From contig PHAT01000001.1 in assembly GCA_002840435.1 (NCBI GenBank), positions 242,300 through 306,299 on the forward strand: a DNA stretch of 64,000 nucleotides. The letters run 5' to 3'. The translations under genes and the position numbers were made by a program. The notes beneath the pieces are model-generated. The model searched no databases. It was not told where the DNA came from and saw only the letters and a program-made list of their open reading frames with translations. Origin of the DNA: Deltaproteobacteria bacterium HGW-Deltaproteobacteria-6. GTDB taxonomy: Bacteria; Desulfobacterota; Syntrophia; Syntrophales; Smithellaceae. This document shows, in pieces, positions 1-64,000 of this stretch. How positions within the stretch are numbered: the stretch's first letter is position 1; every line of letters begins with the position of its first letter.

Positions 1-298
1 TGGTTTGATACAGTCGTCCTTCTTGCAAAGGTATTTCTTCTTTGTCCGGTTCGCGGGACACCAGCCATAAGATGAGGATTATAAAGATGGCTGCCAGAAT
101 GACAATCAGAATCAGCTGATTTTTGCTGTATTTTGCCGGGTGCTTCATCCATGAAGATGAATGTTTTCCGATGCCGCGCCAGCCGCAGTCATTGCATCGA
201 TAGGGCCGGTGCATTAAAACCGCCAGGATATGTTCTTCAACGGTTTTAATACGTCTGTGGTGAATATGTTTAGAGCCGCATTTCGGACATTGTTTCAT
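1..298 (-). CDS. Zinc-ribbon membrane protein, C-terminus cut off
   Basis: The ATG is at 296-298 and the frame runs off the left edge, leaving 99 codons. The N-terminus has two CxxC knuckles, CPKCG near residue 4 and CNDCGW near residue 37, which form a probable zinc ribbon. A strongly hydrophobic stretch follows at about residues 61-79, rich in I and L and ending in W, then a charged tail. This suggests a small inner-membrane protein with a cytosolic zinc ribbon. The function is unknown. It could belong to the family of short zinc-ribbon membrane proteins with no assigned role; the missing C-terminus prevents more. Confidence 0.6.
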   Translation of the reverse strand, partial: MKQCPKCGSKHIHHRRIKTVEEHILAVLMHRPYRCNDCGWRGIGKHSSSWMKHPAKYSKNQLILIVILAAIFIILILWLVSREPDKEEIPLQEGRLYQT

Positions 299-550
299 AA
301 GGGTTTGTAAGATGGGAAGAGGGTGAGGTTACTGTGAGCCTTGTACAATTGCATAAGAGAAACAATTATGTCATTCCGATTTTTACAATTTGCAAATTCA
401 ATCCTAATTTGTCATTGGAATCATCGCTCTGCGCGCTCAGATTTTCGGTGCGGAAATGAAATTTTGTTAACGTACTCCCCTTTCGGGATGCACTGCCGAT
501 CGAAGCGAAGCGAGAAATCCTTGTCCCGAAACGCAGTGGGGGATCTTTAA

Positions 551-595
551 GATTTCTCGTCGTCCCGAAAAATCGGGACTCCTTCGAAATGACAT
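551..595. repeat. Intergenic repeat, copy A (45 bp exact duplicate)
   Basis: These 45 bases recur without a mismatch at 1899-1943. The unit contains a short hairpin (GTCCCGA, AAAA, TCGGGAC) and ends in TTCGAAATGACAT. It lies in the 299-633 gap, where I see no gene. The same gap also has a GTCATTCCGA end at about 369-378. Related inverted-repeat ends occur at 1961-2000, 12490-12588 and 13415-13454. Confidence 0.8.
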
Positions 596-633
596 TATGC
601 AAAGGTCTCATCATGTGTATAGCTTTTTCCGGA

Positions 634-1428
634 TCAATTCCTTTTGAAGAAAGAAGCGATTGAAAAATCAAACCGTTTTTTCTTTTTTAAGGGCACGGGA
701 TCATCGGTGAACACTTCCTTGCCGTCAATAATATTTTGCGGCAGATCATAAACCATTTTGCGGGCGGCTTCTTCGCCGATAATATTTTTAACCGCTTCAT
801 AACCTTCGAAAAGTTTAGGCGATCTCAAATGAAGGCCATGCGAATCGGTAACAAGTATGTGGACGAGACGATGTTCTAAAAGCATCAGTGAAAAATCACG
901 AATTTCAGGCGTGAATTTTTCCAGAACGCTGGCTGCCGTCAGCTGCGTTAGAACGCCCATTTCCACCCATTTCAGAAGGCGTTCCGGGTTTTCGTGCAAC
1001 AGGGGATGCCGTTCAACGTGGCTGATGATCGGCTTGATGTTTTTTAAAGCGAGCTTCCAGAGAAAATCTTCCAGATGATCGGGAATGGATTCATCAGGCA
1101 ATTCAATGAGGGCGTAGATTCCGGTGTCGTTAATCGTCATCAGCTCACCGGATGCGATTTTTTCGGGAAGCGTGATGTCCAGCCTGAGCTCCGCGCCGGG
1201 ATAAATATTCAGGGCGATTTCATGATCGGCAAGTTGTTTTCTGAAATCTTCTACTGCCGTGATGATTTGCGCTCTCTGATTATTGTATCTTCCAGGAATC
1301 CAGTGAGGCGTGCAGGCAATGCCGGTAATGCCGTCCGCCAGGGCCATTCTGGCCATATCAATGCTCTTGGACCAGGTGTCGGCTCCGTCGTCAAGTCCGG
1401 GAAGAATATGGTTGTGCAGGTCGATCAT
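634..1428 (-). CDS. CpsB/YwqE-type tyrosine phosphatase (PHP fold)
   Basis: 264 residues, the usual length for the CpsB/CapC/YwqE family of manganese-dependent protein tyrosine phosphatases that act on bacterial tyrosine kinases controlling capsule and exopolysaccharide export. The PHP metal ligands are visible: DLHNHILPGLDDG at residues 3-15, CTPH near 39, a central ISHVERHP and a C-terminal TDSHG. The ATG is preceded by GGAG. No kinase or polysaccharide gene is adjacent; the capsule link comes from the family. A histidinol-phosphatase-like PHP enzyme is the main alternative, but the LDDGA and HVERHP motifs favour CpsB. Confidence 0.85.
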   Translation of the reverse strand: MIDLHNHILPGLDDGADTWSKSIDMARMALADGITGIACTPHWIPGRYNNQRAQIITAVEDFRKQLADHEIALNIYPGAELRLDITLPEKIASGELMTINDTGIYALIELPDESIPDHLEDFLWKLALKNIKPIISHVERHPLLHENPERLLKWVEMGVLTQLTAASVLEKFTPEIRDFSLMLLEHRLVHILVTDSHGLHLRSPKLFEGYEAVKNIIGEEAARKMVYDLPQNIIDGKEVFTDDPVPLKKKKRFDFSIASFFKRN

Positions 1429-1898
1429 ACAGCTCCGCCCTCTGAGTTACATAACCCTTTTTGAATCGCGCCTGGTGTTACTGAAATAAAGCAATTTATG
1501 TAAAATATCCTGCTGATGATGTCTTATTGTCTTTCACCACTTTGCCCGGTATGAAAAGTGGAAATATCTTAATAGAATTGAAAGCATTGTTTAAAAATTC
1601 ACGAAAACAATCCTAGCAAATGGATGTTTATAAATCAACAAAGATGATACAAAAATGATACAAAAAAGATGAATTAATCCTTGTGGGGAAAGCGGGGAAG
1701 GGTTTGCAATCCCATTTATACAATGGGGCTCGGTAACGGGGAAACGCTTATGGCTTGTTTAGTGCTGTAGTAAAGCATTGTCGCATCGACCGAAGGCGAC
1801 AGCCCGGCGCATGCCGGGGACATAACTTAGAATTCCTGCATTGTCATATCGACCAACGGGAGATATCTTTAAGATCTCTGGATGTGTTACGGGAAAAG

Positions 1899-1943
1899 GA
1901 TTTCTCGTCGTCCCGAAAAATCGGGACTCCTTCGAAATGACAT
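1899..1943. repeat. Intergenic repeat, copy B of the 45 bp duplicate
   Basis: Identical to 551-595. It is directly followed by a second module (1961-2000) ending in GGAATGACAT, so units are stacked here rather than single. Confidence 0.8.
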
Positions 1944-1960
1944 GGTAAGTTTCGGGACAA

Positions 1961-2000
1961 GGATTCCTCACCCCGACTTTATCGGGATTCGGAATGACAT
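1961..2000. repeat. Intergenic repeat module, recurring inverted at 13415-13454
   Basis: The 40 bases contain a CCCGACTTTATCGGG hairpin and end in CGGAATGACAT. The reverse complement matches 13415-13454 with a few mismatches. This makes it a diverged dispersed unit of the same family as the 45-mer. Confidence 0.65.
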
Positions 2001-2073
2001 GGTTGGAAAGACAATCGTTCAGTTAAGTTTCCTTTCATAAATTCGGAATGACATATTCAACCACGAATTATTT

Positions 2074-2775
2074 TTATTCCTTTATATAAAACTGTAATTT
2101 CAATCCGCCGACTTCCAGCATATCGCCGTCTTTCAGATCGTAACGGCGTTCAATAACCTGACCGTTGACTTTCAGGTCTTTGCCCGCGGATGGCGTGATA
2201 AAATATCCTTCCTTCCGGCGGTTGACCAGCGCGGCCAGTTTGGGTGCAAAAAATCCCTTCAGTTTGATTGCGGAGCCGTCTTCCTTGCCGATTGCGGAAA
2301 CCCTTTCTTTGAGCACGTAATCTTTCTGATCGGTTGATCCGTCAATGACCAGAAAACCTCCCAGCGCCTCCGGCGCCGTTTTATCGGCTGCGGCGATGAT
2401 CTTCTTTTGATCTTCGGGGTTAATCACCATTGTTTCAGACATGGAGCGGCCGCGCACCGTGGCGGTTTTCTGGCCGGCATCCCGGTTTTTGTCGGAGATG
2501 ACATCCAGGGTATGGACGCCGATCAGGATGACATCGCTGTTAAATATTTCGGCTTTGGAAATTTTCTGACCGTTCAGAAATGTGCCGTTCAAACTGCTTA
2601 AATCTTCGATTAAAAACTTATCGTCTTCCATCTTGATGAAGGCATGATGTCCGGATACCGCCTGATTATCGATGACGATGTCGTTGTCCGGTTTTCTGCC
2701 GATAGTCGTATTGTCTTTATCCAGAGCAATTTCTTTAACAACCGCTTCTTTGTATTTCAGTAAGATCTTCGCCAT
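2074..2775 (-). CDS. Double-FHA phosphothreonine-binding protein
   Basis: 233 residues. An N-terminal forkhead-associated domain (about 5-95) is clear from TIGRKPDNDIVIDN, SGHHAFI and LSSLNGTFLNGQKI. The C-terminal 80 residues repeat the FHA outline (a glycine turn, LVNRRKEGYFI, LKVNGQ, LKDGDMLEVGG) and look like a second, diverged FHA lacking the canonical binding-loop residues. FHA domains bind phosphothreonine peptides. The start ATG overlaps the tail of the upstream phosphatase message: its Shine-Dalgarno (GGAGGTGA) includes that gene's stop codon, so the two are translationally coupled. With the kinase and phosphatase upstream it forms a three-gene phospho-signalling operon in which this protein is the likely reader. 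Confidence 0.88.
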   Translation of the reverse strand: MAKILLKYKEAVVKEIALDKDNTTIGRKPDNDIVIDNQAVSGHHAFIKMEDDKFLIEDLSSLNGTFLNGQKISKAEIFNSDVILIGVHTLDVISDKNRDAGQKTATVRGRSMSETMVINPEDQKKIIAAADKTAPEALGGFLVIDGSTDQKDYVLKERVSAIGKEDGSAIKLKGFFAPKLAALVNRRKEGYFITPSAGKDLKVNGQVIERRYDLKDGDMLEVGGLKLQFYIKE

Positions 2776-2778
2776 ACT

Positions 2779-3573
2779 TCACCTCCGAAAAGATTCCACA
2801 AATTTTAACAAAGCTGAATACCATTTATTCTTTTCTATATAACCTAAAACCACAGTAATGTTGTCTTTACCACCATTTTCGTTAGCCGTATTGATCAGGG
2901 CGTCGCATGCGGCTGAAGCAGAGCCTGCCAGAGTTACGATATCCAGCATCGTCTCGTCCGGAATCATATTATAGAGGCCGTCACTGCACAAGAGCAGAAT
3001 ATCCCCGTCAAACAGGGTCAGCTCGTCCAAAGCCGCCTCGGTGTCCGCGCTGACGCCTAACGCTCTGGTCAGGACATTTTTCATTTCCGAATTTGCCGCG
3101 TCTTCTTTGGTGATCAGTTCACGCTTGACCTGCTCCTGAACGAGGGAATGATCGTCGGTCAACTGATCGATGTTGCCGGAACGCAGGAGATAAACACGGC
3201 TGTCGCCAATATGGGCGATGCTTAATTGATTTCCATTGAGGCAGACAGCCGCAATGGTTGTACCCATGCCTTTTAACTGAGGCGAGCTTTGGGCCGCTTC
3301 AAAGACGGCCATGTTGGCAAGATGGACGGCGGAGTTCAGTCTGTTGGTGACTTCGGAATAGGAAGAATTGTACTGTCCGATCACCTGCCGGCTTCCCTGA
3401 AAATAATCCCGCATCACATTAACGGCCAGTTTGCTTGCCGTTTCACCAGACGCATGTCCGCCCATGCCATCGGCCACAACCAGGAGGCCGAGTTTTTCAT
3501 CGACAAAGAAGTTATCCTCGTTGTTTGCGCGCACCTGACCCTGATCGGTTTTTCCCAAGGCGGTTAAGTTCAA
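2779..3573 (-). CDS. PP2C-family Ser/Thr protein phosphatase (Stp/PrpC type)
   Basis: 264 residues, a single PP2C catalytic domain. The metal-binding motifs are intact: ANNEDNFF near residue 16, [13 protein letters not shown] near 33, [20 protein letters not shown] and [10 protein letters not shown]. It should remove phosphate from serine and threonine residues placed by the CHASE2-kinase encoded just upstream. The start is TTG at 3571-3573, placed by AGGAGG five bases before it; that Shine-Dalgarno begins directly at the kinase stop codon. Only a few bases separate it from its neighbours on either side, so the trio is one operon. Confidence 0.92.
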
Positions 3574-3583
3574 TGGGGCCTCC

Positions 3584-6037
3584 TTAATTCAAACATTTGG
3601 CCAGATCATCAGCCAGTTCCCTGCCGTTCTGGTAGCGGGCTTCCACATCCTTGGAGAGAAGTTTTTCCAGGATCGGCGCCAGTTTATCCGGTATGTCCGG
3701 AGACAGTTCTTTGATCGACGGCGGCTGAGATGTCGTGATGTTATACATCAGCGTGGCAATGCTGTCTCCGGTGAAAGGCCTTTCCCCGGCAATCAGTTCA
3801 TATAAAACCACCCCCAGGGAAAATAAATCGGAACGGCCATCCACTTTTTTGCCGGCTATCTGCTCGGGTGACATATAGCTCGGTGTGCCCATGATGACTC
3901 CGGTTTGTGTCTTGGAAGTAGCCATAACCCGGGCAATTCCGAAATCCGCCACTTTGACTTCGCGGTTATTGAGCATCATGATGTTGGCGGGTTTGATATC
4001 ACGATGAACAATGCCGTTTAAGTGGGCATAATCGAGCGCGGAAGCGACGCAGCCGGCAACCCGGATAATTTCTTCCATCGGCAGCCGGTTTTCTTTTTTG
4101 GCATATTTTTCCAGATCGGTTCCATCCAGCAGTTCCATGGCCATGTAAGCGATTTCGTAATCCTCACCGACGTCATAAATGGTTACAATGTTCGGGTGGG
4201 ACAACTTGCCGGCGGCTTCCGCCTCCCGGAAAAATCTTTTCTTTACTTCATCGAGCTGCTCTGCATCCACTTCTTCATAGCGCAAGGTTTTAATGGCCAC
4301 TTCGCGGTTGATGCGCGGATCTTTGCCCAGGAAAACGGTGCCCATTGCCCCGCGTCCCAGTTCCTTCATGATTTCATAACGCCCCAGGGTGGGTTTGGTG
4401 ACGGTGTTGTCCATGATGACAGTCGAATCTTTTTTGGCGCCGGACAGGCCGAAAATCATGGTTTCACCGGCGGCAGTCAGCTTCTTGATGCGATCCTTGA
4501 TGTCTTTAAAATCGCCTGCCTTGGCGATATGTTCATAAGCGGCTACCGCCTTGTTGAACATGCGTTTCCGTTCAAAATCCAGACCGAGATTATAAACCAG
4601 CTCTTTGACGGATTCATCTTCCACCGGGCATTTGCGGAACTTGTCAAAAGCCATATCCAGGAGGCCCTGTCCCTGAAAGGACAAACCCAGCATTTTGTTG
4701 GTTTCGACGCTGTCCGCTTCAATGCGGTCTTTTGTTTTTTCCGTCAGCAGATACCGTTTGGAGACGATGACAATATAGCCGATCAGCAGGAGGAGGGCCG
4801 GATAAAGCGCTTTGATCCAGTAGCCGTAGCCGGCAAAAAGATAAATGGTCGCCATCATCCAGGCCAGGAGGAGAACAAAAGAGACGATGGCGCTGATGCC
4901 GGCTTTAATATGCGGGATAACCAGCGTGATGTAAAGTCCGAAGACAATAATCATGATGAGTTCGAGCATGCCCGCCCAATCCGGGCGCACAATGTAATCG
5001 TTGGAAATGATGTTGTCGATGACATTGGCGATAATGGTCCCGGGCGGCACGTTGACCGCGGTTGTTGTGACCTGCATGGTGCTCAATCCGGCCGCGGTGG
5101 GAGCAATAATCACGATCTTGTCTTTAAAAACGTCCGGCGCGACTTTCTTATTGACGACATCGAAAAATGAATAGGAGGGGATTCCGGTGTTAAAGCTGAT
5201 GAGCATTCTGTTGTTTTCGTTAACCGGTATGGCTTTGCGGCCGAATTTTATTTCCTGCCCCAGCCGCAGGGTTTTCAAATCGATATTGAGATATTTTAAT
5301 GTTAATTGCAGGGCAAAGGACGGAAAAAGTTTTTCTTCGAAGTTAATGAACAGCGGCTCGCTGCGCACGGTGCCGTCGTGGTCGGGCATAATATTGATGT
5401 GGCCCAGTCCCTGGGAAATGGCGGCAAATTCGGCAATGGGGGGAATGAGCTGGCTTGCCGTGACGCTGTTGTCCGTGGAAAGCGGCGCCAAAGAGTTTTT
5501 TTGCAGATAATCCGGCAGGTTTGAGGAGACTCTCCCCGTGGGAACGCCGGGTACAAAAAATAACGGCAGCACGACATTTTTATTCACGGCAATCGAATTG
5601 GCCAGAATGGCGTCATTATCCAGTCTTGTTTCCGATTCCTTGAGGGACATTAAAACGTAGTCATAAGTGGAATTGCCTTCCAGGGTCTTCGCCAGGTTGC
5701 GTATTTCGATAAGCCCCTGATTGGCGTCTTTTTCGGAATAAATGATGTCCAGACCGATTACTTTGACGTTATACGAATGCAGCAGGTCGACCATGGCGGC
5801 AATGGAAGCGCGCGGCCACGGCCAGCGGCCAAGGTTGGCAATACTTTGTTCATCTATGGCAATGAGGGCAACAGGAGCGGTGGATTGCTGCGCCCGCAGG
5901 CCGGCGCGTAAGTCATAAAGGCCGTATTCCAGTGTTTCCAGAGGTCCCCAGGATAGTAAAAAGGCGAAGAGGGCAAGCAATGTCAGAACGATGCCGGTAA
6001 TAAAATCAGAAATCGTCGACTTTTTAAATTTCTTCAT
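3584..6037 (-). CDS. CHASE2-sensor serine/threonine protein kinase
   Basis: 817 residues. An N-terminal membrane anchor (about 13-33) is followed by an extracytoplasmic CHASE2 sensor (about 45-340, with DLRAGLRAQ, VALIAIDEQS and GRWPWPR). Three membrane helices lie at about 355-425, then a helical linker, then a Hanks-type kinase at about 550-815. Kinase motifs are complete: ELGRGAMGTVFLGKD, AIKTL, HRDIKPANIMM, ADFGIA, GTPSYMSPEQ, DLFSLGVVLYELIAG. The kinase follows the sensor, so a periplasmic signal would be passed in to a cytoplasmic kinase. It is first in the operon with a PP2C phosphatase and an FHA reader. The ATG has GGAG six bases upstream. Confidence 0.93.
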   Translation of the reverse strand: MKKFKKSTISDFITGIVLTLLALFAFLLSWGPLETLEYGLYDLRAGLRAQQSTAPVALIAIDEQSIANLGRWPWPRASIAAMVDLLHSYNVKVIGLDIIYSEKDANQGLIEIRNLAKTLEGNSTYDYVLMSLKESETRLDNDAILANSIAVNKNVVLPLFFVPGVPTGRVSSNLPDYLQKNSLAPLSTDNSVTASQLIPPIAEFAAISQGLGHINIMPDHDGTVRSEPLFINFEEKLFPSFALQLTLKYLNIDLKTLRLGQEIKFGRKAIPVNENNRMLISFNTGIPSYSFFDVVNKKVAPDVFKDKIVIIAPTAAGLSTMQVTTTAVNVPPGTIIANVIDNIISNDYIVRPDWAGMLELIMIIVFGLYITLVIPHIKAGISAIVSFVLLLAWMMATIYLFAGYGYWIKALYPALLLLIGYIVIVSKRYLLTEKTKDRIEADSVETNKMLGLSFQGQGLLDMAFDKFRKCPVEDESVKELVYNLGLDFERKRMFNKAVAAYEHIAKAGDFKDIKDRIKKLTAAGETMIFGLSGAKKDSTVIMDNTVTKPTLGRYEIMKELGRGAMGTVFLGKDPRINREVAIKTLRYEEVDAEQLDEVKKRFFREAEAAGKLSHPNIVTIYDVGEDYEIAYMAMELLDGTDLEKYAKKENRLPMEEIIRVAGCVASALDYAHLNGIVHRDIKPANIMMLNNREVKVADFGIARVMATSKTQTGVIMGTPSYMSPEQIAGKKVDGRSDLFSLGVVLYELIAGERPFTGDSIATLMYNITTSQPPSIKELSPDIPDKLAPILEKLLSKDVEARYQNGRELADDLAKCLN

Positions 6038-6252
6038 GCGGACTCCTTATGGGAAGTATACATTTACATCATCATTGGTAATGTATTTCTATCATAACCG
6101 ACGAGAATTTTGCAAGATTTCTTGTTTATATTTTAAAAAATAAAGAGGGGATGAAATGCGCCGCTGCGATCAGGAGGAACAAGGCAAAGCACACCATCCA
6201 TCGAGGGGCATGAGGGCAGAGGCCTGAATGTCATGGAGTACGATACCCTGCC

Positions 6253-7098
6253 TTAAAATTGGTAACGCAGTCCAACGGCCGGACCATGCGTGCGCAGGCG
6301 GGACTCGATGCCGTTGACGGCGATTCCCGCGGGTCTGGTATCCATATACATATTTCCCGGAGAAGTTTCCACGCGGCCGAGATCGAAGTAGCGGTAGGCA
6401 ACATCCAGGCTGAGCTGACCGGTCAGCATGACGCCGGTGCCGACGGCCAGCATGAAGGCGAAGTCCTTCCGGTCTCCGGACGGTGTAATGCTGACCTTGT
6501 GCGCCCCCGGATTATCCGGGTACCGAAAAGTCATCTGCCCGATCCGGTTATAGGACAGGCCGGCACCGCCGCCCACATAGGGTTGAAAACGCCATAATTT
6601 TTTGCCGGCCAGGAGCCCGTTGATATCAACAAACAAATTAACCATGCCGCTTAAGGAATCAGCCTTCGCTGAAACGGGCTGGTTTGCGCCGACATTAAGG
6701 AAGTTGGCATTGCCGCTGTAATCCATATTGAAGCGATAGGCAACGGACAGGTCAGCCCGCAGCCAGGGCAGGAGTTGACGACCCACGGCTGCTTCCACCA
6801 ATGGAAAACGTCCGAAATCACCATAGGCGCCGATGGGTTGTCCGTTGTTGCCGTTTGCGCAGCCGAACAGCGCCGGTGGATTGGCCGATGCGCAGTTCGT
6901 GTCGGAAAAATCAGCCGTGAGCGACTTTTCATAGCCGACCGTTCCGCGTAAATACCAGCCTGCCGCCGTGCCGGTTGCGGGCAACAGGAAGGCCGACAGG
7001 AAAAAGATCGATAGGATGACCGAAAATTTTATGACGATTTCGTTTTTTTTCATAAACAGCAAAAGCTTTCCTCCGGGATATTCAGTTTGGTGTTTCAT
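6253..7098 (-). CDS. Outer-membrane beta-barrel protein (OmpA-like barrel)
   Basis: Up to 281 residues. A signal peptide (VILSIFFLSAFLLPATGTAA) is followed by alternating strands rich in G, Y and aromatic residues, and the chain ends in YQF, the classic barrel terminus. It resembles the opacity/OmpA-like porin barrels (GWYLRGTVGYEKS, YVGGGAGLSYNRIG, VAYRYFDLG). The start is uncertain. The ATG at 7098 gives a poor leader. A GGAGG at about 7070 sits 7 bases before a TTG (7062) and 16 before an ATG (7053), either of which gives a cleaner signal peptide. No partner gene identifies its role. Confidence 0.75.
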   Translation of the reverse strand: MKHQTEYPGGKLLLFMKKNEIVIKFSVILSIFFLSAFLLPATGTAAGWYLRGTVGYEKSLTADFSDTNCASANPPALFGCANGNNGQPIGAYGDFGRFPLVEAAVGRQLLPWLRADLSVAYRFNMDYSGNANFLNVGANQPVSAKADSLSGMVNLFVDINGLLAGKKLWRFQPYVGGGAGLSYNRIGQMTFRYPDNPGAHKVSITPSGDRKDFAFMLAVGTGVMLTGQLSLDVAYRYFDLGRVETSPGNMYMDTRPAGIAVNGIESRLRTHGPAVGLRYQF

Positions 7099-7163
7099 TA
7101 TAATCTTGTCCTATCGGCCAACGGCGGCAGCCCGGCCCGACATATTATCAAACTGCAGGTGTC

Positions 7164-10100
7164 TTATCGAACAACTCTTACACTTGCTTTCCGGCGTGGA
7201 AATTTAATATAGGGCCGGATTTTAGAATTGATGTTCTTCCCGGTGCCGTCATAGTTGAGCGTCACGATGGGAACGCCGGTGTATTCTTCAATACGTGAAG
7301 CCATGGCTTCGGTGACCAGGCCGGCGCAGCAGAAGGCCGGGTTGGTCTGGACAAAAAGCGATATGTCCGGATAATGCTGCATCAACGCCGTAATCTTCAG
7401 CAGGTTGTCGGTGGACTCGCCGAAGTGCTGCACGGTCACATTAAAATTATCATAGATTTTTTTGTAATCGATGTCGCTGACAAAAGGCGGTTCGTTCAAT
7501 AATTCATTGAAAATCTTATAGTAGCTTTTCTCCAGCTGGTTGACCAGCGTGATCAGCGTTTTGGTGAAGAGGACGTCCATGAATTCCCCTTCCAGAAACC
7601 AGCGCCGCATGTAGGGGCTGGCAATGAGCTTGGCGAATTCATTAAACGGCGTGGTGATGACTTCGCCGCCGTATTCCTCGATCGCGTGAATCAAATCCTG
7701 GTTGAAGACGTCATTGTCGCGGGCGTACATATCGCCGAAGATGGCAACCTTCGGGCGATGCCCCGGGACGGTTTCTATTTTGTTAAACAGGTTGATGACA
7801 CGGATCAGATCGTCGTCCTTGTTCCTGCCGCCCAGGAGCGTGTTGTAAAGGATGGTCACGGACTGGGCGATCAGTTTATCCGTCATGCCTTTTTCTTTTT
7901 CATAGGGGCGGATCTTGCAGCCGATTCTGCGCAGCATGCCGCCGAACATGTGGGCGAAGTATGCCTCAATGGAGGCCTGCATGGAAATGTCGGAAAGCGA
8001 CAGGCTGCCGACGTACATATCCACGTCCTCCATGCCGCGGCCCGCGGCTTCCATGATGGCTTTCATGAATTGCGGATACAGCCGGATATTGCAGGCCACG
8101 TGGCTGTCAAAACACCAGCCGACGGTCTGGGCGGGGTCCAGAAGGTTTTCTTCGATGTAGTTCATATAGCTTTCGGCCATCAGGTTGACCGGGAGGCATT
8201 GTCCGGTATTGGTGCGCAGGCCGCGCTGAACGATTTTTTCAGTGAGCGGCACCATCCGCGCATCAACGCCTTCCCTGATAAACACCGCTTCCAGCAGTTT
8301 GGAGTTGATGGGGTCGAAGCAGGGAATGAGCAGGGTCTTGTCTTTGATTTTAGCGACGCTTTCGGAATTAAGCGGGAGCTTGCGTGAAGAAACCAGCCGG
8401 AGGTCTTTGTTCCGGTGGTGGTTGTCAAACGAGCGCAGGGCCGCCTCGATGCGGGTTTCATAACCGACGTTGGAATCGTGCTCATCAAGCTCCAGAATCA
8501 GATAAGGTTTGCTGTATTGATCCAGAATGCGTTTGAAATATTCCAGCGAGAAGGAATCGGGGCTGCATTTGAACGACGTCACGTAAACGGGATAGAGGCC
8601 GGGCGTGCGGGCGATATAGAGCGCGGCTTTTAAAATCCGCGCGGCATAACTCCAGTGCATTCTCTTGAGCAGAGGCTCGATTTCGGATAAATCTTCCTGA
8701 TCCACGGGCAGCATGTCCTGATAAAAGGTTTTGATATCGAGCGTGCTGAAAATGTCCGGAATGCCTTTATTCATCGAGTTTTGCATGATGGCGTAAGGCC
8801 TGCCCAGAAGCGCCACGCTGATCTGGCCTGCTGCGGGCTTTTCCCGCTGATAGACGTTAATCAGGTTATTGCAGCCTTCCGCATAAAAGGAAAGCGCCGC
8901 TTCATAGGCGTTGTAAATTTCCCAGTAGCCGGTATTCAGGATCGATTTCAGCAGGGAAAAGAGTTCGATGCGCGATTGAAATGAGTAATGGTCGATGACC
9001 GGCATGATGGTCTTGTTTTTCAGATGCAGACTTTTCGCGCCCGCCGACAAAGTGGCCGCAAACTGGGTATAGTAGCAGTAGTAGCGGTAATCTTCGTCTT
9101 TTTGTTTGACGGCTTCCAGATACACGGGCAGGAAAATGTAATCGCATTTGTCAACCAGATATTGCACATGACCGAAGAAGGCGTTCATCGGCGCGCAGAA
9201 TTCCGCTCCGGCAATTTTTTTGCCGGACTTGATGGCGTTTTTTAAGCCTGCGGAGGTAACGGTTTCCACGCCTAAGGTGGCAAAGAAATGCTTCCACAGC
9301 GGCATCTCCTCCGCCAGATAAAGGGCATGGGGGATGCCGATTCTGACTTTCTTTTTATAGGCGGCGGGCTTTTTGGCCTGCGGAAAGACCAGGCTTCGTT
9401 CTTTGATCAGGTCATATTGTTTTTTAGTCGTGCCGACGTAATGCTTGGTGTCGTAGTCGCGTCCGCAGAGAAAACCGTAGGCTACGGTTTCTTTCTGAAT
9501 CGTGATTTTATTAATCTTGCAGTTGTTCCGGCACAGTTCGCAGACTTCGTTTTCCACGGGAATATTTTCCGAGTAAAGCGCAAGGCCGCGGAAAGCGGAA
9601 TCCCTGACCGCATTTTCCGCCAGAATCAGCGCGCTGCCTAACGCGCCGGTCAGGTGGCAGAACCGGGAAACAAAAATGGGTTTATTCAGGCGGTGCTCAA
9701 AGGCCGCGACCAGCGCACGGTTGCGGGCGGTTGCCCCCTGAAAGCAGACGCTTTGCCCGATGCTGCCCTCCACCGCGACTTTGGTCAGATAATTTTCACA
9801 TACGGAGTGCAGAACGCTGGCCAGCACTTCATCGACGGAATATCCTTCCGTCAGATAGTTGTTAATGTCGCGTTCCATGAAAACGGTGCAGCGGTCGCTG
9901 GATATAGGCGATGGCGTATTGATGGCGCGCGAGGCGTAGTCGGCAAGGCTGACGCCCAGTTTTACGGCCTGTTCCTCAATGAAACTGCCGGTGCCGGCGG
10001 CACAGACATTGTTCATGACGGAGGAGGTGACCATGCCGTTTTTCATAGTGGTAAATTTGGCGTCCTGTCCGCCGATCTCGATGATCGTGTCCGCCTCGTT

Positions 10101-11354
10101 GTTGAGTTCGTAGGCGGCGCGCGCGTGGGCGGTTATTTCGTCAATGATCAAATCGGCATTGATGATGCGGCCGATAAACTTGCGGCCTGATCCGGTGGTG
10201 CCGACGCCGTTGAACATAAACTCACAGGCCCGCTTTCGGGTGATATCGTCAATGGCTTCAAAGATCGCCTGAACCGCCTTGACAGGTTGGCCCGCGGTTT
10301 GTGTGTAAAGACCGGCCAGCACGGCGTTGTGGTTGTTAATCAAAACCGCTTTGGTGCTGGTCGAACCGATGTCGATGCCCAGATAGACGGCCTGCTTTTT
10401 ATGAAGGGGCTGATAAATATCCACTTCAACGGCTGCGGCGTTGCTGCCGGGCTTATAAAGATAACTGGTGCTGGTGATAAATTCCGGGTAACTCGAAAGC
10501 GTCAGCTTAAGCGGCGGATAGCCGTAGGTTTTTTCTTTGGTTTCTCTGACGAAAAGGTCATCCCAGGCTTTTATGCCAAGCGGCTCGGGATCTGTTTCTT
10601 CCAGGTAAAGCAGGGCCGCGCCGATTGCGCCATAGAGATGGCTGTATTCGCCGATGACGGGTTCCGTCTGCAGGAGATTGCGGAAATGCTTGACCACGGC
10701 GGTATTCATGGAAACGCCGCCCGCGAGGATCAAAGGGGTCTGAATATGGGAATCGGGCATAAGCGTGTCAATGACGTTCTTAGCCAGGCCTTCGCAAAGT
10801 CCGTCGCTGATCTGGCCCACGGAATAACCTTCCTGCTGGGCATGAATGAGATCGGTTTTGGCAAAAACGGCGCAGCGCGTGGCAATCTTCGGCGTGTTGC
10901 TCTGGTTGCAAAACGCAATGGTGCTGAGCGTTTCGATGCTTTTGAGATTGAGGCGCTTTGCCTGTTGATCCAGAAAGCTGCCGGTGCCCGCGGCACAGGA
11001 GGAGTTTGACCGGAATCGTTCATAATCGCCCTCACGGTTGAACGAAATCAAACCAAAGTTTTCGCCGCCTATGAATAAAACGCTGCCGACCGCGGCATGG
11101 TATTTTTTAACGGCCGCAATCATGGCGATCTGGGTGTCAACCCGCAGGACGTCCTGCAGAATTTCGGGGCCGGCCTGGGTCATGGCAATGCCGCCAATCA
11201 GGGAAATGTCGATGCTATCGAGTATCAAACGCAGGGTGTCGGCAATGGCGCCGCGATGAAACTGGTAAAATGAGCTAACCACCACGCCTTTTTCATCGGT
11301 AACAACGACGGACAGCGCAACCGAACCGATATCTATTCCAACGATTTGCAGCAT
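7164..11354 (-). CDS. Giant acyl-CoA dehydratase activase (two ASKHA domains plus HgdB-like region)
   Basis: 1396 residues. Two BadF/BadG/HgdC-type ATPase repeats come first: GIDIGSVALS at residue 6 with CAAGTGSFLDQQ and ATRCAVF, then GIDIGSTSTKAVLI near 325 with CAAGTGSFIEEQ and SDRCTVFMERD. Each repeat keeps both cysteines that bind the shared [4Fe-4S] cluster in dimeric activases such as HgdC, so the fused pair could hold it within one chain. A four-cysteine segment (CELCRNNCKI, then FLCGRD) follows near 615-640. The remaining 750 residues resemble DUF2229 and HgdB-like dehydratase regions. The family drives ATP-dependent electron injection into 2-hydroxyacyl-CoA dehydratases and benzoyl-CoA reductases. 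No separate dehydratase subunits lie nearby, so the substrate is unknown. Confidence 0.88.
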   Translation of the reverse strand: MLQIVGIDIGSVALSVVVTDEKGVVVSSFYQFHRGAIADTLRLILDSIDISLIGGIAMTQAGPEILQDVLRVDTQIAMIAAVKKYHAAVGSVLFIGGENFGLISFNREGDYERFRSNSSCAAGTGSFLDQQAKRLNLKSIETLSTIAFCNQSNTPKIATRCAVFAKTDLIHAQQEGYSVGQISDGLCEGLAKNVIDTLMPDSHIQTPLILAGGVSMNTAVVKHFRNLLQTEPVIGEYSHLYGAIGAALLYLEETDPEPLGIKAWDDLFVRETKEKTYGYPPLKLTLSSYPEFITSTSYLYKPGSNAAAVEVDIYQPLHKKQAVYLGIDIGSTSTKAVLINNHNAVLAGLYTQTAGQPVKAVQAIFEAIDDITRKRACEFMFNGVGTTGSGRKFIGRIINADLIIDEITAHARAAYELNNEADTIIEIGGQDAKFTTMKNGMVTSSVMNNVCAAGTGSFIEEQAVKLGVSLADYASRAINTPSPISSDRCTVFMERDINNYLTEGYSVDEVLASVLHSVCENYLTKVAVEGSIGQSVCFQGATARNRALVAAFEHRLNKPIFVSRFCHLTGALGSALILAENAVRDSAFRGLALYSENIPVENEVCELCRNNCKINKITIQKETVAYGFLCGRDYDTKHYVGTTKKQYDLIKERSLVFPQAKKPAAYKKKVRIGIPHALYLAEEMPLWKHFFATLGVETVTSAGLKNAIKSGKKIAGAEFCAPMNAFFGHVQYLVDKCDYIFLPVYLEAVKQKDEDYRYYCYYTQFAATLSAGAKSLHLKNKTIMPVIDHYSFQSRIELFSLLKSILNTGYWEIYNAYEAALSFYAEGCNNLINVYQREKPAAGQISVALLGRPYAIMQNSMNKGIPDIFSTLDIKTFYQDMLPVDQEDLSEIEPLLKRMHWSYAARILKAALYIARTPGLYPVYVTSFKCSPDSFSLEYFKRILDQYSKPYLILELDEHDSNVGYETRIEAALRSFDNHHRNKDLRLVSSRKLPLNSESVAKIKDKTLLIPCFDPINSKLLEAVFIREGVDARMVPLTEKIVQRGLRTNTGQCLPVNLMAESYMNYIEENLLDPAQTVGWCFDSHVACNIRLYPQFMKAIMEAAGRGMEDVDMYVGSLSLSDISMQASIEAYFAHMFGGMLRRIGCKIRPYEKEKGMTDKLIAQSVTILYNTLLGGRNKDDDLIRVINLFNKIETVPGHRPKVAIFGDMYARDNDVFNQDLIHAIEEYGGEVITTPFNEFAKLIASPYMRRWFLEGEFMDVLFTKTLITLVNQLEKSYYKIFNELLNEPPFVSDIDYKKIYDNFNVTVQHFGESTDNLLKITALMQHYPDISLFVQTNPAFCCAGLVTEAMASRIEEYTGVPIVTLNYDGTGKNINSKIRPYIKFPRRKASVRVVR

Positions 11355-11493
11355 AGGTATTCTTTATCCAATGATAGTATTTATTGTATTAATTATTTTA
11401 TTGCTGCCGCGAAGATTAGCATAGGTTTCTGAAATTATCAGTGAAAAAAATATCATATTCCATTATGATCAGTTCAAGTATAAAGGATTAAAA

Positions 11494-12393
11494 ATGTTTC
11501 GTATTTTAAATGACCGCAACTTTATTTTTTTTCTGGCCATTGCGTTCGGGTTTGCTCTTCCCGGGCCGTCTGCGTGGACCAAACTGATCATGATGCCCGC
11601 GCTGGCGCTGGTCATGACGCTGGCGACGATTAATGTATCCAACGACTATTTTCTGAAGCCCCGCGCCATTTTGATGCCGTCGCTTGCCGGAATACTGATG
11701 ACTTACGGCATTCTGGGCGGCGTGATTCTGGCTTTCGCAGCTTTGCTGATTACCGATCGGAACCTGTGGATCGGTTTTGTGCTGATCGCAGCGGTGCCCC
11801 CGGCGGTGGCGGTGATTCCGTTTACCGCCATCCTCGACGGCAATGTCTCTTACACCCTGTCGGGCACCGTGGCATCATATCTGGCGGCCCTCCTGATCAT
11901 GCCTTTCATGTTCTGGATATTCATGGGAACGGGCTTTGCCGAGCCTTATAAACTGATTCAGATTATGCTGCTTTTAATTGTTTTGCCTTTGATTCTGTCC
12001 CGGTTGATTCTTCGCTTCAACTGGCAGGACCGGATTGCGCCTGTCCGCGGCATGATGACGGACTGGGGATTTTTTATCGTCCTGTATTCGATCATCGGCG
12101 TGAACCGCGATTTGATTATTTCCAGTCCGCAGATGATCCTGCCGATTACCGGGGTTGTGCTGGCCGCGACGTTTGGTCTTGGTTTTGTGATTGAAAAGGT
12201 TGGTGTTCTTTTGAAAGGAGATCAAAAAAACATGATCAGCCTGGTTCTGCTGGGGACATTAAAAAACCAGGGCATTGCCGGGGCGCTGGCGATTGTGCTC
12301 TTTGAAGAAGAGGCGGCTCTGCCTTCCGCTGTCTACAGCGTCGTGATGATCCTTTACATTATGTGGCTGGATTTGCGGAGACGCCGGGCATAA
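11494..12393 (+). CDS. Bile acid:sodium symporter (BASS)-like membrane transporter
   Basis: 299 residues with about nine or ten hydrophobic helices and little else. The helix pattern, the PPAVAVIPFTAILDGN segment near residue 97 and the LGTLKNQGIAGALAIVLF segment near the C-terminus fit the SBF/BASS fold, whose members carry organic anions with sodium. The ATG has AAGGA eight bases upstream. It is transcribed alone, divergent from the giant activase across a 139-bp gap, so the two may share a control region. The substrate cannot be deduced. A related auxin-efflux-type carrier is an alternative. Confidence 0.72.
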   Translation: MFRILNDRNFIFFLAIAFGFALPGPSAWTKLIMMPALALVMTLATINVSNDYFLKPRAILMPSLAGILMTYGILGGVILAFAALLITDRNLWIGFVLIAAVPPAVAVIPFTAILDGNVSYTLSGTVASYLAALLIMPFMFWIFMGTGFAEPYKLIQIMLLLIVLPLILSRLILRFNWQDRIAPVRGMMTDWGFFIVLYSIIGVNRDLIISSPQMILPITGVVLAATFGLGFVIEKVGVLLKGDQKNMISLVLLGTLKNQGIAGALAIVLFEEEAALPSAVYSVVMILYIMWLDLRRRRA

Positions 12394-12489
12394 TTAATTC
12401 GAACAGGATGTCATTCCGGTTATAAGCGCAGGTAAGGTGTTGGTATTTGGTGCCCGTTTTTAAGACAATTATGCCAGGCATAAAAAAGA

Positions 12490-12588
12490 TGTCATTTCGA
12501 AGAAGCGAAGTGACTGAGAAATCTTTAAAATATTTGAAAAGATTTCTCCCCGGCATGCGCCGGGCTGTCGCCTCCGGTCGAAATGACA
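12490..12588. repeat. 99-bp nested inverted-repeat element
   Basis: Outer arms TGTCATTTCGA (12490-12500) and TCGAAATGACA (12578-12588) are perfect complements. Inner arms GAGAAATCTTT (12516-12526) and AAAGATTTCTC (12538-12548) are also perfect. The right half carries a CCCGGCATGCGCCGGG palindrome and shares its arms with the 551-595 and 1899-1943 repeats. This is the most complete copy of the dispersed family in the window. It encodes nothing and sits in the 12394-12613 gap. Confidence 0.85.
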
Positions 12589-12613
12589 GAAGGCGGACTT
12601 ATGCAAGTAGGTA

Positions 12614-13321
12614 CTAGTGCTTGTAATGCTGCAATACCGCTTTTAAAAGCGAAGCGCTGTGGCCCAGTTGCACATAGGCTTCTTCTCTGGTGATGTTGCG
12701 GTTTTCAGCGCGCAGTTTATAGCCCAGACGTCGCGTGATGTTGGCGATGCGGGCGATTTCTCCCGCCAGATCTTCTTCGAATTTATCCGGGCGCAGGATA
12801 ACGGCATACATGTGTTGTGAAATCTTCTGCGGTTCATTCTTGATCGTGTTTTCCACAATACCGTCGCTCGCGCTGTGAAAAGATTGATTGAACATGTCAT
12901 AAGGAATGTTATGCAGCGGTTGGGAAAGGTCGCCGATGTAATGAGCGCAGTAGGCCAGATGATACTGGGCGTATTTACCGGCGCTCTGGTCTTTTTCGTA
13001 GGCGGCGAGCGATGCGATAATCGCGCCGTAGATGTGACCTTCCGTATCCAGAAATATATTATTTTTATTGTATCGCTCGATCTGATCCAGCACCATCCGG
13101 GATGTTACTTCCGCCTCGGCGTTATTATTGAACCAGTGATTATAAGATTCGATGTTGCCGGCTTTGATTCTGGCCAGGTCCGGCCCCGCCGCGTTGTACC
13201 AGGATTTGAGCCCCGCGACTTTGGCGATGGTCAGATGGGTCTGGTCATGCCAGGTCCACGCCGGCGAGGAAGAAAAGAGAACAAGCAAAACGATCATGAA
13301 CTTCAAAGCAATGTTTTTCAT
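12614..13321 (-). CDS. Secreted zinc-dependent phospholipase C / S1-P1 nuclease-like protein
   Basis: 235 residues with a signal peptide (KFMIVLLVLFSSSPAWT); the mature protein begins near WHDQTH. The fold of zinc-dependent phospholipase C and P1 nuclease uses an N-terminal Trp plus His and Asp ligands. Here WHDQTHLTIA, the central CAHYIGDLSQPLHNIPYD and a FHSASDG segment supply matching residues in the right order. The enzyme would act outside the cytoplasm on phosphodiesters, but which ones cannot be told. The ATG has AAAGGA six bases before it. It is transcribed alone, flanked by dispersed repeats on both sides. Confidence 0.75.
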   Translation of the reverse strand: MKNIALKFMIVLLVLFSSSPAWTWHDQTHLTIAKVAGLKSWYNAAGPDLARIKAGNIESYNHWFNNNAEAEVTSRMVLDQIERYNKNNIFLDTEGHIYGAIIASLAAYEKDQSAGKYAQYHLAYCAHYIGDLSQPLHNIPYDMFNQSFHSASDGIVENTIKNEPQKISQHMYAVILRPDKFEEDLAGEIARIANITRRLGYKLRAENRNITREEAYVQLGHSASLLKAVLQHYKH

Positions 13322-13414
13322 AAAATTCCTTTAGACTCATTACGATTATTGATGGTTTTTTGAAGACTCCGCCAATCGGTAATTCCCGCGTTGAGGCTGC
13401 GTCATAATTGTAAC

Positions 13415-13454
13415 ATTGTCCTTCCGAATCCCGATAAGTCGGGATGAGGAATCT
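13415..13454. repeat. Inverted copy of the 1961-2000 repeat module
   Basis: Contains CTTCCGAATCCCGATAAGTC followed by GGGATGAGGAATC, an imperfect reverse complement of 1961-2000. It sits in the short gap between the phospholipase-like gene and the ABC permease. Confidence 0.6.
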
Positions 13455-13459
13455 TAATA

Positions 13460-14224
13460 TCATTTCATCCGGCTGAACAAAATGCTCCCCAAAACCAGCA
13501 TGGCTGCGGCAAAGAACGTGATGATTCCCAGGTCAACATAGAACGGATAGGTGTGCATGCCCAGGAGCGCGCCGCGGACACCGTCCACGGTGTAACTGAG
13601 GGGATTGATTTTCACCAGGACCTGCAGCCAGGACGGCAGCCGGTCATCCACCGGAAACAGCGCGCCGGATAAAAAGAAGAGCGGGAAAATCAGAAAGGAG
13701 GAAATCACCTGAAATCCTTCCAGGCTCTCCAGCAGGGAGCCCAGCGCCAGACCCAGTGATACCAGAGCAATCGAGGTGATGAGCAAAATCAGCAAGGCCA
13801 GGGGAATGCCCCAGGGATTGACCGCCGGGAAAAGAAACGAGAAGGCAAAAAGGATCATAACCTGCAAGAGGACGTCGGTGCAGCCGCCGAGGACTTTCCC
13901 GAAAAAAATGCTGATGCGCGTCACCGGTGCGACCAGAACAGCCTTCAAGACATCGAGTTTGCGGTCCCAGATGATATAGAGGCCGAAAAATACGGAACCG
14001 AAGATGACCGACATGGTCAGAATGCCCGGATAAATGTAGTCGCGATAGTTGACGTCGCCTACGGAAAGGCTGGCGCCGATGCCGCTGCCGAACAGAAACA
14101 GCCACATCATCGGCTGCACAAAACTGGAGACGATTCTGCTTTTTTCGCGCCAGAAAACTTTGAACTCCCGCCACCAGACGGCGGAAATACCCAGAAGCTC
14201 TTTTTGAATAATATTGGAGGTCAT
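13460..14224 (-). CDS. ABC-2 type transporter permease
   Basis: 254 residues from the ATG at 14222-14224, which is preceded by GGGGAAAG; an in-frame upstream extension to 14335 lies inside the ATPase gene and is not needed. Six hydrophobic helices follow the N-terminal WWREFKVFWREKSR segment typical of ABC-2 (DrrB/NodJ-like) permeases. It starts four bases past the stop of the ATP-binding gene, so the pair is translationally coupled and forms one exporter. DrrAB-type systems export drugs, lipids or polysaccharides; the substrate here is unknown. Confidence 0.9.
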   Translation of the reverse strand: MTSNIIQKELLGISAVWWREFKVFWREKSRIVSSFVQPMMWLFLFGSGIGASLSVGDVNYRDYIYPGILTMSVIFGSVFFGLYIIWDRKLDVLKAVLVAPVTRISIFFGKVLGGCTDVLLQVMILFAFSFLFPAVNPWGIPLALLILLITSIALVSLGLALGSLLESLEGFQVISSFLIFPLFFLSGALFPVDDRLPSWLQVLVKINPLSYTVDGVRGALLGMHTYPFYVDLGIITFFAAAMLVLGSILFSRMK

Positions 14225-14228
14225 GGCT

Positions 14229-15206
14229 TCACTTTCCCCTCTGACGATACCGGGCGATGGTTTCCACCCAGCTGTCGCCGTTTTCAGCGGCATCCTCGCG
14301 GATGTCTCGGCCGGTGAGTTTGATGAAGACGTCATTGAGGGTGGGCTTTCTCATTTCCACGCTGACGATATCGGGAATCAGAGGCAGGAGTTCCGCCAGA
14401 TGCAGCGGGGCCGACTTGATGGTGATTTCCGTCGTATCGCCTGCGGTTTTCACCGCGGATACATAAGGAAGTGAACGGATGATGTCCAGCGGCGGCCTGG
14501 GCGCCTGGATGGCGACGATGTCCCCGCCCATCTGGTCGATCATTTTTTCAGGAGTATCCAGGGCGATGATCCTTCCTGCGTCAATCACGCCGATGCGGTT
14601 GCAGATATGCTGGGCTTCTTCCATGTAATGCGTGGTGAGCACAACGGTGGTCTGTTCCCTTTTGGCCATGGCACGGATGTATTCCCAGGTGCGGGCCCGC
14701 GTTTGCGGATCAAGCCCCAGCGTGGGTTCATCCAGAAACAATACGGCGGGGCGGTGCAGAAGGCCGCGGGCCAGTTCCAGCCGGCGTTTCATGCCGCCGG
14801 AATAGGTTTTGGTCAGATCATCGGCGCGTTCCCGGAGATCGACCAGCGTAAGCATTTCTTCGATCCAGAGGTTGCGCACGCGCGACGGAATTCCATAGAG
14901 ACGGGCATGCAGCTGCAGGTTTTCGCGGCCGGTGAGAATCGTGTCCAGCGTCGGGTCCTGAAAAACTATGCCGACTTTCCGACGCACCTGCGTCGGGTGT
15001 TTGGCGATATCAAAGCCCGCGATGATGCCGGTTCCGGATGTGGGGCGAACAATGGTGCAGAGCATTCCGATGGTTGTGGTTTTGCCCGCGCCATTGGGGC
15101 CCAGCAGTCCGAAGATTTCGCCTTTTTCAATGGCCAGATCGATGCCGCGCACCGCCTGGATTTTGCCGAATGTTTTCGTCAGAGACCGGGTTTCAATAAT
15201 AGCCAT
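14229..15206 (-). CDS. ABC exporter ATP-binding protein (DrrA-like)
   Basis: 325 residues from the ATG at 15204-15206; a TTG at 15230 is a possible longer start. The ATPase motifs are complete: GPNGAGKTTTIGML (Walker A), a Q-loop in VGIVFQDPTLD, YSGGMKRRLELARGL (signature), VLFLDEPTLGLD (Walker B) and the switch histidine in LTTHYMEEA. The C-terminal 90 residues match the DUF4162-type extension of DrrA-like exporters, with a PTLNDVFIKLTGRDIRE ending. It partners the permease immediately downstream and lies 24 bases after the sppA stop, so the three genes probably share a transcript. Confidence 0.93.
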   Translation of the reverse strand: MAIIETRSLTKTFGKIQAVRGIDLAIEKGEIFGLLGPNGAGKTTTIGMLCTIVRPTSGTGIIAGFDIAKHPTQVRRKVGIVFQDPTLDTILTGRENLQLHARLYGIPSRVRNLWIEEMLTLVDLRERADDLTKTYSGGMKRRLELARGLLHRPAVLFLDEPTLGLDPQTRARTWEYIRAMAKREQTTVVLTTHYMEEAQHICNRIGVIDAGRIIALDTPEKMIDQMGGDIVAIQAPRPPLDIIRSLPYVSAVKTAGDTTEITIKSAPLHLAELLPLIPDIVSVEMRKPTLNDVFIKLTGRDIREDAAENGDSWVETIARYRQRGK

Positions 15207-15230
15207 ACTTGTAATATCCGGAAATTCCAA

Positions 15231-16208
15231 TTATTCAAAATTTATTGCGCCCGGCCAGAGGTAATAAAAGCCCGCTCTGGCGTTAAAGATTTCCGGCAGA
15301 GCAACATTGATCAGTGAAATATTTCTGGCCTCCGGGGCTGCCACCCGGTAATAATTGTCTTCGGGTGCATCGTTGCGCCGGTATACCACGACACGCGTTT
15401 CGTCGGCAAGCCCCGCGATGGTTTTTGTTTCTTTGATGGCGTCGCGGATGTAACCGATTTTGTCGATCAGTTTCAGTTTCAATGCTTCGTCGGCGACAAA
15501 GACGCGAGCCGTGGAAACTTCTTTCAGCGAAGACTCATCAAGCCTGCGGTGTTTTTGCACCAGATTGATGAACCGGTTGCCGAAGGTATCGACGGTCCTC
15601 TGCGTCAGCATTTTTTCTTCGTCGTTTGATTCGCGGAACGGCGAACCCATGTCTTTGTTTTTGCCGAATTTGTTGATTTCAACGCTCAAGCCGATTTTAT
15701 CCATCAGCCCGTATGCTTTGGGACGCAAAAAAATTACACCTACGGAACCGGTCAGGGTGGTGGGGTGCGCCATGATTAAATCCGCGGGCAGCGAAATATA
15801 ATATGCGCCGGATGCGACGATATCCATCATGATCACGGTGACTTTATTGCCGGTCTTTGCCTTATAGGCTGAGATTTCATGGTACAAAAGGTCACTGGCC
15901 GTAATGGCGCCGCCTGAGGAATCGATTTTCAATAAAACGGCTTTGACGGAAGGATCATTTTGAGCTTTGTTGAGTTGAACAACCACCTGTTCCACCAGGC
16001 TGAGCGTTGTGCTGAATAAGCCCGGTTTTGGCGTATCCGATATCATGCCGTTAACGGGAATGACCAGAATTTTATCCTTGCCTTTTCCTTCCAGAGTAAA
16101 TTCCTGAAGCGGGTTGGGCGTTGCGTCAAAAATATTGAGCCGGGGCGCGGAACAGGCGCCAAGCATCAGTAAAGAGCATAATGCCGTTATGATAAATAAT
16201 TCTTTCAT
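15231..16208 (-). CDS. sppA: Signal peptide peptidase SppA-like S49 protease, lipoprotein
   Basis: 325 residues. The N-terminus has a lipoprotein signal with lipobox LGAC near residue 19, so it is anchored to a membrane outside the cytoplasm. The S49 core is clear: LLKIDSSGGAITASDLLYHE, then VASGAYYISLPADLIMAHP with the nucleophile serine, TGSVGVIF, and a lysine further on. Single-domain S49 proteases of this size (SppA36K-like) digest cleaved signal peptides and membrane proteins. It is first of three genes with the ABC exporter; whether it processes that exporter's cargo is open. Confidence 0.85.
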   Translation of the reverse strand: MKELFIITALCSLLMLGACSAPRLNIFDATPNPLQEFTLEGKGKDKILVIPVNGMISDTPKPGLFSTTLSLVEQVVVQLNKAQNDPSVKAVLLKIDSSGGAITASDLLYHEISAYKAKTGNKVTVIMMDIVASGAYYISLPADLIMAHPTTLTGSVGVIFLRPKAYGLMDKIGLSVEINKFGKNKDMGSPFRESNDEEKMLTQRTVDTFGNRFINLVQKHRRLDESSLKEVSTARVFVADEALKLKLIDKIGYIRDAIKETKTIAGLADETRVVVYRRNDAPEDNYYRVAAPEARNISLINVALPEIFNARAGFYYLWPGAINFE

Positions 16209-16277
16209 GTGTGAGATGCCTTTCTTTGACGGTAATGATGTTTACGGATAATGATGTTTGCTTTATATTGATGAAGA

Positions 16278-17660
16278 TCAATACTTTATCAGTTTCAGAA
16301 TGAATTTCATAAGCTTCCCTTTATGGGGTGCGGCAATATCTACGATATCGGTATGATCATAGCTGCGCAGAATACTTTTGGTATGGGAAAAAGTATCGAA
16401 ACTGTATTTGCCGTGGTATTGTCCCATCCCGCTTTGTCCGACGCCGCCAAAGGGGAGGAAATGCGATACAATGTGCATAATGGTGTTGTTGACCGCGCCG
16501 CCGCCGAAATGCGTTTCCCCAATGATTTTTCTGCGGATGACCTTGTCATTGACAAACATGTACAATGCCAGTGGCGCGGGCCGCGCATTGATCCGGCGGA
16601 TCGTTTCATCAAGATCGGTATAAGGGATGACCGGCAGAACCGGGCCGAAAATTTCATCCAGCATGACCGGGTCATTCCAGTCCGCGGGGTAGAGCAGGGT
16701 GGGCTCGATATAACGGTCGGCGGCGTTGGTTCTTCCGCCGTAAATAATCTTCGTATTGTCGATTAACGCGGTCAGGCGCTGAAAATGCCGGTCATTGATG
16801 ATCCGGCAATAGCGGGGATGCGTTGAAGCATCTTCACCGTAAAATTTAGAAATCACTTTAATGAGTTCATCAATAAAAGCGTCTTTGATCGATTCATGAA
16901 CCAGAACGTAATCGGGCGCGATGCAGGTTTGCCCGGCGTTGAGAAATTTGCCCCAGCTGATCCGTCGGGCGGCTGTTTTGAGATTTGCACTTTCATGGAT
17001 GATGGCCGGGCTCTTGCCGCCCAGCTCCAGCGTGAGCGGCGTGAGGTTTTTCGCTGCCGCCGTCATCACTGCTTTTCCCACGGAGGTGCTGCCGGTAAAG
17101 AAGATATAATTGACCGGCAGCGAAAGCAGTGCCTGCGTTTCCGGTGCGGCTCCGCAAACGACATGAATATATTCTCCGGGGAATGCGGCGTTAATGATTT
17201 TTTCCAGAATCGCGGCCGTATGGGCTGAAATCTCCGAAGGTTTCAAAATGGCCGTGTTGCCGGCGGCAATCGCGCCGACAAGCGGCATCATCAGAAGCTG
17301 AAAAGGATAATTCCATGGCGCAATGATCAGCGTCACGCCGTAGGGTTCCTTATAAATGTAGCTCTTGGAAGGCATCATGAACAGGGGTGTTGCCGCTTTT
17401 TCGCGTGCCGCCCAGTCGCGGACATTGCTGATGGCGACCCTGATCTCGTTATAGACGCCGGATATTTCCGTGGCGTAAGCATCCGTTTCTTCTTTATGCA
17501 GATCGGCATAAACGGCGGCAAGAATTTCCTTCTCGTGTTCCTGAATAATGTCTTTGAGCTTTTTCAGGGTTTCGATGCGAAACTGAATATCACGTGTTTT
17601 GCCCGATTGAAAAAATTCTTTTTGCGCTTGAAATAATTCATTAAACTCGGAACTATTCAT
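16278..17660 (-). CDS. Aldehyde dehydrogenase, class 3 / fatty-aldehyde type
   Basis: 460 residues from the ATG at 17658-17660, which has GGAGG six bases upstream. ALDH motifs are complete: APWNYPFQL, LKPSEIS, FTGSTSVGKAV, LELGGKSPAI (catalytic Glu) and LNAGQTCIAPDY (catalytic Cys). The C-terminus ends in a hydrophobic, lysine-rich tail (KLMKFILKLIKY) as in membrane-associated fatty-aldehyde dehydrogenases. It should oxidise medium- or long-chain aldehydes to acids with NAD(P). It is transcribed alone in a region otherwise of envelope genes. Coniferyl-aldehyde dehydrogenase-like members are the nearest alternative. Confidence 0.9.
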   Translation of the reverse strand: MNSSEFNELFQAQKEFFQSGKTRDIQFRIETLKKLKDIIQEHEKEILAAVYADLHKEETDAYATEISGVYNEIRVAISNVRDWAAREKAATPLFMMPSKSYIYKEPYGVTLIIAPWNYPFQLLMMPLVGAIAAGNTAILKPSEISAHTAAILEKIINAAFPGEYIHVVCGAAPETQALLSLPVNYIFFTGSTSVGKAVMTAAAKNLTPLTLELGGKSPAIIHESANLKTAARRISWGKFLNAGQTCIAPDYVLVHESIKDAFIDELIKVISKFYGEDASTHPRYCRIINDRHFQRLTALIDNTKIIYGGRTNAADRYIEPTLLYPADWNDPVMLDEIFGPVLPVIPYTDLDETIRRINARPAPLALYMFVNDKVIRRKIIGETHFGGGAVNNTIMHIVSHFLPFGGVGQSGMGQYHGKYSFDTFSHTKSILRSYDHTDIVDIAAPHKGKLMKFILKLIKY

Positions 17661-17828
17661 CAATGTCCTCCGGCTTACCGAAACCTGAATCAGTCAGGTT
17701 CGCATGGCGTATGATTACTATAAGTGTGACACCACGCTGTGTCAAGCATAGTGCTGGGAGAAGAAAACCGGAGGGTGCAACAGGCGGCAGGAACTTTTGA
17801 ACAAAATTTTGAAAGCGCCGCTTGTGTT

Positions 17829-18602
17829 TTAAAATCTTAACGTCAAACCAGCCAGATATGTCCATTCTGTTTCAGGAGAGGTGAGACCGTATTTGATGCC
17901 GGCGTCCACCGTAATGCGTTTTCCAATGTCATAGGAGATACCGCCCAGAATAAATGCCGGATGATTTTCACTGCCGGACGCCAGATTGCGTTCTATGCCC
18001 ACGTTACCCAGCAGTTTGAGGTCTTTGATCACTGCAACTTCGGCGGCCAGTGACGCATGCCAGATATCCTTTCGTTCGTCGGTGTTATTTTCATGGCGGA
18101 CGTAACCAAGGTTGAGGTGCAGGGCCATCGGTTCAAATGATTTAGACGCGATGAAGAACATGCGGTAATGGGTATGTCCGGAGCCGAGGCCTTTATCTTC
18201 GTCACCCGACGGCAGACCGATGCCGGACTTGACAGCCAGCGCCCAGCCGTCTTTATCCAGGAAACGCCATTTTACATCGAGATTAATATCGGAAAGTCCG
18301 CTGGCATGGTCGAGCCGCGCATCATTTCCGTCAACGCTAAACCATAAATAGGGAACATTCAGGACGACATCCAGCGAATCGGTCAATCCCATCGTAACAC
18401 CGATAGCCGCACTGCCGCCTTCAGCTTTCAATGTTGTTAACTCATCAATTTTATCTTTATCATGGAAGAAAGATAATCCGAACTCCACCTGGCCTTTGCC
18501 CGTACCCTGAGTTCCGGCATCGTCCGTGACCAGCGGATGCCCCGCCATCGCAATACCTGTCATCATGAAAAATCCCATGACCGATAATACCACACACTTC
18601 AT
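17829..18602 (-). CDS. Outer-membrane protein of the phenol-degradation 'transporter' (MetA) type
   Basis: 257 residues with a signal peptide (VVLSVMGFFMMTGIAMA). The mature start HPLVTDDAGTQGTGKGQVEF is the hallmark of the PF13557-type family named for a phenol-degradation locus, and the chain ends in LTLRF, a barrel terminus. The strands alternate with glycine- and aspartate-rich turns. Family members are outer-membrane channels of largely unproven substrate. The ATG has GGAG eight bases upstream. It is transcribed alone, so no substrate can be inferred. Confidence 0.8.
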   Translation of the reverse strand: MKCVVLSVMGFFMMTGIAMAGHPLVTDDAGTQGTGKGQVEFGLSFFHDKDKIDELTTLKAEGGSAAIGVTMGLTDSLDVVLNVPYLWFSVDGNDARLDHASGLSDINLDVKWRFLDKDGWALAVKSGIGLPSGDEDKGLGSGHTHYRMFFIASKSFEPMALHLNLGYVRHENNTDERKDIWHASLAAEVAVIKDLKLLGNVGIERNLASGSENHPAFILGGISYDIGKRITVDAGIKYGLTSPETEWTYLAGLTLRF

Positions 18603-18964
18603 TTTTTTCTCCTTTTCTCGTTCTTCAGCTCAGCGGTTAATCCATACAACAGTAAGTTGAGCTTCAATGAATCTTCTTTCCCCAACGGGGAACGGCAAAA
18701 ACCACTAAGGCGCCAATTGTCCCTGGATCTCTTTCCGGGGAGGAGGGCGGAGGCAATCGCTTACTTTCCCTCTTTCCAAGATGGAGAGAGAGGATAATTT
18801 TATTACTTCGGCAACGAAATGCAACAAGGGTATCCGGAATCCGGAAAACCGTTAAAAGCACGGGATTCCCGCACGCGTGATCTTCAGGTTATTCGCGGGA
18901 ACACCGAACATGGTGATAAATTATTGCCGGAGTAATAATATTGCTCATGATTCAAACAGGTTTT
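18603..18964. other. 362-bp gap without a gene
   Basis: Lies between two minus-strand genes. It contains a Shine-Dalgarno for the outer-membrane gene at its left end and otherwise no conserved frame, RNA or repeat that I can identify. Confidence 0.5.
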
Positions 18965-19405
18965 TTATTCCCGCTGCTTCTTCCGGCAATTACCGCAATT
19001 TCCGTAAAGGTACATTTCATGATCCGTCAGCTCAAAGCCTTCGCTTTCCGCTACCCGCTTCTGCAACTCTTCAATGACCGAATCTATCACTTCGACTGTT
19101 TTGCCGCAGCCCCGGCAGACGAGGTGATCGTGATGCGGATGATTGTAGCAATGCTCATAGCGCATCACGCCGTCGCCGAAATCTACCTCACGGGCCAGCC
19201 CCGCTTCAACAATCAGACGCAGGACCCGGTAAACCGTGGCCTGTCCAAAGGAAGGATCGCGCTTTTTGACGATATCGTAGAGCTGTTCGGCGGTAATGTG
19301 TTCTTCATGCTTCAGAAAAGTATCCAGAATCATCCCGCGCTGCGGCGTCTCCCGCAGATTCTTCATGATCAGATAATTGTCAAAAATTTCTTTCTCACTT
19401 TTCAT
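18965..19405 (-). CDS. fur: Ferric uptake regulator Fur
   Basis: 146 residues, normal Fur length. The winged helix spans about 15-85 (TPQRGMILDTFLKHEEHITAEQLYD, GQATVYRVLRLIVEAG). The metal site follows: HCYNHPHHDHLVCRGCGK and the C-terminal CGNCRKK. The two CxxC pairs fit the structural zinc site. HHDHLVC is standard Fur rather than PerR or Zur. A near-perfect Fur box lies 17 bases upstream of the start codon (19422-19440), so Fur probably represses its own transcription when iron is plentiful. The ATG has AAAGGA five bases upstream. Confidence 0.92.
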   Translation of the reverse strand: MKSEKEIFDNYLIMKNLRETPQRGMILDTFLKHEEHITAEQLYDIVKKRDPSFGQATVYRVLRLIVEAGLAREVDFGDGVMRYEHCYNHPHHDHLVCRGCGKTVEVIDSVIEELQKRVAESEGFELTDHEMYLYGNCGNCRKKQRE

Positions 19406-19421
19406 GGCGTCCTTTCATGTT

Positions 19422-19440
19422 GCAAATGATAATCATTATC
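19422..19440. promoter_or_regulatory. Fur box upstream of fur
   Basis: The 19 bases match the classical consensus GATAATGATAATCATTATC at 17 positions, with the ATGATAATCAT core intact. The placement just upstream of fur indicates autoregulation. Confidence 0.85.
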
Positions 19441-19618
19441 AATCAACGGCTCTTTACAGGACCCCCGGGTTATCTGTCAAGAATATTTTTTTGATCTGGT
19501 AAGAAGGGCGAAGACGCGGCAATTCCGGACTTCTGAATTCGGTTGCTGGCGGAAGGCGGTATGCGTCCTTTCAACTTCATATTGACGGCGCCTTCCCTTC
19601 AGAATATCAGCTCCAAAA

Positions 19619-20830
19619 TTACTTGCCGTCTTTATCTTTTTTAATCAATGCGGCAAAGGTTATCTTTTCAGAGCCATGCCGGTTTCTGATTTTATCCATG
19701 GCGCTGTCAATCCGTTTGTTTTTTTCGTCGATGGCCGTCTCTTCGGGCTTTTCAAAAAGCGACAGCTGATCCGGGGAGCCCTCATCATGAAATCCCGAGA
19801 GGCTTATCCCGATCAACCGTACCGGACGCGAGCTGCTCCAGTTTTGTTCAAGCAGATGGCAGCCGGCCTGATAAATATCCCGGGTGGTAAACGTTTCCGG
19901 AATGGTTGCCTGTCTGGTGATGACTTTAAAATCAGCATACTTCAGGGTGATATGTACCGTGCGGCCTTTTTTGTCATGCCTTCTGGCCGTCATGCCGATG
20001 TCATCGGCCAGTTCCATTAAAACCAGCTTGGCTTTTTCAATGTCGGATACATCTTCCGGCAGTGTGGTGGAGCGTCCGATGGACTTCATGTCATCCGTCG
20101 TGCGGGCAAGTACCGGAGCGTGGTCGATCCCGCGGGCATGCAGATGCATTTCATCGCCCCATTTCCCGAACGTTTTGACAAGTCGTTTTATATCAATATT
20201 GGCCAGATCACCGATTGTTTTGATCCTCATGCCGGCGAGCTTTTCAGCGGTTTTAGCGCCGACGCCGTACATTTCCCGCACCGGAAGCGGCCAGAGTTTT
20301 GCCGGAATATCGGATGGCCACAGTTCGGTGATGCCCAGAGGCTTTTTCATTTCAGCCGCCATTTTGGCCAGGAATTTGTTTTCGGCAATTCCGATGGAGC
20401 ACCAGAGTCCGAGCCGGTTTTTGATTTCTCCCATGATGTGTTTTGCGGCAGAAAGTGGGCTGCCGAACAGCCCTTCACTCCCTGTCATATCCAGCCAGGC
20501 CTCATCAATGCTGTTTTGTTCGAGAACCGGCGTATAGTTGGCAAGCAAATCCATGACCTCTTCTGATTTCTGCTGATAGAAATGATGATCCGGCGCAACC
20601 AGGATCAGTTTGGGGCAAAGTTTTAAGGCTTCATGAAGAACCATGGTCGTTTTGACGCCGCATGCCCTTGCCTCATAGTTTGCGGCAAGGATGATGCCTG
20701 ATCGCTTCTTCGGATCACCGGCAACAGCAGCCGGGACGCAGGCAAGAGAAGCATTCCTGGTCATCTCGCAGCTGATAAAAAAGGCATTCATGTCAACCAG
20801 AAATATCACCTTTTGCGTGGGACACCTCAC
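19619..20830 (-). CDS. dinB: DNA polymerase IV (Y-family)
   Basis: 403 residues. The Y-family palm is present: VDMNAFFISCEM with the first aspartate, and NSIDEAWLDMTG with the catalytic Asp-Glu pair, plus helix-hairpin-helix (YGVGAKTAEKLAGM) and little-finger regions. A beta-clamp-binding QLSLF motif lies near residue 370. The enzyme does error-prone lesion bypass. The start codon is probably the GTG at 20828-20830. I see no convincing LexA box upstream, so SOS control is not shown by the sequence. The extended C-terminus past the clamp motif is typical of some deltaproteobacterial and clostridial members. Confidence 0.93.
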   Translation of the reverse strand: MRCPTQKVIFLVDMNAFFISCEMTRNASLACVPAAVAGDPKKRSGIILAANYEARACGVKTTMVLHEALKLCPKLILVAPDHHFYQQKSEEVMDLLANYTPVLEQNSIDEAWLDMTGSEGLFGSPLSAAKHIMGEIKNRLGLWCSIGIAENKFLAKMAAEMKKPLGITELWPSDIPAKLWPLPVREMYGVGAKTAEKLAGMRIKTIGDLANIDIKRLVKTFGKWGDEMHLHARGIDHAPVLARTTDDMKSIGRSTTLPEDVSDIEKAKLVLMELADDIGMTARRHDKKGRTVHITLKYADFKVITRQATIPETFTTRDIYQAGCHLLEQNWSSSRPVRLIGISLSGFHDEGSPDQLSLFEKPEETAIDEKNKRIDSAMDKIRNRHGSEKITFAALIKKDKDGK

Positions 20831-20940
20831 TTTGCTATTGACCGGGCGGTTTTGAAACCTGAATTATTAAGTTGGCGGAAGGTAACATTTTCGCCGTATT
20901 TTGAGAAGAAGGAAGTAGCGGGAGATCAGTTGCGCAAGAG

Positions 20941-20977
20941 AAGCGTTTCGGGCCCCCGCGGGGGGACCGAAACGCTT
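20941..20977. terminator. Strong hairpin terminator after the dehydrogenase-like gene
   Basis: Arms AAGCGTTTCGG (20941-20951) and CCGAAACGCTT (20967-20977) pair perfectly. An inner CCCCC/GGGGG stem extends them. T-rich tails follow on both strands. It lies 43 bases past the stop of the minus-strand gene ending at 21020. Confidence 0.8.
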
Positions 20978-21019
20978 TTGTCATTACGGACCGGTTAAAG
21001 GGTTTGCGTTGATTTTGCT

Positions 21020-22063
21020 CTACAATACCGGTATTGAAGCCGGAAGATCCAGGGCATTTACAAAGCCGGGCCGTGCCTCCACACACTGAGGGATGAGATT
21101 GACACTGGGGGCCGCGCTGGTTGCGAAAGGTTCAACGGGGCTCAGCATCCCCTTGAGGGTCATGGCCATGTTCGGCTCGCCTTCAATGATAATTTTATCT
21201 TCAATGGGCGGTTCAGGCTGCAGCTTATGGCATACCTTATGCGTAAAGTGGAAGCCTGTAATCTCCCTGCCGTCTTTCATGCAACGCATGGTAAAATGGT
21301 GCGCTGAAATCGTTCCCGGCGCAACTTTGCCTATCGAGCGCGGATTGAGCTCGATTGCGGCGGTAAACATCTCATGATCCTCCACATATTCATCATATTC
21401 CAGTCCGACTTTGTCGGCAATCACCATGGCTGTTGGACCATAGTATGAGGTAATCATATCCTTGAGCGCCTGGCGGTCGAATTCCCCCGGATCCTTTCCG
21501 TAGCCGAACATCTTTACCCAGGGAGAGAAATTGTAAGAATCATCCTCGCCGCCGGTGATGATGACGCGATCCACCCGGCCGGCCATTGAAGCAAGCACAA
21601 CAGGAAGATAGGGATTATAAAGCCCCGGAAAAATCCCCTGCTGCACAAAGGTGACGCCGTTTTCCAGAGCACAGGTGTTAATCATTTCATAGAGTTTCGG
21701 CGCGGTTTTGTGGAGATGGTACAGGGCCAGCGTCGTCAGCACATTCTTTCCGGCGTTGAGCGCACGGCAGATCATTTCAGCGCCGCGCGTAAAGCCGGTG
21801 GGACGATTATCGCCTTCGTCGCGCATGTCGGGCAGATAGAATAAAACCACATCGGCATCCCTGCTGAGAACAGCATCAATATCGTCCGAAACAATGACCC
21901 CGGTTTCAGGAAAACCGAACACCTCTCCGGCATCGCGGCCGACCTTTGCGGGATCCACATCAATGGCGCCGACCAGCTTTAATGAGTTTTTCTGCTGGAT
22001 CATTTTCACAGCGTAGCGTCCGACACTGCCCAGCCCCCAGATAATTACGCGATATTCCTTCAT
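21020..22063 (-). CDS. 2,4-diaminopentanoate dehydrogenase-like NAD(P)-binding protein
   Basis: 347 residues from the ATG at 22061-22063, placed by AGGAG nine bases upstream; an in-frame extension to 22117 has no ribosome site. The N-terminus is a Rossmann fold (VIIWGLGSVGRYAVKMI) with the layout of dihydrodipicolinate reductase-like proteins, and the whole chain resembles the 2,4-diaminopentanoate dehydrogenase family of ornithine fermentation. No other ornithine-degradation gene is in the window, so the substrate is an open question. It is divergent from the MerR-MerB-like operon, with 229 bases between the starts. A strong terminator follows it. Confidence 0.7.
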   Translation of the reverse strand: MKEYRVIIWGLGSVGRYAVKMIQQKNSLKLVGAIDVDPAKVGRDAGEVFGFPETGVIVSDDIDAVLSRDADVVLFYLPDMRDEGDNRPTGFTRGAEMICRALNAGKNVLTTLALYHLHKTAPKLYEMINTCALENGVTFVQQGIFPGLYNPYLPVVLASMAGRVDRVIITGGEDDSYNFSPWVKMFGYGKDPGEFDRQALKDMITSYYGPTAMVIADKVGLEYDEYVEDHEMFTAAIELNPRSIGKVAPGTISAHHFTMRCMKDGREITGFHFTHKVCHKLQPEPPIEDKIIIEGEPNMAMTLKGMLSPVEPFATSAAPSVNLIPQCVEARPGFVNALDLPASIPVL

Positions 22064-22243
22064 CGATAACAACTCCTTTTGCATGATATTTGAATGACAG
22101 CCATAAATGCTGATCAATACTTCTTTTGGCGAGGGGGAGTACTAGTATAAGGCGGCCCCGTATGTCAAGAATATTCCGGCCGCAAAAATAATCAGTGAGC
22201 GGCCGATTAAGCCGTCTCAATTATTTTGCATGATATAAAATGC

Positions 22244-22274
22244 TTGACCCGACTATAGCTTCATAGTTTACAGT
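22244..22274 (+). promoter_or_regulatory. MerR-type promoter with 19-bp spacer and central dyad
   Basis: A -35 TTGACC (22244-22249) and a -10 TACAGT (22269-22274) are separated by 19 bases. A dyad ACTAT (22252-22256) / ATAGT (22263-22267) is centred within half a base of the spacer centre. This overlong spacer with a central operator is the signature of promoters that MerR-family proteins activate by DNA distortion. It lies 19 bases upstream of the regulator's ATG. Confidence 0.7.
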
Positions 22275-22292
22275 GGCGTTCAAGAGGCCGTT

Positions 22293-22865
22293 ATGACGAT
22301 ATTCAAAACAAAAAAAAATACATTGGCAGGGACCGTTGCCGATTCCATGACCATCGGGCAACTGGCCAAAAGTTTCGGCCTGTCCCGGAGCACACTCCTT
22401 TACTATGATTCCATCGGGCTGTTGAAGCCATCCGCCAGAAGCCGCACCAATTACCGGCGGTACACGAAGGAAGACGCCTTGAAGCTGGAGATGATTTGCA
22501 TGTATCGTCAGCTGGGGCTTTCTCTTGCGTCGGCAGGCGAGATTCTCAGGGCGCCGAAGAGCGGCGCCCGCGGCATCCTGGAGCAGCGGTTGCTTGTCCT
22601 GGCCAAAGAGATCAGCCGTTTGCGCGAACAGCAGCACACGATTATCCGCCTGCTGGGAGACCGTTCACTCCGGAGGCGTATTCCTGTTCTGGATAAGAAA
22701 GGCTGGATTGCGCTTTTGCGGGCTTGCGGCCTTGATGAAGCGGCGATGAATAAATGGCATCAGGAATTTGAAAAGATGTCTCCGCTTTTGCATCAGGAGT
22801 TTTTGGAAGGATTGGGAATCCCCGCTAAAGAGATTGATGTGATCCGTAAATGGTCTAAAAACTGA
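22293..22865 (+). CDS. MerR-family transcriptional regulator
   Basis: 190 residues. The MerR DNA-binding domain is at about 19-90 (MTIGQLAKSFGLSRSTLLYY, IGLLKPSARSRTNYRRYT), followed by a dimerisation coiled coil (about 100-125) and a C-terminal helical region that could bind a ligand. Only two cysteines exist (EMICMY and LRACGL), and neither arrangement matches the three-cysteine mercury site of true MerR. So the inducer is probably not inorganic mercury bound in the classical way. AGAGG lies five bases before the ATG. It is first in an operon with the MerB-like gene 75 bases downstream and has its own MerR-type promoter. Confidence 0.88.
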   Translation: MTIFKTKKNTLAGTVADSMTIGQLAKSFGLSRSTLLYYDSIGLLKPSARSRTNYRRYTKEDALKLEMICMYRQLGLSLASAGEILRAPKSGARGILEQRLLVLAKEISRLREQQHTIIRLLGDRSLRRRIPVLDKKGWIALLRACGLDEAAMNKWHQEFEKMSPLLHQEFLEGLGIPAKEIDVIRKWSKN

Positions 22866-22940
22866 TTGAATCACCGCATCATGCAGGAAGAAAACGTATT
22901 TTTTTACTATCATCACGATGACAGGAAAGGAGTCAATATT

Positions 22941-23684
22941 ATGAAAAACAAGCTCATGATGGGATTGTGGAAGGTTATGATCAATGTTCCTCCGTTTTTA
23001 TGGGAAAAGCAGATCGCCAAAGGAAGAAAGAAATATGCAGACCACCTGGCCTTTATGTCCGGGGAGCATCGGCTGGTGCATCATTTTGTCGTTCGGGAAC
23101 TTCCTTTTGCCGCAAAGCCTCTATCGCCTGAATTCATTGCGAGCGCTCTGCACATTCCCATAGAGCGTACGATTTCCATCCTGAATGATCTGGAAGCGCA
23201 TATGACATTCATCTTCAGAAATACGGCAGGCTCTGTTGTCTGGGCGTACCCCGTAACGGTTGAAAAAACTCCGCATCAGGTAATGTTTCATACCGGAGAA
23301 CAGCTGTACGCGGCCTGAGCGGCCGACGCTTTTGCGACGCCCTTCGTGCAAGGGAAACTGAGAAAAGAACACCTGTCGGTTGTCGTCCGGACCCAATGCG
23401 CCCATTGCGGAAAGCTGATGGAACTTCATCTGGACCAGGATCTGAACTGCAAGGTAATGGAAGAAGGGTGCAATCCCGTCGTCTTCGTGCCCGAAGTCAA
23501 TCTTATTGAACTGGAAGAGGAAAGCATCATCAACGCTTTCTGACGGGAGAGTGTTTTCTTCTGGTCAGAAGAACATGCAAGAGAATATCGGCGCAAGACG
23601 CACCGTTTACGCGGCGCTTACATGAACGTGGATCAAATGAGTAAAGTCACCAAGATAATCCAGAGTGCCATTTTTGCGTTTTAA
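22941..23684 (+). CDS. MerB-like protein with two in-frame TGA codons (probable selenoprotein)
   Basis: One frame from ATG 22941 (AAAGGAG eight bases upstream) to TAA 23682, interrupted only by TGA at 23316-23318 (residue 126) and 23541-23543 (residue 201). Read through, it gives 247 residues with the organomercurial lyase layout: an N-terminal winged-helix part (about 60-90), GEQLYAA before the first TGA, then AADAFATPF, CAHCGK (153-156), and INAF before the second TGA followed by RESVFFWSEEHA. Aligned to E. coli plasmid MerB (LYAWCALDTLIFPAL; QSFCCHVHFFAS), the TGAs fall on catalytic Cys96 and Cys159, and Asp99 is kept as Asp129. A hairpin follows each TGA. Selenocysteine is decoded elsewhere in the window (FDH). 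A two-stop pseudogene is the alternative but fits poorly. Carbon-metal bond cleavage is inferred from homology only. Confidence 0.82.
23340..23354 (+). promoter_or_regulatory. Possible SECIS hairpin for the first TGA
   Basis: CCCTT (23340-23344) pairs with AAGGG (23350-23354) around loop CGTGC, starting 26 bases after the TGA. The loop has a G in its second position, within the loose bacterial SECIS rules. A weak lower stem CTTTT/AAAAG (23329-23333 with 23363-23367) is possible. It is clearly weaker than the second hairpin. Confidence 0.45.
23556..23573 (+). promoter_or_regulatory. SECIS-like hairpin for the second TGA
   Basis: TTCTTCT (23556-23562) pairs perfectly with AGAAGAA (23567-23573) around the loop GGTC, with 19 bases between the TGA and the loop. 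A GGUC-containing loop at this distance is what SelB recognises in E. coli fdhF, and the FDH gene here has the same geometry (18 bases, 7-bp stem, GGTCT loop). Confidence 0.75.
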
Positions 23685-23693
23685 AAGTCATCG

Positions 23694-23738
23694 GGCAGCG
23701 GCATTGCAGGAATCTTTCCTGCTTAGCGGGCCGCTGCC
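23694..23738. terminator. Compound hairpin between convergent genes
   Basis: GGCAGCGGC (23694-23702) pairs with GCCGCTGCC (23730-23738), enclosing an inner GCAGGAA/TTCCTGC stem. It lies ten bases past the TAA of the MerB-like gene and before the end of the ferredoxin gene. There is no long T-run. Confidence 0.55.
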
Positions 23739-23769
23739 GCTGATGGCCCGGTTGTTCCCGGGTAATGCG

Positions 23770-24603
23770 TCAGCCGCCGGATTCAACATTCACGCGCGCT
23801 TTAATGCGGCCAAGAATTTCATCGACTGTGATATCCATGTTTTCAACAATCATCGATGTTGCCTGCTGTGGACATACCATTGAACAGCGGCCGCATCCGA
23901 TGCATTGATGTTCATCATGCCGGATTTTTCCATTGGATAATATGATCGCCCCGGCAAAGCAGGCATCGATGCAGCTCCGGCATTGAATACATTGACCGGC
24001 GTCGACTTTGACATTAACACCTTTCAGTCGCACAAGAGAGGACTTTGCTTCTTCGGGCAGATATTGCAGAGTATTCAGAACGCTGCAGCAGCAGGGGCAG
24101 CAAAAACAAACCGTCAGCATCCGCCCGCGATTGGGGATGCCGTAATAAAAGTCATCCATCCTCACCCGGCCGATCATCGGAATAAGGCCTGAGGCAGTCT
24201 TATTGCGGACATGCTCAAGGGCTTCCTCCACGGACACGTGTCTGGCAATCCGGGAATCCACAACTTTCGTATCTTCGCCGAGAAGCAGACAGGAATCTTC
24301 GACAGGATAATTCCGGCATTTTTTTGCATCGCGGCAACTGCACCGCCCGATGATGACGCGGTGCGCCGATCGTCTGACCAGCTCTTCAAGAATTTTCCCG
24401 CAAAGAGCGCTGCTAACGACCGGTTCGATACGGGCGTTGACGGGGATATACGATATATTAAAATTATCTTTCGTGAAAAGGGGAACCACGATGAGGGAAA
24501 GCAAGCGGCCCACCACAGGCCAGCGTGTCATTTTCGCGCCGAGCGTATTGAGCGGCCAGTACAGGCGCAATACGCCAAACCACCATTCGGGTCTCCGGGA
24601 CAT
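23770..24603 (-). CDS. Cysteine-rich 2x[4Fe-4S] ferredoxin-type protein
   Basis: 277 residues. The C-terminal third has two [4Fe-4S] motifs (CIQCRSCIDAC and CIGCGRCSMVCP). Upstream there is a CxC...C set (RCSCRDAKKCRNYP, DSC) near 100-120 and a dense CFCCPCCCS stretch near 170, which may bind a further cluster. The N-terminal 60 residues hold two weakly hydrophobic segments without a clear signal. It is divergent from the aldehyde oxidoreductase-like gene across 248 bases and is a plausible electron partner for it; this is inference from position. The function of this larger ferredoxin family is not established. Confidence 0.78.
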   Translation of the reverse strand: MSRRPEWWFGVLRLYWPLNTLGAKMTRWPVVGRLLSLIVVPLFTKDNFNISYIPVNARIEPVVSSALCGKILEELVRRSAHRVIIGRCSCRDAKKCRNYPVEDSCLLLGEDTKVVDSRIARHVSVEEALEHVRNKTASGLIPMIGRVRMDDFYYGIPNRGRMLTVCFCCPCCCSVLNTLQYLPEEAKSSLVRLKGVNVKVDAGQCIQCRSCIDACFAGAIILSNGKIRHDEHQCIGCGRCSMVCPQQATSMIVENMDITVDEILGRIKARVNVESGG

Positions 24604-24640
24604 CAGGAACGCTCCATAATCCGTATCTTAAATGGGTCCA

Positions 24641-24679
24641 ACTGTAATGACAGTAGTGGATACCGGTATAATTTGTCAA
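24641..24679. promoter_or_regulatory. Divergent promoter region of ferredoxin and AOR genes
   Basis: On the minus strand TTGACA (24679-24674) and TACTGT (24655-24650) have an 18-base spacer. On the plus strand a perfect TATAAT (24667-24672) overlaps it without a good -35. Two dyads, ACTGTAATGACAGT (24641-24654) and ATACCGGTAT (24660-24669), overlap both and may be operators. Confidence 0.45.
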
Positions 24680-24851
24680 GGTTTGCATGAATGGACCGGG
24701 ATATGACAATAAGTTCACAGTGGAAATGACGGATAACGTCCCTGATTATCAGCTTGAAATAAAAAAACTTAATGTCTATTTAACATTGATTTTTTATGAC
24801 GATTACTTTAAGGTGCGTCGACTATTTTCAGACTATGTTAAGGAACAGGAC

Positions 24852-27047
24852 ATGAAGTATACGAAGACATCATTGAATCACGGATATGCCAATCAGACTC
24901 TGGCAATCAATTTAAAAACCGGCAACATAGAGGTCCGGCCGCTTGACCTGCAGACCCGGGATTTCTTTATCGGCGGCAGAGGGCTCGGGCTTTATTTGCT
25001 GCACGAACAAGTCAACGCCCGGACAACCGCCTACGATCAGGAAAATCCGCTGATTTTTTCACCGGGACCGCTGGGCGGCATTCCACAGTTTCCGGGCACG
25101 AGTAAATGCATGGCGATATCCCTGTCGCCTTTGACCCATATTCCGGGCGTTTCAAACTTCGGCGGCCATTTCGGCGCCTATCTGAAATATGCAGGGTTCG
25201 ACGCGCTCACGATCACCGGTATTGCCGAACAAAATGCCATGATTGTCATTGACGGCTTCAAGTCGGAAATTACCATCCGGCCCGCACCGGTTGCCGATCA
25301 GGTATTCAACCTGGAAAAAGCCATTGTCGATTATTTTATCAAAGAAGGCCGTGAAAAGAAGGATATTACTTTTTTGACTACCGGCATCGGCGCGGCCAAT
25401 ACCACTTTCGGGTGCATCAACAGCCATTACTACGACGCCACCAAGCCGGTCGGGGACGGCTCCAAAGGCCTTTATCGCACCAAGCAGGCCGGCCGCACGG
25501 GTCTGGGTTCGGTCATGAGCCATAAAAATATTACCGCGGTTGTTGTCCTGGCTCAATTTCCCCACGGCGAAAATCCTTATGGCGCGGCGGATTGGAATAA
25601 AGTTAAAGAAGCGGGATTGAAGCTGCACAAGATTGTCAAAGACGTCGATCCGCAGGCGCTCCAGATGCACCTGAAGGGATCGGCCGGTCTGATTTCATTC
25701 ATGAATAAAAATGAATATCAATCCCTGCCGGTCAATAATTACCAGTATGGTTCTCATCCGCAGGCGGGAGACATTTGCGGGAAGACCTATGCCGAACGCC
25801 TTTTTGAGCATCGGGGCATGGATGGCTGTTTCCCCGGCTGCAATCTGCGCTGCACAAAAGGCGGCTGGGTCATGTTGACCACAGGCGAGCATTGTGGCCG
25901 CAAGGTTTGGGTGGACGGACCCGAGTATGAAACAGCCGCCGGTTTCGGTTCCAATCTGGGCATGTGGCATCCCGAGTTTATCATGGAGGCGAACTGGCAT
26001 TGCGACAATTATGGCATCGATACCATTACCACCGCCGTCATTATGGCCTTTGTGATGGAGTGCTTCCAGCGCGGCTATCTGACACGCGAAGATACGGACG
26101 GCTTTCAGTTGACCTGGGGTGATGAACCGGCCGCGTTGCAATTTATTCATGATCTGGCCAGGCGCAAGACATCATTGACCAGCATCGCCGGTCTGGGCAT
26201 GCTGGAGCTCATCGCCTGGGTTGCCGAAAAATATATGGCGGCAACCGGCAAACCCGATCCGCGAAAAGAGCTTTCGCAATTTGCCATGCAGGTCAAGGGG
26301 CTGCCGTTTTCGCTTTACCGGACCCATCGGTCGTTATCCATGCAGGCTTCCTACGCTGCCGCAAGCGACATCGGCGCGCATCATGCCGCCGCCTGGCTCG
26401 TTAAGGTTGATCTGCTCGGCGCGTTTCCAACCTTTGAAGCCAAGGCCAGAGCATTGATCACTTATCCGCGCGTGCGTCTGGGCAATGATAATCTGGGGCT
26501 GTGCAAACTGCCCTGGGTGGATGTTTTCAATCCCGATTCCATGAAGCGTGAAAATGCGGACATCTATATCAATCCGGCGTCACAGGAGCTCTACGCGGAT
26601 TTTTATAACGGGATGCTGGGCACGGCGCTGACCTGGGAAAAAATATTTGAGCAGACAGACCGGGATATCAATTTGCAGCGCGTGATGAACATTATGTCCT
26701 TTGGCGCAACGACAGGCGAGCACGACTGGATTCCCGACCGGGCCATCGGGCCCACGGAAGACAGCCTCTACGAATTGGAAAAGGATTATAACGACCCGCA
26801 GCTGAGCGCTGTTTTAAATCAATCCGCAGCGGATATTGCGAAAATGAAAACCTCGGAAAAACGGGAAGCGCTCATGAAACACCGGAAAGAAGAACTGCGT
26901 AAATTGATCCAGGTCTACTACCGGCAGCGTGGCTGGACGGATAAGGGGATTCCCGAACCCGATACGCTCAAAAAAATCGGCCTGTGGGATTATTTGAGTT
27001 CCGAGGCGCAAGGTAAAATTGCCGCAATGGTTGAAGCATCAGACTGA
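24852..27047 (+). CDS. Aldehyde:ferredoxin oxidoreductase family tungsto/molybdoenzyme
   Basis: 731 residues from the ATG at 24852 (AAGGA seven bases upstream); a longer frame to 24687 has no matching protein features. AOR hallmarks: GGRGLGLYLL near residue 36, NPLIFSPGPLGG, the pterin-binding FGGHFGAYLKYAGFDALTITG, a cysteine trio CFPGCNLRC and the distal DNLGLCKLPW. The trio is spaced C-x3-C-x3-C, one residue longer than the C-x2-C-x3-C of archaeal AOR. The chain is about 120 residues longer than archaeal AOR, with a helical C-terminal extension. Members oxidise aldehydes, or reduce acids, using ferredoxin. The divergent cysteine-rich ferredoxin is a likely partner. Confidence 0.9.
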   Translation: MKYTKTSLNHGYANQTLAINLKTGNIEVRPLDLQTRDFFIGGRGLGLYLLHEQVNARTTAYDQENPLIFSPGPLGGIPQFPGTSKCMAISLSPLTHIPGVSNFGGHFGAYLKYAGFDALTITGIAEQNAMIVIDGFKSEITIRPAPVADQVFNLEKAIVDYFIKEGREKKDITFLTTGIGAANTTFGCINSHYYDATKPVGDGSKGLYRTKQAGRTGLGSVMSHKNITAVVVLAQFPHGENPYGAADWNKVKEAGLKLHKIVKDVDPQALQMHLKGSAGLISFMNKNEYQSLPVNNYQYGSHPQAGDICGKTYAERLFEHRGMDGCFPGCNLRCTKGGWVMLTTGEHCGRKVWVDGPEYETAAGFGSNLGMWHPEFIMEANWHCDNYGIDTITTAVIMAFVMECFQRGYLTREDTDGFQLTWGDEPAALQFIHDLARRKTSLTSIAGLGMLELIAWVAEKYMAATGKPDPRKELSQFAMQVKGLPFSLYRTHRSLSMQASYAAASDIGAHHAAAWLVKVDLLGAFPTFEAKARALITYPRVRLGNDNLGLCKLPWVDVFNPDSMKRENADIYINPASQELYADFYNGMLGTALTWEKIFEQTDRDINLQRVMNIMSFGATTGEHDWIPDRAIGPTEDSLYELEKDYNDPQLSAVLNQSAADIAKMKTSEKREALMKHRKEELRKLIQVYYRQRGWTDKGIPEPDTLKKIGLWDYLSSEAQGKIAAMVEASD

Positions 27048-27092
27048 GAAAATAATGAGATAAAATTTCCGATAGAAACCATGAGAATATTT

Positions 27093-27131
27093 CCCTGCGA
27101 AGGGTGGTTTGTCCGCCCGCCCTTCGCAGGG
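27093..27131. terminator. Hairpin terminator between convergent genes
   Basis: CCCTGCGAAGGG (27093-27104) pairs perfectly with CCCTTCGCAGGG (27120-27131). It separates the plus-strand AOR gene from the minus-strand zinc-ribbon gene and could end both. Confidence 0.7.
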
Positions 27132-27139
27132 GAGAACGA

Positions 27140-27442
27140 TTAATCTTTCTTGAAAACGCTGAAAAGTTTGTCCAGGCCGCCTTTTTCCATGTCGGCGACT
27201 GTTTCAAGCTCTCCGGCATCCAGCCAGACGCCTTCGCATGCGGAGCATTTGTCGATTTTGATGTTTTTGTAGTCGATTTCAATCAAATCCATGCCGCATT
27301 TTGGGCACTTCATATAGTGGATATCTTTTAGTTTTAGCTTTTCCTCCTGTTTCATATTCTGAACTTTTTGTTCTTCGAGTTTTCTCTTTTTTTCGTATTC
27401 CATCCTTGCATAGTATTCTTCTTCTTTTTCGCTGGGCTTCAT
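27140..27442 (-). CDS. Small zf-TFIIB-type zinc-ribbon protein
   Basis: 100 residues from the ATG at 27440-27442, which has GGAGG nine bases upstream. The first 45 residues are charged and helical (KEEEYYARMEYEKKRKLEEQ) and probably coiled. The ribbon follows: MKCPKCGMDLIEI and KCSACEGVWLDAGELE, the standard signature of the bacterial zf-TFIIB family. Its role is unknown; nucleic-acid or protein binding is typical. It is transcribed alone. Confidence 0.85.
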   Translation of the reverse strand: MKPSEKEEEYYARMEYEKKRKLEEQKVQNMKQEEKLKLKDIHYMKCPKCGMDLIEIDYKNIKIDKCSACEGVWLDAGELETVADMEKGGLDKLFSVFKKD

Positions 27443-27727
27443 AGTGATATTCCTCCATTTGCTTTTGTCAATTGCCGCTTTTAATATACGATTTGACAAT
27501 ATTTATCAAGACTGCAGCTTGAACGTGCAAGAAGCAAAATCAGGTCAAATCAGAGACACATCCATAAGAAATTGTATTGCTTGCCGATTGGGCGGACATA
27601 GATATTTTCAACCCGGATACGCAAAAATAAATCGCCTTCAGGGATGATCCGAGCCCCGCGGCAAAGTTAAAACAGCCGTGCTAAACGTGAAGTTATTCAA
27701 CGGGATCATGAAGTGGCGGCTGCTTTT

Positions 27728-28309
27728 CTAATCAGGCCCTGGTTCCGTCGATTTGATTTTACAATGGTCTGAAAACCCGGCCGGCGGCACACCCAGCGCT
27801 TGCAGCAGCCTCGCCCAGTAATTCACCTGCGCGGCTGTGCTGGCTAAAATAACGATTTCCCGCTCGGTAAAATTTGTTTTCAGTTTATCCGTAAAGTCCT
27901 GCGAAAACCGCAGAGGCGTTGTGGAAATTAAGACAGCATATTCCATGGCGATGATTTCGCGGGGAGAGAATGTATTGACGGCTTTGATTTCAATCTGTCC
28001 CTGCAAAGCCGCCAGCTCGCTTTGCGTAATGCCATATTGATCGTAGTCATAAGCATTCATGTCGATGCAAAAAGGGCAGGCAACACAAAAAGATGTCGTA
28101 AGCCTCACTAGTTTGAGAATCCTTTTGTCCAGATTCCCGTCTTTGTGGGCCACAAGGGCTTCCATGATGCCGGAGCCGAGCGCAGCTTTGGGGTACCATG
28201 CCAGCAGCCTGCCCGGTAAGAGATCCCGGCCGGTGACTATTCTGGAAATCCAGATGCCGATATTGAGGTAAAATGGAATGGACTTTGGCGGATCAATAAA
28301 TGCTTTCAT
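27728..28309 (-). CDS. Carboxymuconolactone decarboxylase / AhpD-like protein
   Basis: 193 residues from the ATG at 28307-28309, with GGGGG seven bases upstream. The AhpD-fold signature is FCVACPFCIDMNAYDY near the middle, with a CxxC pair (CPFC) followed by D and N rather than the usual E-x-C-x-x-C-x3-H. The layout (YxYxQYGI, ALQGQIE, REIIAMEYAVL) fits uncharacterised carboxymuconolactone decarboxylase-like proteins. A peroxidase or disulfide role is possible but not shown. It lies downstream of, and on the same strand as, the DTW gene, 31 bases away. Confidence 0.78.
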   Translation of the reverse strand: MKAFIDPPKSIPFYLNIGIWISRIVTGRDLLPGRLLAWYPKAALGSGIMEALVAHKDGNLDKRILKLVRLTTSFCVACPFCIDMNAYDYDQYGITQSELAALQGQIEIKAVNTFSPREIIAMEYAVLISTTPLRFSQDFTDKLKTNFTEREIVILASTAAQVNYWARLLQALGVPPAGFSDHCKIKSTEPGPD

Positions 28310-28340
28310 GAATACCCCCTGATGACGTGCCATATCCTGA

Positions 28341-28973
28341 TCAGGCAATGCCGATGATTAACCGGCGAAAATTCTCGCGAAGGCTTTCACCGGTCAGTTT
28401 GTCTTCCCCCAGGTTATCGAGGGCAAAAGCGATAGCTTCGATTGTGGAAAGGCCCCCCTCGCGGGTTTGCGCGCGGAGCGACGCATGGGCGGGGTTGAGT
28501 GAGATGCGATTGAGTTTCAGGAACCAGGGATTGCGCCACCACAGCGTCTTTGCCTGCTTCCAGGATCCGTCAAGCGCGATGATCCCTTTCAGAAATCCAT
28601 AATCGGCGCTGAATTGTTTCTTCCGATTCTGAATGGTGACCGGCGGATCTCCGGCCTTGCCTTTGTTGTTAAGAAACAGGATTCCCCATTGTGAGGGCAT
28701 TGCGGATTCTCCGGCCACCGACTTGAATCCATTCCAGGAGAGACCGACACGAACATGGCTGTTCTTCAGCATGATGTTGGCAAGCCAGGCCGAATTAAGC
28801 TGTTTGTATTGTTCCTGCGGATGCTGCAGAATAATCACAGAGATAAGGTTTTCAAAAACAGGCACTTTTGCGCAGAGGCACTCATCTATATCCCGGTAGC
28901 ATCTCGGACATGCCCGGTGGCGGTCGATTTTCTGGTGCACTCTGGGATCCCGGAATTTAACGGACTCGGCCAT
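28341..28973 (-). CDS. DTW-domain tRNA aminocarboxypropyltransferase-like protein
   Basis: 210 residues from the ATG at 28971-28973 (AAGGA five bases upstream). Four cysteines at the N-terminus (CPRCYRDIDECLCA) form a zinc site. The defining motif appears as DGSWKQAKTLWWRNP, a D-G-S-W version of the D-x-T-W box. RLQHPQEQ-like residues (ILQHPQEQYKQLNSAW) complete the family pattern. Family members (TapT, DTWD1/2) add the acp group to uridine of tRNA using S-adenosylmethionine. The Ser for Thr in the name-giving motif is common. The gene is followed 31 bases later by the AhpD-like gene. Confidence 0.85.
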   Translation of the reverse strand: MAESVKFRDPRVHQKIDRHRACPRCYRDIDECLCAKVPVFENLISVIILQHPQEQYKQLNSAWLANIMLKNSHVRVGLSWNGFKSVAGESAMPSQWGILFLNNKGKAGDPPVTIQNRKKQFSADYGFLKGIIALDGSWKQAKTLWWRNPWFLKLNRISLNPAHASLRAQTREGGLSTIEAIAFALDNLGEDKLTGESLRENFRRLIIGIA

Positions 28974-29303
28974 GACTTTCCTTCTGGTTGATGAGGGACG
29001 GCATCCTGATTTACTAAACTTTTTACGGCGCTTCAGCTCTGCCCGGACCGCCGTGCTTGTGGTTTTCCGGCACTGTTCCGGGTTCTTTTCCAAGCCGATT
29101 ATGAATAACATTAATCAAATGGAAAGATCAAGAATAATAGGGCGCTCAGCCTGAGAATGCACATGTGTTGACGTTGCCGGTATGATGCTTAATTTACATG
29201 AGATGTCCCTGAAAATAATGCTTTATGTCGAATATCCGTCAGGAGACAGGAAGAGTGGGCTGAAGTTGGCAACCATAAATTAAAGAGTGAAGGGGAGAAT
29301 AAA
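28974..29303. other. 330-bp divergent gap
   Basis: Separates the minus-strand DTW gene from the plus-strand isochorismatase-like gene. I see the ribosome sites of both neighbours (GGGGAG for the right gene) but no RNA, repeat or confident promoter. Confidence 0.5.
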
Positions 29304-29957
29304 ATGAAAACAATGTACGCAAGATTTGTGAAGAATGGCTTTGTTTGGGTGGGAACCCTTGTCATCCTTTTATTCATGTCGGGGCCGCTTTTTTCCCAGA
29401 CAATTATTGATGAGTGGGCTGCCGTGAAGGCGCCGCAGGCGCCCGAACTGAAAACGATCACAATCGAACCCGCCACCACCGCGCTGCTGTTGCTTGATTT
29501 CAACAAGCAAACCTGCAATGGAAAAGTTCGTCCCCGCTGCATCAGTTCCATCCCCGTTATGGCGGGCTTTCTGGCGAAGGCCCGTGAAAAAGGCGTGAAG
29601 GTGATTTACAGCCTTTCTCCGGGCGCGTCTGTCGCCGACATTGCAAAGGAACTGACGCCTGTGGCGGGTGAGCCCGTTGTAACATCGGGGCCGGATAAAT
29701 TCTTCGGGACCGATCTGGAAAAAATAATCAAAGAGAAAGGTGTAACGACGGTAATTGTCACGGGCACGGCGGCGCATGGCGCCGTTCTCTATACGGCCAG
29801 CGGGGCGGCTCTAAGGGGTATCAAGGTGCTGGTTGCCGTAGACGGTGTCTCCGCGGAAAACACTTATGCCGAGCAATACACGGCATGGCATCTGATAACG
29901 GCGCCCCGTGTTGCATCCCAGGTGACGCTCACCAGGACGACGATGCTCAACTTCTGA
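29304..29957 (+). CDS. Exported isochorismatase-like hydrolase lacking the catalytic cysteine
   Basis: 217 residues with a signal peptide (VWVGTLVILLFMSGPLFSQ), so it acts outside the cytoplasm, which is uncommon for this fold. The isochorismatase core is present: LLLLDFNKQTCN with the aspartate, a lysine in GPDKFFGTDLE, and VIVTGTAAHGAVLYTASGAALRG. In cysteine hydrolases the last motif carries Cys two residues after the His (T-x-H-x-C-V); here it is alanine. True isochorismatases also lack that Cys. The reaction is therefore uncertain. GGGGAG precedes the ATG. Confidence 0.82.
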   Translation: MKTMYARFVKNGFVWVGTLVILLFMSGPLFSQTIIDEWAAVKAPQAPELKTITIEPATTALLLLDFNKQTCNGKVRPRCISSIPVMAGFLAKAREKGVKVIYSLSPGASVADIAKELTPVAGEPVVTSGPDKFFGTDLEKIIKEKGVTTVIVTGTAAHGAVLYTASGAALRGIKVLVAVDGVSAENTYAEQYTAWHLITAPRVASQVTLTRTTMLNF

Positions 29958-29961
29958 AAAA

Positions 29962-30003
29962 AATTCGAGGCAGCGTCCATTTTGCAGGGCGCTGCCTCGA
30001 ATT
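29962..30003. terminator. Bidirectional hairpin terminator
   Basis: AATTCGAGGCAGCG (29962-29975) pairs perfectly with CGCTGCCTCGAATT (29990-30003), a 14-bp stem. It lies between the convergent isochorismatase-like and CPBP genes; there is no long T-run. Confidence 0.75.
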
Positions 30004-30042
30004 GCCTGATTAAACCACGGCGGTGAACAGGACGTGATTGAC

Positions 30043-30636
30043 TCAGTGAACGGGAAAGATGGCGAAAATCACGGCGCTCCAAAGGGAGTGGGAAACAATA
30101 ACCATGGTCAGGTCCCGTTTCCATAAATAAAGCGCGCCCCAAAACGCCCCGGCAACGTAAGCGGCCATCGTCAGCATAAAGTTCAGTGAAAAGATGTGAA
30201 TGCTGCCATAAATGAATGTCGTGAGAAGAAAACCGGCTATATTTCCGTATTGACCCATCAGGCGCTCCTGCAGAAAACCCCGCCAGAAGATTTCTTCTCC
30301 GGGACCGGTAACCAATAAAAGCAGCAGAAAAATGAGCCGCGCGTCGGTATGGATGCCCATATTATAAATACCGCCGACCTGCGAGGTTGCTCCGGGCACG
30401 ATATAAGGCGAGAGAACAAAGCCCAGATAAAAGATGCCGTAAAGAACGACGGCGGATAAGATGCCCAGGAATACGGATGTCAGAGAAATATTTATTTTCG
30501 GCTTTTGCCAGTAAAAGGAATAGGCGCAGATCAGAATAACGGAAAGACCGATTTTAACCCAGAAGTTTCCCCAGGCCAGACCAAAGGTAAAAGCCCAGCA
30601 GACGATGGCCAGTAGAACCGCACCCCAAATCATCAT
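30043..30636 (-). CDS. CPBP-family intramembrane protease
   Basis: 197 residues, mostly membrane helices. The CPBP (CAAX protease and bacteriocin-processing) signature is present: GPGEEIFWRGFLQERLM with the catalytic Glu-Glu and Arg, then FIYGSIHIFSLN and the C-terminal LWSAVIFAIFP with further conserved polar residues. Its ATG overlaps the stop of the UbiA-like gene by ATGA, so the two are coupled. Family members cleave within the membrane, some acting on prenylated proteins. Pairing with a prenyltransferase is noteworthy, but a functional link is inference. Confidence 0.85.
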   Translation of the reverse strand: MMIWGAVLLAIVCWAFTFGLAWGNFWVKIGLSVILICAYSFYWQKPKINISLTSVFLGILSAVVLYGIFYLGFVLSPYIVPGATSQVGGIYNMGIHTDARLIFLLLLLVTGPGEEIFWRGFLQERLMGQYGNIAGFLLTTFIYGSIHIFSLNFMLTMAAYVAGAFWGALYLWKRDLTMVIVSHSLWSAVIFAIFPVH

Positions 30637-31523
30637 AGATGCACAATCCTGTCCAGAAAAAGAGCCAGCATCAGCAGAATACCAAAGACCGTGTCAAATT
30701 GGGCGGTCAATGCGTCCGCCATATCCGGTATTTTGTGGTGAAAGGTTTTAAGCAGACTCCAGGCCTTGGGGACGGACAGGAAGATAATTAATCCCCACAG
30801 ACTCATCATGCCCAGAACGATCATTCCGAAAACATAAATATACGCCGCTAAAATCAGACCGGCAAAGATCAGAAAGCTTTTTTCCAGCCCCATCACGATA
30901 CTGAGCGTTTTTACATTCTGCCTCGCATCAAAAGCGATATCCCGCATGTTGTTGGCAAAAAGAACCAGCGCCACCAGGATTCCGAAAGGAATGGAGATCA
31001 AAAGCGGCTTAAGAGACAGGGCTTGCACCTGAACCGCATAAGCGCCCGAAACCATCAAAGGGCCCCACATCAGAAACACGGCGATTTCACCCAGGGCGCG
31101 ATACTTGAATTTAACCGGCCCCGCAGTATAGAAAATAGCGGTGAGGAGCCCCACCACGCCTATCCAGATGACGTGCCATGACCGCATGTAGGCGATCACA
31201 AAGCCGATAACGGCTGTCACTGCAAAAAGAACTATAGCCTCGGCAAGAACCTGCCTGGATGTCATCAGGCCCGAAATGATGGGCTGCGGCCTGTATTTTG
31301 CCGTCGGGGCATCCGGTGTATCAATTTCATTTTTTGTATCAAAATAATCATTGATAACATTGGCTGCCGCATGAAAAAAAGTAATGCCGACCGCTGTAAT
31401 CAAAAACCACAGCCAGGATATCGATCCGACTTCAGCTGCCAGAAGGGTGCCTACTGAAACGGAAATCAGCGACATGGTGAATGACCATGGTCTTGTAACG
31501 ATAATATATTTCTTTAACTTCAT
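30633..31523 (-). CDS. UbiA-family prenyltransferase (MenA-like)
   Basis: 296 residues with about eight or nine membrane helices. Both aspartate motifs that bind prenyl diphosphate through magnesium are present: NVINDYFDTKNEID near residue 60 and NNMRDIAFDARQNVKT near 190. These resemble the 1,4-dihydroxy-2-naphthoate prenyltransferase (MenA) branch more than UbiA proper. The product would be a prenylated quinone precursor or lipid. No other menaquinone gene is in the window. The downstream CPBP gene overlaps it by four bases. Confidence 0.85.
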   Translation of the reverse strand: MKLKKYIIVTRPWSFTMSLISVSVGTLLAAEVGSISWLWFLITAVGITFFHAAANVINDYFDTKNEIDTPDAPTAKYRPQPIISGLMTSRQVLAEAIVLFAVTAVIGFVIAYMRSWHVIWIGVVGLLTAIFYTAGPVKFKYRALGEIAVFLMWGPLMVSGAYAVQVQALSLKPLLISIPFGILVALVLFANNMRDIAFDARQNVKTLSIVMGLEKSFLIFAGLILAAYIYVFGMIVLGMMSLWGLIIFLSVPKAWSLLKTFHHKIPDMADALTAQFDTVFGILLMLALFLDRIVHL

Positions 31524-31869
31524 AGTGAATCATCTTTCCTGTTGAAATAGTATGCTGCCTGCTGAAAGTTTTTTCCGGGAGAGAATGTCGGCCTCTCCTG
31601 AAAAACGAAAACAACCGGACGATGGTGTTAATAACATCTTTTTTTTTGTGTCAAGTTCTTTATCGGCATCTGTTTCTGCGCTGCCGGCCATGAAAAGTCA
31701 TGAAAAATTCCTGATTCCTCCGTTTGCAGAGTGCATGATGAGTGGCATGATTATCTATCCATAATTATTAAAATTATTCAAATACCATAGAATCCTGACT
31801 TAACATGTGCTACAAATTTCAGTGAAGGCAGGCCAGGACATGCCGGATTCCGCAAGCGGAGGCAAAACT
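31524..31869. other. Divergent gap, 346 bp
   Basis: Between the UbiA-like gene (minus) and the ZinT-like gene (plus). It is AT-rich around 31620-31800. No gene, RNA or repeat was found; GGAGG at about 31859 belongs to the ZinT-like start. Confidence 0.5.
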
Positions 31870-32547
31870 ATGATACGATTCGTAATAATTGCTTTGATGC
31901 TCGGTGTTTCCACGACGGTTGGCGCACAATTACCGCCGTCCGCTCATGATGTCTCCACCGGATCCGCCGACCGTATCATCACGACGCCGAAGACAGCCGA
32001 ATGGGAAGGAGACTGGGTGTCTGTCTCCTCACAAATCGGCTCTCTGGACCGGCAGGGAATCTTTCAAAAGGCAGCGGCTGCAGCAAACGGGCCTGCCGCC
32101 GACGATATCAGGCGGGCATTTCTGAAGCGATTCAGTTCGGATGTGGGCAGAGTCAGGATTGCCGCAGGGCGCTTCATTTTCCTGTCACCCGACGGTTCGA
32201 CCGTTATCGGCGCTGCCACGTATGCCTATGACGGATTTGAGGAACAAATAAGCGGGGGGCGCGAAATTCAATGGCACAGGTTCGTTCTCACCGGTGGGTT
32301 CGGGAAGTATCCGGTGCTGATTTGTTCAGAGCCGTATGGCATTTTAGGTCAATGGATGATGGTTCATGGCGAATCAGTCAGCGGGATGAAAAACGCACGC
32401 TTCGATTCCGAGGGAGAGCATGCAATGATGATTCCCGCGGATATTTCGGCCGGGGCGCTGGGTGATGCCCTGGACACGCCCGAGTTTGTGTCCTTCCTTC
32501 AGTCGCTGCCGATCCCGAAAAAAAGCGAGGGGAGGGCGAAGCCGTGA
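31870..32547 (+). CDS. ZinT/YodA-like lipocalin without the zinc ligands
   Basis: 225 residues from the ATG at 31870, with GGAGG seven bases upstream and a signal peptide (VIIALMLGVSTTVGAQ). The body follows the ZinT/YodA periplasmic zinc-chaperone pattern: EWEGDWVSVSSQIGSLDRQG, FSSDVGRVRIA, YAYDGFEEQISGG and WHRFVLTG. However, the region that carries the zinc-binding HxH near the C-terminus of ZinT reads LICSEPYGILGQWMMVHGE, so metal binding by the usual residues is unlikely. The gene's TGA overlaps the GTG of the next gene, so both are made together. Confidence 0.72.
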   Translation: MIRFVIIALMLGVSTTVGAQLPPSAHDVSTGSADRIITTPKTAEWEGDWVSVSSQIGSLDRQGIFQKAAAAANGPAADDIRRAFLKRFSSDVGRVRIAAGRFIFLSPDGSTVIGAATYAYDGFEEQISGGREIQWHRFVLTGGFGKYPVLICSEPYGILGQWMMVHGESVSGMKNARFDSEGEHAMMIPADISAGALGDALDTPEFVSFLQSLPIPKKSEGRAKP

Positions 32548-34481
32548 CGACTGCAATCCGCTTGATCCGGTCCCTGCTGATCGCCGCATCCTGTTTAGGG
32601 TTTTTAGGCTGTTCGATGATTCGTCCCGCTCTGATTACGGATATGAAGGACCGTATCTGCAACCGAAGCGGTGATCTCAAGGTGGTTAAGGCTGTCGAAG
32701 CCATCCTCCTTCCCGTGAATCAGGGCATTATCGAGGGCAGCAACTGGACGTTCGATAAGAAAGGGCACGCCTTTCTGGAGGTGCAAGTCAGAACGGTCGC
32801 TGCCGGCGACTATGAAATCGCTCTGGATTTTCACGAACCGTTTGATGATCTTCGACTGCATGCGTTCCTCGGGTTTGTAGGCGCAGGCCGAAAGGAGTCA
32901 TTCCGGATTGGTCCCTTGCCTTATGAATTTCCCGTACCCAGTTTTGCAGAAGTCTCCCTGCTTCTGATGAAGAAAGACGCCGGCGGCAAAGCGTTGCTCA
33001 TCGACGAAGTGGACACTTATTTTCTCCTGGATGCCGACCGGGTCAATGATGCGGCTCTGAAGGGACTGCATACCAACGGTCTTAAAGCCCAGGCATTGCT
33101 CGACCGGTATGCCCCCATCCTGAAAACGGATATTACCACCAATCCGAACACCGGTATTGTTTATTATGATTTGCCCCCCAAGAACATCGCTGCCATCCTT
33201 TCCGGTCCGCCGGGATCAGACGGCAAGGACCAGGCAATGATCAAAAGTGATCTTTGGAAAGATCAGGTGTTGATGGAATTGCCGACCTCCGCCAACCGCC
33301 GGGAATTTAACGGCCGTAAGGACGACTATTTTATCGATCTTCCTCAGCCCTTTGACAGCATCGCTCACCCCTGGCGAGACATCGTCGACCGTTATCCCAA
33401 CGCTATTTATGGACGGATCGTCAGGACTCCGCTTAACTGGGAAGGTGTCCTGCATAATGATGCCGTTGTTCTTCAGTACTGGATGCCCTATTACGTCAAT
33501 CACTTGTCCATGTTGAAAACCGATCTTCTGGGCCGAAACTGGATATGGAATGCGGGCAACTATCACGAGGGCGAGGCGGAAAATATCGCTGTCATTCTGA
33601 TTCCGGGGCCTCATGGGCTCGAACCGCTGGGCGCGGCGTACGCCAAACATTTCAAGGGGACGGCCGAACCCTGGGTGAATGTGAGAAAACATGCACCGGA
33701 TGGGATTCCCACGACGCATCCCGTCGTTTACGTGGCCAACGGATCCCATGCCTCATTCTTTTCTCCCGACCCCGGTGAAGCGACAGGTGGAAGCGGTGTT
33801 GATGCTTCCATGCACGGCGGCGGAGGGTTCTGGTATGATGCCAGAGATTTAGGCCAGGTCAGGATGATGCCGCGTTTCAACGAAATAAAATTCGGGGATG
33901 AGTATGATTTCCTGCTTTTCACGGGGCGGTTCGGCGCATCATACATTAAGGGAGCGGTAAACCAGTTTAACCGCAGTCCCTACATGTTCCCCTATACGTT
34001 CTATCCGAAGTTTTCGATTACCGGGAACTGGGTTGCGGGTTCCGGCATCAATCGGTGGATAGACCCGGCCTCGGAAATCCAATATCAGGCGAAAATTTCC
34101 TCGAAACTCGAATACGACCATCGAAGGGTACCGTTCCGGTTTGATACCAGCCGTGTCCGTGTCAAAAAAGAAGCGGATCGGATCCGCATCGAGGATTTGG
34201 GATTCGTCTTCGAAAGGGAAGGCGCGTCCCCGGCGGGAATGATAGCAGTTTTATTCCGGGATCAAACAGGAAAGCTCCGGAAGCTGACCGACTTTAAAGC
34301 GGGGGCTAAGCCGCCTTCACCGGTTGATATACCCGCAGATGCAGTATCTAATGAAATGGTCGAACTCGTCGCCTGCGACATCGTGGTTCCGCCGTCACCC
34401 AAGCCGCCTCTGGCGAAGGAGCGTCATCAGGGCATGTTCGAGTCCTTTCTTATGACAACCGTAACTCTTGCGATCCCGTAG
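32544..34481 (+). CDS. Vps62-related lipoprotein
   Basis: 645 residues with a lipoprotein signal (lipobox LGC near residue 23). The start is the GTG at 32544 overlapping the previous stop. The N-terminal 170 residues form a beta-rich part with no family I can name. From about 300 the sequence resembles the Vps62/DUF946 and necrosis-inducing-protein group: VLQYWMPYYVN, NYHEGEAENIAVIL and HPVVYVANGSHASFF with a run of histidine and acidic residues typical of its metal site. A short hydrophilic C-terminal region follows. The biological role is unknown; an envelope enzyme or binding protein is likely. It is co-translated with the ZinT-like gene. Confidence 0.65.
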   Translation: MTTAIRLIRSLLIAASCLGFLGCSMIRPALITDMKDRICNRSGDLKVVKAVEAILLPVNQGIIEGSNWTFDKKGHAFLEVQVRTVAAGDYEIALDFHEPFDDLRLHAFLGFVGAGRKESFRIGPLPYEFPVPSFAEVSLLLMKKDAGGKALLIDEVDTYFLLDADRVNDAALKGLHTNGLKAQALLDRYAPILKTDITTNPNTGIVYYDLPPKNIAAILSGPPGSDGKDQAMIKSDLWKDQVLMELPTSANRREFNGRKDDYFIDLPQPFDSIAHPWRDIVDRYPNAIYGRIVRTPLNWEGVLHNDAVVLQYWMPYYVNHLSMLKTDLLGRNWIWNAGNYHEGEAENIAVILIPGPHGLEPLGAAYAKHFKGTAEPWVNVRKHAPDGIPTTHPVVYVANGSHASFFSPDPGEATGGSGVDASMHGGGGFWYDARDLGQVRMMPRFNEIKFGDEYDFLLFTGRFGASYIKGAVNQFNRSPYMFPYTFYPKFSITGNWVAGSGINRWIDPASEIQYQAKISSKLEYDHRRVPFRFDTSRVRVKKEADRIRIEDLGFVFEREGASPAGMIAVLFRDQTGKLRKLTDFKAGAKPPSPVDIPADAVSNEMVELVACDIVVPPSPKPPLAKERHQGMFESFLMTTVTLAIP

Positions 34482-34559
34482 ATGCCGGAAGGACGCGAAG
34501 CGATGTGAGCCGATATCGTGCGGCGGTGATTCCGTCAGACGGGCTTCGAGGCAGATTAC

Positions 34560-36116
34560 TTATACGCTTCCGATTATATCATAAACCCGGCCGTCTTTGA
34601 TGACCTGCTGCGGCAAGCGGCAGGCCTCGATCTTTTCCAGCGGATTTTCTTTCAGCACCACCATATCCGCAAATTTCCCTTTTTCAATCGTCCCGATTTT
34701 ATCCGCCATCTGCAGGATCCGGGCATTATTAATCGTGGCGCACCGCAATACGTCCTTGTTGCTGAAGCCTACGCGCGCCAGCATCTCCATTTCCCGCCAG
34801 AGAGTTCCGTGATACATGAACGGCACCCCCGAATCCGTGCCGCAGCCGATCAACACGCCCGCCTGCTTCATCTTTAAAAGATTTTCCGGCCCCCGAAGCA
34901 GAATATTAAAATATATTTCCGGGCGGGGTAAAAATACTCCCTTCGAATATAAATTTTCGCAGCCGACCTTTTGATAATTTTTCAGAGAGGCCATGTTGGC
35001 CTGATGAATCGACGGCTCAATATCATCGCTTCGTTGTGAATTCAGATATTGACGGCGGATGGCCATTTCACCGGCTATAAAGTCCGTACGATACTGCGGG
35101 GGGAGCGTCCTGTATGCTTCCTCGGCGGCCAGCATCTGCGCAATAATCATCGTGGGAACAATTGCGATTTTCTTTTGAGCCATTTTCAGGACTTCCTCAT
35201 CGGAAAGCCGGGCATCCGCAATCGAATGTTCCATCGAATTGAGTCCGTAGCTGAGCGCGCGGTCAAAACCAAACTTTGTGTGAATGTGTCCGGCTGTCGG
35301 CAGATGATGCTCCCGGGCAAATTTCATAATCACGCCTAGATGCTCGTCGGAATAGACAGGAATATCCGAAAGCCCGCACATCAACGATTGATTATCCATG
35401 GTCAGCTTGATAAATGACGCACCGCCGCCGCTGTTTTGCTTCATCCTCTCTTCCAGTTCACGGGTATCTTTAAACCATAAACAGGGATTGCCGGTAAAAG
35501 CCATGGCAACACCTGAGAAGATCGAGATATCCGCAGGATCAATGTCCGGATGACCGCCCTGAATATTGGTAAATGCGTTACAATAGACGACCCGCGGTCC
35601 CGCGATATCGCCTTTAGCGATCATCGTGAGGCCATCCTGAAGCAGTTTGGGCATCGCCCCCATATCCCGGATGGTCGTCACACCGTGAGTGAATTGTTGA
35701 ATGAAATTTCTTTTGAACTGCCGAAGCGTTGTGAAAACGCCGAAAACATTTAACTGTGATTCGCAGGTCAACGTGGCATGGCAATGAGCATCAATCAGTC
35801 CCGGCATCAGATATTGATTTTTCAGATCAAGGGACACTCCCCCTTGCTCCGGAGCCGGCAGCCCATCGGTTATCGCATCTATCGTGCCCCGGCGGACTAC
35901 CACTGTTTTGTCCTTCTGAACAACACCCTGAACAACGTCGATGATATTACAATGGGTAAGATACAAAGCGTTGTTATCTGACGCTGCCGTTGGTTTATAT
36001 GCGGGCAGTGTGTCACACAAAACGTCACAGGGAAAAGCAAAATACAGGCCGGTTGCTATTCCCGCCTTCAGAACTTGCCGTCTGTTCATTAAACCGGATT
36101 TATTTTTCTTTTCCAC
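34560..36116 (-). CDS. Tat-exported amidohydrolase (imidazolonepropionase-like)
   Basis: 518 residues. A twin-arginine signal (MNRRQVLKAGIATGLYF) suggests export of a folded metalloenzyme. Amidohydrolase motifs: GLIDAHCHATL (metal HxH), a lysine in FIKLTMDN, AGHIHT and the terminal GTDSGVPF aspartate. The C-terminal IGTIEKGKFADMVVLKENPLE is the standard ending of the imidazolonepropionase/prolidase-like branch. The substrate is unknown; exported members often hydrolyse dipeptides. The start is GTG at 36114-36116, with GAGG 12 bases upstream. It is transcribed alone. Confidence 0.87.
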   Translation of the reverse strand: MEKKNKSGLMNRRQVLKAGIATGLYFAFPCDVLCDTLPAYKPTAASDNNALYLTHCNIIDVVQGVVQKDKTVVVRRGTIDAITDGLPAPEQGGVSLDLKNQYLMPGLIDAHCHATLTCESQLNVFGVFTTLRQFKRNFIQQFTHGVTTIRDMGAMPKLLQDGLTMIAKGDIAGPRVVYCNAFTNIQGGHPDIDPADISIFSGVAMAFTGNPCLWFKDTRELEERMKQNSGGGASFIKLTMDNQSLMCGLSDIPVYSDEHLGVIMKFAREHHLPTAGHIHTKFGFDRALSYGLNSMEHSIADARLSDEEVLKMAQKKIAIVPTMIIAQMLAAEEAYRTLPPQYRTDFIAGEMAIRRQYLNSQRSDDIEPSIHQANMASLKNYQKVGCENLYSKGVFLPRPEIYFNILLRGPENLLKMKQAGVLIGCGTDSGVPFMYHGTLWREMEMLARVGFSNKDVLRCATINNARILQMADKIGTIEKGKFADMVVLKENPLEKIEACRLPQQVIKDGRVYDIIGSV

Positions 36117-36312
36117 GATATCACGTTGCCTCTTTGTGTTTTTCTCGTGTTCATTGATTGCGTGGTTGCTATTGTATACTTATCTGGATACTTTTTGAAG
36201 TGTTCATTAACCTGAGAGACGTTCAAACCTTCCCCGCACTTATTGTATCAACATGAAAACTTAAGATCGTCCTTCCTGTTTCCGTGTTTAACGGACACGC
36301 CTGTACAATAAA

Positions 36313-36348
36313 AAGAGAGCTCTTCCCTTGGCAGGAAAGAGCTCTCTT
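36313..36348 (-). terminator. Terminator after the Tat flavoprotein
   Basis: AAGAGAGCTCTT (36313-36324) pairs with AAGAGCTCTCTT (36337-36348). On the minus strand the stem is followed by TTTTTATTG, a good Rho-independent tail, 18 bases past the flavoprotein stop. Confidence 0.85.
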
Positions 36349-36365
36349 GCTTAAAAAAATTTAAA

Positions 36366-37916
36366 CTAGCTCCAGCTTTTCTCTTTTACCGCGTTTTGTC
36401 CGGCAACACGTCCGAATACCAGACAATCGATTGTGGCGCAGCTGCCGAGGCGCACTGCACCATGTACACCACCCGTGAGTTCTCCCGCCGCGTACAGTCC
36501 GGGGATAGGCTGATCCGTCATCACGTCCAGCGCCTGCGCTTGCGCATTAATATTGACGCCGCCCATGCAGTGATGAACTTTTGGCATCAGCCGCATGGCG
36601 TAGAAAGGCGCCGTCCCAATAGGTTTGGCGTCTTTCCAGAGATAGCGTCCCCAGGCTTCATCTTTGCCTTTGACCAGCGCTTCATTGTATTTATTGATTT
36701 CTTCCATCATGGGGCCGAAGGGAACGTTATAGGCCGCCGCCATTGCTTCCAGTGTATCGTACTTCTTGACGATGCCTCTTTCCATGAACTTGGGGATGGC
36801 GTCTTTCTGCAGCCGGGTGCCGTTTTCATCGCAAAAGGCAAGGCATTTATTGCCTGCCTTGAGAATGGCGTCGGCACGGACCTTGCGGTCAGCCAGTTCA
36901 TTAACGAAACGTCGGCCGGTTTTGGTATCGATCCACAGACCGTATATTGCCGCGCAGCCCTGGCCGAAGAAGGCCGCGAGCCCGAAACCTTTTTCATCCG
37001 GGCTGCCCCAGGGCCCGAGTTGAATCCAAGAAAGCTGCAACGGAGTGCAGCCGATGCGCAGGGATTCGCGAAGCGCTTCGGAGGTTGCACCCGGCTGATT
37101 GGTTGTATCCACGTCAGCCGTCAGGCGGGGGTCCTGAATCGTCCGGAAATTAACGTCGGCGCCGAAGCCGCCTGTCGCCATGATGACCGCTTTCTTGGCT
37201 TTAATGTTCTTGATCTTTCCACTGTCTTTTTTCGGGAAAACATATTTATCACGAATTTGAACGCCTTTGACCCGCCCATCCGCATCACGATAAATCTGAG
37301 TTAGATAACTTTGTAATCTCGGCACCACGCCCAGACCTTTTAACTTGGCCAGTTGCGCCGTTACGATTGCCGATCCGCTCTGATTGTATGTACTGTACAT
37401 CCGCGGAACGGAGTGTCCCCCTTCCTGACTGACCCGGTCCTTGTATTTGACGCCCAGATCGTCAATGGTCCACATCACTGTTTCCACCGATCGGTCAGCT
37501 ACCATTTTGGCCAATTCGACATGGTTTAAGTTCAGCCCGGCTGTCAGCATGTCCTTGAGCAGGAGTTCCGGTGAATCTTTGATTCCCTGCTTAGCCTGCA
37601 GGGGCGAGCCTGCCGCCGCGACTACACCGCCATTAACAATCGAATTGCCGCCGGCCGTGCGCATTTTTTCTAAAACAACCACGGACGCCCCGGCTTTTTT
37701 TGCTTCTAAAGCTGCGGCCAGTGCGGCAAAACCACTGCCGACGATGACCACGTCATAGGTCTCGTCCCATTTCTTCGGGATGGCCGCCGCTTCGGCGGTC
37801 CAGGGCATCATGGTCATTCCGCCCGTGGCCAGTCCCGCGGCTGCGGCCGTGGCGCCTGCTGTTTTTAAAAAATTCCTTCTGGTTAATGCTTTTGAATCCT
37901 TTTCTTTTTCTGCCAT
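36366..37916 (-). CDS. Tat-exported FAD-dependent fumarate reductase-like flavoprotein
   Basis: 516 residues. A Tat signal (LTRRNFLKTAGATAAAAGLA) is followed by the FAD Rossmann motif (VVIVGSGFAALAAALEAKKAG, VVLEKMRTAGGNS). The catalytic half matches the soluble fumarate reductase/urocanate reductase group: GRRFVNELADRKVRADA with the proton-donor arginine position, VHHCMGGVNI near 440, and the FAD-binding GLYAAGELTGGVHGAVRLGS. It lacks an attached heme or FMN domain. It probably reduces an enoate outside the cytoplasm as an electron sink. A small protein is encoded just upstream, and a sigma-54 activator lies beyond it in the opposite direction. Confidence 0.88.
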   Translation of the reverse strand: MAEKEKDSKALTRRNFLKTAGATAAAAGLATGGMTMMPWTAEAAAIPKKWDETYDVVIVGSGFAALAAALEAKKAGASVVVLEKMRTAGGNSIVNGGVVAAAGSPLQAKQGIKDSPELLLKDMLTAGLNLNHVELAKMVADRSVETVMWTIDDLGVKYKDRVSQEGGHSVPRMYSTYNQSGSAIVTAQLAKLKGLGVVPRLQSYLTQIYRDADGRVKGVQIRDKYVFPKKDSGKIKNIKAKKAVIMATGGFGADVNFRTIQDPRLTADVDTTNQPGATSEALRESLRIGCTPLQLSWIQLGPWGSPDEKGFGLAAFFGQGCAAIYGLWIDTKTGRRFVNELADRKVRADAILKAGNKCLAFCDENGTRLQKDAIPKFMERGIVKKYDTLEAMAAAYNVPFGPMMEEINKYNEALVKGKDEAWGRYLWKDAKPIGTAPFYAMRLMPKVHHCMGGVNINAQAQALDVMTDQPIPGLYAAGELTGGVHGAVRLGSCATIDCLVFGRVAGQNAVKEKSWS

Positions 37917-37996
37917 AATATTCTCCTTTTTGATGTTGATTCGTTGTTAATCAATAAAGATCTGTCGGACGGCGCTTCAGAAAAAACTCCGTCTCT

Positions 37997-38326
37997 TCAA
38001 TGCCGACCTTTTTCTGCCTTTCCTCTCTCCACCATTACGGTGCGGTCCAGAAGTCCGAACGGTTTAAGTCCTTCGAGAATGAGTGTGGCAGTATCGCTTC
38101 CCTGTATGGGAACAGATGCCGTATCCCAATCAAGGATCAAACTAAAGCCGCCCGGTTGTGCCTGGTGACAATACGCTACTGCCGATTTCAGCCCTTTCTT
38201 ATCATGAACGGAATCGGCAATTTCCAGAAGCACGCTCATGACTTCTTTTTCCCTTCGTGGTTGAGTCCTCAACCTTATCTCTTCCAGCCATTTCATACTC
38301 TTAAAGCGAAGCATGCCGTATGCCAT
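37997..38326 (-). CDS. Small unknown protein upstream of the Tat flavoprotein
   Basis: 109 residues from the ATG at 38324-38326; AAGG is 11 bases upstream and a GTG at 38338 is an alternative. It is not recognised with confidence. The layout WLEEIRLRTQPRREKEVMSVL, YCHQAQPGGFSLILDWDT and a final short strand-helix resembles dimeric alpha-beta barrel (antibiotic biosynthesis monooxygenase-like) proteins. It sits 80 bases before the flavoprotein on the same strand and shares the divergent control region with the sigma-54 activator, so it is probably part of the regulated operon. Confidence 0.65.
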   Translation of the reverse strand: MAYGMLRFKSMKWLEEIRLRTQPRREKEVMSVLLEIADSVHDKKGLKSAVAYCHQAQPGGFSLILDWDTASVPIQGSDTATLILEGLKPFGLLDRTVMVERGKAEKGRH

Positions 38327-38373
38327 AAAAAATAACACCTTAAATCAATAGTTTAAAATAGTGCACTGGTGTT

Positions 38374-38440
38374 AATTATCACATATGACAAAAACAATTT
38401 GTCTTATGTGATAATTGTATGTAGAATGCCGTATACGACA
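38374..38440. promoter_or_regulatory. Three dyad operator sites between divergent genes
   Basis: TATCACATATGACA (38377-38390), TGTCTTATGTGATA (38400-38413) and TGCCGTATACGACA (38427-38440) are each imperfect palindromes of one pattern, TGTC-N-TAT-N2-G-N-CA-like. Sites one and two also form a 19-bp inverted repeat (38374-38392 and 38398-38416, one mismatch). Centres are 23 and 27 bases apart. They fit binding sites for the adjacent sigma-54 activator or a partner. Confidence 0.7.
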
Positions 38441-38457
38441 ATTGGGAAGAAAGATAA

Positions 38458-39987
38458 ATGATGATTGATGAAAATGAATTTTTCCGGGATGTCTCTGTTC
38501 GAATTTGCGGGAGCCTGGAAATTGATAAAGCATTGCTTAAGTGCTTCGAATATGTAAGCCGCGTTTTGCCTGTAGATGAATTAATCATCACGATATATGA
38601 CCCGGAAATAAAATGCATTAAGAATGTCGCGACAGTTGATTCGCAGGGCGCACATCTCACCTCGGAAGAAATCCCGCTCGCGCCTTTGCTGCCTCATGAG
38701 ATTCAGGATACCGAACGGTTTCCGCGGATCAGGAAATTGGATAATGCCTTCAGTGATCCCATTATCCGCCGTTTAGCGGAAAGCCGGGGATGGCCGCCTT
38801 CTTCAGTGCTGGTCAATCGCCTGATGATAGAAGGGAAATATGTGGGATCTTTTCTTGCTGTTGTCCAGGGTGAGAGAAAATACAGCGATGAAGATTTAAG
38901 GGTATGGGCCCTGGTGAACGAGCCGGCAGCGATTGCACTTGCCAATCACTTACAGTATCGAGAAGTGATCAGAGTCAAGGACCTTCTCGCGGATGACAAA
39001 CGTTATCTCCAGAATGAATTAAAGAGGGGAATCGGGGGGACACTGGTCGGGGCTGATTTCGGCCTGAGGGAGGTCATGGAGAAAGTGCACCGGGTCGCTC
39101 CTCTATTGAGTCCTGTGCTTCTTGTGGGAGAAACCGGCACAGGGAAGGAAGTTATCGCAAATGCCATTCATGAACTTTCGCATCGCAGTAACGGACCACT
39201 GATCAAAGTCAACTGCGGGGCCATTCCGGAGACGCTCATCGACAGCGAACTATTCGGACACGAAAAAGGAGCCTTTACGGGGGCGATTGCCCAAAAGCGC
39301 GGCCGTTTTGAGCGTGCTGACGGCGGTACGATATTTCTGGATGAGATTTCTGAACTTCCACAGCAGGTGCAGGTCCGCCTCCTGCGCGTGCTGCAGGAAA
39401 AGGAAATCGAGCGTGTCGGCGGCCAGGAAACCATTAAGGTCAATGTGCGGGTCATATCGGCCACGCACACGGATCTGCAAAGCCTGGTAAACTCGGGGCA
39501 GTTCCGGGAAGATCTCTATTTCCGTTTGAACATATTTCCGATAACCGTACCGCCGCTGCGTGAAAGAAAAAACGATATACCGCTCCTGGTTCATCATTTT
39601 ATTCAAAAGAAAGCACAGGAGATGGCACTGTCCGACATTCCGGATCTCTCGCCGGGCGAAATAGATCGATTGATGCAATATGAATGGCCCGGCAATGTGC
39701 GTGAACTTGAAAATGCGGTGGAAAGAGCGATCATTTTATCCAAGAATAATTATCTGACGTTCGGCAATATTATCAACTGCAAAGCTCCGCTAAACAGACC
39801 GATCATGGAGGATATCCGGGAAACCGAGAGGCTCGATGTAATGGAAGCCCGCTACATTGAAGCCGTTCTGGATAGGGCAGGAGGCCGGGTCAATGGAGAA
39901 GGAGGCGCCGCTGAATTGCTCGGCATTAATCCAAGCACACTTCGGCACCGGATGAGAAAACTGGGGATCCCGTTCGGCCGGAAGTGA
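38458..39987 (+). CDS. Sigma-54-dependent activator with GAF sensor
   Basis: 509 residues. An N-terminal GAF-type sensor (about 10-170) is followed by the AAA+ domain (about 200-430) with GETGTGKEVIA (Walker A), GAFTGA for sigma-54 contact, GGTIFLDEISELP (Walker B) and WPGNVRELENAVER. A Fis-type helix-turn-helix ends the chain (GAAELLGINPSTLRHRMRKLG). It resembles FhlA/NorR-type activators without a receiver domain, so a small molecule bound by GAF probably controls it. Three dyads lie just upstream, between it and the small-protein and flavoprotein genes, its likely targets. I did not find a clear -24/-12 promoter there. Confidence 0.93.
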   Translation: MMIDENEFFRDVSVRICGSLEIDKALLKCFEYVSRVLPVDELIITIYDPEIKCIKNVATVDSQGAHLTSEEIPLAPLLPHEIQDTERFPRIRKLDNAFSDPIIRRLAESRGWPPSSVLVNRLMIEGKYVGSFLAVVQGERKYSDEDLRVWALVNEPAAIALANHLQYREVIRVKDLLADDKRYLQNELKRGIGGTLVGADFGLREVMEKVHRVAPLLSPVLLVGETGTGKEVIANAIHELSHRSNGPLIKVNCGAIPETLIDSELFGHEKGAFTGAIAQKRGRFERADGGTIFLDEISELPQQVQVRLLRVLQEKEIERVGGQETIKVNVRVISATHTDLQSLVNSGQFREDLYFRLNIFPITVPPLRERKNDIPLLVHHFIQKKAQEMALSDIPDLSPGEIDRLMQYEWPGNVRELENAVERAIILSKNNYLTFGNIINCKAPLNRPIMEDIRETERLDVMEARYIEAVLDRAGGRVNGEGGAAELLGINPSTLRHRMRKLGIPFGRK

Positions 39988-40166
39988 AAGCCGGGATGTC
40001 AGTTCAGATAATTGGCAAAGCAGCCTGGCATGAGCATTTCCGGCGCCGGCAATACATTGGAATGAGGGGCGCTGACAAAATCCGCGAAAATAAATTTCGT
40101 TTGATTGAATGATTTATTATTTTGCCAGTGTTCCCTCTGATACCCGTCTCGGTTTAGATCCGTTTG

Positions 40167-40469
40167 CTAGAGTGCGTGGCAAACCGTGCATTCCAATTTG
40201 GTCTTTTCGCCCTGGTGGACTTTGTGAATTTGCGTCGAAAACTTTGTTGCTTCAGTTCTGGAGGCATCAGGAGCATGGCAGGATAAGCAGGGAGCTCCTT
40301 TACCGGCATCCGGATGCTTTTTGGGCATGATGGTGCCGTAGTCCTTGTGACATGTAGCGCATGCATTGTCCTTCAATGGCGGTCCCCCGGCTTTAACAAT
40401 TGTGACGTACATGGTGCATATCAATAAAAGCCCACAAGTATAAATAGCTAATTTTTTCCAAACATCCAT
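40167..40469 (-). CDS. Small triheme c-type cytochrome
   Basis: 100 residues with an N-terminal hydrophobic signal or anchor (KLAIYTCGLLLICTMYVTIV). Three heme-binding CxxCH motifs follow (CATCH, CLSCH, CTVCH) with spare histidines (KKHPDAG, IHKVHQG) that could serve as distal ligands, as in cytochrome c3/c7-like domains. It would carry electrons in the periplasm. GGAG lies nine bases before the ATG. It is downstream of the beta-propeller gene and, with the decaheme and porin genes on the other side, completes a possible electron route. Confidence 0.85.
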   Translation of the reverse strand: MDVWKKLAIYTCGLLLICTMYVTIVKAGGPPLKDNACATCHKDYGTIMPKKHPDAGKGAPCLSCHAPDASRTEATKFSTQIHKVHQGEKTKLECTVCHAL

Positions 40470-40510
40470 AATATTTATTCTCCTTTGTTATTTTTCGGTT
40501 GTGAAGATAA

Positions 40511-40544
40511 AAGGGCTAAAGGAGACCGTACAACCTTTACCCTT
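40511..40544. terminator. Hairpin between propeller and triheme genes
   Basis: AAGGGCTAAAGG (40511-40522) pairs with CCTTTACCCTT (40534-40544) with one bulge. It lies 20 bases past the propeller stop and may attenuate readthrough into the cytochrome gene. Confidence 0.5.
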
Positions 40545-40563
40545 CTTCGGTTTGTAATTGAGT

Positions 40564-41631
40564 TTATTCCGAGCCGATGATCGCGGCAGGACCCAGTGGT
40601 TCATCGGAGGCAATCGTCATGATAAGCCTGTTTGATTTTGGATCAATGATTTTGATCCCCCGTCCCGCATCAGCTACAAATATTTTATTTGTAGAGCCGA
40701 CGATACCGGCCCTCAGGTGACAGGCATAGTCATGGTAGCCGGTATCAATTTCCGCAAGCAGCGTATCGGTTAATGGATCGATGACACTCACTGTACTCAC
40801 ACCGTTTGCGGCATAAACTTTTCCTCCGTATACAGCGAATGACTGAACATAAATCTCTCTGCCGGAAAGAATGATATTTCTAACGATGCGGTCTGATCGG
40901 GTGTCCAGAACGCCCGCGTTCCGGATGCCCCCGAGGTATATTTTCCCTTCACCGACGTTTTTAATTGCGATGGGGCCGTATGGGCTGATAGTGCTGAATT
41001 CAATTGCTTTGATGGGGGCGCCTGTTTTAAGATCCAGAACCGAAATGATTCCCGGCCTAGCCAAGCCTCCGGGAAATGGAAGGTAAATTTTGTCATTGGC
41101 GATTTCCATGGTCAGAGGATTATTCAGAGGCATCTGGCCGGGGGGGGTAAAGGATATGGAGCGTACAATCTTCAGGCTATCGGGATCGATCTCCTGTATG
41201 GTATTGCCATAACGGTTCACCATATAAACCCGTCCTTTGTATTCAAGCAGCCCTGAAGGAGTCAAGTCCGTTTTAATCGTAGCCACTACGGCATCGGAAC
41301 GGGAATCGATTACTTTAAGCTCGTTTTGTCCCGCCTTTGAAATTTCAGCGCCGGGAACCGTCATGAAAATGCGATTGCCTACCGCGATGACGTCATTTGC
41401 ATTAGGCGGCAGTACTTGTGCCAGAGCTGACGGGGTATAGATATCAATGGATTTGATCAGTTGATGACTGGCCAGATTATAAACCAGCAATTTGGATCCA
41501 TCCTGGGTTGAAATATAGGCTTTTGCGCCTTGGGCATAACATGTCGAGGTAGCGGAAAGAATTCCGGCCATCAAAAAGAAGAGAATAAAAGTGATTTTAA
41601 TGAAACGGGTGTTGCAGTTGCACTTCTCCAT
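40564..41631 (-). CDS. Secreted YncE-like beta-propeller
   Basis: 355 residues from the ATG at 41629-41631, with GAGG five bases upstream. A signal peptide (FILFFLMAGILSATSTCYAQ) is followed by about seven WD-like repeats with the YVTN-type pattern: AYISTQDGSKLLVYNLAS, NELKVIDSRSDAVVATI, TIQEIDPDSLKIVRSI, GIISVLDLKTGAPIKAI, STVSVIDPLTDTLLAEI, RGIKIIDPKSNRLIMTI. Such propellers act as binding or scaffold proteins in the periplasm or outside the cell. It is divergent from the decaheme-porin pair and upstream of the triheme gene, so a scaffold role for electron transfer is possible but unproven. Confidence 0.85.
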   Translation of the reverse strand: MEKCNCNTRFIKITFILFFLMAGILSATSTCYAQGAKAYISTQDGSKLLVYNLASHQLIKSIDIYTPSALAQVLPPNANDVIAVGNRIFMTVPGAEISKAGQNELKVIDSRSDAVVATIKTDLTPSGLLEYKGRVYMVNRYGNTIQEIDPDSLKIVRSISFTPPGQMPLNNPLTMEIANDKIYLPFPGGLARPGIISVLDLKTGAPIKAIEFSTISPYGPIAIKNVGEGKIYLGGIRNAGVLDTRSDRIVRNIILSGREIYVQSFAVYGGKVYAANGVSTVSVIDPLTDTLLAEIDTGYHDYACHLRAGIVGSTNKIFVADAGRGIKIIDPKSNRLIMTIASDEPLGPAAIIGSE

Positions 41632-41751
41632 GATAACCTCCATTCGCTGGTGGAGCGCCAAAAATATCCGGCGCATTGGTTTGGGGAAAAGCTGAACATC
41701 AGATGAACGACCAACAACACATACTCTAAATGGATAAATATCCATGCATAA

Positions 41752-41779
41752 AAAATAGTTAGAATTAAATGTTTGTCAA
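41752..41779 (-). promoter_or_regulatory. Promoter of the propeller gene
   Basis: On the minus strand TTGACA (41779-41774) and TATTTT (41757-41752) have a 16-base spacer, 120 bases before the propeller start. A TTGACA with a TATTTT at the same spacing is also found for the divergent decaheme gene. Confidence 0.5.
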
Positions 41780-42236
41780 GAGCAATTTATTTCAGAAAAC
41801 ATTAATTTTGTAATTCAAGAAACGATAAACTTTTATATTCAACAGGAGATAGCGATTTTTACCCTTTGTTCTGAAGTCTGTATCCGTCAGCAAATATTTA
41901 AATATAATATTAATTATCATAATAACTATACTAGCTTAGTGGCATGGAATTACGATAAAGAAAAAGAATCATGCTATTTATTAAAAAATTGACGGAAAAC
42001 ACACTTGACAATTTCATGCGAGCTCCTATTTTTTTAATATTAAGTATATTTCTTTGTCTCCGCAGCGATTTAGTGTTGGTTTTAAGAGTTAAACATTGTC
42101 ACTGAACCGAATGTCGTCTGCGCCGCTGAGAGTTTACGTTGATTCATTGTTTCGGCTACTACAGTCAGGAATCTGCTCCGGATGCCGAAAACTGTTCACG
42201 AGACTATTACGAAGTGCAGAGTTTCAAGGGGGTGCG
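41780..42236. other. AT-rich divergent gap of the cytochrome cluster
   Basis: Some 450 bases of strongly AT-rich DNA between the divergent propeller and decaheme genes. It contains the two facing promoters and an AT palindrome-rich stretch at about 41900-41935. An in-frame extension of the decaheme gene back to 42096 has no ribosome site and no signal peptide. No RNA gene was seen. Confidence 0.55.
42005..42032 (+). promoter_or_regulatory. Promoter of the decaheme-porin operon
   Basis: TTGACA (42005-42010), a 16-base spacer and TATTTT (42027-42032), about 200 bases upstream of the decaheme start. The long leader suggests post-transcriptional control or a second promoter. Confidence 0.45.
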
Positions 42237-43154
42237 ATGCAAAGAATATTTCTGTGGTTTGTCTTTTGTTTCATCTTGGTTCTTACTTGCTGGATTGTCG
42301 TTCCTTCGCAAGGAACGAGCGCAGGAAAAGGTGGCAGGTCTGAGACCTGCAAAATGTGCCATCAGGGACACTACAGCACCTATATCAATTCTCCTCATGC
42401 AAAAATGGCCATCCGTAAAAGTCCGGCAAATGCCGAAGGATGCGAATCCTGTCATGGAGACGGTAAATCCCACATTCAGAAGGGCGGCGGCGGTGGTGTC
42501 GATATTTTCATTTTCAGAGATAAAAAAAATGACGGGGCGGCAAAATCAGCAAAATGTCTCGATTGCCATGCCGAGTCAAGAACCCTCACCCATTGGGACA
42601 TGGGCGCCCATAAGGCTGCCGGTATCTCCTGCGACAACTGCCATACGGTTCATTCGGGGAAAAAAATGAATCTGAAAACGCCTCAGCCGGAATTGTGTAT
42701 TTCCTGCCATCGGAGTATTCGCGGTCAGATTGCCAAGCAATCGCATCATCCCATTAAAGAAGGCAAAATAAAATGCACAGATTGTCATGATCATCACGGC
42801 GGTTTCGGGGAGAAATCCATCAAAGGCGGCTCCGGCAACGAACTATGCTACAAATGTCATGCTGAAAAGCGCGGTCCTTTCATGTGGGAGCATCCTCCTG
42901 TTGAAGAAAACTGCAAAACCTGCCACACCGTGCATGGGAGTAATCATGGGAAACTCCTGAACAACCGCGTACCTCAACTTTGTCAGAGTTGCCATGATGC
43001 AACGCAGCATCCGGGAAATATCTATACAAACTTCTTTAATTTTGGGGGCGCGTCGCAGTCCAACAGGATGTTTGCCCGTTCTTGCCTGAATTGTCATTCG
43101 GAAGTCCACGGTAGTACCGGTCCTTCGACGCGCGGTAAAACCCTGGTCAGATAG
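42237..43154 (+). CDS. Decaheme c-type cytochrome (DmsE/MtrA-like)
   Basis: 305 residues from the ATG at 42237, with AAGGGGG six bases upstream. A signal peptide (LWFVFCFILVLTCWIVV) is followed by ten CxxCH motifs: CKMCH, CESCH, CLDCH, CDNCH, CISCH, CTDCH, CYKCH, CKTCH, CQSCH and CLNCH. Length, heme count and order match the DmsE/MtrA family of periplasmic decahemes that insert into an MtrB-type porin. The porin gene starts ten bases downstream in the same operon, which makes the assignment firm. The complex would move electrons across the outer membrane; direction and outside partner are unknown. Confidence 0.95.
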   Translation: MQRIFLWFVFCFILVLTCWIVVPSQGTSAGKGGRSETCKMCHQGHYSTYINSPHAKMAIRKSPANAEGCESCHGDGKSHIQKGGGGGVDIFIFRDKKNDGAAKSAKCLDCHAESRTLTHWDMGAHKAAGISCDNCHTVHSGKKMNLKTPQPELCISCHRSIRGQIAKQSHHPIKEGKIKCTDCHDHHGGFGEKSIKGGSGNELCYKCHAEKRGPFMWEHPPVEENCKTCHTVHGSNHGKLLNNRVPQLCQSCHDATQHPGNIYTNFFNFGGASQSNRMFARSCLNCHSEVHGSTGPSTRGKTLVR

Positions 43155-43164
43155 GAGGTGATCC

Positions 43165-45234
43165 ATGAAAGGAATCAAATCAATCATAACGATTATGGTG
43201 ATCCTGGGAGCCTGGGGGACCGCCTTCTGTGAAGAGGGGAAATTATCCGGGGACATAACGGTGACGGGAGTCGTTCGGGAAGGAAAAGACAACAGTGCCA
43301 AGTTCAACGAATACCGTGACATCCGGGACGGCGTCTATGGAAGCATCAACTTGAAGTACGACATGCCAAAACAATATATCTTATTCGAATCTAATGATAT
43401 TGGTTACAATACCCAGAGTTATATGCTCGAGGGCGGCAGGTGGGATATGTTTCGCTTGAATATTAACTATGAAGAGATTCCCCATAACTTTACCTACGAT
43501 GCCAGAAGTCTCTATTCAGGTGTGGGTACAAATTCCCTGACTTACGCCGGGGCAACACCAGTGACCAATCCGGCCACCTGGAACACGTTTGACTATACGG
43601 TCAGACGGAAAAATATGGGTGCCGGTCTCAAATTTGATTACCTCAATCCTTTTTATATCGATGTCAATGTGGATCAACAGAGGAAATCCGGTGTATATCC
43701 GCTGGGCGTAGCCGGGACCTCCCCTGGCGGAATCGCCATCGAGCTGCCCGTAAACATTAATTATACGACTGACAATATTAAGGTGGAAACGGGTTATTCA
43801 AGCAAGCCTCTGTTCTTATCCGTAAATTATTTATACAGTCGCTTTGAAAGTGGTGACGGACTTCAGTATTTCCGTAATCCCGCCACCGCAAATACGGCAT
43901 CAGCAACGGATACGCTGTTTCTCCCGCCGGAGAATAACTACAGTAAGTTCGGTTTTCAGGGAGGGGTAGCGCTCCCGTTCAACAGCAAGTTCAGCATAGA
44001 TCTCTCCTCGGCACGTGCCCGTTCCTCCGCGAAGCTGGCCAACAGCTATGTTGCGAATGTTGCCGGCGGGCTGACCGGGATCACCTTGAGCAGTCAATAT
44101 TTCAACGGCAACGTCTACACGGACCAGTTGAATCTTGCTTTGACGTTCAATCCGAAACCTTTCTTAAATGCCAAAATATTTTACAAGTATTATAGTAAAG
44201 ACAACAAATCCGACGTCATTACCACTACCGATGGTGCGACGGTGCTCAACAACCATCTCTTTGATTACCGTAAGAACATCTATGGTATTGAAGCCGGCTT
44301 GAAATTGCCCGCCCAGTTTCGGGTTAATGCCGCCTACCGTTTCACCAAGACGGAACGTGCCCGTGAGGATTTACCGAAAAATCGGGACAACCTTATCGAT
44401 CTGGGGTTGAAATGGAGCGGCCTGAAATTCATGAATGCAAAGGTGGGCTACGAATTTCTAGATCGCGCGGCGGAGTTTGACATTCCGATGACCCCGGTTG
44501 TGTCTCTGGAACCGTGGGTTCGGAGGTTTGATGCCTCAGCCCAAAATAGAAACACATACAAAGCGTCTGTCGAATTCTATCCGCTCGATACATTAAGCAT
44601 GAATATCGGGTATAAATATAAGCATAGTAACTATAAAGATACAATTCTGGGCTTGAATGACATTAAGGCCCAGGAGGTTAATGCGGATATTGACTGGCAG
44701 ATTCACAAACGTGTGCGGCTCTTCGGCTATTTTGATTTCGAGCAACGCACGCTGAACCAATTCCAGAGGCAAACAACCGTTAACAATAGTCCTGATACCG
44801 CGCCTACGGCTACATCATTTAACTGGACCTCTGAGGCGCAGGAAAATACATACGGGTATGGCGTCGGAACCGACATTTCCATCATCATGGATAAATTAAC
44901 TCTGAATCTGTCCCACAATTCCGTCAAATCCGATGGAACTGTTGATTACACCTATCTGGGAGCGGTGGCTTTACCTGCCGGACGGACGCAGGATACTATT
45001 GACCTCAATGCCTGGGACAATTATCATCTCGACAATTTTATTGTTAAGACAACCTATCAGATTACGAAAATGGTGGCCGTGACGGGAGCCTATGCCTTTG
45101 AATCATTCTCATACGGTGATTCCCAGTACAATAACTATCTTTATGTGGCAGGCACTACGCGTATGACGGGGGCATATGCAGAGCAATCCTATCGGACCCA
45201 TGTTGTGTTTCTTAGTGTCAACGTGAAATTCTAA
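43165..45234 (+). CDS. MtrB/PioB-family outer-membrane porin
   Basis: 689 residues with a signal peptide (IITIMVILGAWGTAFC) and long alternating strands, about 26 to 28 by eye, ending in SVNVKF with the terminal Phe of barrels. Segments such as DIRDGVYGSINLKYDM and RFTKTERAREDLPKNRDNLIDLGLKW fit the MtrB/PioB family. The N-terminal CxxC found in some MtrB proteins is not seen. Its place ten bases after the decaheme gene, with AGGAGGTGA before the ATG, marks a two-gene conduit. I saw no outer-surface multiheme cytochrome (MtrC/OmcA-like) nearby. Confidence 0.9.
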   Translation: MKGIKSIITIMVILGAWGTAFCEEGKLSGDITVTGVVREGKDNSAKFNEYRDIRDGVYGSINLKYDMPKQYILFESNDIGYNTQSYMLEGGRWDMFRLNINYEEIPHNFTYDARSLYSGVGTNSLTYAGATPVTNPATWNTFDYTVRRKNMGAGLKFDYLNPFYIDVNVDQQRKSGVYPLGVAGTSPGGIAIELPVNINYTTDNIKVETGYSSKPLFLSVNYLYSRFESGDGLQYFRNPATANTASATDTLFLPPENNYSKFGFQGGVALPFNSKFSIDLSSARARSSAKLANSYVANVAGGLTGITLSSQYFNGNVYTDQLNLALTFNPKPFLNAKIFYKYYSKDNKSDVITTTDGATVLNNHLFDYRKNIYGIEAGLKLPAQFRVNAAYRFTKTERAREDLPKNRDNLIDLGLKWSGLKFMNAKVGYEFLDRAAEFDIPMTPVVSLEPWVRRFDASAQNRNTYKASVEFYPLDTLSMNIGYKYKHSNYKDTILGLNDIKAQEVNADIDWQIHKRVRLFGYFDFEQRTLNQFQRQTTVNNSPDTAPTATSFNWTSEAQENTYGYGVGTDISIIMDKLTLNLSHNSVKSDGTVDYTYLGAVALPAGRTQDTIDLNAWDNYHLDNFIVKTTYQITKMVAVTGAYAFESFSYGDSQYNNYLYVAGTTRMTGAYAEQSYRTHVVFLSVNVKF

Positions 45235-45636
45235 CCGTGGATGCCCGGTGGTGATCCTATTGCAGCCGGGCTCCAACTGCATTTGTTTTGGCAATTATCA
45301 TTCTTAAAGTTCGCAGTGCAATCAGGAGATTAATGCTGTCCCCGATGATCAATGATTTAATTATCCAAATATTGCTCTTGGGACCCGGCTGTGATCTTGA
45401 TATCCTTTCCTTACAGATACTTTCTGAAAAAACGCCTCGGCCCTGTCTCTCGCGACTGACGCAACGTCGATGTCATGTTAGCCTGCCATAAAATAACTCG
45501 TTACAGTAGCTTCCTGAGTACCACATAACTCCATGCGGATGTTTGTATGGTCTTATATTTCTTAATTTCTGTGTCAAACAAAACGCTGCTATCCAACCAA
45601 CACAAAATTTAGGGATATCCCCTTACCTGCGGTTCC
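45235..45636. other. Gene-free gap before htpG
   Basis: About 400 bases without a convincing gene. A 67-codon frame at 45288-45491 has no ribosome site or family features. The gap ends in the htpG promoter. Confidence 0.5.
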
Positions 45637-45667
45637 CTTGACAACCGGAAAATGATAACCATATATA
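45637..45667 (+). promoter_or_regulatory. Promoter of htpG, possibly heat-shock type
   Basis: CTTGACA (45637-45643) with an ACCATATAT stretch at 45658-45666 can be read as a sigma-32 promoter (CTTGAAA, CCCCATNT). The same bases also read as sigma-70: TTGACA, 18-base spacer, TATATA. It lies about 70 bases upstream of the ATG. Confidence 0.5.
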
Positions 45668-45735
45668 AGATCGCAGTGCTCAGATATAAAATCGTTATAT
45701 CAAATAAAAATCAATAATATATAGCAGGAGGCCCT

Positions 45736-47646
45736 ATGGCAGGAAAGAAGAAGACCCATCAGTTTAAAACAGAAGTTCAGCAACTCATGAATATTATCAT
45801 CAACTCTCTGTATTCGCACCGGGAGATTTTTTTGCGGGAACTTGTTTCCAACGCATCGGACGCCCTCGACAAGCTGCGATTCAAGGCGCAGACGGAGTCT
45901 CACATTATGGGTACAGATACGGAACTGAAAATCAGGATTACCCGGAATAAGGAAAAAAATATCCTCGAAGTATCGGATAATGGAATCGGCATGACCTATG
46001 ATGAGGTGGTGGAAAATATCGGAACTATCGCCAAGAGCGGGACGGCGGGATTTCTGGAGGCCATGGGCGAAGTAAAGAATCAGGGGACGGTCACGCCGGA
46101 GCTGATCGGTCAATTCGGCGTTGGCTTTTACAGCGCCTTCATCGTTGCCGAAAAGGTTACGCTGACGACGCGTGCTGCGGGAAGCGAAAAGGGATGCCGG
46201 TGGGAATCATCCGGAGACGGGTCCTATACCATCGAAGAATTCGATAAGGAAACCCGAGGGACAACTATCACTCTGCAACTGAAAAAGGTGGATGCGGATG
46301 ATCAGGATTTCACCGATGAGTGGACCATTCGCGGCATTATCAAGCGGCACTCGGACTTTGTTGGTTATCCTGTCGTCATGGATGTGGAAAAAACGGAACC
46401 GGTCATAAACGCAGACGGCAAACCTGAGGAGGGCAAGACTCAAAAGGTCATCCGGGAAGAGACACTCAACTCCATGAAGGCGATCTGGACAAAGGAGAAA
46501 AATGAGGTTACCGAAGAGGAGCACAACGAATTCTACCAGCACGTCAGCCATGACTGGAACCCGCCCTTGGCACATCTCCACCTGAAGCTCGAAGGGACGA
46601 CGGAATACAGCGCGCTTTTGTACATCCCATCCAGAGCTCCCTTTGATCTTTTCTCCCATGAGCAAAAACACGGGATACAGCTCTATTCCAAGCGGGTCTT
46701 CATTATGGAAAACTGCAAGGAATTGATGCCCCAGTACCTTGCCTTCATTAAGGGCGTTGTTGATGCCCCGGACCTCAATCTCAACGTCAGTCGCGAGATC
46801 CTTCAGCAGGATGCTCTTGTCCGGAATATCAAAAAGAACCTGGTCAAGAAGGTGCTGGAACTTTTGGCAGGGCTCGATCAGGAAAAGTACGAGACTTTCT
46901 ACAAAGAATTTGCCCATATCTTTAAAGCGGGGATATCCCAGGATTTCGATAACAAAGAGAAGATTGCTGCCTTGATGCGCTACAAGACAACCAAATCCGA
47001 CGGGAAATGGGTTTCACTTGCAGACTATGTTGCCCGAATGAATCCGGACCAGAAAGACATTTACTACATTACCGGTGACAATCTGAGTACCCTTATCAAC
47101 AGTCCCCACCTCGAACAACTGAAGGAAAAAGATATTGAAGTCCTTCTCATGACGGATCCCATCGACGAGTGGGTCATTCGTGACCTTCATGAATTTGAGA
47201 AAAAGACCTTCAAGAGCGCAGAGAAGGGTGATCTTGATCTGGACAAAACAGATGATAAGAAAAAAGAGGAATACAGCAGTCTGTTTGAATTCATCAAGTC
47301 GACTCTGGGTGAAAAGGTGAAGGATGTCAAACTTTCCACCCATCTGAAGAATTCCATAGCCTGTCTATCGGGTGATGCCTACGATATGAGCGCTTACATG
47401 GAGAAAATACTCAAAGCCAGCGGCCAGGAAGTGCCGCCCAGTAAACGGGTTCTGGAACTGAACATGGATCATCCCCTTCTTGTGAAGATTAAGGGAATCT
47501 ATGAGAAGAACAAAGAGGCCGATGTCCTGAGAGACTACACGGCGTTTCTGTACGATATGGCGGTTATCTCAGAGGGAGGGAAGCTCGATGATCCGGCAAA
47601 ATTCAACAAAATGATCGGCAGTTTGACGGCTGGAGCCATTGATTAA
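45736..47646 (+). CDS. htpG: Chaperone HtpG (Hsp90)
   Basis: 636 residues, full length. The ATPase motifs are intact: [39 protein letters not shown] and [14 protein letters not shown]. The middle domain shows [32 protein letters not shown] and [17 protein letters not shown]. The C-terminal dimerisation region lacks the eukaryotic MEEVD, as expected. AGGAGG lies four bases before the ATG. It is a single-gene unit with a possible heat-shock promoter and a hairpin terminator. Confidence 0.97.
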
Positions 47647-47667
47647 CAATCTTAAATTAAACACCCG

Positions 47668-47696
47668 ATGGAGCGAGTCGTATTGACTCGCTCCAT
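47668..47696. terminator. Terminator of htpG
   Basis: ATGGAGCGAGTC (47668-47679) pairs perfectly with GACTCGCTCCAT (47685-47696), with a five-base loop, 22 bases past the htpG stop. Confidence 0.75.
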
Positions 47697-47865
47697 TAAA
47701 GAGTGGATATTCAGGCCGTTCCCTTTAAGCCTTTGACTTGAATTCTGAAACACCTTTTGATAAACTCTCCATAGTTGTCGAATTAATGAGCCGGTACTAC
47801 CGTCCCCTAATTTAACTCACTGACTTATTCTGCATTGGAATTAAATATCCCGTAAGGAAAAGCCC

Positions 47866-49599
47866 TTGATCGATCAGGAAAAAACAAAGGAACAACTTAT
47901 CGAAGAATTACATCGCCTTCGTGAACGCTATGCAGATCGGGAACGTATTGAAGAGCAGGTGTCACAAAGTGACCTGCTCCGGGAAAGTGAGGCCCGTTAT
48001 CGCGCTGTTATCGAAAATATTTCCGAGCCTTATGCCGAGCATGATCTGGCCGGCAACATTACTTATTTTAACGATGCCTACTTGAAGGAGACGGGTTACA
48101 GTCGTAAGGAGTTGCAGGGGCTCAGTTACCGGAGCTACATCGAGCGGAAGAATTTGGAGCGGGCCTACCGGATTTATAACGAAGTTTATAAAACAGGCAT
48201 TCCGGCCAAGAGTTCAGAGTTGGAATCAATCAATAAAGACGGAAAGAAAAATCAATATGAATTAACGGTTAGCCTGATCCGGGGTATTCAGGGAAAACCC
48301 ATTGGATTTAGAACACTTTTCCACAATATTACCGAGCGCAGAAATGCTGAAGATGCCATCCGCAGTATTCAGGAGCGATTGGAATTAGTGTTGGCCGGGG
48401 CGGAACTGGGTCTTTACGATATTAACAGCAAGACAGGAGTGTCCTATGTCGATGACCGCTATCTGGATATGCTGGGTTATCAAAGAGAAGACTTTCTTGC
48501 CTTTAACATAGAAACCTGGATGAAAATAATCCATCCTGATGACCTGAATAATATCAGGGAAAAAGTTCGGGAAATTATGTCAGGCAATCGCCAATTAGTC
48601 GAAATGGAATATCGTCTGCGCCACAAGTCGGGTGAATGGATCTGGGTTCTGGGGCGCGGGCGGGTGGTCAGCTGGGATGAAAAGGGAAAGCCGTTAAGGT
48701 TTACAGGCACACAGTTGAACATTACGGATCGTAAAAGGGTGCAGGAAGCGCTGCGCCTTAGCGAGGAACGTTTGCGTCTGGTCACGGACAATATGAAAGA
48801 CATTATTGTCATGACCGACCGGGATTTCAAAATTGTTTATATCAGCCCGTCTGTATTTAGCGTTATGGGATATGATCCAAAAGAAAGGGACGGTGAATCC
48901 CTGATGGATTTTATTCATCCGGAAGACCTCCCTGCCATTGAAACCGGTTTGAGAACTTCCATCGCAACATTTTCTCCAGGTAAGATTGAGTGTCGCTATA
49001 AACATGCTCGAGGTGAGTATATATGGCTGGAAGCAACAGGGGCCTATATGCTGGATCAACAAAGGAATTTTCTTGGGGCGGTTTTCGGTATACGCGATAT
49101 CACGGTGAGAAAAAAAATAGAAGAAAATCTGCAGAAGACCCTTGATGAGCTTGAAACCCGTGTCAAGGAACGCACATTCGAGTTGCAGGAAATCAATACG
49201 ACCTTGCGCGTACTTTTAAAGAACCGGGATGAAGATCAGAAAAACCTTCAAGAGTCCCTGCAGTCCAACATTCATCAACTGGTAATACCTTTTGTACAAA
49301 GGTTGCGAACGGCACAAACTAATGAGCAAAAACTGGAATATCTGAATGTGCTTGAAACCAATCTGAATAATATCGCTTCACCCTTCATTAACAGACTGTC
49401 CATCTCCTACAAGAACCTTTCTCCGAGAGAGCTGCAGGTTGCCGCTCTGATCAAGCAGGGGAAAAGTTCCAAAGATATTGCAGATATCTTTAATCTCTCG
49501 GTCGGGACGGTTAATTCTTACAGAAACAGTATTCGTGAGAAATTAAACATCATCTCTACGGATACCAATCTTCGTTCCTACTTGCTTGCACTGACTTAA
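47866..49599 (+). CDS. Triple-PAS regulator with LuxR-type DNA-binding domain
   Basis: 577 residues from the TTG at 47866 with AAGGA seven bases upstream. After a short coiled coil, three PAS domains lie at about 45-165, 175-295 and 300-420, each with its PAC end (for example RTLFHNITERRNAEDAI, RFTGTQLNITDRK and GAVFGIRDITVRKKIEENL). A helical region (about 420-500) leads to a LuxR/GerE helix-turn-helix (SPRELQVAALIKQGKSSKDIADIF). No histidine-kinase or receiver domain is present, so ligand binding to PAS would act directly on DNA binding. The acyl-CoA synthetase gene lies 145 bases downstream on the same strand and is a possible target. Confidence 0.88.
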   Translation: MIDQEKTKEQLIEELHRLRERYADRERIEEQVSQSDLLRESEARYRAVIENISEPYAEHDLAGNITYFNDAYLKETGYSRKELQGLSYRSYIERKNLERAYRIYNEVYKTGIPAKSSELESINKDGKKNQYELTVSLIRGIQGKPIGFRTLFHNITERRNAEDAIRSIQERLELVLAGAELGLYDINSKTGVSYVDDRYLDMLGYQREDFLAFNIETWMKIIHPDDLNNIREKVREIMSGNRQLVEMEYRLRHKSGEWIWVLGRGRVVSWDEKGKPLRFTGTQLNITDRKRVQEALRLSEERLRLVTDNMKDIIVMTDRDFKIVYISPSVFSVMGYDPKERDGESLMDFIHPEDLPAIETGLRTSIATFSPGKIECRYKHARGEYIWLEATGAYMLDQQRNFLGAVFGIRDITVRKKIEENLQKTLDELETRVKERTFELQEINTTLRVLLKNRDEDQKNLQESLQSNIHQLVIPFVQRLRTAQTNEQKLEYLNVLETNLNNIASPFINRLSISYKNLSPRELQVAALIKQGKSSKDIADIFNLSVGTVNSYRNSIREKLNIISTDTNLRSYLLALT

Positions 49600-49744
49600 A
49601 TCTTACCTGTAATATAGGAGTACATACTACAATACACATATAGATTATATGTATTGACCATTTCTGTTTATCTGTTATCTATACCCGTTAATTATGAATG
49701 GCGTCTATTAAAAGCAATATTCATCAAATTTCAGGAGGGAACAT

Positions 49745-51538
49745 ATGTATCAGTTAACGAAACCGGACAATGTAGTTGAAATACTTGAAAAATCAGTTGC
49801 AAAATTTCCGGAGAGGCCTTTTCTCGGAACGAAAAATAAGGCATTAAAACAGTATGAATGGATATCCTATGCTGACTTTGGAAAACGCGTGGATAACGTC
49901 AGAAGTGGTTTGAGTCAACTGGGAGTTCAAAAGGATGATGCCGTTGGTGTTATCTGCAACAACAGCACGGACTGGGCTGTCTGCTTTTTTGCCAATAGCG
50001 GATTGGGTGCCCGATTTGTTCCCATGTATGAAGCCGAACTGATGCAGGTTTGGAAATATATTATCAATGACGCTAAGGTTAAAGTTCTTTTTATCAGCAA
50101 AAAAGCAATATATGACAAAATAAAAGATGCCATCTCCTCCATACCTTCCTTACAGAAAGTGATCATTATGGAAGGCGACGGACCGGATACCTTGGCGGAT
50201 CTGGAAAAAAAGGGCGCAGCTAAACCCGTTAAAAGTATTTATCCTGCTCAATCAGACATATGCATCCTGATTTACACATCCGGTACGACTGGCGACCCCA
50301 AGGGCGTGCTTCTTTCTCAGGGCAACATTACAAGCAATGCTCATGCTACATCAGCCGCTTTCCCGGAAATCAACCATCTGGACGGATGTCTGAATATCCT
50401 GCCCTGGGCGCACGTTTTCGGACTTGGGGAACTTATTGCATACTGCCTGATGGGCGGGTCCATCGGTCTTGCAGAAAGCGCAGCATCCATCGGGGAAGAC
50501 TTACTTCTGGTTAAACCGACATTCATGACCGCCGTTCCCAGAGTCTTCAACAAGGTCTATGATGGATTAATAACGAAGATGAATGAAGAAGGCGGGTTGG
50601 CCAAGACATTATTTTTCATGGGCGTAGAGAGCGGCAAGAAAAAACATGAGCTGGCGGCACAGGGTAAATCCAGTGCTATGGTAAATCTGAAGTTTAAGAT
50701 TGCCGATGCGGTTGTTTTTGAGAAAATTCGCCAGAAACTGGGCGGCAGATTAAAAGGCGTTATGACAGGAAGCGCCGCCATGAATCCGGAAATATCCCGC
50801 TTCTTCTGGGATATGGGAGTGCCTCTTTATGACGCTTACGGATTGACGGAGACCTCGCCCGGTGCAACAATGAACTGCCCGACAAAATATAAGATAGGCA
50901 GCGTGGGTCCTTTCATGGGAATGAGCACCATCAAGATCGACAAGTCGGTTGTCGGACCGGATGCAACGGATGGAGAAATTATCATTTACGGACCCAACGT
51001 CATGCAGGGATATCACAATAAGCCGGAAGCCACAAAGGCCGTCATGACTCCGGATGGCGGATTCCGGACGGGCGACCGCGGACGTCTTGACGAGGAGGGT
51101 TTTCTCTTTATTACCGGACGACTCAAGGAACAGTTCAAACTCGAAAATGGTAAGTATGTATTCCCTGTAGCCATTGAAGAAGATATTAAGCTGAATCATT
51201 ATATTGAAAATGCCATGATCTACGGGGAGGGCCGTGAATTCAATGTCGCTCTGATCATCCCGGATTTTGCGGCACTGGATAAATGGGCGGCAAAAAATAA
51301 CCTGCCTAAGGACCGCGCAGAGCTGCTGAAAAAGGATGAGACAAAGAAATTCCTCGAGAGTGAAATAATCAATCAATTAAAGGGAACCTATGGAAGTTAT
51401 GAAATCCCGAGAAAATTCATATTTATTTCCGAGCCTTTTTCACTGGAAAACGGGATGCTGACGCAGACCATGAAGCTGAAGAGACGTGTTGTATTTGAAA
51501 AATATCAGGGTCAGATTGATGCATTGTACAAAAGGTAA
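49745..51538 (+). CDS. Long-chain acyl-CoA synthetase (AMP-forming)
   Basis: 597 residues, the size of FAA/ACSL-type long-chain acyl-CoA synthetases. Motifs: IYTSGTTGDPKGVLLSQGN (P-loop), YDAYGLTETSPG (A5) and GFRTGDRGRLDEEGFLFITGR (A7/A8 hinge). KLENGKYVFPVAIEE and PRKFIFISEPF complete the C-terminal lobe. It activates fatty acids to acyl-CoA with ATP, the entry step for beta-oxidation in syntrophic fatty-acid users. AGGAGG lies six bases before the ATG. It is alone between the PAS-LuxR gene and a terminator. Confidence 0.93.
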   Translation: MYQLTKPDNVVEILEKSVAKFPERPFLGTKNKALKQYEWISYADFGKRVDNVRSGLSQLGVQKDDAVGVICNNSTDWAVCFFANSGLGARFVPMYEAELMQVWKYIINDAKVKVLFISKKAIYDKIKDAISSIPSLQKVIIMEGDGPDTLADLEKKGAAKPVKSIYPAQSDICILIYTSGTTGDPKGVLLSQGNITSNAHATSAAFPEINHLDGCLNILPWAHVFGLGELIAYCLMGGSIGLAESAASIGEDLLLVKPTFMTAVPRVFNKVYDGLITKMNEEGGLAKTLFFMGVESGKKKHELAAQGKSSAMVNLKFKIADAVVFEKIRQKLGGRLKGVMTGSAAMNPEISRFFWDMGVPLYDAYGLTETSPGATMNCPTKYKIGSVGPFMGMSTIKIDKSVVGPDATDGEIIIYGPNVMQGYHNKPEATKAVMTPDGGFRTGDRGRLDEEGFLFITGRLKEQFKLENGKYVFPVAIEEDIKLNHYIENAMIYGEGREFNVALIIPDFAALDKWAAKNNLPKDRAELLKKDETKKFLESEIINQLKGTYGSYEIPRKFIFISEPFSLENGMLTQTMKLKRRVVFEKYQGQIDALYKR

Positions 51539-51605
51539 TATGAAATAGTTTTCAATTTCCGATTTCAATCATTTCCGATACCATATTATAATTCTGTTCA
51601 TAAAA

Positions 51606-51635
51606 AAACCTCACCGTCTTCCGGCGGTGAGGTTT
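51606..51635 (+). terminator. Terminator of the acyl-CoA synthetase gene
   Basis: AAACCTCACCG (51606-51616) pairs with CGGTGAGGTTT (51625-51635), followed by CTTAT. Confidence 0.85.
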
Positions 51636-51924
51636 CTTATATCAGGGAGAAGGGAACTAATTTCTTCCTCAATCAACGCCTCACAGCAAGCTGATGGTAT
51701 ATAAAATAAACATGTTTCTTTCGCAGCAAGCCGCCGCGTATTAGCGCTCTTCCCGCAACAGGCGGGATTAAAACGGGTGAACAGATATTCCAGAGGTTTC
51801 CTTCCATCCGTTTTTCGCTGTGTCATGGATGCTGGCCTATTGCGTTTACGGCGAATGTGGACAAAATCAGATTAATCATGTAATGCTTTTTTTACTATCT
51901 TTTACATGTAGGGAAATATTGAAA
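51636..51924. other. Gap between terminator and uppP
   Basis: No gene, tRNA or repeat recognised in these 289 bases. A reading frame continuous with uppP begins at 51820 but lacks a ribosome site. Confidence 0.5.
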
Positions 51925-52722
51925 ATGGATATCATACAGGCTGTTGTTCTGGGATTGGTGCAGGGATTGGGAGAATTTCTACCGATATCGAGTTCGGCGC
52001 ATCTGGTGCTGGTGCCCTGGTTAATGAAATGGGTCGATCCCGGACTGACTTTTGATATTGCCCTGCATGTCGGCACGCTGATTGCCGTTGTTCTTTATTT
52101 CTGGAAAGACTGGCTGAAGCTTTTAAGCAAAGGTATCACGCAGCCGAAGGAGAGGGAAGGGAAGTTGTTCTGGTACCTGGTGCTGGCCACAATCCCCGGT
52201 GCTGCTATCGGTTTTCTGCTGGAAAATATTGCCGAGACGATCTTCCGCAATCCTGTATTGATTGCCTGCATGTTGATTCTGCTTGGGATTATTCTCTTCT
52301 TTGTGGACCGCAAAGGAACGAAACAAATCGATGTGGAACATATTACCCTCAGGACCAGTTTTCTGATTGGCCTTTCGCAGGCTTTGGCCATTATTCCCGG
52401 TGTGTCGCGTTCCGGTATTACCATGACCACGGCACTGGCGCTGGGGATGACAAGGGAAGGCGCGGCGCGTTTTTCATTTTTGCTTTCCGCACCTATTATT
52501 CTCGGTGCGGCGCTGGTTAAAGTTCCGACATTGATTGCCAATCCGGCCATAATTGATGCGAGTTTCCTCACCGGCATGGTCGTGGCATGCATCGCCGGCC
52601 TGGCCAGTATCGGCTTCCTGCTACGCTATATACAGACAAAAACATTTCTGCCGTTTGTGATCTATCGCTTCGCTCTGGGCGCGGTAGTCATTGCGGTTGC
52701 TGTTATCAGGTACGCAGCCTAA
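51925..52722 (+). CDS. uppP: Undecaprenyl-diphosphatase UppP (BacA)
   Basis: 265 residues from the ATG at 51925. The protein begins MDIIQAVVLGLVQGLGEFLP, the exact start expected for the family. The two catalytic motifs are present: GLGEFLPISSSAHL near residue 14 and the PGVSRSGITMT segment near 155. It has about eight membrane helices. The enzyme recycles undecaprenyl diphosphate for cell-wall synthesis and gives bacitracin tolerance. Convergent with the antiporter gene, with 27 bases between the stops. Confidence 0.96.
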   Translation: MDIIQAVVLGLVQGLGEFLPISSSAHLVLVPWLMKWVDPGLTFDIALHVGTLIAVVLYFWKDWLKLLSKGITQPKEREGKLFWYLVLATIPGAAIGFLLENIAETIFRNPVLIACMLILLGIILFFVDRKGTKQIDVEHITLRTSFLIGLSQALAIIPGVSRSGITMTTALALGMTREGAARFSFLLSAPIILGAALVKVPTLIANPAIIDASFLTGMVVACIAGLASIGFLLRYIQTKTFLPFVIYRFALGAVVIAVAVIRYAA

Positions 52723-52749
52723 AATCCGTTCGGAAAAATCGGCATAAAA

Positions 52750-53922
52750 TTATTCATCATCGTTTGCGGGCATATACCAGGTATCAAAATCAAGGATATC
52801 TTCCTCATCCACAGGCATAAACCATTTCTGGGCAATGAATGTCGGGATGATGGCGCTGGCGACTACAGCGCCGACCAGTATGGAATACTGTGTCTGATTG
52901 ATGATGCCTGCCTGCAAACCGAACAGGCTCGAAATCGTGCCGAAGGTCAGGCCGGTGCTCATGAGCAGTGTGGTGTACATGCTACCGCCCGAAATATATT
53001 TTTTTGCTAGAAAATAAACACCGATAAATTTGGCGATAATCTTCACGGCAAACAGTGCCGCAAAAAGTCCCAGCGAAGCAATAATCATCGTTGCGGAGAT
53101 TTTCATTCCACCGACAATAAAAAAAATCGGTGTGATAAATGCGTAGGCTACTGTTCGCAGACGGTTCAGAACAACCCGGGTTTTCTTCTTTTCATCAAAA
53201 TGTTTGGACATGATAAGGCCCAGTATAAACGCGGGCAGGATTGCCTGGCCGCCGCCCAACTGAGCAAAAAAGATAAAAATCAGCAGAACAAGAAAAATGA
53301 ACTTGATTTCCGGCTCAATCACTTTATTAAAATATATCGGATGATTCAGAATATACGGAGAAAACCGGTCAACAAATAAGATGATCAGGATAGATCCCAC
53401 ATAAAAAACCAGGGTGAACAGGGTCGGCTGAATGAACATGATGCTGAGTGCCAGCGCTGTGCCCATATCCGTGACAAACGTGGCGGCCATGAGCAGTTTG
53501 CCGATTTGTGTTTTCGTCAGCCCCGTTTCCACCAGGACGGAGTAAACAACGGCCAGTGATGTAGTGGATAAAGCAATTCCTGCAATGAGCGAAGGTTTAT
53601 ACCCCCATCCGGCAAAATAATAAGTGAACAAAAAGGCGGCGACGAAGGGCGCAAGGAATGAGAAAAATCCAATCAGGAAACTTTCCTTGAACTTTTCCTT
53701 AAACAGTTTTGTGTCGATTTCCGTTCCGGCCAGATAGGTGAGGATAATGCCGCCGAACTGGGCGATGTAGAGCATCCATTCTTCGGTATGCAACCCCAGG
53801 TTTCCGGCAATGGCTCCCAGCGCGATTTCAATAATGGCTACTGAAAGCCCCAGGCGAAGTGAAATGATGCTGGCCAGAAATACGAGTAAACCGACGACTA
53901 AAGGTATGTAATCCCCTTTCAT
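52750..53922 (-). CDS. Cation:proton antiporter (CPA2 type)
   Basis: 390 residues from the ATG at 53920-53922, with AAGGAG nine bases upstream. About twelve membrane helices; conserved features of the KefB/NapA-like CPA2 group include YLAGTEIDTKLFKEKFKES, IALSTTSLAVVYSVL and TFVTDMGTALALS with the paired acidic residue. There is no C-terminal TrkA-N or USP domain, only a short acidic tail (PVDEEDILDFDTWYMPANDDE). It would exchange sodium or potassium for protons. It is transcribed alone. Confidence 0.88.
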   Translation of the reverse strand: MKGDYIPLVVGLLVFLASIISLRLGLSVAIIEIALGAIAGNLGLHTEEWMLYIAQFGGIILTYLAGTEIDTKLFKEKFKESFLIGFFSFLAPFVAAFLFTYYFAGWGYKPSLIAGIALSTTSLAVVYSVLVETGLTKTQIGKLLMAATFVTDMGTALALSIMFIQPTLFTLVFYVGSILIILFVDRFSPYILNHPIYFNKVIEPEIKFIFLVLLIFIFFAQLGGGQAILPAFILGLIMSKHFDEKKKTRVVLNRLRTVAYAFITPIFFIVGGMKISATMIIASLGLFAALFAVKIIAKFIGVYFLAKKYISGGSMYTTLLMSTGLTFGTISSLFGLQAGIINQTQYSILVGAVVASAIIPTFIAQKWFMPVDEEDILDFDTWYMPANDDE

Positions 53923-54119
53923 GCAATAACACTCCTTATTGAAAAAATAGGCAGGAGTTATCAGCAGCAAAGGCGGTTAAAGGTGAACCCCATCACCCGC
54001 GCGACGAAGATCTTCATCTTGAAGGCATGATTACTTAATCAATAAATATTTTATTGTCAATTGTGAATTAATGAAATGCGGATATAAAACACAGGAAGAA
54101 CAATTCGATTCTGCATAAA

Positions 54120-54149
54120 AAAACCCTTCTGCCGGGGCAGAAGGGTTTT
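54120..54149 (-). terminator. Terminator after the OFA transporter
   Basis: AAAACCCTTCTGCC (54120-54133) pairs with GGCAGAAGGGTTTT (54136-54149); on the minus strand it is followed by TTTATGC. It lies 30 bases past the stop at 54179. Confidence 0.85.
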
Positions 54150-54178
54150 CTGAATCAACTGGTTTAATATCGGATGTA

Positions 54179-55420
54179 TTATCGATATTCTGATACGTTT
54201 TTCGGTCTGGTGAACAGCAGGGCAATAATAAAACCGATTGCCAGACATCCGGCCGCCGTATAAAGCGACTGTTCTTTGTTGAATTCGGCGAACACAAAGC
54301 CACCCACAACACCGGCCGCGCCCCAGGCCGTCAGCAGGAAGCCGTAAACCTTGCCGATGTAAGTTGGACCAAAGGAGTCGGCCGCAAAAGACGGCATAAC
54401 GGCAAAACCACCGCCCAGACAAGCAAGAAGATAGCATGCGATGATGGTGAAGATGAGTACGCTTGAGACCTGAGGCAGAAGAATATAAAGAATCGCCTGG
54501 GTCAGAAACATGGTCATATAAGTGCCTTTACGGCCTATTTTATCGGAAACAGCCGCCCAGAAAAGACGCCCCAGACCATTGAAAATAGAAGCCGTAGCCA
54601 GAACGCTGCCGCCCATGATTGCCAGTTTTGCCGGATCATCAATGCCCTGCGCGAGTTTAATAACTTCCTGTGCCATGGGGGATAGTTTGGACAAAAGTCC
54701 CATGCCCGCTGTAACGTTTAAGAAAAGCATGCACCAGAGCATGTACCACTGACGGGTTTTCTTTGCTTCGGCCCAGCCGAAGGAATCTGCTGCGCTGACC
54801 GTTGTTGCCGAAGGCTTAAAGCCTTTGGGAAGCCAGCCGGCAGGCGGGTTTTTCAGAGTTAGAGCCGCCCCGCCGCAGAAAATCAGATAAACGATACCCA
54901 GAATAAAGAATGCGTTGGCAACGCCGACATTGTTGATGAGGCCGGGAATGATCATGCCGATAAAGAAGGCGCCGAAGCCAAATCCCATAACGGCCAGGCC
55001 CGTGATTAAACCGCGTTTGTCCGGGAACCAGCGGATCAGAGTTGCAATCGGGACAACATAAGTCAAACCGTTGCCGATGCCTGCGACGACGCCGTAACCG
55101 ATCAACAGAAACCAGAAGCTTCCCATGTGCAGAGCGATGCCGCCCAGTAAAACGCCGATTCCATATAAACAAGCGCCCAGCGTGGCGACAAATTTGGGGC
55201 CTTTCTTATCCACCAGCATGCCGCCGAATGCAGCGGAAATACCGATGGTGCCGATAATCAGCATGAAAACACGCGATACCATCTTTACTTCCCAACCATG
55301 CAATGCCGCAATGGGTTTAACAAATACCGACCAGGCGTAAACCGTGCCCAGTACCAGCATCATGACAACGCCAGCCGCGGCGAGCCCCCATCGCTTACTT
55401 TCCAAATTTTCATTAGCCAT
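54179..55420 (-). CDS. OFA-type major facilitator (oxalate/formate antiporter family)
   Basis: 413 residues, twelve membrane helices. The family pattern fits OFA proteins: GTVYAWSVFVKPI near residue 24, FGGMLVDKKGPKF, GIGNGLTYVVPIATLIRWFPDKRGLITG near 115 and a large central loop with a helix break before KKTRQWYMLWCMLFLN. OFA members carry oxalate, formate or related monocarboxylates. The FDH gene lies 208 bases upstream on the same strand, separated by a terminator, so formate is a good candidate substrate, but this is inference. GGAGG lies seven bases before the ATG. Confidence 0.85.
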   Translation of the reverse strand: MANENLESKRWGLAAAGVVMMLVLGTVYAWSVFVKPIAALHGWEVKMVSRVFMLIIGTIGISAAFGGMLVDKKGPKFVATLGACLYGIGVLLGGIALHMGSFWFLLIGYGVVAGIGNGLTYVVPIATLIRWFPDKRGLITGLAVMGFGFGAFFIGMIIPGLINNVGVANAFFILGIVYLIFCGGAALTLKNPPAGWLPKGFKPSATTVSAADSFGWAEAKKTRQWYMLWCMLFLNVTAGMGLLSKLSPMAQEVIKLAQGIDDPAKLAIMGGSVLATASIFNGLGRLFWAAVSDKIGRKGTYMTMFLTQAILYILLPQVSSVLIFTIIACYLLACLGGGFAVMPSFAADSFGPTYIGKVYGFLLTAWGAAGVVGGFVFAEFNKEQSLYTAAGCLAIGFIIALLFTRPKNVSEYR

Positions 55421-55550
55421 ATTTAATTCCTCCCTTGCCTTTCCTGAAAAAGGCGTAAAATGTATTTAGTGACACTTTAAGAAAACATCCGGATGGGCTG
55501 GTTTTTTCATCGTGTCGAGCTCATCAAAATAAACATGCACCTTATACATA

Positions 55551-55582
55551 AAGAATATGCCCCATGCAAGGGGCATATTCTT
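55551..55582 (-). terminator. Terminator after the FDH gene
   Basis: AAGAATATGCCCC (55551-55563) pairs perfectly with GGGGCATATTCTT (55570-55582). On the minus strand it lies 45 bases past the FDH stop and insulates the transporter. The plus strand has a T7 run as well. Confidence 0.8.
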
Positions 55583-55627
55583 TTTTTATTTATGTTATTT
55601 TTACCATATGCAAGAGTATTCAGTCTA

Positions 55628-58327
55628 TCACGCAGCTTCGAGCTTCACAGCGCAGACTTTATACTCGGGGATTTTGCCTGTCGGGTCAAGTGACGGATTG
55701 GTCAGCAGATTGACAGGTGCATTTGCGAAATGGAAGTTCATGAAAATTGATCCGGGCGCGCTTTTTGTCGTGATGCGGGCTTTGGCTTGAACATCTCCGC
55801 GTCTTGACGTTACTTTGACCATTTGGCCATCGGAAAGGCCCAGCTTTTCAGCATCCACAGGATTAATCTCAACCAGGCTTTCGGGACAGCGCTCTGAGGG
55901 ACCCTGTGAGCGCGACGTCATCGTGCCTGTGTGGTAATGATAAAGGACGCGCCCTGTTGAAAGCAGGAACGGATAATCTTTATCCGGCAGTTCGTTGGGT
56001 GGTATGAATTCAATGGCGGTAAACAGACCAAGTCCCCGTGAGAATTTATCCTTGTGCAAGAATTTTGTGCCCTTGTGGTCAGGAGTGGGGCATGGCCATT
56101 GCAGACCTTCCTTCTCAAGGCGTTGATAAGAGATGCCTGCATAACTGGGCGTAACGGTCGTTACTTCATTAAAAATTTCCTGGGCGGATGCATAGTGCAT
56201 CGGATAACCCATTTTGTTGGAGATGCCGCAAATGACTTCCCAATCCGTTTTAGTCTCACCGGGCGCTTCAATCGCTTTGCGCACGCGCTGGACGCGGCGC
56301 TCGGTATTGGTGAAGGTACCATCTTTTTCAGCAAAACTTGTTACCGGCAGTACGACATCGGCGATTTGCGCCGTTTCAGTCATAAAGATGTCTTGAACAA
56401 TCATTAAATCAAGTTTTCCAAGTTCTTTTTTGACATGATGAAGATCCGGATCGGAAAGCAGCGGATTTTCTCCCATGATGTAAAGCGCCTTGATCTTGCC
56501 CGAGCCCGCCGCCGCCATAATTTCCATCAGTGTCAGTCCCAGTTTCCCGGAAAGATTTGCACCCCAGGTCGCTTCAAATTTTTTGCGGCTATCTTCATTG
56601 GCGACCTGCTGGTAGGCCGGAAAAACATTGGGTAGAGCGCCCATATCGCATGCGCCCTGAACATTATTCTGTCCGCGCAGCGGATTGACGCCGCCGCCTT
56701 CAATACCGACATTGCCGCAAAGCATGGACAGGTTGGCGGTGCTCTTTACATTATCCGTGCCGCTGATGTGCTGGGTAATGCCCATTGCATAAATGATACT
56801 GGCGCGGTTGGCATTGGCATACATCCGGGCGGCCTTCTTTAAATCTTCCGCAGGTACGCCGGAAATCTTTTCAACATAGTCCGGCGTATATTTTGCCACA
56901 AGCGTTTTCAGGGCATCGAATCCTTCCGTCCGCTTATCTACATATTCTTTGGCATAGAGATCTTCTGCGATAATCACGTTCATCAGTCCGTTGAATACTG
57001 CCACATCCGTTCCCGGATTTTGCCGGAGCCAGATGTCGGCGTATTTGACTAAATCAATTTCCCTCGGGTCGATGACGATCAGCTTGGTACCGTGCCGCTT
57101 GATAGCCCTTTTGATTTTCATGCCGATAATGGGGTGGTTTTCGGTGGTATTGGTCCCCGTGGCCAGAATTAAATCGGTGTATTCCAGTTCATCAATCGAA
57201 TTGGTCATTGCTCCACTGCCGAATGTGGCGGCCAGACCGGCCACCGTTACGGAGTGTCAGAGACGGGCGCAGTGATCGACATTGTTGGTGCCGACAACCG
57301 CGCGCATGAATTTCTGGAAAAGGTAATTTTCTTCGTTGGTGCATCGTGCGGAAGAGAGGCCGGCGATGCTGTCCGGGCCTTTCGCTTTTATGATTGTTGC
57401 CAATTTATCAGCGATAAATGTAAAAGCCTCATCCCACGTAGCTTCCTTGAAGTCTCCGCCTTTCTTAGCACGGATAAGGGGTTTTTTCAGACGGTCGGGA
57501 TGGGACACGAAATCCATGCCGAAGCGCCCCTTAACACAAAGGCTGCCATCATTGGGCTGTCCATGTTCGCGATTGCCCGAGACTTTAACGATTTTATTGT
57601 CTTTGGTATAAAGATCCATCTGACAGCCAACGCCGCAGTATGTGCAGGTGGTGCGAACTTTATTCAATTCCCAGGGACGGCCGGCGAATTTCGCCTGCTT
57701 GAACGTGATGGCGCCGGTCGGGCAGACCTGAAGGCACTCACCGCAGAAGACACAGGCGGAATCGATATAGTCCGCGTCAAAGGCCGGGCCGACTTTTGCG
57801 TAGGAACCGCGATTGGCGAAATCAAGGACTTCATTGACCTGTATTTCATTGCAAGCGCGAATACAACGGCCGCAAAGGACGCACTTGTTCAGATCGCGAT
57901 GAATCATGGTATTGCTGTTGTCCGGTGCAAAACCGGGAGGTTCGATATTAAAACGGGGTTTATCAATTTGCAGCCAGTAAACAAGATTTTGTAATTCGCA
58001 TTGTCCGTTTTGTTCACAGGTCAGACAATTATGATCACCGGATGACCATAATAATTCAACGATCATCTTCTGGGCGGCACGAACCGACGGCGTGTTGGTG
58101 CGAACAACCATACCCGGCGTGATCGGCATACAGCAGGAGGCGACAAGGCTTCGAGCATTTTCCACTTCCACAACGCAAACACGGCAGGCACCGACATTGG
58201 TAGTGTTTTGATAATGGCAGAGGGTCGGTATAAAAATACCTGCTTCTCTGGCGCAGTCCAGAATAGTTTGACCGGGAGTTGCCGAAACTTCTTGTCCATC
58301 AATGGTTACTGCAATTTTATTTTCCAT
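55628..58327 (-). CDS. fdhA: Formate dehydrogenase, selenocysteine-containing, NuoG-like N-terminus
   Basis: 899 residues from the ATG at 58325-58327 (GGAG six bases upstream), read through an in-frame TGA at 57257-57259 (residue 357). The context is CARL, TGA, then HSVTVAGLA, which is where formate dehydrogenases carry the active-site Sec or Cys before histidine. The N-terminus is NuoG-like: a [2Fe-2S] domain (CAREAGIFIPTLC, CRVC), the His-Cys3 motif (HNCLTCEQNGQCE) and two [4Fe-4S] motifs (CVLCGRCIRAC, CVFCGECLQVCP). Then come the cofactor domain's own cluster (CTYCGVGC, SLCVKG) and the MGD-binding domains to the C-terminus. This is the catalytic subunit of NAD- or ferredoxin-linked FDHs. 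No FdhB/NuoF-like partner is adjacent; electrons may pass to a subunit encoded elsewhere. Confidence 0.95.
57227..57245 (-). promoter_or_regulatory. SECIS-like hairpin of the FDH gene
   Basis: On the minus strand GGTGGCC (57245-57239) pairs with GGCCGCC (57233-57227) with one U-G pair, around the loop GGTCT. Eighteen bases lie between the TGA and the loop. This matches the E. coli fdhF element in loop and distance. Confidence 0.75.
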
Positions 58328-58409
58328 TCTCTTCTCCAATCTTATCAAGATAAATAGTCGATACGATTCATAAAAACTCATGAGAGTTATATTATTAATA
58401 ACTTGATGA

Positions 58410-58438
58410 CTTATAGTCGTAATCTGTCGAATTGTCAA
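58410..58438 (-). promoter_or_regulatory. Promoter of the FDH gene
   Basis: On the minus strand TTGACA (58438-58433) and TATAAG (58415-58410) have a 17-base spacer, giving a leader of about 75 bases. Confidence 0.65.
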
Positions 58439-58556
58439 TTATGTCAATTATGACCGTGATGTTTATCAGGAAGAACAGGCATCGGGAGAGACTGTTGTTG
58501 CAAAAGAGATAGAAGGTATTATATTACAAGCTCAAATGGTTAAAAAAGGAGTATTT

Positions 58557-59672
58557 ATGGCATTGGGGAAAAGAAACGATTCTTACAGGGAAAATGTTGA
58601 AAATATCAGTAAGTTGTCTTTCGCGGTGGGAGTTTATCGGCCGCCCAGTGAGGGAGGGAGTTCTTCTCTATTATTGAGGATTACTGAAAATTGCCCCTGG
58701 AATAAATGCACATTCTGCGAAATGTATAAAGGGCATCCTTTCGTTTATAGAGCCGTTGCGGACATCAAGGCGGATATCGATACGGTAAAAGTAATGGTCG
58801 ATGAAATCCGGGAAGTCGCCAGAAAGGTTGGTCAGGACGGCCGGATTAATAGAGAAGTGCTTCGATCTCTTTTGAGTGTCAATCCATACCTGAACGAGAA
58901 CCATTGCTTTTCTAACGTATTCAGCTGGCTTTATTACGGTGGGAAGACGGCATTTTTGCAGGACGCTAACAGTATGATTATGCGTCCGCCGGAATTCATC
59001 GATGTATTGCAGCACTTGAGAAAAACGTTAAACACCCTGACACGGGTGACATCGTATACCCGATCCAAGACACTGGCACAAAGAAAACTTGAAGAATTGA
59101 TTGCAATCCGGGAGGCAGGACTCGACCGTATTCATGTGGGCCTGGAAACAGGAGATGACGAGCTGTTGACAATTGTCAGAAAAGGTGTAACCAGCGCCGA
59201 ACAGATAGAAGGTGGCAAAAAAGCAATGGCTGCCGGATTCCAACTTTCCGAATACTGGATGCCGGATCTGGGCGGCCGCGAGCGATGGCGCCAGCATGCG
59301 GAAAATACGGCGCGGGTGTTGAACGAAATCAACCCGAACTATATCCGCTCACGTCCCTTTGTGCCCAGGCAGGGTACGGAAATATTCGAGGACTACGAAC
59401 AGGGGCGCCTGCATATTTCTTCGCCTCATGAAAGGCTTCAGGAATTGCAGGTGATGATTGAAAACCTCAATGTGACTTCAAAGGTTTGTTTTGATCATAA
59501 CATGAATTCCTGGACAAACAAAAATGGCGGTTTACTTTTTTCTCTGGATTATGAGGGCTACAAATTTCCGGAAGAAAAGCAGCTTGTGCTGGAATTGATC
59601 CGGGAAGGACTGACAGTAGATGAATCACGGCATATTGATATTAAAGAACTTATCGCCATGGGATCATTGTAG
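58557..59672 (+). CDS. Radical SAM protein with a CPWNKCTFC motif
   Basis: 371 residues from the ATG at 58557 (GGAG five bases upstream). The cluster-binding motif is CPWNKCTFC, spaced C-x4-C-x2-C instead of the usual C-x3-C-x2-C, followed by EMYKGHPF. Downstream GLETGDDELLTIVRKGVT is the SAM-binding beta-strand region common to the HemN/Elp3-like branch. The C-terminus has no extra cluster. The substrate is unknown. It is divergent from FDH (229 bases between the starts), with no evident partner. Confidence 0.82.
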   Translation: MALGKRNDSYRENVENISKLSFAVGVYRPPSEGGSSSLLLRITENCPWNKCTFCEMYKGHPFVYRAVADIKADIDTVKVMVDEIREVARKVGQDGRINREVLRSLLSVNPYLNENHCFSNVFSWLYYGGKTAFLQDANSMIMRPPEFIDVLQHLRKTLNTLTRVTSYTRSKTLAQRKLEELIAIREAGLDRIHVGLETGDDELLTIVRKGVTSAEQIEGGKKAMAAGFQLSEYWMPDLGGRERWRQHAENTARVLNEINPNYIRSRPFVPRQGTEIFEDYEQGRLHISSPHERLQELQVMIENLNVTSKVCFDHNMNSWTNKNGGLLFSLDYEGYKFPEEKQLVLELIREGLTVDESRHIDIKELIAMGSL

Positions 59673-59983
59673 ATTCCATATCATTTCATGAGGATGACCA
59701 TTTTACCGGACAATTCAGCATGAAGATGCATTTTAGCGTGTTTCATTCTAATATTGCCGAATGAGAATAATCAGTCTTGTGCTATAGGAATTCAGATGAT
59801 TATTTTTGAAGAGAAGTCATGGCCGCATTTCCATATTTATCTGATTAATTCATGCATTATACCGATAACACTATAAAATTACTTTATTCGTAATAAGAAA
59901 ACGCGCGCGGCGTTTATGGAATGGAATTTGCTCTCGTGTTCATAGATTGAAAAGATAATTAATTTTATTGAAGGAGCAAATCT
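59673..59983. other. Gap upstream of the chemoreceptor
   Basis: 311 AT-rich bases with no gene. ACCGATAA at 59861-59868 resembles the -10 of a sigma-28 flagellar promoter, but the matching -35 is poor. Confidence 0.4.
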
Positions 59984-61399
59984 ATGAAATCCATGAGACT
60001 CAGGTCCAAACTTTTGTTGGTTCTGGTTATTTTTACAATTACTTTTGCTGTGATCGGGATTCTGACGCTGCTAACCGTCCACAAAAGTGTGATCAAGACC
60101 GCGCAGGAAAAGTTGGAGGGTGATCTGGCAATGACAAAGGCCAGTCTCGACGATAAATATCCCGGAAAATGGTCGATCAGGGACGGTAAGCTTTATAAAG
60201 GTGAGACGCTGATGAACGAAAATTTCTCCATTGTAGACAAGATTGGTGAGCATACCGGGGATAATGTGACCATTTTTATGGGAGATACAAGAATCGCCAC
60301 CAATGTTAAAAAAACAACCGGTGAACGTGCAATAGGGACTCAAGCCGCTCGGAATGTTGTGGATGCCGTTTTAAAAGATGGGAAAAAATATATCGGTAAG
60401 GCACAGGTGGTAGGTGTCTGGAATCAGACTGCGTATGATCCGATTATGAATGAAAGAAATGAAGTGATCGGTATGGTGTTTGTCGGCATTCCTAACACGC
60501 ATTATGATGAAATCGTCAGAGAAATATCGATCAGAATAACAATCTTTGGAGCTATCGGATTCATCATTGTCTTTTTCTTGGGGTATTTTATCTATTCATC
60601 CGTTGTCACGCCGATTGTCAAGGTGATTTCCGGTCTCTCGGAGTCCGCTGGGAATGTATCGGATGTGTCTTCAGAAGTCTCGGTATCGGCAAGCCAGGTG
60701 GCTGAAGGCGCCAATTCACAAGCATCCTCAGTACAGGAAACATCTGCTTCACTGGAAGAGCTATCCAGAATGACCAGACAGAATGCAGAAAACGCTTCTC
60801 AGGCAAAATCAATGATGAAAGAATCGGGGCAGGTCATCGACAAGGTCAACAGTCATATGGAAGATATGGCTAAAGCCATTGCCGCAATAACCAAATCTTC
60901 GGAAGAAACAGGTAAAATCATTAAAACGATCGATGAGATCGCCTTCCAGACAAATTTGCTGGCGCTAAACGCAGCCGTAGAAGCGGCGCGCGCGGGAGAG
61001 GCGGGCGCAGGATTTGCTGTTGTGGCCGGCGAAGTGCGTAATCTGGCGATGCGCTCGGCGGAAGCGGCAAAGAACACAAGTCAATTAATTGAAAATACGA
61101 TTGCTGCGGTTAAAAACGGAAATCAGTTAACCAGAGCCACGCAGGAAGCATTTAAGTATAATATGGAATTTTCCGGTAAAATTAATCAACTGGTGGAAGA
61201 TATTGCTGCGGCGTCGAAAGAACAGGCGGAAGGCATTGCAAGTATTGCCAACGCCATTGCAGATATCGATAAAGTGACACAAGCCTCAGCGAGTTATGCC
61301 GGTCAATCATCCACTGCAACAGAAAAAATGAACCGGCAGGTGGATAACCTTAACCAGCATGTATTATCGCTGACTGAAGTTATCGGAAGCACGGCGTAA
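59984..61399 (+). CDS. Methyl-accepting chemotaxis protein
   Basis: 471 residues. TM1 at about 8-29, a periplasmic single-Cache-type sensor (about 35-185), TM2 at about 188-208, then a cytoplasmic signalling helix without a clear HAMP and with a Gln/Glu-rich methylation region ([16 protein letters not shown]). The tip is canonical: [40 protein letters not shown]. It should bind a small periplasmic ligand and signal to CheA. No other chemotaxis gene is near. GGAG lies eight bases before the ATG. Confidence 0.93.
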
Positions 61400-61555
61400 G
61401 TATTAAAACTCGTCTGCAGGGTTTCTGACGCCGGATACTTCCAGGAATGAGCCTGATGTTTTGACAATGGAAAGGAAACTGAAAAAAGTTAAAGGGCCTG
61501 TAGTAGGGAAAATGTTTTTGAATCGTGATGATTGTTTGATGCCCGGGTTATACCA

Positions 61556-61589
61556 GCGGCAGATATGCTGTCGACAGCCTATCTGCCGC
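61556..61589. terminator. Hairpin downstream of hydE
   Basis: GCGGCAGATA (61556-61565) pairs with TATCTGCCGC (61580-61589), with a further CTGTCGACAG inside. It lies 20 bases past the hydE stop and after the chemoreceptor gene, so it may end either transcript; there is no T-run. Confidence 0.55.
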
Positions 61590-61609
61590 GCATGTTTAAA
61601 GGAAGATTT

Positions 61610-62689
61610 TCAATGCAGAACGCCCGGGGCCTGTTTGGCCGGGCGATTCCCCACCGAATAGTTGATAGTCCTTCCGATAGCATGAAAATCTTTTTCCAGC
61701 TTGTGAATAATATCCACAGCCGAACCCGCATCTGTTCTGCCGGGATAAATATCATACCGATTCTTGTAAATCTCCGGTGTGAAATCCGGCATGACGACAT
61801 TAGCGCCTGCCTGAAGCCCCTGGAGCCGGCCATGGGGATGGAGCGTGGCGAGCGCTGTTGTTGCCGGAATATTGGTATTACGGGTAAGCAGCCGCGCAAC
61901 CGCTAAAACACGCAGCGTCATTTCGATATCATCATTTTCAACACCCGCCAGCGGTGTGTCGGGATGTGCGATAAATGGTCCGATGCCCAGCATGTCCGCA
62001 TCCAGCAGTTTCATCAGCAGCAGATCGTCGGCCAGAATATCCGGTGTTTGACCCGGCAAACCTACCATGTTTCCCGTTCCTGTTTCAATGCCCAGATGTT
62101 TCAGCGAATAAAGGCTTTGCACACGTTTATCCAGGCTGCAACCGGGACGCAGATATTTATATAGTTCCGGCGATGCAGTTTCATGCTTGAGCAGATAACG
62201 GTTGGCGCCTGATTGCGCAAAGGCCTGGTAGTCAGCGGCATTTTTTTCGCCGATGGAAAGTGTGATGATGAGTCCTGTTTCGTTTTTGATCCGTTCAACC
62301 ATACGGCAGATCCGGTCTGTGGAATAAAAGGAATCTTCGCCGGATTGAAGCACGACCGTGGGAACACGGATTTTGGCGATTTCCCGAGCTGTGGCGAGAA
62401 TTTCATCGTCGGTCATCCGGTAACGGCTGAGCCGGTCATTACTTTTGCGCAGTCCGCAGTAAAGGCAGTTGCGCTCACAGATATTGGAAAATTCAATGAT
62501 GCCGCGCAGAAAAATTTCATCGCCGACCTCTTTCCTTCTAACGCGATTGGCGGCGGCGAAAAGATCCGGCGAGTAATCGCCGGGCAATTTGAGAAGCGCA
62601 AGAATATCATCCCGGGTCAGCGCTGTTCCCGCTTCGGCTTTGCCGAGCAGTCGTTCAATTGGCTTAGATATAGACATCTCTTGTTCCAT
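61610..62689 (-). CDS. hydE: [FeFe]-hydrogenase maturase HydE (radical SAM)
   Basis: 359 residues from the ATG at 62689; an ATG at 62677 is equally possible. The radical SAM motif is CERNCLYCGLRKSN near residue 70. HydE features include VVLQSGEDSFYSTD, RYLLKHETASPELYKYLRPG and MVGLPGQTPDILADDLLL. With HydG and HydF it builds the H-cluster of [FeFe]-hydrogenase. It overlaps the end of hydG by 26 bases and is translated from the same message. No hydF or hydrogenase gene is in view, so they are encoded elsewhere or beyond the window. Confidence 0.93.
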   Translation of the reverse strand: MEQEMSISKPIERLLGKAEAGTALTRDDILALLKLPGDYSPDLFAAANRVRRKEVGDEIFLRGIIEFSNICERNCLYCGLRKSNDRLSRYRMTDDEILATAREIAKIRVPTVVLQSGEDSFYSTDRICRMVERIKNETGLIITLSIGEKNAADYQAFAQSGANRYLLKHETASPELYKYLRPGCSLDKRVQSLYSLKHLGIETGTGNMVGLPGQTPDILADDLLLMKLLDADMLGIGPFIAHPDTPLAGVENDDIEMTLRVLAVARLLTRNTNIPATTALATLHPHGRLQGLQAGANVVMPDFTPEIYKNRYDIYPGRTDAGSAVDIIHKLEKDFHAIGRTINYSVGNRPAKQAPGVLH

Positions 62690-64000
62690 CCTCTATCTGT
62701 TGCAGTCGATCGCAAACCATTTTCTTTCTTTTTGTTTTAAAAGTTTCATTCAGCATTTTCTGAATTAATTTTTCTCCGGCTTCGCGAGTTTCCGGAGCGG
62801 CGTAATCCAGCAGATACTCCTTAAAACTGAAAAGGGCATTGGACTGGCAGAATTTTTGAATCAACCCCGGTTTGGCCAGATCCATAAAGTCCTTGCCGGT
62901 GCGTCCAAGACGGTAGCACGCCGTGCAGAAGCTGGGAATGTGACCGCGTTCAGCGATATCCAGAATGACTTCGTCAAGTGTGCGCGTGTCGCCCAGATTA
63001 AATTGTGCCGCACGGAATGCGTCGCTGGAACCTTCCTGATAGCCACCGGGATTGGTGCGCGATCCGGCGCTGATCTGGGAGATACCGAGGGCAAAGACTT
63101 CAGAGCGCAAGGCGGGTGATTCTCTGGTGGAGAGGATCATTCCTGTGTAGGGAACGGCCATGCGGAGGATTGCAACCAGCTTTTTGAAATCATGATCGTT
63201 GACCGGATGAGGCGGTTTAATGGCCGCAGGAGCGTTAAAAGCCGGTTCCAGCCTGGGAACGGACAGGGTATGAGGCCCTACGCCGCAGTCGTGCTCTAAT
63301 TGCAGAGCATGGAAAAGCATTCCTAAAACTTCAAATTTGTAGTCATAAAGGCCAAACAATGCGCCAAGCCCTACATCGTTAATGCCGCCTTCCTGTGCGC
63401 GATGCATAGCGGTAAGCCGTTTTGCATAATCTTTCTTCGGGCCGGACGGATGCATTGTCTTGTATGTTGCATGATGATATGTCTCCTGAAATAACACGGC
63501 GGTGCCGATGCCCGTCTTCTTCAGCAGCCTGTATTCATCCACTTCCAGCGGTGCAATTTCCACGTTGATCCGTCTGATTTCTCCGTTATTTTCTGTTTTT
63601 ACAGCGTAAGCCGTTTCAATGGCTTCCATGAAATATTCCAGACTGGAGCGGCTGGGATGTTCACCGCAGAGCATCAGCAGGCGCTTGTGGCCTTCGCGTT
63701 CCAGAACCTGCACTTCTTTGGTGATTTGTTCCATTGTCAAAGCAACACGGTTGAGCTCCTTGTTGTCACGCCTGAACCCGCAATAGAGGCAGTTGTTGGC
63801 ACAGAGATTGGCGATATAAAGCGGCGCGAACAACACCAGCCGGTTGCCGTAAATATCCTCTTTGATCTTGTGGGCAGTTTTCAGGATTTGAGCCATCAGG
63901 TCATCATCTTCCGTTTGGAGCAGCACGGCAACATCTTCAGGCGCAAGGCCTTTGAGTTCCAGGGCTTTTGCAATAATATCCCGAACTTTTTCCGGAGGGG
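62664..64000 (-). CDS. hydG: [FeFe]-hydrogenase maturase HydG, N-terminus cut off
   Basis: The frame stays open to the right edge, giving 445 residues; about 25-30 at the N-terminus are missing compared with the usual length. The radical SAM motif is CANNCLYCGFRRDN, the HydG pattern. The C-terminal auxiliary cluster site CTACYRLGRTGKDFMD followed by FC near the end (C-x2-C-x22-C) identifies HydG, the tyrosine lyase that makes CO and cyanide ligands for the H-cluster. It overlaps hydE, which follows it. Confidence 0.95.
   Translation of the reverse strand, partial: PPEKVRDIIAKALELKGLAPEDVAVLLQTEDDDLMAQILKTAHKIKEDIYGNRLVLFAPLYIANLCANNCLYCGFRRDNKELNRVALTMEQITKEVQVLEREGHKRLLMLCGEHPSRSSLEYFMEAIETAYAVKTENNGEIRRINVEIAPLEVDEYRLLKKTGIGTAVLFQETYHHATYKTMHPSGPKKDYAKRLTAMHRAQEGGINDVGLGALFGLYDYKFEVLGMLFHALQLEHDCGVGPHTLSVPRLEPAFNAPAAIKPPHPVNDHDFKKLVAILRMAVPYTGMILSTRESPALRSEVFALGISQISAGSRTNPGGYQEGSSDAFRAAQFNLGDTRTLDEVILDIAERGHIPSFCTACYRLGRTGKDFMDLAKPGLIQKFCQSNALFSFKEYLLDYAAPETREAGEKLIQKMLNETFKTKRKKMVCDRLQQIEDGTRDVYI

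Follow-up and report, generated by a model that had tools for sequence, protein, structure and literature searches.

Whether Smithella-type syntrophs can exchange electrons other than by H2 and formate is a question raised directly by a locus in the genome of a Smithellaceae-like bacterium, a relative of known syntrophs. The locus lies within a stretch of 64,000 nucleotides, referred to here as the window, and an earlier note had proposed that it encodes an extracellular electron conduit. A literature search found no work joining Smithella, extracellular electron transfer, multiheme proteins and a porin. The reading that we favour, with a probability of about 0.72, is that the locus encodes an MtrAB conduit lacking MtrC, fed from quinol and accompanied by a dedicated beta-propeller protein (Table 1).

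Table 1. Coordinates of the conduit genes and of neighbouring features in the window
Feature	Position	Strand	Remarks
Flavocytochrome c FAD subunit	36366-37916		adjoins the triheme side
Sigma-54 activator	38458-39987		adjoins the triheme side
Triheme c-type cytochrome	40167-40469	(-)	100 aa, three CxxCH
Beta-propeller (YVTN/DUF5074 kind), signal sequence	40564-41631	(-)	355 aa, no heme motif
Divergent intergenic region, propeller/decaheme	41632-42236		605 bp; gene starts set by ribosome sites
Decaheme c-type cytochrome, MtrA/DmsE family	42237-43154	(+)	305 aa, ten CxxCH
MtrB/PioB-family outer-membrane barrel	43165-45234	(+)	689 aa
Formate dehydrogenase alpha subunit	55631-57244		10 kb from the conduit; over cut-off

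All four genes, from the triheme cytochrome to the barrel, are open and have intact relatives; the porin gene, whose possible inactivity had been raised as grounds for rejecting a conduit, is not visibly inactive. Two starts differ from those of the listed open reading frames. The propeller frame is listed as 40564-41745 on the minus strand, and the ATG at 41631 has a good ribosome site (GGAGG), whereas the listed TTG start of the decaheme gene (42096) is too early and is replaced by the ATG at 42237, behind AAGGGGG. The barrel gene starts 10 bp past the decaheme stop. The propeller/triheme pair is divergent from the decaheme/barrel pair, so that the "facing promoters" of the earlier note have the wrong orientation, and promoter-like sites in the region between the pairs are not above chance (11 found against 11.4 expected in shuffled sequences). 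Two TTGACA/TATTTT pairs in this region were considered as a shared promoter design and set aside, as their count equals that in the shuffles and a related genome, G004, has not preserved the pattern. In another, G007, an apparent insertion element lies at the place of the propeller-decaheme intergenic region.

The family assignments of the decaheme and the barrel bear out the gene pair as the earlier note had described it, a DmsE/MtrA-type cytochrome with an MtrB/PioB barrel ten bases on. The decaheme scores 249 bits against TIGR03508 (the DmsE family; cut-off 192) and matches Shewanella MtrA (6r2q_A) with an E-value of 4.1e-55; the ten CxxCH motifs and eleven further histidines are invariant among 16 aligned sequences, and the protein is the sole match to PF09699 in its own genome. 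The barrel, the only MtrB-family match in that genome, scores 235 bits against PF11854 (MtrB_PioB; cut-off 23) and matches 6r2q_B by phmmer with an E-value of 3.9e-11. Its predicted structure, computed, like the other models, from alignments of window and related-locus sequences only, has 26 strands of eight or more residues, the number given for MtrB in a published description (PMC7198977). Foldseek returns 6r2q_B as the best match to the model (TM 0.73), with no other match above 0.41 among the best 50 listed. Together, the likeness to Shewanella MtrA and MtrB (6R2Q) in sequence and fold upholds the proposal of an MtrA/MtrB-type assembly, and a predicted outer-membrane porin-cytochrome conduit is well supported by sequence and modelling.

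We note three features of the barrel that were counted against a conduit. The score against TIGR03509 (MtrB/PioB) is 211.6 bits, below the cut-off of 240; the model has a pLDDT of 75 and a pTM of 0.67; and the N-terminal CxxC of Shewanella MtrB is absent, although no CxxC stands in the first 80 residues of any of 22 aligned sequences, the window sequence included. A study of Shewanella MtrB reports that C42, within its CxxC, is needed for ferric iron reduction (PMC12175506).

From these components we infer the following arrangement. The MtrB-like barrel would sheathe the decaheme, and the decaheme would form the wire from periplasm to cell surface. Small cytochromes of the periplasm, the triheme protein for instance, would probably bring electrons to the decaheme, from whose exposed outer heme the electrons would exit to an acceptor that is soluble or diffusible, or to the cytochrome of a partner. 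The earlier note had seen no outer-surface multiheme cytochrome, and the whole genome agrees as far as the OmcA/MtrC type is concerned: the best match to TIGR03507, searched up to an E-value of 10, reaches 16.2 bits against a cut-off of 209, and no surface MtrC or OmcA was found with TIGR03507, PF09699, PF14537, PF14522 and PF03264, a census by family models that an unusual cytochrome could escape. A weak match at C10:91.7 kb showed no CxxCH protein, and another weak match lies at C4:182 kb.

Direct transfer to a methanogen or a solid could run over a true wire that a surface cytochrome, encoded away from the conduit, completes. The genome does encode a five-heme protein that looks exported and has a CarboxypepD_reg domain (C6:104 kb), as well as a GspD over its cut-off, and in the related genome G043 MtrB is followed by a nine-heme gene whose product has a lipobox-like signal. 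According to a survey of methanogenic reactors, about half of the fatty-acid-degrading species of Desulfobacterota and Spirochaetota expressed multiheme cytochromes, which counts for a wire, whereas syntrophic Desulfobacterota, Smithellaceae among them, mostly expressed formate generation, which counts against it (PMC7382037). The five-heme protein, however, is only weakly ExtKL-like (36 bits; cut-off 250) and unlinked to the conduit, and with the OmcA/MtrC score given above we regard a completed wire as unlikely. For an MtrC-less conduit, soluble acceptors are a better fit than solids or methanogens, with which exchange would be possible.

On the inner side, electrons would probably come from menaquinol. 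The earlier note had suggested looking elsewhere in the genome for an inner-membrane quinol oxidase, and candidates were found there: a cluster encoding NrfD, an FeS protein and six-heme and twelve-heme cytochromes, which adjoins ResB and CcsB, and also an NrfH-like gene. Either could supply the quinol route; that the module lies outside the locus was counted against the conduit. In four of the 14 related genomes with MtrB (G028, G030, G048 and G037), genes for a heme protein and for NrfD come after MtrAB, and in G030 and G028 an FeS domain or gene is shown between these two; that MtrAB lineage is thereby tied to the quinone pool. The NrfD of the window genome's own cluster is only 20% identical to the NrfD beside MtrAB in G030, a difference likewise counted against the conduit.

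The triheme protein is over the cut-off for PF14537, and its three CxxCH motifs and three further histidines are invariant in 15 sequences. It belongs to a widespread small cytochrome that in relatives is mostly encoded far from any MtrAB, and for this reason its role may be that of a general carrier in the periplasm; its place in the conduit set, as first proposed, is weakened. The genes adjoining it, for the flavocytochrome c subunit and the sigma-54 activator, invite the idea that triheme and propeller serve a flavocytochrome c reductase and not the conduit. Yet in G004 and G007 a PLD-like gene adjoins the triheme-propeller pair, with no flavocytochrome among the neighbours listed, and in G043 the propeller stands directly before MtrA with the triheme elsewhere, one copy being found in the stretch that also holds a flavoprotein with 25% identity (L128). 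We consider this service to the reductase very improbable. Given the PLD-like gene at that place in G004 and G007, the genes for the flavocytochrome and the sigma-54 activator were set aside as members of the unit; they look like a module of their own.

The propeller, in contrast, goes specifically with MtrAB: in the genomes searched it was never found without it. Four of the 119 related genomes have the propeller, each of them one of the 14 that carry MtrB, and in three it is adjacent to MtrAB; in the fourth, the propeller and MtrAB genes both end contigs that bear an apparent insertion element. In G043 it lies 10 to 13 bp upstream of MtrA on the same strand. The MtrB tree (51 rows: the window, L071-L084, and L022-L061 where the profile matched; L021 and L062-L070 were left out) places the accompanied MtrBs in two separate clades, and the counts of propeller, triheme and multiheme genes cover all 50 named loci. 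These findings strengthen the membership of the propeller in the conduit set that the first reading had given it. As three of the four genomes share a genus, about two independent lineages stand behind the pairing, and the remaining ten MtrB genomes are without a propeller. This small number of lineages was counted against the conduit, as was the patchiness of the trait, with MtrB in two of 19 other genomes of the same genus.

The propeller matches PF16819 and the YVTN repeat model, both over their cut-offs, and its model (pLDDT 75, built from an alignment of two sequences) has 1l0q_A as a fold neighbour (Z 31.0); YncE-like or S-layer-like readings of the fold may apply. Nitrous oxide reductase (NosZ) and thiocyanate dehydrogenase (TcDH) are also among the fold neighbours, at Z about 28 to 29, a likeness of fold only. 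The copper clusters of these enzymes use more than three histidines; among the 355 residues of the propeller only three are histidines, of which two are invariant across four homologues, and a copper-enzyme reading was provisionally set aside on this ground. Most likely the protein is a non-heme docking or binding protein that would either hold a periplasmic carrier or cap the outer end. No lipobox was seen, by eye, in the signal regions of the four homologues. A tentative idea, with the odds against it, is that the propeller is secreted and replaces MtrC, sitting on the outer end of MtrAB as a non-heme cap to which a partner cell, a shuttle or a ligand would dock; if true, the conduit would make its outer contact through a binding protein instead of a cytochrome.

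For the opening question, an intact, quinone-linkable conduit in a minority of Smithella-type genomes makes the matter testable and provides a set of marker genes. The propeller adds a new and specific component, standing beside two separate MtrAB lineages and absent elsewhere in the genomes searched, and may reveal how a conduit can do without a cytochrome at the surface.

Among known systems, Shewanella MtrCAB shares the gene pair of a decaheme and a 26-strand barrel, both chains being alike in sequence and the barrel in fold; the window locus differs in that no MtrC was found, in that its MtrB is without an N-terminal CxxC, and in its paired propeller gene. The DmsE-family membership of the decaheme recalls DmsE/DmsF, and a conduit of that kind could feed a surface molybdoenzyme; in G048, an MtrAB-NrfD-ResB-CcsA run has a gene for a molybdopterin oxidoreductase downstream of it. 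However, no DmsA or DmsB is present among the window genes scanned (34.6 to 49.6 kb), no signal sequence is obvious in the G048 enzyme, whose best match, to formate dehydrogenase alpha, falls far below the cut-off (245 of 666 bits), and the formate dehydrogenase of the window is distant from the conduit, which makes a molybdoenzyme outlet highly unlikely. The propeller resembles in fold the YVTN protein 1l0q and the BtuG-type surface lipoproteins of Bacteroides (Z about 26 for the latter), but, unlike BtuG, lacks a lipobox and sits beside an electron conduit.

A published account of PioAB from Rhodopseudomonas palustris TIE-1 describes a decaheme and a porin without an extracellular cytochrome (PMC6831781), and the window locus is alike in gene content. 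Electrons might accordingly run inward as in PioAB, from Fe(II), a partner or a cathode to the periplasm, but a group A6 [FeFe] hydrogenase and the formate dehydrogenase alpha subunit in the neighbourhood, both over their cut-offs, are signs of an electron-disposing metabolism, and we hold the inward direction to be doubtful relative to the outward, quinol-fed conduit. A literature search for a beta-propeller, MtrB, a decaheme and MtrA together found the combination only with FoxY as the propeller. Conduits of the MtrAB type that do without a surface cytochrome are already known from PioAB, and what is new here is the pairing with the propeller.

All four genes of the locus are intact and lie where the earlier note had placed them, with the starts of the propeller and decaheme genes corrected (table), in a host genome of 4.09 Mb on 53 contigs (completeness 99.06%, contamination 4.16%). 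The decaheme, previously taken for an MtrA/DmsE-type cytochrome with ten CxxCH motifs, is borne out as such, exceeding the cut-off of TIGR03508 (DmsE family) and matching MtrA of the Shewanella MtrCAB structure 6R2Q at E 4.1e-55; its two nearest named relatives, from a Smithellaceae MAG (L021) and a Deltaproteobacteria MAG (L025), are both 89% identical to it. Across 16 aligned sequences, all ten CxxCH motifs are invariant together with eleven further histidines, a number that would suffice for bis-histidine ligation of each heme. The barrel is the sole MtrB-family match in the host genome. It scores below the TIGR03509 cut-off, and its assignment as an MtrB/PioB porin is upheld by 6r2q_B, which it matches by sequence (E 3.9e-11) and by fold (TM 0.73; the remaining matches among the 50 listed are at or below 0.41). 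The medium-confidence model (pLDDT 75, pTM 0.67) contains 26 strands of at least eight residues, the strand number given for MtrB in PMC7198977.

Features of the locus and its neighbours, multihemes found in the host genome (contigs C5 and C6), and one gene of a related genome
Feature	Position	Strand	Remark
Flavocytochrome c, FAD subunit	window 36366-37916	-	Tat signal
Sigma-54 activator	window 38458-39987	+	
Triheme	window 40167-40469	-	multiheme
Propeller	window, start corrected to 41631	-	
Decaheme	window, start corrected to 42237	+	multiheme
MtrB/PioB barrel	window 43165-45234	+	
Eleven-CxxCH protein	C5:666275-667516 (L097:8276-9517)		multiheme of C5:666-676 kb
Octaheme	C5:666-676 kb		tetrathionate reductase family, over cut-off
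Hexaheme	C5:666-676 kb		
Dodecaheme	C5:666-676 kb		
NrfA-like gene	C5:863-865 kb		below its cut-off
NrfH-like gene	C5:863-865 kb		
Five-heme protein	C6:104 kb		exported-looking, CarboxypepD_reg domain
Molybdopterin oxidoreductase	L077:1683-3950 (genome G048)		kind not clear-cut

The earlier note had seen no outer-surface multiheme cytochrome, and an OmcA/MtrC family search of the whole host genome (up to E 10) likewise yields none, the best match reaching 16.2 bits against a cut-off of 209. Among the multihemes found in the genome, the five-heme protein is the sole candidate for an outer cytochrome, and a weak one. Because the decaheme alone carries at least four CxxCH motifs in 20 of 22 named loci (L021-L042; stretches of varying length, some of them short contigs), with a second decaheme in L028 and a tetraheme in L029 as the exceptions, the lack of an MtrC neighbour is the usual state in this lineage. 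GspD is present over its cut-off, and type II secretion, the reported export route of MtrC in Shewanella, is therefore possible in the host.

The propeller, a protein with a signal sequence that lacks any heme motif, resembles YVTN-type propellers in its predicted structure. Within 119 related genomes, host included, it occurs in four (E 1e-10), all of which fall among the 14 with MtrB (E 0.001). The chance probability of this overlap is 1.3e-4 with kinship ignored (1.1e-3 with the host omitted), and kinship weighs on the statistic, three of the four genomes being congeners. At E 1e-20 the propeller is confined to the host among 395 genomes sampled across the phylum, a sample that did not show the other three carriers (G004, G007 and G043), and among 50 named decaheme loci it is found in L025 only, whose MtrB is identical to that of G004. 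Propeller and MtrAB are divergent in the host and G004, and lie at the ends of two separate contigs (C28 and C55) in G007; each of these ends has an inverted-repeat-like terminus and shares the hexamer CTTGAC with the other, the trace that an insertion element sitting between propeller and MtrA would leave. In G043 the propeller is on the MtrA strand, 10 to 13 bp upstream (two possible ATGs), and downstream of MtrB stands a nine-heme gene whose signal is lipobox-like. Since the MtrBs of G043 and the host fall into different, well-supported clades and their propellers are 57% identical, the pairing either spread by transfer or arose on two occasions.

The triheme, in which three CxxCH motifs and three further histidines are invariant across 15 sequences, is best interpreted as a carrier of general use in the periplasm. 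It matches in 19 of the 119 genomes at E 1e-6, some of the matches being to one domain within a larger protein. Of 14 loci surrounding the better matches, 13 contain a triheme gene, adjacent to the propeller only in G007, and it also adjoins the propeller in G004 and the host. The flavocytochrome c and the sigma-54 activator were set aside as members of the unit and are probably not part of it, the corresponding place in G004 and G007 being taken by a PLD-like gene. Two more flavocytochrome c proteins are encoded in the C5 multiheme cluster.

An inner-membrane quinol oxidase, which the earlier note had proposed to look for elsewhere in the genome, has two candidates. The first is a C5 cluster of NrfD (PF03916), a TtrB/NrfC/DsrO-like FeS protein, the hexaheme and the dodecaheme, adjoining ResB and CcsB; the second is the NrfH-like gene, the one NapC/NirT-family match in the host. 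In four related genomes (G028, G030, G048, G037) MtrB precedes a gene for a heme protein whose N-terminus is hydrophobic, and an NrfD gene, recognised by PF03916 in every case, lies beyond it. An FeS scan between MtrB and NrfD, covering G030 and G028 of the four, finds a separate FeS gene between heme protein and NrfD in G030 and a single frame holding both heme protein and FeS domain in G028. The host FeS protein and NrfD are 32% and 20% identical to those of G030. Electrons from menaquinol would most likely enter an NrfD-type module or NrfH, be handed on by periplasmic cytochromes to the barrel-held decaheme, and leave at its outer heme, with soluble acceptors as a first guess. A group A6 [FeFe] hydrogenase (L101, just outside the window) and an alpha subunit of formate dehydrogenase, both encoded in the neighbourhood, favour outflow over uptake.

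Beyond the window, the eleven-CxxCH cytochrome of C5, whose NCBIfam matches are weak, carries a TGA codon in frame, downstream of the first heme motif (codon context GEG-U-AG), and is probably a selenoprotein. It occurs in 52 of 119 genomes (E 1e-30); 53 of the 57 matches listed have exactly one TGA, the other four being three C-terminal fragments and G067, with Trp at that codon. The codon context is the same in 22 of 23 loci read. A short hairpin 3' of the TGA has an intact five-pair stem in 7 of 18 sequences and a stem with one mismatch in the other 11, and folding of this region is not above that of shuffles. Multiheme selenoproteins are known, ExtKL among them (PMC13188914).

Other MtrAB neighbourhoods vary in their additional genes. 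WG-repeat proteins, two with a lipobox-like signal, lie directly 3' of MtrB in L022 (same contig as L080), L023 and L083, and are another non-heme companion in that same slot. Near MtrAB in L073, L079, L083 (by scan, L083 just below the DUF2231 cut-off) and L022/L080 (by BLAST in L022) lies a DUF2231-like membrane protein that ends in a monoheme cytochrome c domain. In Nitrospirota loci an FGE-sulfatase-type gene stands directly 5' of MtrA (L030 and L036 by scan; L028, L029 and L038 by eye), and in G048 the molybdopterin oxidoreductase lies 3' of an MtrAB-NrfD-ResB-CcsA run.

MtrAB has been described as a modular core whose partners vary (PMC8805035), and mtrAB clusters are reported from Desulfobacterota (PMC12133095). 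In the literature searched, we found no description of a propeller as an MtrAB partner.
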